Positions 1-36,789 of a stretch of 36,789 bases of DNA are shown here, in pieces. Numbering within the stretch: the first letter of the stretch is position 1; every line of letters begins with the position of its first letter. The notes under the pieces were generated by a model that was given only the letters and a program-made list of their open reading frames with translations, was not told the DNA's origin and ran no database searches. Both the position numbers and the translations under genes were made by a program. The DNA comes from Tannerella sp. (GTDB lineage: Bacteria > Bacteroidota > Bacteroidia > Bacteroidales > Tannerellaceae). The stretch covers positions 1 through 36,789 of the forward strand of contig JAISEJ010000176.1 in NCBI GenBank assembly GCA_031264155.1, given 5' to 3'.

Positions 1-369
1 CCGGTAATGCGCTTCGTTGCGCAGATAACTGAAATGAACCGTTAAGATTTTCATTTGAATTATGAATTTTGATTGACTGTCCACGACCGTGGAAAACATG
101 AATGACATGTCATTTATAAAATCCACGACCGTGGAAAACATGAATGACATGTCATTTATAAGATCCACGACCGTGCAAAGCATGAATGACATCTCATTTA
201 TAAGATCCACGACCGTGGAAAACGTGAGTGACATGTCATTTATAAGATCCACGACCGTGCAAAGCATGAATGACATCTCATTTATAAAATCCACGGCTGT
301 GGAAAGTGATTTTGACATCCCAAACACGAAATCCACAGTTGCAGGGAGCGTTTTTAACATTTCCGGCAT
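1..369 (-). CDS. DUF6261-like protein, 5' part only (runs off the left edge), with a possible N-terminal 14-residue tandem-repeat extension
   Basis: Minus-frame reading with no stop from 477 to 1. Translation from ATG at 369: MPEMLKTLPATVDFVFGMSKSLSTAVDFINEMSFMLCTVVDLINDMSLTFSTVVDLINEMSFMLCTVVDLINDMSFMFSTVVDFINDMSFMFSTVVDSQSKFIIQMKILTVHFSYLRNEAHYR... The MKILTVHFSYLRNEAHYR segment (ATG at 54) resembles the N-terminus of Bacteroidetes DUF6261 proteins. Absent from the ORF track because it is open at the edge. True start may be 54 or in the repeat. Confidence 0.5.
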   Translation of the reverse strand, partial: MPEMLKTLPATVDFVFGMSKSLSTAVDFINEMSFMLCTVVDLINDMSLTFSTVVDLINEMSFMLCTVVDLINDMSFMFSTVVDFINDMSFMFSTVVDSQSKFIIQMKILTVHFSYLRNEAHYR

Positions 370-372
370 GAA
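79..372. repeat. Tandem array, 7 units x 42 bp (last two diverged), each with two internal palindromes
   Basis: Units at 79,121,163,205,247,289,331; consensus atCCACGACCGTGGaaaacATGAATGACATGTCATTTATaaa. CCACG-AC-CGTGG and ATGACATGTCAT are inverted repeats. Confidence 0.95.
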
Positions 373-600
373 AATCGTCGTCCCGGCAAGCGTCCCGCAT
401 CTGCCGGCGTGAGACCCGACGCTGCGACAAATGCGCCGGGAGTTTTGCAGAAAGGAAAATGAGTTGATTTTATTATTTTAAACAGCATATCCGTTATATT
501 TTCGAAAGGCGAAGACAAGTATTTTTTTCTGATTTCAAAGTTTCCTTTCGGTTTTTTTCAGCGATTCGGCAATTATGCTGCGCACGGCATAAGCTTATAC

Positions 601-628
601 GTGAAGACGCGATGCGCCGCGTCTCTAC
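601..628. repeat. 28-bp imperfect palindrome, GTAG/CTAC family copy 1
   Basis: GTGAAGACGCGATGCGCCGCGTCTCTAC. Confidence 0.7.
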
Positions 629-736
629 TCCGCCGTCTCGGCCATGCCTGTACTTCACACAGGATAAAATGGCGAGATAAGAGTATTTTGCAAATCATAC
701 TGTGCGCGGCCCGGTTATGTGCATGACAGGCTGACA

Positions 737-922
737 CCGGAAGGCGTCCGAAGTTGATAAACCCGGATGCAGTCCGGGGAGAAACGTCCCTCTTTATCCT
801 CAACTCCGAAGCGGGTTGAACGCCTTTGCGGTATAGCATACGGACGGAGGGTTGAAAAGGCTTTCATTGCAGTTCAACCCCCGGATTGCACCCGGGGTTT
901 ATCCGAATCAGACGCCTTCCGG
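737..922. repeat. Nested inverted-repeat element (about 43-bp outer arms, inner stem)
   Basis: Left arm 737-779 CCGGAAGGCGTCCGAAGTTGATAAACCCGGATGCAGTCCGGGG matches the reverse complement of 879-922; inner GGGTTGAAC (813-821) matches the reverse complement of GTTCAACCC (872-880). Confidence 0.85.
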
Positions 923-1005
923 CATCCGGCCGCAATCGTGAAGCCATGCACGAAACCATCCCGCGTGCAGCATATCCGGCAATCCGCCGGGGATTGCATC
1001 GCCCG

Positions 1006-1033
1006 GTAGAGACAGGGCATGTCCTGTCTCTAC
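1006..1033. repeat. 28-bp palindrome, GTAG/CTAC family copy 2
   Basis: GTAGAGACAGGGCATGTCCTGTCTCTAC, one mismatched pair. Confidence 0.85.
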
Positions 1034-1383
1034 ATTCCGCATCATACGGTTGCTAACCTTTTCCCCTTTTTTCCCCGTTTATGAGGCCGGCTTCCGCAAC
1101 GGACGGGCTGCGGCAATTTGCAATGCACCCATCGGTAAACGCCGTGTAATGATGGCGCATTTGCGCAAATCCGGGTACAAATATTTGCTGCGGATAATAC
1201 AACTGTTGAAAAAAAACGCAAAAAAAAACCGTAAAAATTTGTTTAGCATCAGAATGAACATTATCTTTACCCCCTCAATTGCGTGTCCTTGGCAATGGAA
1301 AGGGATAAGCTGTTGTTTTTTTTCAGATGATAATTGTAGAGTGCTGGATTGAGGTGAAAGCAAACAAATATAATAAAATAAAT

Positions 1384-4300
1384 ATGAAAAAAAATCTTAC
1401 AAATTTAATTGCATGCGCAGCATTAATGCTGCTCGCTTGCGGAACTGCTGTTGGGCAGACATATTGGGGTTTCGGGTGTGACTGTAACGGTGGAACGTAT
1501 GACGTTGATGATTCATTTTCTTACGACGACGGACTGAATATTAATGGTAACAGGTATACTTATTACTTTGAATACCCAGTTCCAGCTAGCGGACGCCCAA
1601 CCTTTGGTGGTCATAATACGTCGAGTCCATATCCATCTGCCAACACGACACTTTATTGGGATAGTAGTGATAATCTGATGGTAATACAATGGCATTGGAC
1701 AGGAGGATGCACAAATGAATATCCTCTGGGTACCTGTATAGCGTGGAATTGGACTTTACAAATTGACAGAGAAGAACATGTTTCCTATCCTACCAACTTA
1801 TACCCTTCGCAATATCATTGCAAGAGTGGTTATGTTAAACGTACTGATGGCCATTTGACACAAAATCCTACCCATACGCATGGTATAATAACTGTAAATG
1901 TAAATTCTGTCGCTGCTTGTGGTTCCACACATTTTGGATGGCTCTATTGGGGAAGTCCTACATGGGGACATTATGGGTATACATATGATCCATTAACATT
2001 TGATTGGATTTCCAATTCATCAAATGATGGTCAACATGCTCTTACTAATAACGAAGGTCATTTCATCCTTACGAATAATGTTAACATGCGTTTGAAAGGC
2101 TCACCTCAATTCCGGACTAGTCCATCAAATATTCCTCTTGACAAACAATATCTTAAGTTTGGTAGTGGCTACTCCATTCGTTTTGATCAAACGTTTTCAG
2201 GTACCAGTACCGCAGTAGTCTCCGGCCAACAATCTCATCTGGCAGCAGATATAGGAACAGGTAATACCATCGGCCTTTGGGAGGGTACACTCTTTCCTTT
2301 AACATTTGTAAATGGAGGAACATTGCTTCTTGGCCCGAAGGGAGACGATCAGGATCTGATATTCCTTAAGCCCGGAGGTGGAACCATATCTGTAAAAAAT
2401 TATTTTTGTTGCAGTTCATCTGATACCGACCCCTTATGGGAACACCACGGCATACATTTTAATGTAGGAGGTATTACAAATACCTCTGCTTCTCAGATTA
2501 ACATTGAGAATGAATGTATTGTTGCCTGTGGTACTAATGATATTGCAGTCTATAATGATAATGCATGGCTGATTCTGGATGGAGACCAACTCCCCAATCT
2601 ATGGAAAGGCAATGTACTGGCATCGGCATGGGGGCATGTACGCATTGATACAATCGTAACCGCTAACACTGACGCAAAAACTCACGAAATAAGGTCTCAT
2701 AATAACGCATTGACTTTTATGAATAATTTTTCAGTGACAAACTCTCACGATGAGGCTCATGAATACTATCATGTGGACGGTGATTGCTGCGAATCCTATA
2801 TTTCTGCGGGCGGCACGCAGTCCTACACCTTTACTGGGATTGGCGGAAAATTAGACATGGTTACCGCAACAGGCACAATCGAAATGGCGGAAACATTTAA
2901 TTTTGCCGGAAAGGGGAACAACAATAAATTAAACATGCTTGGAGATGGCGGCATAAAGATTGACGGCGCTGATACTGTTAAAACAATAGACGAAGGTCAT
3001 GCCCGCTTCTATTCCGAAAGCGGCCCCATCTGGATGGGATCAACTCTGGAACATCTACAGGAAGGGACTGTAAATGGAGACAAAGGCCTTACCCTATGGG
3101 CTAACGGCGACGTCTATTGCCCTCCATATCCTCTTGTTTGTATGCCCGGTGGATATGTGCGGGTAGACGGTTCTATATCATCTACAAATACAGGTTTTGG
3201 TTTGGATACAATCCGGTCTTTTAAAGATTCGGTTAATTTAAATTCAGGTATTGCATATTCCGGTGAGAATGGCAAGTTATGGATTGACGGACATCTTTCC
3301 GTTAATATCAAAGGCAAACATGATGGCACAAATCCGGATCTTCCCACAGGTATAGTTTTAGGTGCCGCCCGGGGAGGAAACGAAGGCGTTTATATTCATC
3401 GCACGGGAGCAGGCAGTGATTCGATTCATTCCAAGGGAGGACATATATACGTATCAGACCCGTTTACCTATTGGCAAAATCTCCTCCTCACCGGCAGCAG
3501 CAATGGCCTGACGCTTTTTGCCGAAGGAGCGTGTGATGCTGTGACTTGTGATAATCCGTCGATTCCGATTCATGGATATATTGCATTAGACAGTTCCGTT
3601 ACAACAAAAAATTCCGACGAAGGTTATGTATTAATAAAATCACTGAACGATCATGTTACTTTGGGACATGGTATGGTTCATGAAGGGATAAACGGAAATC
3701 TTGATATTTTCGGAAATAAATATGTCGATATAAAGGATGGTTATAATAGCGGCAAGGAACAGTCCACCAATCCCGATATAACATTGCCAGCTGTCCTTGA
3801 TTCGATCGGCTTGTATATTTACCGTAACGGTACAGGTAACGACAATATTATCTCGGATGCAGGTCACATTTATATATACAAGTCACTTACGTACGATCAA
3901 GCAGTAGCTGCCAATGGCGGTTCGGGTTTGACTGTAAATGCACAGGGAGATTGCGTGACAGCAGTTGACTGTTACGGTCAGGTTGGAGGCTTTGTCAAAA
4001 TAGACAGCGCCGTTACCACTACCAATATAGGTAATGGGTTCACCGTTATTAAATCCGATAATCATTATGTAGAGATGAATGGAGGCTTTGTACATACAGG
4101 CGTTGACAGCAGTCTTCTGGTTTCCGGTAAAACAAAGGTAGATATCAATAACGCATATCCGGCAGATTACTTTCATTCCGCCATATCATCCGCCATACCG
4201 GTTCCGGGAATATCCGGCCAAAGAGAAGGTGTTTATATTCTTCGTACGGGAACAGGCAGTGATACTATCATTTCAAGTGGCGGTCATGTAAACGTTACTG

Positions 4301-7300
4301 ATCCTTTCTTTTATGAACAAAAACAAAATGTTAGTACGACGAGCGGTCTTGCCATATTGGCAGAGGGGGCTTGTGAGGTAGTTCTTCCTTGTGGTGAGCT
4401 AGGCTATGTATGGTTACAGAACGATGTATGGACGAAAAACGTTTCGGAAGGTCCGACTACAATCCAATCTAATAATCATTATGTCCGTATCGGTGAAGAT
4501 AGTCGCAATCCTGACCATACCGGAGCTCGTTTTACCCATTTGGGAGTAAGCGGCAATTTGAATATTCTTGCAAAGGGTGAGAGTGGTGCATGTGGTCCGA
4601 TTTGTGATAATATTGAATGGACTCTTTGGGAGCATTATAATAACATACCTCATTCTGGACGCAGTTATGTCTGGATTGGTAATGATGTAAAAATTACCAT
4701 GGACGGAACCAATGGTACAGGAATAGACGGTAATGCCGTTATCCGTTCTTATAACGACGTTGTTAATATGGATGATTCCGTAACATTTACAGATGCGAAT
4801 GGCGCCAATTTCTTAGTGGATGGCGAATATGGTATTCGTACACTTGGTCCGACAGCCTTGACAAACAACAAATATACCCCGTCGCCGGCTAATGGTTTAA
4901 CCATTGGAACTACTTCGGGTTACGCTACTGCCGGGCAGGGGTTTGTTACTTATCTTTCCCAAAGTGGTTATGTTGATTTCGGCAAAGCTCCCGATATAAG
5001 CGATGAAGCCAATTTTAATACTCCATTCCTGTATACGGCAGGAGAGAGTGAGAATGCGCTGTTGATCGAAGGAGATTTCCGCGTATTCTTTGGCGATTCG
5101 ACAACAATTACGATGGGCAGGAGTACTAGTCCCAGTACCGTCTTCGGTAATGCAAAAATTTATTCGCCTGAGGGTTGGATTAAATTTGCAGATACTTTAG
5201 GATATACGGGAACAGAAGGCAATCTTATCATTTACGCAAATGGCACTAACGCAAGCACCCGTTCCGACCTGCTTCAGACTCTTGGATGTATCGATCACGC
5301 CGGTTTTATTTTATTTGACAGCATTACGAAGATTTCATATCCTAATCAATTGGATATGGGTATCACATGGATACATTCCAGTAATGATGATGTTGTAATC
5401 GGCGATATGTTTACGTATGAAAGTGGAGAACCAGCAAGTCACCCGTATGAAAACGGCGAATTTATCATGCAGGCAGGCCAGGATATCTATGGAAAGAGTT
5501 TTGATGATACGATTCATTTTATACAACGGGGCGACAGCAGCATCCTTCTGGAAGCTCAAAAAACGATTCGCCTGCAACAAATGCTGTACATTGATCGTGA
5601 AAAGGCGCTGCAAGGCGATATAACCTTTAAAGCAGGTTATCCAACATTTGCGGAACCGGCAGATGCTATGGCTCCACATGAAGCCTCTTTCAGAGACTAT
5701 ATGCCGTCGGCAATGCTGATAAAAGATAATGCGACAGGATACTGGAATCCGGGAGACTGTGGCACTCATGATTATATAAACCGGTATGAGGGCCATGATA
5801 CGGGCAGCGATATATGGTTTGAAGGCCGTGTTTGGCTTGATCTTACACAATCCACGAAGCCGAATAATAATATTAAGACCACATTCCGCGCATTCAATTC
5901 CATCTTTATTGATTCCACTTTCGTATATGAGCAATATGTTAGCGAAGGAGGAGACATATTGCTGTTTGCCGAAACCGGGAACATCGAAGCGGCAGTAACC
6001 CGTCAAGACGCAAGTGAATTTCCGACAACCGGTTATATTGCAGACGATACGGTACGATTCGACATTCAAAATATAGATTTTAATAAAGAAATCCGCATTC
6101 AGGCAGGCAATCAGGTCTGGGATGGAGATGAAGATGACCAACCGACGAACTTGCTTACCTGCTGGAAAAAAGGAGACGTAGTGGGTGCTGAATATAACGG
6201 CAATATCCTGTACAATAAACCTTTCATAATGGATAACAGAGGCAAGGGATATACGATTCTATCGGCTGCCCGCGACATTGAAACCCAGGTCATGGCTCCG
6301 TTTATCTTTACTTATAACGGCGGACATCAGGCATCGGGCGATCTGGACGTCACAGCCGGCCGTCATATAGAAACTCATGCCATGATGCAGTTTAATTATC
6401 CTGATGATGAAAACCAGGCAAATGTAACATTGGAAGCCGGCCGTCTGGATACCACTGACATGATTGCAAGTAATGCGTTGTGTAAAACAATCGAAGAAGG
6501 AACGACGCTGGCAGACATCAACGGCGACGCTTTCAATCCTGACGTACGAACGGGAGGAAAACCTGACGGTAACCCGGCGATAAACAATGAATTTGCCGCA
6601 GGAGGAAAAGGACACGGCAGTATATTGCTCTTCGACTCTCTCGAATTTAACTACGACGGTGCAGGAACAGTCCTGTTAGTCGCTGAAAACGGCAATATAG
6701 AATCCGATCCTTATCTCCACAAGACTCCTGGAGGACCGGCCAATCCGGGTCAAGGCGGTAATACAGGGAATTGGGGCAACGGCTACAACACCTTGTCGTC
6801 GCTCGACCCGATTCAGCATGACGCCCAGTTAACATTCAACCACGGCGGGTCAGGCATTACGCAGTTAAAGGCTATCGACATCAAACTGCACGACAAGATT
6901 TCTTACCTGGCTACTCAACAAGCTAACAAGAAGAATGGTCAGTTCTATATCACGGCTTATGATTCCGTTCTGACGCGCAATTTGCAGTATGAGAATCACA
7001 CGGATACGGGAAGCGTGTTTATCACAACGGCCAAGTACAAGAGTACCCTTTGTGACGTTGTAGAATATGATTGTGCACTCGGAGGCCCGGGCATACATCA
7101 GGGACATATCGTGCTGGGTTACGGCGCAGACTGTGATAATGAGAATATGAACGACAGCATTATCTTCGATTATAACCGCCTTGGCACGAACAATGCAACG
7201 ACAGGCGGAAACATCCACATCCTTGCAGGATTCGAAGGCTTTGAGAGAAACCGCATAACCGGGAAGCCGAACAGCACGGAACTGTTCAAGGACGATAAAA

Positions 7301-10300
7301 CGGGTATGGACAAGGACAAAGGCAAAGGATACGGTGGAAACATTACATTCGATTATACGGAATTTTACATGCCGACCGGAAGCGGTACGACGGGCGGTTT
7401 CACGGAAATCCGCACGCCGAACGGAAATATCTGGGGTAAGGATTCGATCCTCTACCGCGGCGTAAACGGCGATTTCCTTGTAGACGCAGGCCAAGGTTCG
7501 ACGGACGACCTGAGGGCGATCCGCTGGAGGAGCATGGAAGGCGCCTTATGTATCGGCGGCTCCGAAGACATCCTGAACACCGACATAAAGGATAATTGCG
7601 GCGACACCGCTTTGTGGCGTACCGGCAATATCATGATGAAGGGCGCAACATTGAATTTCGGAAAACCGAGCACAACGGCAGTAGGAACCGGAAACGCAAT
7701 ATTCCGCACACGCGAAGGCTTCATTGATACCTACGACGCATTTACGGTAGACAGTATGGCAGGCAACCTGCTGAAATATGCAGGAATGGAAAATACAATA
7801 GAACGCCGGAAGAACAACTGGGGCGACGTAAGCGAACGCGACTTCCGTTATACCCCGGTGAAGGAAAGCGGAAGCGTCTTCTTCGGTGCAGACGACAATG
7901 TCATGCTGAACTACGGAAACAGCAACCTGGACTACTGGAATTATGGAGACAAAACGACGGGAAGTCCGGGAAATCCGGGAAATTATGACATAACCGGTTT
8001 CCGCGGTCATAAGCTGAACAACGTAAATAATCCCTATTATTATACGTCTTATGAAGGTTACATAGAGGATCTATGCTACGCAACGTTCAACGTAAACGTT
8101 GACGGGTATATGTTCTACCGCAATGACTACAATCCGCGCCGAAATTTACATCTGTTGTACAGAGGTTGCGAGGGCAGCGACTGTTCCGGTCTCACGGGCG
8201 ACTGTAAGACGACATCGAACGGAGCGCGCGACCTTGCGTTTAACTTCGACGAAGACATTCAGGGCGCAAAGGTACAGTCCGGCGGTCTGGCCGTAGTGGC
8301 TTCAAACTATATCGACCTGTTTACCAAATTCACCTATCGGGGTGGCGAAGGAAGCGGACTGGGCGCTGTGCCGGGCATGAACAACCTTCACGGCGAATCG
8401 GTATCCGGCTATGGCCTGTATATCAAATCGCAGTACAATGGCGAAGGTAACAACCACCCGGAAAAACGCCGCGCAACATGCGAAAACTGTGACGGAACAT
8501 CGTCATGGCCGATCGGTGGCGGTACCAGCATCGCAATTCCCGAAATGACGTACATCGGTTTCCACGACGACGCCCGCATTCATACGAACAATCAGAAATC
8601 CCTGCTGGAAGCGCCCGTCATCGAGTTCTTCGGCCATGCCGAATTAGACAGCGAAACGGAGAAGGGCAGCAAGACGAAAATCACGCTGAAAGGCGACAGC
8701 CTCATCTTCCACGACAGCGTCATCTTCGACGGCACCAGCATCGATCTGACTCCTTTCACGACGGACGCCACTCAGCGCGCAAACGACATGCGCTACGGCG
8801 TAATCAACGACCGCGGCAACACGGCAAACTACAGCTTCTACGGCCCGGCTATCGAAATGGAAGACCGCGTGCTTCCGGTGATCGAACTGGGCTACCAGCG
8901 CTGCACCGAACCGGGCACAGCTCCGAACCTCGCTCCGAACGTACGCTCAATGAACGGTAAAGAAAGAACGCCGGCGGTCGGAGGCGACGTCATCGTAGCT
9001 TTCAAGCACGGCTATTCCATGCCGATCTTCAACAGCGTCGTTGCGAACAATGCAAGGATTTCGTTCATCAGCGATTCGCTTGACGGCGTGACCGGCGGCG
9101 AATACATTGACGCTTTCATCCGCACCGACCTGCTCCGCATCCGGAACAAGGTAGAATTTTACACCGACCCGCAGCAGCCGATCAACCGTTCGGGCAAATT
9201 CGTAATGGCTACGCCGGCTCAGATGGATGACCAGATGGTTGATCCGGGCATGTATACGCGCCACCTGCACACCGAACCGGGTAGCGAGTTGAGCATACCG
9301 GGCGAAGATTCGCTGATCGTTGTTGCTACTACCGTGGTAGGCGGTTACGGTGAAATTCATGAAAACGTATTTGTGAAAGCGAACGCTACGCTGGCTCCGG
9401 GTTTTGCTTCCTTAATGGAAGGCGACTGCCAGACGCCTTATCACCAGGGTAAACTGACGATACATAATCTCCAGATGGAAAAGGACGCCGTCCTCCGCAT
9501 CTCGATTAACTATGCAACGTGCGTGCAGGAAAACGGAGAAGTAGTAAGCTGTATGCAGACCGACTTGTTGGAGGTACAGGATACGGTATTCTTCACGGAA
9601 GGAAAAGTGCCGTTGACGGTATTGCCGGAAACGGAAACGCTGCTCCCGGGCTGTTACCTGTTTATGACTTATGGCGATTCGCTGGGAGTAAGCCGGGAAT
9701 ATGTGAAGAACTTCGTACTGACGACGCAGCGTTACAAGGATAGTTATTACACCCTGGACTTCTCGGAAGCAGGAAAAGTGTACTTGTGCGTGACGGAGTT
9801 CCCGATACCGGAAGTACAGCGTTACGTAGACCTTCCGGCAGTAGAAGGCGTAACTACCGTACCGGGGCCGCGCCGCCACTACGTTAAGGGTAATAAGAAT
9901 TTCACCTTCACCGCAACGTTCACGGGCGCTCCGCTGAAAGTAACTGCAACCGGTTTCTATTCGGGCTGGATACTCGACCTGGACAATACGGCGAAAATAT
10001 TGGGAAACAATTATTATGAATATACGATCTATCAGGTGGTAGAGCCTTGGACGGTCTATATCGGCCCGGATGCATCCACCGTATCGAACGAGTTCGTTAC
10101 CGGCAAGCAGCGTGTATGGGCGTACCGGAATACATTGTATATAAACTCCGAAAAGAGCGACGTCGTAAGTATCTATAACATAACCGGCGTCCTGAACAAA
10201 AAGATGGAAATCCCCGAAGGCGTAAGCAAGTTTACGCTGGAGAGAGGCGCTTATGTAGTGACCCTGAAAGACGGTTCGATACACAAGATAATCATCAGAT

Positions 10301-10302
10301 AG
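1384..10302 (+). CDS. Giant secreted repeat protein with T9SS type A C-terminal sorting domain
   Basis: ORF 1327..10302; ATG at 1384 gives a signal peptide MKKNLTNLIACAALMLLACGTAVGQ. C-terminus ...SDVVSIYNITGVLNKKMEIPEGVSKFTLERGAYVVTLKDGSIHKIIIR is typical of Por/T9SS tails. Beta-rich internal repeats (GxYIxRxGxGxDxIxSxGGHxxV). Confidence 0.9.
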   Translation: MKKNLTNLIACAALMLLACGTAVGQTYWGFGCDCNGGTYDVDDSFSYDDGLNINGNRYTYYFEYPVPASGRPTFGGHNTSSPYPSANTTLYWDSSDNLMVIQWHWTGGCTNEYPLGTCIAWNWTLQIDREEHVSYPTNLYPSQYHCKSGYVKRTDGHLTQNPTHTHGIITVNVNSVAACGSTHFGWLYWGSPTWGHYGYTYDPLTFDWISNSSNDGQHALTNNEGHFILTNNVNMRLKGSPQFRTSPSNIPLDKQYLKFGSGYSIRFDQTFSGTSTAVVSGQQSHLAADIGTGNTIGLWEGTLFPLTFVNGGTLLLGPKGDDQDLIFLKPGGGTISVKNYFCCSSSDTDPLWEHHGIHFNVGGITNTSASQINIENECIVACGTNDIAVYNDNAWLILDGDQLPNLWKGNVLASAWGHVRIDTIVTANTDAKTHEIRSHNNALTFMNNFSVTNSHDEAHEYYHVDGDCCESYISAGGTQSYTFTGIGGKLDMVTATGTIEMAETFNFAGKGNNNKLNMLGDGGIKIDGADTVKTIDEGHARFYSESGPIWMGSTLEHLQEGTVNGDKGLTLWANGDVYCPPYPLVCMPGGYVRVDGSISSTNTGFGLDTIRSFKDSVNLNSGIAYSGENGKLWIDGHLSVNIKGKHDGTNPDLPTGIVLGAARGGNEGVYIHRTGAGSDSIHSKGGHIYVSDPFTYWQNLLLTGSSNGLTLFAEGACDAVTCDNPSIPIHGYIALDSSVTTKNSDEGYVLIKSLNDHVTLGHGMVHEGINGNLDIFGNKYVDIKDGYNSGKEQSTNPDITLPAVLDSIGLYIYRNGTGNDNIISDAGHIYIYKSLTYDQAVAANGGSGLTVNAQGDCVTAVDCYGQVGGFVKIDSAVTTTNIGNGFTVIKSDNHYVEMNGGFVHTGVDSSLLVSGKTKVDINNAYPADYFHSAISSAIPVPGISGQREGVYILRTGTGSDTIISSGGHVNVTDPFFYEQKQNVSTTSGLAILAEGACEVVLPCGELGYVWLQNDVWTKNVSEGPTTIQSNNHYVRIGEDSRNPDHTGARFTHLGVSGNLNILAKGESGACGPICDNIEWTLWEHYNNIPHSGRSYVWIGNDVKITMDGTNGTGIDGNAVIRSYNDVVNMDDSVTFTDANGANFLVDGEYGIRTLGPTALTNNKYTPSPANGLTIGTTSGYATAGQGFVTYLSQSGYVDFGKAPDISDEANFNTPFLYTAGESENALLIEGDFRVFFGDSTTITMGRSTSPSTVFGNAKIYSPEGWIKFADTLGYTGTEGNLIIYANGTNASTRSDLLQTLGCIDHAGFILFDSITKISYPNQLDMGITWIHSSNDDVVIGDMFTYESGEPASHPYENGEFIMQAGQDIYGKSFDDTIHFIQRGDSSILLEAQKTIRLQQMLYIDREKALQGDITFKAGYPTFAEPADAMAPHEASFRDYMPSAMLIKDNATGYWNPGDCGTHDYINRYEGHDTGSDIWFEGRVWLDLTQSTKPNNNIKTTFRAFNSIFIDSTFVYEQYVSEGGDILLFAETGNIEAAVTRQDASEFPTTGYIADDTVRFDIQNIDFNKEIRIQAGNQVWDGDEDDQPTNLLTCWKKGDVVGAEYNGNILYNKPFIMDNRGKGYTILSAARDIETQVMAPFIFTYNGGHQASGDLDVTAGRHIETHAMMQFNYPDDENQANVTLEAGRLDTTDMIASNALCKTIEEGTTLADINGDAFNPDVRTGGKPDGNPAINNEFAAGGKGHGSILLFDSLEFNYDGAGTVLLVAENGNIESDPYLHKTPGGPANPGQGGNTGNWGNGYNTLSSLDPIQHDAQLTFNHGGSGITQLKAIDIKLHDKISYLATQQANKKNGQFYITAYDSVLTRNLQYENHTDTGSVFITTAKYKSTLCDVVEYDCALGGPGIHQGHIVLGYGADCDNENMNDSIIFDYNRLGTNNATTGGNIHILAGFEGFERNRITGKPNSTELFKDDKTGMDKDKGKGYGGNITFDYTEFYMPTGSGTTGGFTEIRTPNGNIWGKDSILYRGVNGDFLVDAGQGSTDDLRAIRWRSMEGALCIGGSEDILNTDIKDNCGDTALWRTGNIMMKGATLNFGKPSTTAVGTGNAIFRTREGFIDTYDAFTVDSMAGNLLKYAGMENTIERRKNNWGDVSERDFRYTPVKESGSVFFGADDNVMLNYGNSNLDYWNYGDKTTGSPGNPGNYDITGFRGHKLNNVNNPYYYTSYEGYIEDLCYATFNVNVDGYMFYRNDYNPRRNLHLLYRGCEGSDCSGLTGDCKTTSNGARDLAFNFDEDIQGAKVQSGGLAVVASNYIDLFTKFTYRGGEGSGLGAVPGMNNLHGESVSGYGLYIKSQYNGEGNNHPEKRRATCENCDGTSSWPIGGGTSIAIPEMTYIGFHDDARIHTNNQKSLLEAPVIEFFGHAELDSETEKGSKTKITLKGDSLIFHDSVIFDGTSIDLTPFTTDATQRANDMRYGVINDRGNTANYSFYGPAIEMEDRVLPVIELGYQRCTEPGTAPNLAPNVRSMNGKERTPAVGGDVIVAFKHGYSMPIFNSVVANNARISFISDSLDGVTGGEYIDAFIRTDLLRIRNKVEFYTDPQQPINRSGKFVMATPAQMDDQMVDPGMYTRHLHTEPGSELSIPGEDSLIVVATTVVGGYGEIHENVFVKANATLAPGFASLMEGDCQTPYHQGKLTIHNLQMEKDAVLRISINYATCVQENGEVVSCMQTDLLEVQDTVFFTEGKVPLTVLPETETLLPGCYLFMTYGDSLGVSREYVKNFVLTTQRYKDSYYTLDFSEAGKVYLCVTEFPIPEVQRYVDLPAVEGVTTVPGPRRHYVKGNKNFTFTATFTGAPLKVTATGFYSGWILDLDNTAKILGNNYYEYTIYQVVEPWTVYIGPDASTVSNEFVTGKQRVWAYRNTLYINSEKSDVVSIYNITGVLNKKMEIPEGVSKFTLERGAYVVTLKDGSIHKIIIR
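3380..4640 (+). repeat. About 420-bp (about 140-aa) internal repeats in the giant protein, three clear copies
   Basis: GVYIHRTGAGSDSIHSKGGHIYV (~3385), GLYIYRNGTGNDNIISDAGHIYI (~3808), GVYILRTGTGSDTIISSGGHVNV (~4228), each followed by GL(T/A)xxAxGxC... and TTKN/TTTN/WTKN...IKS/IQS. Confidence 0.75.
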
Positions 10303-10338
10303 CGCACCCCGGCTTCACAGGGGAACAGAATACTTTTG

Positions 10339-10374
10339 AGGATCCCGGAGCGTGAGTTTCGGGATTCTTTTTTT
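10339..10374 (+). terminator. Rho-independent terminator after the giant gene
   Basis: agGATCCCGgagcgtgagttTCGGGATTCTTTTTTT. Confidence 0.75.
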
Positions 10375-10457
10375 GCGTCGTTGCCGGGAGTGTTTCTTGA
10401 AAGCCTTTTTTGAAGCGTCCCGTCGTTTTCAATCGGGATTTTTATTATTTTTGCGCC

Positions 10458-11180
10458 ATGATTAAATATAAGGAAATAGACGGGGGCGATTTGGGCGTTA
10501 TTCTTCTGCGGCGTAATCCCCGTGCCCGCCGGTATACATTGAGGGTTTGCGACGGCCGTATTTATGCGACGACGCCTCCGCGGGGCAGCGAGCGGGAGGT
10601 GCTGTCGTTCCTGGCCCGGAAACATGACCTCCTGCTCCGGATGCTGCAAAAATCGCCCGGACGCATGACGCTTGACGAAAACACGGAGCTGCGCTCCCTG
10701 ACATTCCGACTACAGGTAAGGCGCAGTTCGCTTGATAATTTCTACGTTGCCGCGAAGGATGGCGTCCTGCAGATTTCATGTCCGCAGCAAACGGATTTTC
10801 ACGATGAACGGACGCAGCAGTCATTATGGAAAATCGTAGAAGATGCGCTTCGGCATGAGGCAAAACGCGTGTTGCCCGTGCGGTTGAGCGCTTTGGCCGG
10901 GAAACACGGATTCCGCTATACGGCGGTGAAGATTAACAGTAGCCGCACGCATTGGGGCAGTTGCACTTCGCTGAAGAATATCAATCTGTCCCTGTCCGTC
11001 ATGTTATTGCCGGAACATCTTGTCGATTATGTGCTGTTACATGAGTTGTGCCATACGGTTGAGATGAATCACGGCGACAGATTTTGGTCGCTGATGGACA
11101 AGATTACGGACGGAAAAGCCGCCGCATATCGCGGGGAGCTTCGCCGTCACAGGCTTTTGGCTTTTGTGAAAGTTCCGTAA
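10458..11180 (+). CDS. YgjP/M48-like metallopeptidase (DUF45)
   Basis: MIKYKEIDGGDLGVILLRRNPRARRYTLRV..., SSRTHWGSC, HELCHTVEMNHGDRFW zinc motif. Track start is 10410; 10458 is the more likely start. Confidence 0.85.
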   Translation: MIKYKEIDGGDLGVILLRRNPRARRYTLRVCDGRIYATTPPRGSEREVLSFLARKHDLLLRMLQKSPGRMTLDENTELRSLTFRLQVRRSSLDNFYVAAKDGVLQISCPQQTDFHDERTQQSLWKIVEDALRHEAKRVLPVRLSALAGKHGFRYTAVKINSSRTHWGSCTSLKNINLSLSVMLLPEHLVDYVLLHELCHTVEMNHGDRFWSLMDKITDGKAAAYRGELRRHRLLAFVKVP

Positions 11181-11200
11181 CCGGTGTCGTCAGGGGGCTT

Positions 11201-12067
11201 TCACCCTACTTCGATGACCAGATAATTGCTTAAGCTCCAGAATTTGTCGGCATCTTCTATTTCTAACGTGAGGTTTCCTTCGGCGTCTTTGAAGTAATTG
11301 TATGAGCCTTCAGGATGACTGGTTTTTATTTTCGCTTTTGACGCATAGAGCTGTATGGCGGTAACCTGTCGTTTGTCGATCGCTATGAAGTAGTCTTTAT
11401 TGAAATCTTCCTGCAGCGCTTTTGACTTGGAGAATAGTCCGCCTCCCGAAAGAATTTTCTGTTCTTTCAGTTCTTTTTTTGTCCCGAAACAAAAATAAAC
11501 GGTATTCAGGGCTTTGTCCTGGTTGTTGATGCGTATACTCTGGCTTTCGTTGACGTCTTTGAGGATTCCTATATCCGTATTAAGCCCCTCCACTTTGTCG
11601 GATAGCTGCGTTATTTGCAGGTCTTTACGGTCCAAGTCGCGTTGCAGTTTCACAATCATCTCCGTTTTTTCGGTAATATCATTTGTGAGGCGGTCGATCG
11701 TTTTTTGTAATGCGGATGAGCGAACATTGCCCGCGTCTAATTTTTTCTGAAGTTCCGACAGTTTTTGCTTGTTTTGCTTCAGCGTCTCCGCGATTGCATT
11801 CATATTGTTTTTCATCTGTTCGCGCCTTGAACCGGTAAGTTCCGAATCTTTCCGTATGTCGAGAAAGTTCTCGGTATCCCGTATGGATTTGATATCGTCT
11901 TCGATCGCATTTAAAATGCTTAGCATTTCATCCATTTCCGCTTCGCTTTTCTTGATATGAAGTTTCAATGAATCATTTTCCACTTTTGTTTTTTTATAAT
12001 CGGAAGAATATTCCGCACACGACGTAAATGCGATTATACACGCACATACTGCTAAAACCTTTTTCAT
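11201..12067 (-). CDS. Putative lipoprotein with coiled-coil region, unknown function
   Basis: MKKVLAVCACIIAFTSC lipobox-like start; heptad-rich K/L/E region. Confidence 0.75.
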   Translation of the reverse strand: MKKVLAVCACIIAFTSCAEYSSDYKKTKVENDSLKLHIKKSEAEMDEMLSILNAIEDDIKSIRDTENFLDIRKDSELTGSRREQMKNNMNAIAETLKQNKQKLSELQKKLDAGNVRSSALQKTIDRLTNDITEKTEMIVKLQRDLDRKDLQITQLSDKVEGLNTDIGILKDVNESQSIRINNQDKALNTVYFCFGTKKELKEQKILSGGGLFSKSKALQEDFNKDYFIAIDKRQVTAIQLYASKAKIKTSHPEGSYNYFKDAEGNLTLEIEDADKFWSLSNYLVIEVG

Positions 12068-12101
12068 AATTGTTTTATATTAAATGGTTCAATTTTTATT
12101 G

Positions 12102-12785
12102 TCACTTTCCCGGACGCTCTCTGCCTCCGAGTATTATGACAAATTCGCCTTTCGGCTCTTTTGTCGAAAAACAGTTTATTACATATTCGAGACTGCCGTG
12201 TATCGTTTCCTCAAAACGCTTCGATATTTCGCGCGAAACGGAAACGGGACGATCTTTGCCGCACGCATCGGACAGTTGAACGAGCGTTTTCACCAACCGA
12301 AACGGCGATTCGTAGATGACGGTCGTCCGTTCCTCCTCTGCAATTTCGTTGAGGCGCGTTTGGCGGCCTTTTTTTGCAGGAAGGAATCCCTCAAAACAAA
12401 ACCGGTCGTTCGGCAATCCCGATACGACTAATGCCGGAACAAAGGCCGTTGCCCCCGGAAGACACTCTATTTCAATGCCTTTCCGTACACATTCGCGTAC
12501 AAGTAAGAATCCGGGATCCGAGATGGCCGGCGTTCCGGCATCGGAAACAAGGGCGATGTTTTCGCCGGCCCTGATACGCTCCGCAATCTGTTCGACCGTT
12601 TTATGCTCGTTGAATTTATGATGCGACTGCAACCGGTTTTGTATTTCGTAATGATTCAGTAAAACGCTTGTTGTCCGCGTATCTTCGGCCAATATCAGGT
12701 CGACTTCTTTCAGCGTGCGGATAGCCCTGCATGTAATGTCTTCGAGGTTTCCTACCGGCGTCGGGACAACAAAAAGCTTTGCCAT
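12102..12785 (-). CDS. rsmI: 16S rRNA (cytidine(1402)-2'-O)-methyltransferase
   Basis: MAKLFVVPTPVGNLEDITCRAIRTLKEVDLILAEDTRTT, SDAGTPAISDPG, PGATAFVPALVVSGLP. Confidence 0.95.
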   Translation of the reverse strand: MAKLFVVPTPVGNLEDITCRAIRTLKEVDLILAEDTRTTSVLLNHYEIQNRLQSHHKFNEHKTVEQIAERIRAGENIALVSDAGTPAISDPGFLLVRECVRKGIEIECLPGATAFVPALVVSGLPNDRFCFEGFLPAKKGRQTRLNEIAEEERTTVIYESPFRLVKTLVQLSDACGKDRPVSVSREISKRFEETIHGSLEYVINCFSTKEPKGEFVIILGGRERPGK

Positions 12786-12787
12786 TA

Positions 12788-13903
12788 TTACAAAAATCTT
12801 ATCTCTAATACTTTAATAAAATCCTTAACGACAGGATTACTGAAATCCCAGTGTAATTTTTCTTCCAGAAACAGGATCGAATCTTTGTATGATTCCATGT
12901 TGTTAAGGATTGAAATTACCCTGTTCATAACCTCCTCATTCCCCCGGAACAGTTCGCGGCGGTAGCGGAAACGGTCGTTCACATTGAATGCTTTTCGCAG
13001 GTCGGATAAGACTCTCCTTTCCATTGTATCGTTCAGGGACGGAGGAGCGCTTCCTTCGGGCGGAATACCGGCGGCGGGAATATTTTGAATTTTAGATTCC
13101 GGCGCTTTCGGCGCTCCTGTCAGTTCCTTGCCGACAAGCGGCGGCCATACCGGTGCGTTTCCTTTTGAATTCACAGGTATGGTAATCGTCGATTTTTCCG
13201 TCGTTTTTGCCGATTCCGCAGCAGATGGTCTCGGAGGCCTGACTATCCCGGATACTCCTCTTTCCGGAGAAGCCTGTTCCGTAACCTTCCCGGTCCCGGC
13301 AGGAGCAAGATCTTTCGGCATGGGCCTTGCCGGTCTCTTTACCGTTGGAAGTCTGTCCGTCGGCATTTCAATCGGATTTTCTATGATTTTAGTCGCCGGC
13401 TTCCCAGGTATGTCATGCGTCTGTTTCGCGGTTGGCGTTCCTGTTTCGGGAAGCGTTTCGGGCAAGGCTTCATTAGGAAGTTTTTTCGCATCCTTTGCGG
13501 TTTCTTCTTTAAGCAGACCCAGACGGCTTAGGAAGGAAACTTTTTTAAGCGATTCTTCACTCTGTCCGGCGATGGGTTTCTTTGCGGGAGCCTTTTCGGG
13601 CGTCAATCCGGTTGCAGGCGTGGACGGATCGGTTGTTGCAGTCGACGAGACGGGATCTCCGATATTTCGCATTTGCCGGTGTATGGATAATATCAAGGCT
13701 TGATGCTTCTTCATCTGTGAAGCAAACATTTCGACCTGATCCGCCTCGAGCAGGTGGAAATCGCTTTGAATCTTCTGCATCAGGTCAAACGCCTGACTGA
13801 AAAAAGATACGGGATATATTTCCGAATCTTTCATGCTATCCGTTAAATCGCTTAATAGCCGGACGTCGGATATTATTTGTTTTAGTCTGTCATTATTCGC
13901 CAT
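12788..13903 (-). CDS. Hypothetical protein, Pro/Lys/Thr-rich linker with a conserved-looking C-terminus
   Basis: 371-aa ORF between rsmI and the helicase gene; central low-complexity region. Confidence 0.7.
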   Translation of the reverse strand: MANNDRLKQIISDVRLLSDLTDSMKDSEIYPVSFFSQAFDLMQKIQSDFHLLEADQVEMFASQMKKHQALILSIHRQMRNIGDPVSSTATTDPSTPATGLTPEKAPAKKPIAGQSEESLKKVSFLSRLGLLKEETAKDAKKLPNEALPETLPETGTPTAKQTHDIPGKPATKIIENPIEMPTDRLPTVKRPARPMPKDLAPAGTGKVTEQASPERGVSGIVRPPRPSAAESAKTTEKSTITIPVNSKGNAPVWPPLVGKELTGAPKAPESKIQNIPAAGIPPEGSAPPSLNDTMERRVLSDLRKAFNVNDRFRYRRELFRGNEEVMNRVISILNNMESYKDSILFLEEKLHWDFSNPVVKDFIKVLEIRFL

Positions 13904-13963
13904 ATTTCGATCCTATATTTTGCAATAATACAAATAAAATGTTGTGCAAACGCAGTTTATCCG

Positions 13964-13971
13964 CAAAGGTA
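13964..13971 (-). promoter_or_regulatory. Bacteroidetes -7 box candidate
   Basis: TACCTTTG on the minus strand upstream of the 371-aa CDS; no clear -33. Confidence 0.35.
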
Positions 13972-14009
13972 TGGTATATTTTTATTAAAAACGAAATAAT
14001 TTGAAAGAA

Positions 14010-15431
14010 TTAATCGTTATTGTTTTCTCCCAACCTCCAGTTGACCGGATAAAGGCGCTTTGTCGCGCGCGTAAAGGCGGTGTAGAGCCATCGGTAGAAG
14101 TCTTCGCCCAACATATCGCCCGTCACATACCCGACATCGAGGAACACGTTACTCCATTGTCCGCCTTGCGCTTTGTGACAAGTGACGGCGTATGCGTATT
14201 TCACCTGTACGGCGTTAAAATAAGGATCTTCTTTGATTTTTTTCATGCGTTCGGACTTGGCGCGTATGTCCGCGTAATCTTCGGCTACGGACAGAAACAG
14301 TTTGTCGCTTAGCTCTCTGGTCAATGCGGGAGCCTGGCTTTGAAGCGTGTCTAATAATATTTTCAGTTCCATTTCCGCGTCATAATCGTCGAAACGTACT
14401 AAAACATTGCAGAAACGAAAGCCGTGCATCTCTTCCGTGTGTCTCACGCGCAGCACCTGTATGATCTCCCCGTTTGCAATAAAATCGTGATCCTTCTGTT
14501 CGTTGCCCCAGAAATAATTGTTTTTGACAACCATCAACCTGTCTCCCGATGAAATTTCTTCTTCACGGTACAGGATGCGGTTCCGAATGCCATTGTTATA
14601 GATGTTGGCATTTTTGTTCGAGCGGCATATTACCATCGTATCGTCAATACCGTCGCGGGCGTATGCCGATGAAATTTCTTCTATCAGTTCGCTACCGTTG
14701 ATTTTTTTTATGTCAGTGAAACGATTCGTCGTGATTTTGGGATAGATGTCGATCTTGCCGTTGCGTAGCGCTTCCCGTATGTTTGTGGCATTAAAAAGTA
14801 TGCCCGAATCATTCTGTTGGCGAACGACCTGCGTGAGCTGTATTTCGGTGACGTGCAAGTCGTAGCGTTGCAGGTATTCGGCGCTGAGCGCGGGACTGTA
14901 GGCGAGGGACACCGGAGGGAGCTGCGCGGAATCGCCCATGAGGATCAGCCGGCAATTTTCGCCGCTATATGTATAATGTATAAGGTCGTCGAGCAACCGC
15001 CCGCTTCCGAAGACGGCGATTCCGGTGCTTTCGTTCGATATCATGGAAGCCTCGTCAACGATGAAAATCGTGTCTTTATGGAGATTGTCCATGAGTGTAA
15101 AACCGGAAAAATCGTTGGAGAAACCCTTTTGGCGGTATATTTTTTTGTGTATTGTGAAAGCGCTGTGGGATGCGTATTCCGAAAAAACTTTGGCGGCTCT
15201 GCCGGTGGGGGCCATAAGAATCGTTTTTTGTTTTAGCGAGTCCATCATTTTTACGGTTGCACCGAGCATGGTCGTCTTGCCTGTCCCGGCATATCCTTTC
15301 AGGAGCAAAACCCTGTTCCGCTCGCCTGAGAGCAGGAATCCAGACAAAATTTGCAGGGCGGAAGCCTGTTCGGAAGTCGGTTCGAAAGGGAAGAACGACA
15401 GTATCTTTTTTAGGGCAAAATCGGCTATCAT
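14010..15431 (-). CDS. RecD/Dda-like ATP-dependent helicase (AAA, UvrD_C_2)
   Basis: LLLKGYAGTGKTTMLG Walker A, FIVDEASMIS Walker B, GDSAQLPPV, YAVTCHKAQGGQWSNVFLD; MIADFALKK start at 15431. Confidence 0.9.
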   Translation of the reverse strand: MIADFALKKILSFFPFEPTSEQASALQILSGFLLSGERNRVLLLKGYAGTGKTTMLGATVKMMDSLKQKTILMAPTGRAAKVFSEYASHSAFTIHKKIYRQKGFSNDFSGFTLMDNLHKDTIFIVDEASMISNESTGIAVFGSGRLLDDLIHYTYSGENCRLILMGDSAQLPPVSLAYSPALSAEYLQRYDLHVTEIQLTQVVRQQNDSGILFNATNIREALRNGKIDIYPKITTNRFTDIKKINGSELIEEISSAYARDGIDDTMVICRSNKNANIYNNGIRNRILYREEEISSGDRLMVVKNNYFWGNEQKDHDFIANGEIIQVLRVRHTEEMHGFRFCNVLVRFDDYDAEMELKILLDTLQSQAPALTRELSDKLFLSVAEDYADIRAKSERMKKIKEDPYFNAVQVKYAYAVTCHKAQGGQWSNVFLDVGYVTGDMLGEDFYRWLYTAFTRATKRLYPVNWRLGENNND

Positions 15432-15531
15432 AAAAAAAAATGAAATTATTTTGGCGATAAAGATAGTTATTAAAATATTCTTTTTTATATTTGCAGGACG
15501 AATTAAGTTTAAAATACAATATGAAATCATT

Positions 15532-16164
15532 ATGAAACCCGTACTTAGAATTTTACTATTAGTAGCTATTGGAGTTCTTGTTTACATGTGCATACAAAGT
15601 ATCTTGACCCCTATTGACTTTGAAAACCAAGAGAAAGCCCGCAAGGCGGTTATTTCAGAACGTTTAATAGAGATACGCAATGCCCAGATCGGATATAAAA
15701 ATGCACATGGCATTTATGCGGCTAATTTTGAGGAACTTCAGAAGTTCCTTAATGAAACGAAAATCCCTTTCCTGATCAAGGAAGGCGAGTTGACGGACGA
15801 ACAACTTAAAAGCGGAATGACGGAACAGGAAGCCGTTAAGAAAGGTATTATCCGACGTGATACGAATTGGGTCCTTGCGAAAGACACGCTTCTCGGACCG
15901 GGCTACGATGTTGCATCAATCGGCAAAGTGCCGGGGTTTGAGAATTATACGTTCGACCTTGATACGGCTACGATAAGTTCTTCATCCGGTTATACGGTTC
16001 CCGTATTTCAATGTGCCGTTCCTTATGACGTATATCTTGGCGACCTTGACAAGCAATTACTTTTTAATCTTAAAGAGAAAATGACGAAGATGAACCGTTA
16101 TGCCGGACTTCGCGTAGGTTCGGTTACGGAAATCAATAATAACGCCGGAAACTGGGAATTATAG
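15532..16164 (+). CDS. Hypothetical protein with N-terminal membrane anchor
   Basis: MKPVLRILLLVAIGVLVYMCIQSILTPIDFENQEKARKAVISERLIEIRNAQIGYKNAHGIYAANFEEL...; the track ORF 15025..16164 overextends 5'. Confidence 0.75.
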   Translation: MKPVLRILLLVAIGVLVYMCIQSILTPIDFENQEKARKAVISERLIEIRNAQIGYKNAHGIYAANFEELQKFLNETKIPFLIKEGELTDEQLKSGMTEQEAVKKGIIRRDTNWVLAKDTLLGPGYDVASIGKVPGFENYTFDLDTATISSSSGYTVPVFQCAVPYDVYLGDLDKQLLFNLKEKMTKMNRYAGLRVGSVTEINNNAGNWEL

Positions 16165-16174
16165 GAATATTACC

Positions 16175-17002
16175 ATGATAATACGTGTTCCCGACACGCT
16201 GAATGCAGATCATTCGGAAAAATATAATGTATCCATCCGGCTATGGCCGGGTGGACTTTCTTTTTCCGGCTATATGCCGTCGGAGATAGACAGTTTCTTT
16301 ACCGATACGGTTTTATTGGACGGGAATGCGCCATTGGTTCAATCGCTGAAAGAGATCTTTTTCGACAATGAATGTTTATCATACGTATACAATTCGTTGT
16401 ATGTGATTTCCGTTTCGGGAAAATATACGCTGGCGCCTGACAGCGTTTTTTTCGAAAAAAATAAAGATTTACTGTTTTCTTATTGTTTTCAGCCCGGCGA
16501 AAACCGGAGAACGCTGTTTCAACCGCTAACGCCATTCGGTTCATCGTTGTTGTTCGACATGGACAATGAGGCTTATGAATTTATGATTCGTTCGCTCGTC
16601 AATCCCCGGTTTATCCATTCGCTGTCTCCCTTGCTGTTGTCGTGGCGGAAAAAGAGCCTTGCCTGTTATCCTAAACAGATCTACGTCGTCGTACATGATG
16701 CGACGCTGGATATCGTATGCTTCGAACATGGCGAAATATTATTCGTAAACTCGTTTCATCATGAAACGGAAAGCGATATTATCTATTTTATCATGTATGT
16801 CTGTAAACAGCTTTCGGTGAACCAGCTTGAAGATTCTCTTTCTTTTTGCGGCGATAAGATTTTGTGCCGGAAGATTATGCCGGTTATCAAAAATTATATA
16901 GCGCAGGTTGATTTTTTATCGTCTAAAATAGAACAGTACCGGATAGCGCTCGATCAGGAAATGTATATTGATGTGAAAACTTTGATAGAATGCGGATTAT
17001 AA
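16175..17002 (+). CDS. DUF3822-like protein
   Basis: 275 aa, immediately upstream of and overlapping rsmD; family assigned from recalled Bacteroidetes gene order and sequence style. Confidence 0.65.
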   Translation: MIIRVPDTLNADHSEKYNVSIRLWPGGLSFSGYMPSEIDSFFTDTVLLDGNAPLVQSLKEIFFDNECLSYVYNSLYVISVSGKYTLAPDSVFFEKNKDLLFSYCFQPGENRRTLFQPLTPFGSSLLFDMDNEAYEFMIRSLVNPRFIHSLSPLLLSWRKKSLACYPKQIYVVVHDATLDIVCFEHGEILFVNSFHHETESDIIYFIMYVCKQLSVNQLEDSLSFCGDKILCRKIMPVIKNYIAQVDFLSSKIEQYRIALDQEMYIDVKTLIECGL

Positions 17003-17526
17003 GCGGTATATACGGCCGTCACAGGTTTCAGGTTCCTTCGTCGTTTAAAGTCCGCCCTACAACGGATTTTGCGAAAGAAAATCTGTTTAATGTATTGTCC
17101 AATCTGATTTGTTGGGACGGTTTGGATGCGCTTGATTTATTTGCCGGTACAGGAAGTATCTCGTTTGAAATGCTCTCAAGGGGTTGCCGTTCGGTGACGG
17201 CCGTAGAGCAAGACAAAGTCCATGCCGGATTTATTGCAAAAGTGACTAAAGAATTGAAAACGGATGCGTTATCTCTCATTCGCGGCGATGTATTGCGTTT
17301 CCTGAATGTCGCCAAGGAAAATTCTTTCGATTTCATATTTGCCGACCCGCCTTATACGTTGAGTTCCTTGCCGGATATTCCCCGTATCGTTATAGAGAAA
17401 AACATCCTGCGGGAAGGCGGCATATTTGTGATGGAACATTCCAAAAACAACGACTTTTCGACTATCCCCTTTTTCAATCAGCGTCGCGTATACGGCGCCG
17501 TGAATTTCAGTATTTTTATAGCATGA
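16990..17526 (+). CDS. rsmD: 16S rRNA (guanine(966)-N(2))-methyltransferase
   Basis: MRIISGIYGRHRFQVP..RPTTDFAKENLFNVL, DLFAGTGSISFEMLSRGC, FADPPY. Confidence 0.93.
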   Translation: MRIISGIYGRHRFQVPSSFKVRPTTDFAKENLFNVLSNLICWDGLDALDLFAGTGSISFEMLSRGCRSVTAVEQDKVHAGFIAKVTKELKTDALSLIRGDVLRFLNVAKENSFDFIFADPPYTLSSLPDIPRIVIEKNILREGGIFVMEHSKNNDFSTIPFFNQRRVYGAVNFSIFIA

Positions 17527-17531
17527 AACCG

Positions 17532-18968
17532 CTATAAAAGCGGAGCAAACAGGCGCATGAATGATTCGATGAGGCGTCCGGTTATCGGGCGTTTACGCCA
17601 TGAGGCGTATGTTATTTCGTCGCAGTCGCGGACATCCTGCAGGAATATTCTTTTCATTTCTACGGCAAAGTCTTTCTGATAGACAAAAGCGTTTATCTCA
17701 AAATTGTGCTCAAAACTGCGAAAATCGAAATTGGCCGACCCAAAACATGTCAGCATATCATCGGTCAGTAATAATTTGGAGTGAAGGAACCCTTTATTAT
17801 ACAGATATACTTTTACTCCCGATTTAAGCATTTTGTCGACATACGAAAAAGTAGCCATTTGGGCAGACCTTGTATCCGAGCGTTTGGGGATCATCAGACG
17901 GACGTCGATGCCTCCGAGAGCCGCCATTTGGAGCGCTTGATTGAGCGCTTCGGTAGGCAGAAAATAAGGGGTTTGGATGTAAATGTATTTCTTAGCATTG
18001 GAGATGCAAAAAAGGAACGCCTGCATCAGGGTATACCACTGGCTTGTAGGCCCGCTCATTACAATTTGCATCTTCATGTCGGAGCATAATTCCGTCCCGG
18101 GATAAAATTCCTTGCCTTTGATTAGCCGGTTACTTGCCGTATACAAATCAATCAGGAATGATGACTGCAGTCCGTATACGCCCGGCCCGGTAATCCTGAA
18201 ATGAGAATCGCGCCAAGGGCCTAACTTGTTGCCTTCAAAATAACGGTCGGCGACATTCATGCCGCCCATATAGCCTATTCTGCCGTCTATAACCACTATC
18301 TTGCGGTGATTGCGGTAGTTGACTTTGCTTGTCAGTATGGGGAAAACAACTTTGAGGAAAGGATATACTTCGATGCCTTCTTTTTCCATCTCTTCGAAAA
18401 AGCGTTTTTTGGTATTCCAGCAGCCTACATCGTCGTATATCACACGTATCGTGACGCCTTCGCGCGCCTTTTCAATGAGGGCGTTTCGAACTTTATACCC
18501 AGTCTTGTCGTCGTTAAATATATAATATTGAAAATGGATGTAATACTGTGCATTTTTTATATCTTTCAATAGTGCGGAAAATTTGTCTGTTCCTTTAGTG
18601 TAGACGGTGATGTCGCTTCCGCAAAAGATAGCCGAATAGTTGCTTTTGTTCAGCAGTTGTGCCAAAGGGAGGTAACCGGGAGGAATTTTGCCGATATTAT
18701 GCGGCAACTGATATACAGGCACCTGTTTCACAAATCGTTTGTGAATCCTGCGGGAGATGATGCGCAAGCGGTAATGGTCGCGTCCTAAGACGTAATAAAA
18801 AATTAATCCGATACCGGGCACGAAAATGAGCACGATAACCCAGGGTATGGTTTTAAGCGGGTTACGGTTTTCCAACAGGATCAGCAACACTAATCCTAAA
18901 ATGGTAAGGGCGTACAATATGATGAATATCGAACCCAGAACGGTTGAGAATCCTATACCTCCATTCAT
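17532..18968 (-). CDS. cls: Cardiolipin synthase (phospholipase D superfamily)
   Basis: Two HKD motifs: HRKIVVIDGRIGYMGG and HSKLLLTDDMLTCFGSANFDFRS. Confidence 0.93.
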   Translation of the reverse strand: MNGGIGFSTVLGSIFIILYALTILGLVLLILLENRNPLKTIPWVIVLIFVPGIGLIFYYVLGRDHYRLRIISRRIHKRFVKQVPVYQLPHNIGKIPPGYLPLAQLLNKSNYSAIFCGSDITVYTKGTDKFSALLKDIKNAQYYIHFQYYIFNDDKTGYKVRNALIEKAREGVTIRVIYDDVGCWNTKKRFFEEMEKEGIEVYPFLKVVFPILTSKVNYRNHRKIVVIDGRIGYMGGMNVADRYFEGNKLGPWRDSHFRITGPGVYGLQSSFLIDLYTASNRLIKGKEFYPGTELCSDMKMQIVMSGPTSQWYTLMQAFLFCISNAKKYIYIQTPYFLPTEALNQALQMAALGGIDVRLMIPKRSDTRSAQMATFSYVDKMLKSGVKVYLYNKGFLHSKLLLTDDMLTCFGSANFDFRSFEHNFEINAFVYQKDFAVEMKRIFLQDVRDCDEITYASWRKRPITGRLIESFMRLFAPLL

Positions 18969-19038
18969 ATCAATTACGATTGAAAACTACACGACAAATA
19001 TAGGAAAGTTTTTCCGTTTACTCTAAAAAAACTCCATT

Positions 19039-22000
19039 TTATGCATATTCATCCCAGCTTTTGATTTGGATATCGTCGAGCGATAATGTGCAGAATGCCG
19101 TAATAAAAGCATCGGCTAAGCGTGCGTTCGTCAGGAGCGGGATGTTCAGGTCTATGGCGGCGCGGCGTATCTTATAGCCGTTGTCAAGTTCTCCGGCGGT
19201 CAGGTCGCGGGGGATGTTGACCACCATGTCAATCTTGCGTTCGTGAAGAAGGTCGAGGGCTTGGGGCTTGCGGTTGTCGCTTGGCCAGTATACGTGCGTA
19301 CATTCTATTTCGTTTTCTTTTAAAAACCTGTACGTACCTCCCGTGGCGTATAGCTTATAGCCTTTCTCCCGAAGCATGCGCGAAGCGTCGAGCATAGCTA
19401 CTTTTTGTTTCGATGTTCCGGTAGAAAGTAATACGGCTTTTTCCGGTATGCGGTAGCCTACAGACAGCATACTTTTGAGGATTGCTTCCGACGTGTCGTC
19501 GCCCAGGCAGCCTACCTCGCCCGTCGAAGCCATGTCAACGCCCAATACGGGGTCTGCCTTCTGCAAGCGGTTGAATGAAAACTGCGAGGCTTTGATGCCG
19601 ACATGATCGAGGTCGAACTCGCTTCCGCTCAGTTTCCCGACCGGCAATCCGAGCATGACGCGCGTTGCTATATCAATGAAATTTATTTTCAGCACTTTGC
19701 TAACGAACGGAAAACTTCTGGACGCCCGCAAGTTACATTCTATCACTTTGATGTCATTTCCTTTTGCAAGGTATTGGATATTGAACGGCCCTGAGATGTT
19801 GAGTTCCCGGGCTATTTTGCGGCTTATGCGTTTTATCCGGCGAATCGTTTCGATATATAATTTTTGTGCGGGAAACTGTATCGTTGCATCACCACTGTGG
19901 ACGCCGGCGAACTCAATGTGTTCCGAAATGGCATAAGCGACAATTTCACCGTTTTCGGCAACCGCATCCATTTCAACCTCTTTTGCATACTCTATAAACC
20001 GACTTATCACAACGGGGTGCTTCTTGCTGACGTTGGCAGCTACCTTCAGAAAACGCACAAGCTCTTCTTCGTTCGAACATACGTTCATCGCAGCACCGCT
20101 CAATACGTAGCTCGGACGTACCAGGACAGGAAAGCCGACTTCCCGAACAAACGCATTGACGTCTTCAAGCGTGGAAAGCTCTTTCCAGCGGGGCTGGTCT
20201 ACACCGATACGGTCGAGCATGGCGGAAAACTTGTGGCGGTCTTCCGCATTGTCAATGCTTTTGGCCGTAGTTCCAAGGATTGGGATGTTATTTTCGTCGA
20301 GGCGTACGGCCAGGTTGTTGGGAATTTGACCTCCGGTGGAAATGATTACCCCGTGCGGGTTTTCGAGTTCGAGGATATCCGTTACGCGTTCGAACGTGAG
20401 TTCGTCGAAATATAACCGGTCGCACATGTCGTAGTCGGTCGATACGGTTTCGGGGTTGTAGTTTATCATCACCGAACGGTATCCTTCGCGGCGTATGGTG
20501 TTCAGCGCCTGAACGCCGCACCAGTCAAATTCGACGGACGAGCCGATGCGGTAAGCGCCGGAACCGAGCACAACGATTGAGCGGCGGTCGCCGAGATAAT
20601 TCACATCATGTTCCGTTCCGCTGTATGTCAGATACAGATAGTTTGTCTGCGCCGGATATTCCGCCGCCAATGTGTCTATTTGTTTCACTACAGGCACGAT
20701 GCCGAGGCTTTTGCGCAGTTTGCGAACCGCCGCCATGTGCCCGTCTTCCATTTGCTCTTTCCAGACGGCGCGCGCTATCTGGAAATCCGAGAATCCTTGT
20801 ATTTTTGCCCGGCGTATCAATTCATACGGCGTGGATTTTTTATCATCCGCCGCGTCGAGCGACGATAACCGTTCGAGTTCTTCGGCTGTATGAATAATAT
20901 TTTGCAGTTTATACAAAAACCATTTATCTATTTTAGTCAGTTCGTGTATCTGGTCGACCGTATATCCTGCGCGGAATGCTTTGCTTATGATGAAGATGCG
21001 GCGGTCGGTCGGTTCATGAAGCGCCTTGTCGACGTCCGGTATTACAATTTCTTTGTTCTCGACGAATCCGTGCATGCCTTGTCCGATCATCCGCAATCCT
21101 TTTTGTATGGCTTCTTCGAAAGTGCGTCCGATTGACATTACTTCGCCGACGGATTTCATGCTGCTGCCGAGTTCGCGCGCAACGCCGTGGAATTTCCCCA
21201 AGTCCCAGCGGGGAATCTTGCAGACGACGTAGTCGAGCGCGGGTTCAAAAAATGCGGATGTAGTTTTTGTGACGGAATTTTTAAGATCAAAAAGTCCGTA
21301 TCCCAATCCGAGTTTTGCCGCGACGAACGCCAGCGGATAACCCGTAGCTTTCGATGCCAATGCCGACGAACGCGACAAGCGCGCGTTCACCTCGATGACG
21401 CGATAATCTTCGCTCTCAGGGTCGAGCGCATATTGAACGTTACATTCCCCGACAATGCCTATATGCCGGATGATGCGTATGGCAAGTTCCCGGAGTTTGT
21501 GGTATTCAGAGTTTGTAAGCGTCTGCGACGGCGCAATAACGATACTTTCGCCCGTATGGATGCCGAGCGGGTCGAAATTTTCCATATTACATACGGTGAT
21601 GCAATTGTCAAAGCGGTCGCGTACGACTTCATATTCGACCTCTTTCCAGTCCTTCAGGCTTTTTTCGACAAGCACCTGCGGCGAAAAGGAGAAGGCCTTT
21701 TCGACGAGTGTGTTGAGTTCTTCTTCGTTATCGCAGAATCCGCTTCCAAGACCTCCGAGTGCATAGGCGGCGCGGATGATGACCGGATAGCCCAGCTCTC
21801 CGGCAGCGCGGCGCGCATCTTCCGCATTTTCGACGGCTTCGCTTTTTATTGTTTTTACGTTTATCTCGTCGAGTTTTTCGACGAACAGTTCCCGGTCTTC
21901 CGTATCCATAATGGCCTGAACGGGTGTCCCGAGCACCCGGACATTGTACTTCTCAAATACGCTTTTCCGGTAAAGCTCCACTCCGCAGTTCAGCGCCGTC

Positions 22001-22281
22001 TGGCCTCCGAACGCGAGCATAATGCCTTCGGGACGCTCTTTTTCAATTACTTTTTCGACAAAAAACGGTGTTACGGGTAGAAAATATACCTTATCCGCTA
22101 CGCCGTCGGACGTCTGCACCGTTGCGATGTTCGGATTGATAAGTACAGTATAGATACCCTCTTCTTTCAAAGCTTTCAGGGCTTGCGAGCCGGAGTAGTC
22201 AAATTCGCCCGCTTCGCCTATTTTCAATGCTCCCGAACCGAGAAGCAATACTTTTTTTATATCTTTATTTTCCATTTTCAA
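19039..22281 (-). CDS. carB: Carbamoyl-phosphate synthase large subunit
   Basis: 1080 aa; two ATP-grasp halves (LGSGALKIGEAGEFDYSGSQA, LGSGAYRIGSSVEFDWCGVQA), C-terminal MGS-like domain. Confidence 0.98.
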   Translation of the reverse strand: MKMENKDIKKVLLLGSGALKIGEAGEFDYSGSQALKALKEEGIYTVLINPNIATVQTSDGVADKVYFLPVTPFFVEKVIEKERPEGIMLAFGGQTALNCGVELYRKSVFEKYNVRVLGTPVQAIMDTEDRELFVEKLDEINVKTIKSEAVENAEDARRAAGELGYPVIIRAAYALGGLGSGFCDNEEELNTLVEKAFSFSPQVLVEKSLKDWKEVEYEVVRDRFDNCITVCNMENFDPLGIHTGESIVIAPSQTLTNSEYHKLRELAIRIIRHIGIVGECNVQYALDPESEDYRVIEVNARLSRSSALASKATGYPLAFVAAKLGLGYGLFDLKNSVTKTTSAFFEPALDYVVCKIPRWDLGKFHGVARELGSSMKSVGEVMSIGRTFEEAIQKGLRMIGQGMHGFVENKEIVIPDVDKALHEPTDRRIFIISKAFRAGYTVDQIHELTKIDKWFLYKLQNIIHTAEELERLSSLDAADDKKSTPYELIRRAKIQGFSDFQIARAVWKEQMEDGHMAAVRKLRKSLGIVPVVKQIDTLAAEYPAQTNYLYLTYSGTEHDVNYLGDRRSIVVLGSGAYRIGSSVEFDWCGVQALNTIRREGYRSVMINYNPETVSTDYDMCDRLYFDELTFERVTDILELENPHGVIISTGGQIPNNLAVRLDENNIPILGTTAKSIDNAEDRHKFSAMLDRIGVDQPRWKELSTLEDVNAFVREVGFPVLVRPSYVLSGAAMNVCSNEEELVRFLKVAANVSKKHPVVISRFIEYAKEVEMDAVAENGEIVAYAISEHIEFAGVHSGDATIQFPAQKLYIETIRRIKRISRKIARELNISGPFNIQYLAKGNDIKVIECNLRASRSFPFVSKVLKINFIDIATRVMLGLPVGKLSGSEFDLDHVGIKASQFSFNRLQKADPVLGVDMASTGEVGCLGDDTSEAILKSMLSVGYRIPEKAVLLSTGTSKQKVAMLDASRMLREKGYKLYATGGTYRFLKENEIECTHVYWPSDNRKPQALDLLHERKIDMVVNIPRDLTAGELDNGYKIRRAAIDLNIPLLTNARLADAFITAFCTLSLDDIQIKSWDEYA

Positions 22282-22295
22282 TTAAATAACCGTTT

Positions 22296-23399
22296 TCAAC
22301 TAAATAAGGTTTCCGCAAACCGGTCGAATATAAATTCCGTGTCAGTCGGGCCGCTGCATGCTTCGGGGTGGAACTGGGAGGAGAAGAACGGCTTGTTCTT
22401 ATGGCGTATCCCTTCGTTTGTCCCGTCGTTCATGTTGACGAAAAGCGGCTCCCAGTCGTGACCGAGCGTGTCGCTGTCGACAGCGTAACCGTGATTTTGC
22501 GATGTTATGAAGCATTTGTCGGTGCTGGCCATACGTACCGGCTGGTTATGGCTGCGGTGACCGTATTTGAGTTTATAGATAGATGCGCCTCCGGCTTTGG
22601 CAAGCAACTGGTTTCCCATACAGATTCCGCAAATGGGCTTGTTGCCGCCGAGGGCTTTGCGGATGTTACGGACGGCCGCGTCGCAGGTATCCGGGTCGCC
22701 GGGGCCGTTGCTGATGAACAGGCCATCGTATTCCATATCGTTAAAGTCATAATCCCACGGCACGCGAACGACGGTAAGATCTCTTTTCCGGAGGCAGCGG
22801 ATGATGTTGTGCTTGACGCCGCAGTCGACGAGGACAACGCGTTTTTTACCTTTCCCTTCGTTGTAAGTTATGACTTCCTTGCACGACACTTTGTCTACAA
22901 AATTCACTTCGTCGTAATTGAACGCTGAAATTTGAGCGTTGACAGCCTTTTCGTCCACATCGTCCCCTAACGCGATGCATCCTATCATGACACCATGTTC
23001 GCGCAAGCGTTTTGTCAGTGCGCGCGTATCTATTCCATAAATGCCGGGGACGCCTTCTTCTTTCAGCCATTCGGCAAGGGAGTTGACGGAGTTCCAATGA
23101 CTACATTCGTAGCTGTAATCGCTGATGATGATGGCGTCGGCATGTATCCGGTCGCTTTCCATGAAGACGGAAATCCCGTCCGGTTGCACCGTGCGTGCAG
23201 GAACGCCGTAATTGCCGATAAGGGGATAGGTAAGTGTCATCAATTGTCCGGCGTAGGAAGGGTCTGTGAGGCTTTCGAGATACCCGCTCATCGCGGTATT
23301 GAAAACCACCTCGCCGATGACGGATTTTTCCGCTCCGAACGAAAAGCCTTCGTATTTGCTGCCGTCATCTAAAATTAATGTTGCCTTTGTTATGTTCAT
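22296..23399 (-). CDS. carA: Carbamoyl-phosphate synthase small subunit
   Basis: LILDDGSKYEGFSFGAEKSVIGEVVFNTAMSGYLESLTDPSYAGQ; GICMGNQLL; SSQFHPEA. Confidence 0.97.
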   Translation of the reverse strand: MNITKATLILDDGSKYEGFSFGAEKSVIGEVVFNTAMSGYLESLTDPSYAGQLMTLTYPLIGNYGVPARTVQPDGISVFMESDRIHADAIIISDYSYECSHWNSVNSLAEWLKEEGVPGIYGIDTRALTKRLREHGVMIGCIALGDDVDEKAVNAQISAFNYDEVNFVDKVSCKEVITYNEGKGKKRVVLVDCGVKHNIIRCLRKRDLTVVRVPWDYDFNDMEYDGLFISNGPGDPDTCDAAVRNIRKALGGNKPICGICMGNQLLAKAGGASIYKLKYGHRSHNQPVRMASTDKCFITSQNHGYAVDSDTLGHDWEPLFVNMNDGTNEGIRHKNKPFFSSQFHPEACSGPTDTEFIFDRFAETLFS

Positions 23400-25292
23400 C
23401 TATTTGTCCTGTTTAAAATAAGTTTCTTCCATATAATTGATAAACGCCCGGTTGACCATTCGCGTTCCGCCGGGGGTGGGATAGTCCCCCGAGAAATACC
23501 AGTCGCCCGGATGATTCGGGCAGGCGGCGTGCAGTCCTTCAATCGTCTGAAAGACGAGTTCTATTTTTGCACGTATATTGGGGCCGCTTAGTAATTTTGC
23601 CGCTTTTTTTGAGATGTCTTCGCTGGTGAACGGGGCGTAAATATCTTTTACATAATTTATAGCCGCCCCGTTTGCGTGTAATTGCTGCTTCTTCGCCTTA
23701 TGGTATGTATCAATGATGACGTCTTCTTTCTTTTTTTCCCTGAGCAGTTCAATGGCGGCTTTGAAAGCGATAAACTCATCCATGCTCGACATGTCGATGC
23801 CGTAATAGTCAGGATAGCGGATCTGCGGAGAGGAGGATACGAAGATTATTTTTTTCGGATGAAGCCGGTCGAGTATGCTTATGATACTCTGTTTGAGCGT
23901 CGTTCCGCGTACGATGCTATCGTCGATAACAACCAGGTTGTCTTTTTCCGGCGTGATGCTGCCGTATGTGATGTCGTACACATGCGCTGCCAGGTCGTTG
24001 CGGCTGTTTCCTTCGGCAATGAACGTGCGCAGCTTGATGTCTTTTACGGCAACCTTCTCGTTCCGTATACGTTGCGACAGTATTTTCTGCAGTTCGCTTT
24101 CGCTTATGGAAGCGCCTTTTTCCGCTATCTGTTTTGCCTTTAGTTCGTTGAGGTACTTTTGCAATCCTTCCAACATGCCGTAATATGCTACTTCGGCCGT
24201 ATTGGGGATGAAAGAGAAAACGGAATGTTCGATGTCATAATCAATTTTTTTGAGGATATGGCCGGTTAAATTTTCACCGAGCTTTTTACGTTCCTTATAG
24301 ATATCAATGTCACTGCCGCGCGAGAAATAAATGCGCTCGAAGGAGCAGGCGCTCGACGGTTCCGGTTTCAGGATCTGCGAGGTCTTGACCGTTCCCGTGC
24401 GGCTGATGAAAAGCGCTTCCCCGCGCTGAAGCTCTTTTATGCCGTTTATGTTCACGTTCATCACGGTTTGTATGACGGGGCGTTCCGATGCCAGCACTGC
24501 AATTTCGTCGTCGACATAATAAAAAGCGGTACGTATTCCCCAGGGGTCGCGGATCGAGAATGATTCCCCGCTGCCGGTCACGCCGCAGATGACGTAGCCG
24601 CCGTCCCACGTCGATGCCGCTTTTTCGATTATGTTCGACAAGTCGATATTTTCTTCAATTGCATGGGTGATGTCCTGGTTTTTCAGTCCTTCCGACTCGT
24701 ATTTCCGGAAGAGGCGTTCGGCTTCCCGGTCAAGCCGATGTCCGAGCTGTTCGAGGATGAAGTAAGTATCGGCATAACGGCGGGGATGCTGTCCCGTTGA
24801 GGTTATATCCCGAAAGATATCGTTCACGTTTGTCATGTTGAAATTGCCGCAAATCGCAAGGTTACGCGCACGCCAATTGCTGCGGCGCAGGAAAGGATGA
24901 ATGTACGACAGGCCGGATTTGCCCGTTGTGCTGTATCGCAGGTGTCCGATGTAGAGTTCGCCGGCAAAAGGCAGGTTCGCTTTTGCGAAAGACGGGTCTT
25001 TGAGCTGTTCGGCCGGGACGTCTTTGTATTGCCTGTACACATTGTCGAATATTTCCGTGATCGCTCCCGTGCCGACGGCTCTTTCGCGGAACATGTATTC
25101 TTCTCCGGGATTGGCTTCCAGTTTCACGCAAACGAGTCCCGCACCTTCCTGTCCGCGATTATGCTGTTTCTCCATTAGCAGGTAGAGCCTGTTGAGGGCG
25201 TACATCCACGAACCGTATTTCCGATGATAATGTTCTAAGGGCTTCAACAGCCGTATCATGGCTACGCCACATTCATGTTTCAATGTTTCCAT
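23400..25292 (-). CDS. Amidophosphoribosyltransferase-like class II glutamine amidotransferase
   Basis: HECGVA near the N-terminus, QHNRGQEGAG, PRTase motif VVIDDSIVRGTTLKQSI; starts one base after carA on the minus strand. Confidence 0.9.
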   Translation of the reverse strand: METLKHECGVAMIRLLKPLEHYHRKYGSWMYALNRLYLLMEKQHNRGQEGAGLVCVKLEANPGEEYMFRERAVGTGAITEIFDNVYRQYKDVPAEQLKDPSFAKANLPFAGELYIGHLRYSTTGKSGLSYIHPFLRRSNWRARNLAICGNFNMTNVNDIFRDITSTGQHPRRYADTYFILEQLGHRLDREAERLFRKYESEGLKNQDITHAIEENIDLSNIIEKAASTWDGGYVICGVTGSGESFSIRDPWGIRTAFYYVDDEIAVLASERPVIQTVMNVNINGIKELQRGEALFISRTGTVKTSQILKPEPSSACSFERIYFSRGSDIDIYKERKKLGENLTGHILKKIDYDIEHSVFSFIPNTAEVAYYGMLEGLQKYLNELKAKQIAEKGASISESELQKILSQRIRNEKVAVKDIKLRTFIAEGNSRNDLAAHVYDITYGSITPEKDNLVVIDDSIVRGTTLKQSIISILDRLHPKKIIFVSSSPQIRYPDYYGIDMSSMDEFIAFKAAIELLREKKKEDVIIDTYHKAKKQQLHANGAAINYVKDIYAPFTSEDISKKAAKLLSGPNIRAKIELVFQTIEGLHAACPNHPGDWYFSGDYPTPGGTRMVNRAFINYMEETYFKQDK

Positions 25293-25317
25293 TCGGTCTG
25301 ATATTGTAAAAATCGCA

Positions 25318-25325
25318 CAAAAATA
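25318..25325 (-). promoter_or_regulatory. Bacteroidetes -7 box candidate for the purF-like/carAB operon
   Basis: TATTTTTG on the minus strand, about 25 nt upstream of the start at 25292. Confidence 0.45.
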
Positions 25326-25355
25326 CGTGTTATATTTGTTATTTCAATATGATAC

Positions 25356-25394
25356 AAAAAAAACGAACACTAAAAAAAGTGCCCGTTTTTTTTA
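25356..25394 (-). terminator. Terminator-like A-tract hairpin after the DUF4870-like gene
   Basis: AAAAAAAACGggCACTttttttAGTGttCGTTTTTTTT on the minus strand. Confidence 0.6.
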
Positions 25395-25411
25395 ATCTTC
25401 ATCCTTCCATG

Positions 25412-25774
25412 TTATTTTAAAATTTTGTATTTACCGATTACGGGAAGTTCTTTCGCTTCTCCCTTGGCAGCATTTATAATGCCAATTATCATCAGGACGA
25501 GAATCCCGAGGCCGCAGATAAAACTTAATACGCCTACTATTGTCATAAGAAAAGAGTGTATAAATGCAAGTACAACCATCAAAATAGATAATGCAACATT
25601 TAATACAACCCCGACTATACACAGAAGAATGCCCTGATTCGTGTGGAAACGGGCAAATGGAGATTCTTTAGCAGCAAACAGGGGAACTAAAAACAAAATT
25701 CCAAAATATGCAAGGATTGCCATGACTTTATTGTCCTGGACATCTTTCGGGTCAACAGTTAAATTTTCCGCCAT
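25412..25774 (-). CDS. Small multi-pass membrane protein, DUF4870/Tic20-like
   Basis: MAILAYFGILFLVPLFAAKESPFARFHTNQGILLCIVGVVLNVALSI... Confidence 0.75.
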   Translation of the reverse strand: MAENLTVDPKDVQDNKVMAILAYFGILFLVPLFAAKESPFARFHTNQGILLCIVGVVLNVALSILMVVLAFIHSFLMTIVGVLSFICGLGILVLMIIGIINAAKGEAKELPVIGKYKILK

Positions 25775-25831
25775 AATAAAAACATTTTAATTGATTAATA
25801 AATAAATAAAAATAATTGATTAAATCCTTTG

Positions 25832-25862
25832 CAAAGATATGCGTATTTTTCCGAACGTCAAA
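25832..25862 (-). promoter_or_regulatory. Bacteroidetes-type promoter for the DUF4870-like gene
   Basis: Minus strand TTTG-N19-TATCTTTG, matching the known -33 TTTG / -7 TAnnTTTG consensus. Confidence 0.75.
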
Positions 25863-25995
25863 AAAATAATAGCATTTTCTTTCATAAAATTTTCACATTG
25901 TCATGAGCATGCCCATCGCGTTCCCGTTTCGACGCTTTTCAAATAAAACTGTAAATATTATACTGTATGCGACATAAATTTGTAAGGTTCGAAAT

Positions 25996-26023
25996 GTAGA
26001 GACAGGGCATGCCCTGTCTCTAC
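25996..26023. repeat. 28-bp perfect palindrome, GTAG/CTAC family copy 3
   Basis: GTAGAGACAGGGCATGCCCTGTCTCTAC; near-identical to 1006-1033, 25 kb away. Confidence 0.95.
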
Positions 26024-26200
26024 CGGGATGGGGGCGGTATCATCTTATTTTTTACACGTTACTATCCTGCGCGAAGCATAATTGAGCATTGAACGATTTA
26101 ACATCCATAATTGAATGATTTTTTGCCGGGCTTAAATTTGCATTATCCTAACTTTGTCCCCGTCGAAAAATTACAGTTTTACAAATTTAATTTAATACGC

Positions 26201-27629
26201 ATGAAGAAGAAAAAAATATCAATTATGATGCTGGTTATCTCCTGCATGGCAGGGTGTAACGACGATGACGGTAGGGAACATCAATACGACGCTACAGGGA
26301 AAAGTTGCCGGCGTACAGGTGATAGCCGGGAACGGCGCCCCCGGAACGGTTCCTAAAGTGTTGATCCGCGGTTCTTCCACACTGAACCTGAGCGCCGACC
26401 CCCTCTATGTCGTAGATGGCGTGCCCATGGGCACAAACCCGAATTTCTTAAATCTCAATGAGATAGAAAGCATGGAAGTGTTGAAAGACGCATCTGCCGG
26501 CGCCATCTACGGCAGTATGGCGTCGAACGGCGTTATCATGACGACGAAAAGGGGCGTGGAAGGCAAGCCCGTTTTTACCGCTATGGCGGCAATGGCGGAT
26601 GGGATCGCCTGACGGCGCGCATATCGAACGATTTTAAATTTTCAAAATACATATCCGCCGGTTTCCTGTTAAATCCCCGTCATGAAAGCTGGGGATCACC
26701 CTCAAACTGGCATGATAACCTGAGGATCGACCTCATTACTCCGGTTTACCTGCCCGCCGAAGACCTCACCGGCAGCAAAAACGAGTACAGCGTTTACGGG
26801 CGTTCCAACCTCAGCTATGTCTGGAATCCGGTAGCATCCAATAAACGCAACTTCAACAAAGCCGGATATTTCGCCTTGGGAGGCAATGCGTATATAAACA
26901 TCAATTCCATTCCCGAACTGACATTTAAATCGCTGATAGGATTTGATTATGTAACGTGTAAAAAATAAAATGGCAAAAACAAGTTTGAAAAAATGCTTCA
27001 TGCACTTGCACGAAGGACAAAATCAGCCGGAAAAATACTTTGCGTTCAAGCGTAAAGGACAAAATCGGTCGGATTTATGAAAACTTGAATACAGTATAGA
27101 CCGGACATTAAGCGGTTCGAGGCAACAGGCTCCGAATAACAGCGAAGTCTTGCGCGAGATTAATGCCGGAACGCTATACCCTGCGGTCGACGGGAACAAG
27201 GTCATGCGTTCGCTTTTATCCTATTTCGGCCGCGTATCATACAACTACGACCGGCGCTATTATCTGACGGCTACTTTCCGGCGCGACGGTTCGTCCAAGT
27301 TCATGACGAAAAACAAATGGGCCAATTTCCCATCCGCATCCGTTGCATGGCAACTTGCCAATGAATCGTTTATGCGGAATCAGTCCCTGTTCGGCTCTCT
27401 TAAGTTGCGTGCAGGCTGGGGACAGGTCGGCAATCAAAACCTGCCGTCAGCCGTATACGAATCGCTCCTTTACCAGCATTACTGCCTCTCCGGCAGCAAC
27501 CTGACAAATACGTCCCATATCAGTACGATCCGGAATGAAGATATTAAAAGGGAAACGGTGGAAGATATAAACTTCGGCGTAGATTTCAGCCTGTTGAACA
27601 ATTCTCTGAGCGGTTCGGTCGAATATTAG
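26201..27629 (+). pseudogene. SusC/TonB-dependent receptor remnant, several frame-disrupted pieces behind a lipoprotein-like leader
   Basis: MKKKKISIMMLVISCMAGCNDDDG leader. Plug piece TVGNINTTLQGKVAGVQVIAGNGAPGTVPKVLIRGSSTLN.. (~26265-26581). Other-frame piece YGGNGGWDRLTARISNDFKF...FKSLIGFDYVTCKK* (26582-26968). Third piece KLEYSIDRTLSG...SLSGSVEY* (27081-27629). Confidence 0.88.
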
Positions 27630-27917
27630 TATTGGACAAGTATGGATGTACCGCCCGCATCCTTTTTTGCTTCGGCCTGGTTATCGCCCGAAAACGACCG
27701 TTTGGTTGTAGTCTACACAAATATGTCGGTAAAAGACATTGAGGTAGAATTAGACATTAAAGGCATAAACAGGAAATATACTTCAAAAAAGAAGTATACC
27801 ACTTCGCAAACAAAAGACCTGAATGAAGAACCGCCAACTCTACCGGACGAAAATAATTGTCTTATAGAATCAAAGTCGGTAACTACGGTCGTATATCATT
27901 TTTCCACAACCGACTAA
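27630..27917 (+). pseudogene. C-terminal fragment of a glycoside hydrolase (GH30-like)
   Basis: ASAWLSPENDRLVVVYTNMSVKDIEVELDIKGI...IESKSVTTVVYHF resembles the beta-sandwich C-terminus of GH30 enzymes; the catalytic domain is absent upstream. Confidence 0.55.
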
Positions 27918-27963
27918 ACCCCCGTTTTGATAGCGTTTGTCTGCCCGGTCGAAATTTGATTTC

Positions 27964-29271
27964 TCATGCTTTGTCTTCCCGGTAGTCAAAAAACTTAATC
28001 AGTTTGCGGCTTGTCGGGGGCATTTGTTTGCGGGCGATTAATTCGATGGGTTCGAATACGATGTCGGGGGCGACGCGTATTTTCGAGCGGAACAAGTCCT
28101 TTATCTGTTTTATGAAAGATTCGCTGTTGTTTGGGCTGCCTGCGAGAATGCGTATGCCGTCCGTGCCGATTGTGTTTGTATAGACCTCCACGATGTAGTT
28201 TTTTATCTCCGGGATGTTTTCGAGGACGTCGTACAGTGCGGCGGGATAGAGCGTCGTTCCCTTGTATTTTATCATCTGTCCTTTGCGTCCGAGGATGGGG
28301 CCTAAGCGCAGGGTGTTTCGTCCGCAGGCGCAGGGTTCTTCGAAATGATAGCAGACGTCTCCCGTTTTGAAACGGATAAGCGGCATGCCCTCTACGCCGA
28401 TGGTGGTGACGGTTATTTCGCCGGGTTCGCCCGGTTTTGCAGGCCGGTTGTCGTCGTCCAGGAACTCGACGATTGTGAGGTCGGGCTTGTGGTGCGTTCC
28501 ACATTCTTTTTCACATTCACTGAACGACGACTGCATCTCCGTCGAGGCATAGTTTACGTGCATGGAGAGTTCCGGCCACAGCGAATGAATTTTTTCTCCG
28601 AGGATATTGTACGTATGACTGTTTGTGCGGACGGTCTCGCCTACACATATCGCGCGTTTTATGGAACTGTTGCGATAATCAATGTTGTTGGCGATCGCAA
28701 AATCAATGAGTTTGAGCAGGAACGACGGTACGCAAACGCATACGGTCGGGTTTATGCGGCGTATGACGTTCCATTGCAGTTCGGGTATGCCGTTTCCCGT
28801 GCGTATCAGGCCAGAAGCGAATTTCAGGCTACCCAGCTGGCATGCCTGTCCTGCCATGAAGCAACGGTCGATAGTGACCATGAGCTGGATGACGTCGGAC
28901 GGTTTGCATCCCGCAAATTCGTAGGACAGCGCTTCGCTCAGGGCGAGGCGTTGCAGGTCGTTTACCGTATCGGCAAAAGTGACCGGAGTGCCGAGCGTTC
29001 CCGACGTAGTCACATAATCGCGAATATCGGATTGGGGGACGCAGACGAAATCCGGATTGCGCACCTGCAAGTCCTGTTTCGTTGTGACGGGTATACGCTG
29101 CAGGTCTTCGATCTGTTTTATTCGTGAGATATTGATATTTTCTTTTGCGAACAGCTCTTTGTAAAACACGGATCGGGCGTTTACGTACTCAAGCAGTTCA
29201 ATCATTTTCTTTTCCTGATATGCTTTTATTTCCGGTTGCGAAAGGTACTGAAGTTTTATACTATTATTCAT
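27964..29271 (-). CDS. PaaK-like (phenylacetate-CoA ligase family) AMP-forming ligase
   Basis: TTSGTLGTPVTF, YASTEMQ, CxxxCGTHHKPD, PLIRFKTGDVCYHFEEPCACGRNTLRLGPILGR. Confidence 0.85.
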   Translation of the reverse strand: MNNSIKLQYLSQPEIKAYQEKKMIELLEYVNARSVFYKELFAKENINISRIKQIEDLQRIPVTTKQDLQVRNPDFVCVPQSDIRDYVTTSGTLGTPVTFADTVNDLQRLALSEALSYEFAGCKPSDVIQLMVTIDRCFMAGQACQLGSLKFASGLIRTGNGIPELQWNVIRRINPTVCVCVPSFLLKLIDFAIANNIDYRNSSIKRAICVGETVRTNSHTYNILGEKIHSLWPELSMHVNYASTEMQSSFSECEKECGTHHKPDLTIVEFLDDDNRPAKPGEPGEITVTTIGVEGMPLIRFKTGDVCYHFEEPCACGRNTLRLGPILGRKGQMIKYKGTTLYPAALYDVLENIPEIKNYIVEVYTNTIGTDGIRILAGSPNNSESFIKQIKDLFRSKIRVAPDIVFEPIELIARKQMPPTSRKLIKFFDYREDKA

Positions 29272-29290
29272 AACTGTACATTAATATATT

Positions 29291-30424
29291 TTAGTCGTTT
29301 ATTTTTTCTGCATTTTCGACCGGTGCGGCATATATTCCGAGGAATATGGACATGAGCGAGTCTTTGTCACCGTCTATTTGTTTGAGCATGTAGTTGCAGC
29401 GGTCGATGAATATTTCCTTTTCTTCCGGCGTATAAAAATCGCCGTATTTTGAACTTCCCGCACGGATGTCGTATGCTATATAATTGTTGTTATATAATTT
29501 ATAGTTTTCGTGGATGCGACGGTCGATGAGCGACGCTACCTTTTTATAAAATTCGTTAGGGAATTTGTAGTCTATGTCAAGATCTTCGAATGTGACGGGT
29601 TTGCATATCCTTATGTTGACAAACCCTTTCGGCTGCAATATTCCCGTCAGCACGCTGTTAAGGTCTTCATCCGGTTGCTTCACATATTTCTCGCCCTTGA
29701 GCGAAAGATAAAGTTCGCGCGTCTTCAGGATGTCGCACGATTCTATCTGATACGATACCGCAACGGGTACGATGTGCAGTTCGCCCATGGAGAGAATCAG
29801 ATCGGTCGCTTTGCTCATGCAAAACATTTTTATGATACCCTGGTCGGTCGCGTCGTTACCGTCTTTGGTGCGACCGTTGCGTTGAGCGATCCATACGGAT
29901 TCGCCTTTTTCCTTAATCGTGTAACGGATGTATTCCGACAGATGCAGTGAATTTTTGAGGAAATTGCGAATGTTGCTGCTTCGTATCACTTTGAACATTT
30001 TATTTGCTTTCCCGATGTCGACAATCAGTTGCGGATGCATCAGGTTGCTTCCGAACGTTATTTCCGTAGTCTTAAAACCGTTGGAGTGAAGAAGATACTG
30101 GAGTAGCGAAGAATCGAGCATGATGTCCCTGTGGTTCGAAACGAAGAGGTATCTCTTTTCCGGGTCAAGGCCGTCAAGTCCGCTGTAAGTAAAGTCCGAC
30201 ATGGAGCGTGCGATGACCTGCTGGTTTACGTAATACATGACTTTTTGCTGGAACGCGTCGGTCGTCCGGATGTTACGTACCATTTCCCGGACTTTTTCCA
30301 CGCTTTCGTCCGGGAAAATATATTGCGACAACATTCCGAAATATTCACTTTCGGCGATACGCTGCATGGCCGGCGGAATCTCGGAAGGATAGTAGGGACG
30401 TATATCGTCGAATTTATCTTGCAT
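29291..30424 (-). CDS. LPLAT-family acyltransferase (1-acylglycerol-3-phosphate acyltransferase-like)
   Basis: LFVSNHRDIMLDSSLLQYLL (H-x4-D type motif), QRNGRTKDG. Confidence 0.8.
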   Translation of the reverse strand: MQDKFDDIRPYYPSEIPPAMQRIAESEYFGMLSQYIFPDESVEKVREMVRNIRTTDAFQQKVMYYVNQQVIARSMSDFTYSGLDGLDPEKRYLFVSNHRDIMLDSSLLQYLLHSNGFKTTEITFGSNLMHPQLIVDIGKANKMFKVIRSSNIRNFLKNSLHLSEYIRYTIKEKGESVWIAQRNGRTKDGNDATDQGIIKMFCMSKATDLILSMGELHIVPVAVSYQIESCDILKTRELYLSLKGEKYVKQPDEDLNSVLTGILQPKGFVNIRICKPVTFEDLDIDYKFPNEFYKKVASLIDRRIHENYKLYNNNYIAYDIRAGSSKYGDFYTPEEKEIFIDRCNYMLKQIDGDKDSLMSIFLGIYAAPVENAEKIND

Positions 30425-30435
30425 AGATGAGTTTT

Positions 30436-30810
30436 TCAGTTGTAAAATAAGGATTTTATTTCGTCGGATGAAAGCAGGCGGTAATCGGGTCTGCCTTTTT
30501 CCCCGTTTATTTCGGGGAATGATACCTGGAAAACTTCTTCGTCGTAGAACGATAATTTCGAATTTGTATCGGGATTACATTCGAGATAGACGACGTCCTT
30601 TTCGGAAAAACCTTTGCTTTCACAAATTTGCTTTAACAGTGAATATCCCGCATAAGTAACAGACGTTCCGGGATTATCCTGATACAGTTCCGTTACAATA
30701 ATGTATATCTTCCCCTTGCTGGCCGGCATTTTCAATCCGCACTTTGACGGGACGTCCCACTGTCCTTTGAAATCAAAAACTTCGTCGTAGTATTTTTCAG
30801 GCACTTTCAT
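30436..30810 (-). CDS. Small protein of unknown function
   Basis: 124 aa; overlaps the 3' end of the ammonia-lyase gene by 14 bp; no family recognised. Confidence 0.75.
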   Translation of the reverse strand: MKVPEKYYDEVFDFKGQWDVPSKCGLKMPASKGKIYIIVTELYQDNPGTSVTYAGYSLLKQICESKGFSEKDVVYLECNPDTNSKLSFYDEEVFQVSFPEINGEKGRPDYRLLSSDEIKSLFYN

Positions 30811-32356
30811 TTTTATATAAATTTTTAGTCGTCAAATAATTGTTCATCCGCTCGATATCCTTGTATTTTGGCGTATCATCGGCAAAGATAGGAAAGAATG
30901 ATCGGATTTCATCATAAATTGCGTATGTTTTTTTTGACATATTCTTTTGTATCTTAAGATAATCGACAGCCTGAACGAGCGCCATGAAATGGATGGACAT
31001 CACCTGAAATCCGTTTTCAATGACGGTACGCGCCATTAACGAGGAATTTGTCCCCATGCTGACGATGTCCTGATTATCATTGTTGTTCGGTATGCTGTGA
31101 ACATACATGGGATTGGACAATGTCTGACATTCGGCGGTAGTCGAGGTGGCGGTGAACTGCGCCGCCTGCAGGCCGTAATTCAGGCCGAGTACGCCAAGGT
31201 TGAGGAACGGGGGCAATATGTTATCGTTGATGCGGTTATGGCACAGGTAATTCAGCTGGCGTTCGGCAAGCATCGTCATTTTGGTAACGGCGATTTTCAG
31301 CTTGTCCATTTCGAAGGATACATAATCGCCGTGGAAATTGCCTCCATGGTAGACGTATTTGGTTTGAGGATCCACAATCGGGTTGTCGCACGCTGAATTG
31401 AGTTCGTCGATAAGCACCTTTTCCGCATTCTCAAGTTCGTCGTACACGGGGCCGAGTATCTGGGGTACGCAACGCAGTGAATAATAAGCCTGCACTTTAT
31501 GTTTGAAGATCTTCTCCGTATGCTTGTGATACATTTCTATCTCGCGCTTCTTCATCGTCCGGTTGTCCTGCGCCCATTCGCACATCCTGCGGGCTACCGC
31601 CAACTGCCCACTGTGCCTCTTCGTGCCATTCAGGATGGGCGACATCATGTCGTCATACGAGGCCGCTATTTCATTCATCATGACGGATGCGATGATAGCC
31701 CATTCCATCAACCGGCGGGCGTATATCAGGTTGACAATGCCGATGCCGGTCATTACGGACGTTCCGTTTGTCACGGATAAGCCCTCGCGGATATATATTT
31801 CAAACGGTTTCAGCTTTTCCGCCTTCATGACTTCTGCCGTAGGGGTCAGCTTGCCTTTGTAGAAAACTTCCCCTTCCCCGATGAGCGTCAGCGCAATGTG
31901 AGCCAGCTGCACGAGGTCGCCGCTGGCGCCGACGCTTCCATGTTCGGGTATGTACGGATAGATGTCGCGGTTTATAAACTCGGTTATGAGATTGACAAGG
32001 CTGGCATGCACGCCGGAATACCCTTGCAGGAACGTGGACAGGCGCGCGATCATGGAAGCCTTGACGTACAAAGGCTCCAATGGCTTGCCGGCGCCCGTCG
32101 AATGGCTTCGGATGATGTTATACTGTAATTGCCTGCGGCAGTCGTCGTCGACACGATACTGCGCCATCGGCCCGAAGCCCGTATTGATGCCGTATATGAT
32201 TTTTTCTTCGGAGAAATCTTTTAAGAAAGAATAGCAGTAATCGACTTTTTGAATTGCTTTCGCCGGCAGGCGCAGTTTTTTCCCGCCGTATAAAAGTTCT
32301 TCAATATCATTTAGCGAGAATCCTTTTTCAGGTTTGTAAGTAATTGTTTTTCCCAT
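30797..32356 (-). CDS. Aromatic amino acid ammonia-lyase (HAL/PAL/TAL superfamily), probably tyrosine ammonia-lyase-like
   Basis: MIO triad in GSVGASGDLVQLAHIAL; YGINTGFGPMAQYR; IIRSHSTGAGKPL; FTATSTTAE; SIPNNNDNQDIVSMGTNSSL. Closely resembles Flavobacterium johnsoniae TAL as I recall it. Confidence 0.92.
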   Translation of the reverse strand: MGKTITYKPEKGFSLNDIEELLYGGKKLRLPAKAIQKVDYCYSFLKDFSEEKIIYGINTGFGPMAQYRVDDDCRRQLQYNIIRSHSTGAGKPLEPLYVKASMIARLSTFLQGYSGVHASLVNLITEFINRDIYPYIPEHGSVGASGDLVQLAHIALTLIGEGEVFYKGKLTPTAEVMKAEKLKPFEIYIREGLSVTNGTSVMTGIGIVNLIYARRLMEWAIIASVMMNEIAASYDDMMSPILNGTKRHSGQLAVARRMCEWAQDNRTMKKREIEMYHKHTEKIFKHKVQAYYSLRCVPQILGPVYDELENAEKVLIDELNSACDNPIVDPQTKYVYHGGNFHGDYVSFEMDKLKIAVTKMTMLAERQLNYLCHNRINDNILPPFLNLGVLGLNYGLQAAQFTATSTTAECQTLSNPMYVHSIPNNNDNQDIVSMGTNSSLMARTVIENGFQVMSIHFMALVQAVDYLKIQKNMSKKTYAIYDEIRSFFPIFADDTPKYKDIERMNNYLTTKNLYKNESA

Positions 32357-32380
32357 TGTTTATATGTTTGCCTGTATGAA

Positions 32381-33742
32381 TTATAAATTTTCAATTATTT
32401 TTTCGAGATGCATCCCGTGCGAGCCTTTTATAAGTATTTCATACCCTTTTATCGGGTTTGCCTTAAGATATTCGTTGAGTTCGTCCACGGTCTTGAAGCA
32501 GGTGTATGCTTGCCCGGCGGCGGAAAACCGTTCGCCGCAGAGCAGCGTCCTGTCGAATCCGTACCCGTTCACAAGCGATATGATTTCCTCATGCAGTCCG
32601 GGGCTTTCTTCGCCAAGTTCCCGCATGTCGCCGAGGATGACGGCTTTTTGCCGTGCCGTGTCGGTTCGGCGGTTCCGGGATGAGGCGAAATTCTCCAGCG
32701 CCGCCCTCATGCTGTCGGGATTAGCATTGTATGCATCTATAATAAGAATGTTGCCGGCTGTTTTTTTCAGTTGCGAACGATTGTTCGTCGGCTCGTAGGC
32801 CGATATAGCTTCGTTGATCCGTTCGGGCGGGACATCGAAATAAAGTCCCATCGCAATGGCGGCAAGCGCATTGTATAAATTGTAATCGCCTATGAGGCGC
32901 GTCTCTACGTCGTATGCGTCAGTGCGTCGCCGCCACCGGAACGAAAGGAAGGGATTGTTGCAGATAACATCCCCCGTGACCGGCGGATATTTTTGGCCGC
33001 GCATATCTTCCTGTTCCGTTTCGTCGCGGATTTTGCCGTAAGCTATTTTTTCAATACCTTCCGCAATCTTCATCAGATGTTTATTATTCCTGTCAATGAA
33101 AACCTTGCCGCCCGTCTTCCTTATGAAATCATACAGTTCGCCTTTTGCCCGCACGACGCCTTCGAACGAGCCGAATCCTTCCAGGTGAGCCTGTCCGACG
33201 TTTGTGACAAGTCCATAATCGGGCCGGGCAATTTCCGCCAGGTCGCGGATTTCCCCGGGATGACTGGCGCCCATTTCCACAACGGCTATCTCGTGCCGGC
33301 GGGTCAGCCGGAGCAGGGTCAGCGGTACGCCTATATGATTGTTGAGGTTGCCTTCCGTAAACAGCGTGTTATATTTTTCGGACAAAACCTTTGCCGTCAG
33401 TTCCTTTGTCGTTGTTTTTCCATTTGTACCCGTGATGCCTACGACCGTAACGCCCAGTGTCTCCCTGTGGAGGCGTGCGAGTTGTTGCAGCGTTTCGGTT
33501 ACATTATCGACCAATATCGTCCGTTCGCCGCTTTGCGCGGAAACATCGTCGATAACCGCGCGGGAACAGCCGGCCTGCAGCGCTTTCCCGGCATAAGCGT
33601 TGCCGTCAAACGATTCGCCTTTAAGCGCGAAAAATATGGCTCCCGGCTTGCAGGTGCGGCTGTCGGTAGTGACATCGGGACGCTGTTTATATAATGTATA
33701 TAACTCGGATAAATCCATGCGATTGTATATTTTGTGGCGCAA
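32381..33742 (-). CDS. murF: UDP-N-acetylmuramoyl-tripeptide--D-alanyl-D-alanine ligase
   Basis: VVGITGTNGKTTTKELTAKVLSEKY, TEGNLNNHIGVPLTLL, IDAYNANPDSMRAAL. Confidence 0.95.
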   Translation of the reverse strand: MRHKIYNRMDLSELYTLYKQRPDVTTDSRTCKPGAIFFALKGESFDGNAYAGKALQAGCSRAVIDDVSAQSGERTILVDNVTETLQQLARLHRETLGVTVVGITGTNGKTTTKELTAKVLSEKYNTLFTEGNLNNHIGVPLTLLRLTRRHEIAVVEMGASHPGEIRDLAEIARPDYGLVTNVGQAHLEGFGSFEGVVRAKGELYDFIRKTGGKVFIDRNNKHLMKIAEGIEKIAYGKIRDETEQEDMRGQKYPPVTGDVICNNPFLSFRWRRRTDAYDVETRLIGDYNLYNALAAIAMGLYFDVPPERINEAISAYEPTNNRSQLKKTAGNILIIDAYNANPDSMRAALENFASSRNRRTDTARQKAVILGDMRELGEESPGLHEEIISLVNGYGFDRTLLCGERFSAAGQAYTCFKTVDELNEYLKANPIKGYEILIKGSHGMHLEKIIENL

Positions 33743-33747
33743 AAGTA
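33740..33747 (-). promoter_or_regulatory. Bacteroidetes -7 box candidate upstream of murF
   Basis: TACTTTTG on the minus strand at the start codon region; no clear -33. Confidence 0.3.
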
Positions 33748-33857
33748 ATTTATATTAGGTTATTTTCATACATTTGCGAGCGAAAAAATTTGTTTGGAAT
33801 ATTTTGATTATTAGAAATAATGTGACGACGTTGTGCTGATAATCAGTAATTTTATGA

Positions 33858-34706
33858 TTGATGATGAGGACAAAACAATTGAATATAAAAGGTCGGTTGA
33901 TGGTGCTGGATACGCCTGTTGTGATGGGCATACTCAACGTAACGCCGGATTCGTTTTACGCCGGGAGCCGGCAACAGAATGAAGCGGCTGTCGCCAGGCG
34001 TATCGAAGCGATAATAGCCGAAGGCGGCGGCATGGTAGATGTCGGCGGGTATTCCTCGCGCCCGGATGCGGCGGACGTATCTGCCGGGGAAGAATGGAGC
34101 AGGGTAGAGCCGGCCTTGAAAATGCTGCAGTGCGACTATCCCGGAATTGCCGTATCGATTGATACATTCAGGGCGGATCTGGCGCGGCGTGCAGTGGAAG
34201 AATACGGGGTTGCCGTCATTAATGATATTTCCGGCGGAAGTATGGATGAAAGCATGTTTGAGACGGTGGCGCGGCTGAACGTGCCCTACGTGCTTATGCA
34301 CATGCGCGGCGTTCCGCAGACAATGCAGCAGCATACGGATTATCGCAATCTTATCGAAGACGTCATGCTGTATTTTGCCGGGAAACTGCGGACGTTAAGG
34401 CTGTCGGGCGTCAATGACGTCATCATCGACCCCGGTTTCGGCTTCGCCAAGACGCTCGACCAGAACTATGAGCTGATGCGTTACTTGAATGAGTTCTCGA
34501 CGATGCTTGAGTGCCCCTTGCTGGTAGGCATTTCCCGCAAAAGTATGATATACGGACTGCTGGGCGGCGCGGCTGACGACAGCCTTAACGGTACGGCCGT
34601 GCTCAACACGTTCGCCCTGCTCAACGGAGCAGATCTGCTGCGGGTACATGATGTGAAAGCCGCAGTCGAAGCTGTCAAAATTATAACTAAATTAAAACAC
34701 GGATAA
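33858..34706 (+). CDS. folP: Dihydropteroate synthase
   Basis: VMGILNVTPDSFYAGSR, MVDVGGYSSRPDA, DPGFGFAKT, GISRKS. Confidence 0.96.
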   Translation: MMMRTKQLNIKGRLMVLDTPVVMGILNVTPDSFYAGSRQQNEAAVARRIEAIIAEGGGMVDVGGYSSRPDAADVSAGEEWSRVEPALKMLQCDYPGIAVSIDTFRADLARRAVEEYGVAVINDISGGSMDESMFETVARLNVPYVLMHMRGVPQTMQQHTDYRNLIEDVMLYFAGKLRTLRLSGVNDVIIDPGFGFAKTLDQNYELMRYLNEFSTMLECPLLVGISRKSMIYGLLGGAADDSLNGTAVLNTFALLNGADLLRVHDVKAAVEAVKIITKLKHG

Positions 34707-34707
34707 T

Positions 34708-35478
34708 ATGTTTATTTCATTCGGGATAAAAGACGCAATAGATATTATTCTGGTAGCATTCCTGATGTACCAGACTTACAAGCTGATGAAAAGCTCCGGC
34801 ACATTAACCATATTCAGCGGGGTCGTATCCATCATTGCAGTATGGGTGCTCGTTTCGCAAGTCCTGGAAATGCGCCTGATGGGCGCTATACTGGACAAGT
34901 TTATAAGCGTCGGATTCATTGTCCTGGTAATCATATTTCAGGATGAGATACGCCGTTTCCTTATTGCGCTGGGATCCAACCGGGGCTGGCGCATTTTCTA
35001 CAATTTTTTCAGGAAGAAGGATGACGGCTCCGCCGCCCAGAAATTCATTGCGCCGGTCGTGCTGGCATGCATGAACCTTGCCAAAAAGAAGACAGGCGCG
35101 CTTATTGTGATACAGCATGAAATGGATTTGTCCACCTATATCCAGACCGGCGAAATGTTTACCGCCGACGTGAATGCCCGCCTCATCGAAAACATCTTCT
35201 TTAAAAACAGTCCGCTTCATGACGGGGCGATGATCATTGCCGGCGGCGAAATCAAAGCCGCCGGATGCATCCTGCCGGTAGCGCATAACGTCGAAATACC
35301 CAGGGACATGGGCTTGCGCCACCGTTCCGGCCTGGGAATGTCCATCGAAACAGACGCTCCAGTCATCATCGTATCGGAAGAAAGAGGCTCCATCACCGTC
35401 GCACATAACGGAAAACTAAGCGTCGACATTTCCGCCGAAGATTTGCAACTGATTCTCTCCGGCGAAAAAGACGTCTGA
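34708..35478 (+). CDS. cdaA: Diadenylate cyclase (c-di-AMP synthase)
   Basis: N-terminal TM helices; DAC motifs LHDGAMII and GLRHRSGLGMS. Confidence 0.95.
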   Translation: MFISFGIKDAIDIILVAFLMYQTYKLMKSSGTLTIFSGVVSIIAVWVLVSQVLEMRLMGAILDKFISVGFIVLVIIFQDEIRRFLIALGSNRGWRIFYNFFRKKDDGSAAQKFIAPVVLACMNLAKKKTGALIVIQHEMDLSTYIQTGEMFTADVNARLIENIFFKNSPLHDGAMIIAGGEIKAAGCILPVAHNVEIPRDMGLRHRSGLGMSIETDAPVIIVSEERGSITVAHNGKLSVDISAEDLQLILSGEKDV

Positions 35479-35513
35479 AGCGTGCCGGGAATCTCGCAGG
35501 CATAGCGAGGCAT

Positions 35514-35537
35514 GTTTCCGGACGGATTGCCGGAAAC
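35514..35537. repeat. Hairpin (8-bp stem) downstream of cdaA
   Basis: GTTTCCGGacggattgCCGGAAAC; no T-tract. Confidence 0.6.
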
Positions 35538-35606
35538 GGCGCCGGAACAAAGGCTTTCGCAGGCGGGCTTTTGACGTGTGGTAAGCAGCGGCCGATACGG
35601 TATTAT

Positions 35607-35705
35607 GTAGGGGCGTAGCGCGCTACGCCCTTCCCGGTACAACACCCCCGGTACAACACCCTCCCGGTACGACGTAAATAAGGGCGTAGCACGCTACGCC
35701 CCTAC
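35607..35705. repeat. Inverted pair of 28-bp palindromes (family copies 4 and 5) flanking a CCCGGTACAACACC direct repeat
   Basis: GTAGGGGCGTAGCGCGCTACGCCC (35607-35630) and GGGCGTAGCACGCTACGCCCCTAC (35682-35705) are reverse complements with one mismatch; three CCCGGTAC(A/G)ACxxC repeats between. Confidence 0.88.
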
Positions 35706-35821
35706 ACAATCCACAATACATAACATACAACACACAATATCCACAATCCACATCGTCGCGCATGGACTTTCCGGCAAAAAAATAACATACCGATAAAAAA
35801 ACGATTTTTTTATGTTTTCAT

Positions 35822-35851
35822 TTTGTTTTTCAAAAAAAAGCAATATCTTTG
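35822..35851 (+). promoter_or_regulatory. Bacteroidetes-type promoter upstream of the heptad-repeat ORF
   Basis: TTTG (35822-35825) - N18 - TATCTTTG (35844-35851). Confidence 0.65.
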
Positions 35852-36051
35852 CCGGCGTTTGTATATGTCTTTTAAAAGTGTATAAATCATGTCTTTTGAA
35901 AGTATATGCATTGTGGTTTTTAAAATAATAGTATGTCAGACATTAATGTAAAATATTCATCCCGTTTTGAGTTAATTAACATCCTTATGTTGATTAATAA
36001 GGTATGGGCGAGCGCATACTCGCGTGGTTTTACAGGGAAAGAAATAAATCT

Positions 36052-36486
36052 ATGAAAAACCATCCCTTAATTTTATTCGTTATTGAACTTTTATCCGGCG
36101 TAAGGAATTTATTCCATGGCGCGGGTAACTTATTTTTTGACGTCCACATTCCAATTGTGGAGCGCCACATTCCAATTGTGGGGAACCACATTCCAATTGT
36201 GGGGCGCCACATTCCAATTGTGGGGAACCACATTTCATTTGTGGGACGCCACATTCCAATTGTGGGGAACCACATTCCATTTGTGGGACGCCACAATCCA
36301 ATTGTGGGGAACCACATTCCAATTGTGGGGCGCCACAATTCAATTGTGGGGAACCACATTTCAGTTGTGGGGCGCCACAATTTGTTTATGGACGTTAATA
36401 ATTCGCTTATGGGCGTTGGGGAATCATTCGCCGGAAAACGCGATCCGCCTGTTGTAGGCTTACTTTCACTTGATGAGATACGATAA
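36052..36486 (+). CDS. Heptapeptide tandem-repeat protein (HIPIVGN/HIPIVGR)
   Basis: ORF 36004..36486 (ATG 36004 or 36052). Degenerate 7-residue units outside the DNA-perfect core (GVRNLFH GAGNLFF before; DVNNSLM GVGESFA after) support this frame as the coding one. Confidence 0.6.
   Translation: MKNHPLILFVIELLSGVRNLFHGAGNLFFDVHIPIVERHIPIVGNHIPIVGRHIPIVGNHISFVGRHIPIVGNHIPFVGRHNPIVGNHIPIVGRHNSIVGNHISVVGRHNLFMDVNNSLMGVGESFAGKRDPPVVGLLSLDEIR
36144..36391. repeat. Tandem array, 12 x 21-bp palindromic units with alternating linkers (42-bp higher-order period)
   Basis: Core CCACATTCCAATTGTGG starts every 21 bp from 36144 to 36375; the 2 nt before the core alternate cg/aa from unit 2 to unit 12. 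Confidence 0.97.
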
Positions 36487-36583
36487 TTTTAATTACCGTA
36501 CCGGGGCAAGCGTCCGTCACGACAATAAATAAAAAACATCAGCATATAAATAAAAAAGTTACAAATACAAAAAGGTGGATATT

Positions 36584-36789
36584 ATGAATAACATGAAAGG
36601 AATTAAACAGTGTGTCATCGCGGCAATTTTTCTCTTAACAGTGACAACCCGGAACGCAACGGCGCAAACGCAGCGTCCCGGCGGCATAAACAACTCCAAC
36701 TACACCTGGCTGGCGTGGCTCACGCCGGACAGCTACAACAACGGAATCTGGACGAACCTGATACAAGGCTCGGCAAGTGTCGGTGATTT
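36584..36789 (+). CDS. N-terminus of a secreted protein, truncated by the window end
   Basis: MNNMKGIKQCVIAAIFLLTVTTRNATAQTQRPGGINNSNYTWLAWLTPDSYNNGIWTNLIQGSASVGD... signal peptide; open at the edge so not in the ORF track. Confidence 0.75.
   Translation, partial: MNNMKGIKQCVIAAIFLLTVTTRNATAQTQRPGGINNSNYTWLAWLTPDSYNNGIWTNLIQGSASVGD

Follow-up and report, generated by a model that had tools for sequence, protein, structure and literature searches.

A probable palindromic minisatellite of the BrickBuilt kind and its sister arrays in a Tannerella genome

The intergenic locus downstream of cdaA

The window, by which the whole analyzed stretch of 36,789 nucleotides is meant, belongs to a Tannerella sp. 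MAG of 2.34 Mb (237 contigs, 67% complete). Near its right end, between cdaA and a gene at 36584, twelve palindromic units of 21 bp stand in tandem (36144–36395, no strand assigned); they are homogenized as 42-bp pairs, and the evidence for the array comes from repeat finding and RNA folding. The nearest relatives of CdaA are 81–92% identical and come from Tannerella sp. and related Porphyromonadaceae MAGs. The cdaA gene was used for naming the group because the open reading frame (ORF) that crosses the array found no relative when it served as a query against genome contigs. Judging from isolate codes and background knowledge, the Tannerella MAGs presumably originate from the termite gut. The cdaA block aligns in relatives, but the sequence downstream of it does not, and next to cdaA the array was found in none of the relatives that were compared.

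The sequence between cdaA and the array is a mosaic of segments that recur elsewhere. Repeat comparison identified in this mosaic a pair of dispersed palindromic repeats (GTAGGGGCGTAGC.CGCTACGCCC; 35602–35710, no strand). Directly 3′ of cdaA, positions 35479–35594 hold one copy of a repeated segment of about 100 bp, which also stands beside a 41-bp array (L021, 1791–1991) and beside a 42-bp array (L060, 10922–11002). A Bacteroidota-type promoter-like box, TTTG-N18-TATCTTTG, follows on the plus strand at 35822–35851, about 150 bp 5′ of an ATG at 36004, in agreement with the promoter that had been proposed upstream from the sequence alone. The box was found by pattern matching, and its type matches three times in the window, compared with 0.83 matches expected by chance. 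Leader copies elsewhere carry it as well, as TTTG..TAAATTTG in L304 and in a similar form in L014. Between 35822–35851 and the gene at 36584 there is no further box of this type, so that transcription through the array into this gene would be plausible.

A repeated leader module spans 35860–36098 on the plus strand. Its first part (35860–35998) recurs 5′ of an HU-like gene in L304 (77%), and a piece further on (36038–36097) recurs 5′ of an ECF-sigma-like gene in L033 (78%); both of these copies stand without an array. The leader is also shared with L014, where positions 35950–36098 recur in two pieces (94% and 77%) before a different 21-bp array. Because copies precede HU-like and ECF-sigma-like genes that have no array, the module, which was considered as the leader of a MITE, looks rather like a repeated promoter module. 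In L014 and L304, an (AG)n microsatellite is located directly 3′ of the shared leader, at the point where the window leader continues to the array, and it is possible that the length of the 5′ leader varies there.

The array itself keeps a pitch of 21 bp from its start at 36144 through all 12 units, with zero indels and a constant register. The sequence-only reading had described it as twelve units of CCACATTCCAATTGTGG. The number and the exact spacing of the units stand, but the wording was loose: six of the twelve (units 1–4, 6, and 9) are exactly CCACATTCCAATTGTGG, five differ from it by one to three bases, and unit 12 (36375) is the strongly diverged CCACAATTTGTTTATGG. The dinucleotides before the core alternate strictly between cg and aa from unit 2 to unit 12, as had been noticed, and the remark that some units improve the palindrome is borne out by unit 10, CCACAATTCAATTGTGG, which is a perfect palindrome around one base. 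The proposed homogenization on a 42-bp unit is also confirmed, with a self-identity of 94% at lag 42 versus 82% at lag 21. The matches at lag 21 amount to 173 of 210, whereas the maximum across 500 shuffles was 83, and the array has a TRF score of 395. Compared with shuffles, the RNA fold of 36134–36401 gave z = −7.5 on the plus strand and z = −6.2 on the minus strand. Terminator-like sites around the array are enriched (8 versus 2.1 expected). A closely related unit in L010 is 77–87% identical to the unit of the array. Terminal inverted repeats and a target duplication were looked for around the array and none were found, and its right flank has no other match in the genome. A search of the window against Rfam gave no match, and the phage collection that was searched contained no similar DNA.

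The open reading frame across the array

An ORF of 160 codons (36004–36486, plus strand) runs through the array, and the sequence-only reading had taken it for a gene built of heptapeptide repeats. Such a gene would encode a secreted or structural protein, (G-[NR]-H-I-P-I-V)n, with flanking heptads conserved at the protein level. The frame is open, the leader copy in L014 holds the same frame open into a heptad array of its own, and at least one open frame is present in many 21-bp arrays of the genus. Nevertheless, the array can be read without a stop in several further frames as well, and this is what a 21-bp period predicts. The changes from unit to unit in the ORF frame comprise 3 synonymous and 12 nonsynonymous ones, where about 4.4 synonymous changes are expected. 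Pooled over the 21- and 42-bp arrays tested in two genomes, 376 synonymous changes compare with 390.7 expected. A comparison between units in the manner of dN/dS therefore gives no synonymous excess in any of the six frames, either for the window array or for the pooled arrays.

Other evidence argues against the protein as well. The ATG is absent at the ORF start site in the L014 leader copy, from which the reading goes on without a stop through the L014 array, and the differences between the L014 and window leaders, read by eye, hit all codon positions. Homologous arrays do occur in a non-coding context. In-frame stops are frequent in related arrays of the genus (three TGA and one TAA in L003), and there are sister arrays in this genome that repeat every 23 or 41 bp, periods with which a frame cannot be kept. 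A Pfam search of the ORF returned no family at the cut-off (best E = 0.13). Structure prediction by AlphaFold2, run on the single sequence without an alignment, reached a mean pLDDT of 43, which amounts to no confident fold and is weak evidence when taken alone. Codon tests, sister arrays, stops, the missing ATG, Pfam, and fold together led to the rejection of the coding reading. The heptapeptide protein is unsupported and highly improbable, and the ORF is judged to be a by-product of the 21-bp period. Arrays of this period yield open frames by default, and a false protein family can thus be kept out of the databases.

Sister arrays and mobile families

The array is not alone in its genome. 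A survey of 61 contigs (593 kb, about a quarter of the MAG) contained about 41 arrays with periods of 20–24 or 40–46 bp and at least 2.4 copies, and 12 arrays with other periods of at least 10 bp. The periods cluster at 21, 23, 41, and 42 bp, and 35 of the 41 arrays have 0% indels. Among Parabacteroides and other named relatives (965 kb), a period of 22 bp is the most frequent; 22-bp arrays occur in Parabacteroides isolate genomes (L108, L115, L118, L124, and others), and similar classes of arrays are found in many independent MAGs. Other families of the order, of which a small sample was surveyed, have few arrays, with G034 as an exception.

Palindromes were scored with a test on the circular unit, for which arrays of other periods served as the control; an initial score on the consensus unit had been weak for 21-bp arrays. 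With the circular test, p ≤ 0.05 was reached by 20 of 32 arrays of 40–46 bp, 20 of 96 arrays of 20–24 bp, and 3 of 47 arrays of other periods. The strongest palindrome statistics come from the 42-bp arrays, and for the 21-bp consensus of the window array alone, the excess of palindromy over shuffled units is not significant (p = 0.145). The palindromes tend to differ from array to array. The arrays are mostly intergenic and avoid ORFs. On crude longest-ORF gene calls, 26 of them lie in convergent and 15 in divergent gaps, compared with 32 and 79 in the background (Fisher p = 1.5e-4); in the relative G009, arrays are not depleted from divergent gaps. The flanks of the arrays have matches elsewhere in the surveyed genome in 47 of 77 cases, versus 36 of 126 control intergenic stretches.

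The window contains further repeats of this sort. Repeat finding revealed a second array at 80–305 (no strand), with relatives in L048 and L060, whose 42-bp unit holds two palindromes (CCACGACCGTGG and AATGACATGTCATT). A dispersed palindrome, GTAGAGACAGGGCATG(C/T)CCTGTCTCTAC, is located at 1002–1047 and again at 25973–26030 and is repeated in many contigs. Between these copies, positions 1327–10302 form an ORF of 2991 aa with a signal-peptide-like start; it has no Pfam match at E ≤ 1, and its C-terminus resembles, by eye, a T9SS sorting domain.

Terminal inverted repeats and a MITE-like organization characterize at least two families of arrays. In family A, a 42-bp array lies between inverted ends of 26 bp (GTAAYGTGTAAAAAATAA), and six of the seven complete copies are flanked by target duplications of 3 bp (TAA/TTA). 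These copies have lengths of 238 + 42k, with k = 0, 0, 0, 1, 2, 3, and 5; two of the shortest measure 239. Family B, with a 23-bp array, bears CTCATGTTACGCAATTGCC at each end; 49 such end sequences are present in the genome, and three perfect 7-bp target duplications were found. The inverted ends of both families were not found in the 24 other genomes searched. An autonomous parent transposon was sought and rejected for each family: no pair of these inverted repeats was found about 1–2 kb apart, and those unpaired ends whose surroundings were inspected by eye had no recognizable transposase-like ORF next to them.

A truncated copy of family A, consisting of an inverted repeat and two 42-bp units, lies on the minus strand of the window at 26951–27095 (the right-hand limit is approximate), within what we take to be a broken susC/TonB-receptor-like gene (26265–27629). 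Another copy (L267, 1138–1526) is located between genes that, from our reading of the translations, are presumably nuoL- and nuoM-like, and this element has an open frame of 130 codons in the direction of the operon. The hairpins of family A are followed by T-runs on one strand. This strand opposes the flanking genes in seven of the eight copies with co-directional neighbors (one-sided binomial approximately 0.035), a small sample with crude gene calls in which the one exception has doubtful flanks. The bias fits a loss of insertions that would stop transcription.

The stems of family A have diverged in an unusual manner. Among the seven complete copies, the per-site difference is 4.3% in the tail, 2.2% in the lead, 17.6% in the unit spacer, and 42.9% in the inner stem. 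The stems are therefore about ten times more diverged than the flanks, and they are still paired and covary strongly. Across 22 distinct units, 87% of the cells in the stem comparison are paired, and 26 cells are doubly changed, compared with 12.4 ± 2.5 in shuffles. The covariation score is 0.330, versus 0.169 in shuffles and at most 0.121 in slid controls. The shuffle control leaves relatedness in, and the slid controls matter for this reason. Of five measures on the whole structure, two are not above shuffles, namely how many pairs show a double change and how many further pair types occur; some units are hybrids with mismatched arms.

Known repeat systems and competing explanations

No family had been recognized for the array from its sequence, a statement that can be improved on, as the kind is known from Porphyromonas gingivalis (PMC4596501). 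Klein et al. (2015, PMC4596501) described BrickBuilt elements as dispersed, intergenic tandem repeats of 23 nt without spacers. These elements are self-complementary, form long predicted stem-loops, have a non-repetitive leader with promoter activity, a tail, and inverted-repeat ends, and spurious hypothetical ORFs have been predicted inside them (PMC4596501). Most of these features have a counterpart here. The window array consists of 12 spacer-free direct repeats of about two helical turns (21 bp), the arrays are intergenic and dispersed (about 41 in 593 kb), and a leader with a promoter-like box, stem-loops, and ORF-like frames inside the arrays are present. Inverted-repeat ends have their counterpart in the sister families, with target duplications in six of seven copies of A and three such duplications in B. 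There are also differences. The unit of the window array has 21 bp, an alternation of 42 bp, and another sequence; bounding inverted repeats and a target duplication were not found at it. In a comparison by eye of the ends alone, those of families A and B are unlike the published GAGACCTTTGCA type. In addition, several families stand side by side in this genome, and the arm sequences change between copies. P. gingivalis also carries MITE464/PgRS of 41 nt, and repeats of 22 nt have been reported in strain W83 (PMC4596501). Likened by size, their classes of 22, 23, and 41 match arrays found here. These repeats occur in about 10–20 copies in a bacterium from a related family of the same order, whereas most arrays of the termite Tannerella group have periods of 21 and 42 bp. 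A limited search of the open-access literature returned no description of such arrays in Tannerella or Parabacteroides. The present analysis extends the repeat type from P. gingivalis to termite-gut Tannerella and Parabacteroides and adds several families in one genome with ends and duplications, lengths that step by whole units, and covarying stems.

We consider the window array to be, with a probability of roughly 0.75, a non-coding palindromic minisatellite with a pitch of two helical turns, BrickBuilt-like, and one of a large set in this genome and its relatives. Several sister arrays form the interior of MITE-like mobile elements. The window array is filed as BrickBuilt-like and not as a proven MITE, since no inverted ends bound it and its right flank is unique. 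The number of copies would change when 42-bp pairs slip or are exchanged unequally, while the pairing of the arms would probably be kept up mainly by template switching between them during replication. The leader promoter may drive transcription of the array, which would then form a structured leader before the gene at 36584, with a mild effect or none on that gene. Such arrays would be mostly selfish or neutral DNA, held where they do little harm.

It is also conceivable, though on balance doubtful, that the arrays are functional cis elements under selection, whose palindromes and pitch are conserved because they are used. The model for this view is given by the REP/BIME arrays of E. coli, which the excerpted parts of PMC2817692 and PMC3733652 present, together with RAYTs, as intergenic palindromes in regular alternating arrays with proposed roles at transcript ends and in supercoiling. 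As far as these parts describe them, REP/BIME arrays resemble the window array in its 42-bp alternation, its palindromic units, and the intergenic position of the arrays, and they differ in that the pitch is shorter here and that no single palindrome is shared. Membership in the REP/RAYT system itself was rejected, as no match to the REP-associated Y1 transposase (PF01797) was found in the 67% complete MAG (G000). Selected arrays might give transcripts a structured end or leader by which they are terminated or protected, or they might present dyads on one face of the helix to which a dimeric nucleoid or topology protein binds, and we regard either role as unlikely. The rigid two-turn pitch, the excess of arrays in convergent gaps, the terminator-like sites at the window array, the covariation of family A stems, and the orientation of their T-runs, as if terminating orientations had been lost, are consistent with selection. 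However, each array tends to have its own palindrome, so no single protein would read them all. The comparison with relatives did not find the window array beside cdaA, the inverted repeats of A and B were not found in the other genomes searched, and divergent gaps are not avoided in G009.

The covariation in family A is predicted alike by template switching and by selection on a hairpin or a dyad site. Template switching is treated in the excerpted part of PMC8794818 as one way in which hairpins and compensatory changes arise, with RNA hairpins as the case described. By this mutational route, perfect stems and compensatory double changes can form without selection point by point, and we extend the idea by inference to bacterial minisatellites. 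Family A is a natural experiment in this respect, with nearly identical mobile copies in which compensatory changes have made the stems diverge, and it could allow template switching and selection to be told apart in bacteria. A tentative generalization, which we hold to be somewhat less than an even bet, is a palindrome system that rewrites itself across Tannerellaceae and related Bacteroidales, with mobile arrays and fast stems in which pairing and the two-turn pitch are held. Stems would change faster than flanks in such a system, and each array would therefore acquire its own palindrome. The driver would be either a template-switch mutational engine or the selection of palindromes as addresses for dyad-binding factors.

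An artefact of assembly or binning is hardly credible as the source of these arrays. The MAG is fragmented, but the same array classes recur in Parabacteroides isolate genomes (as 22-bp arrays) and in many independent MAGs, which refutes an artefact for the class; the copy number at the window locus could still be wrong. Thirty of the 113 placed arrays are located at contig edges, and arrays of this kind may help to break these assemblies.
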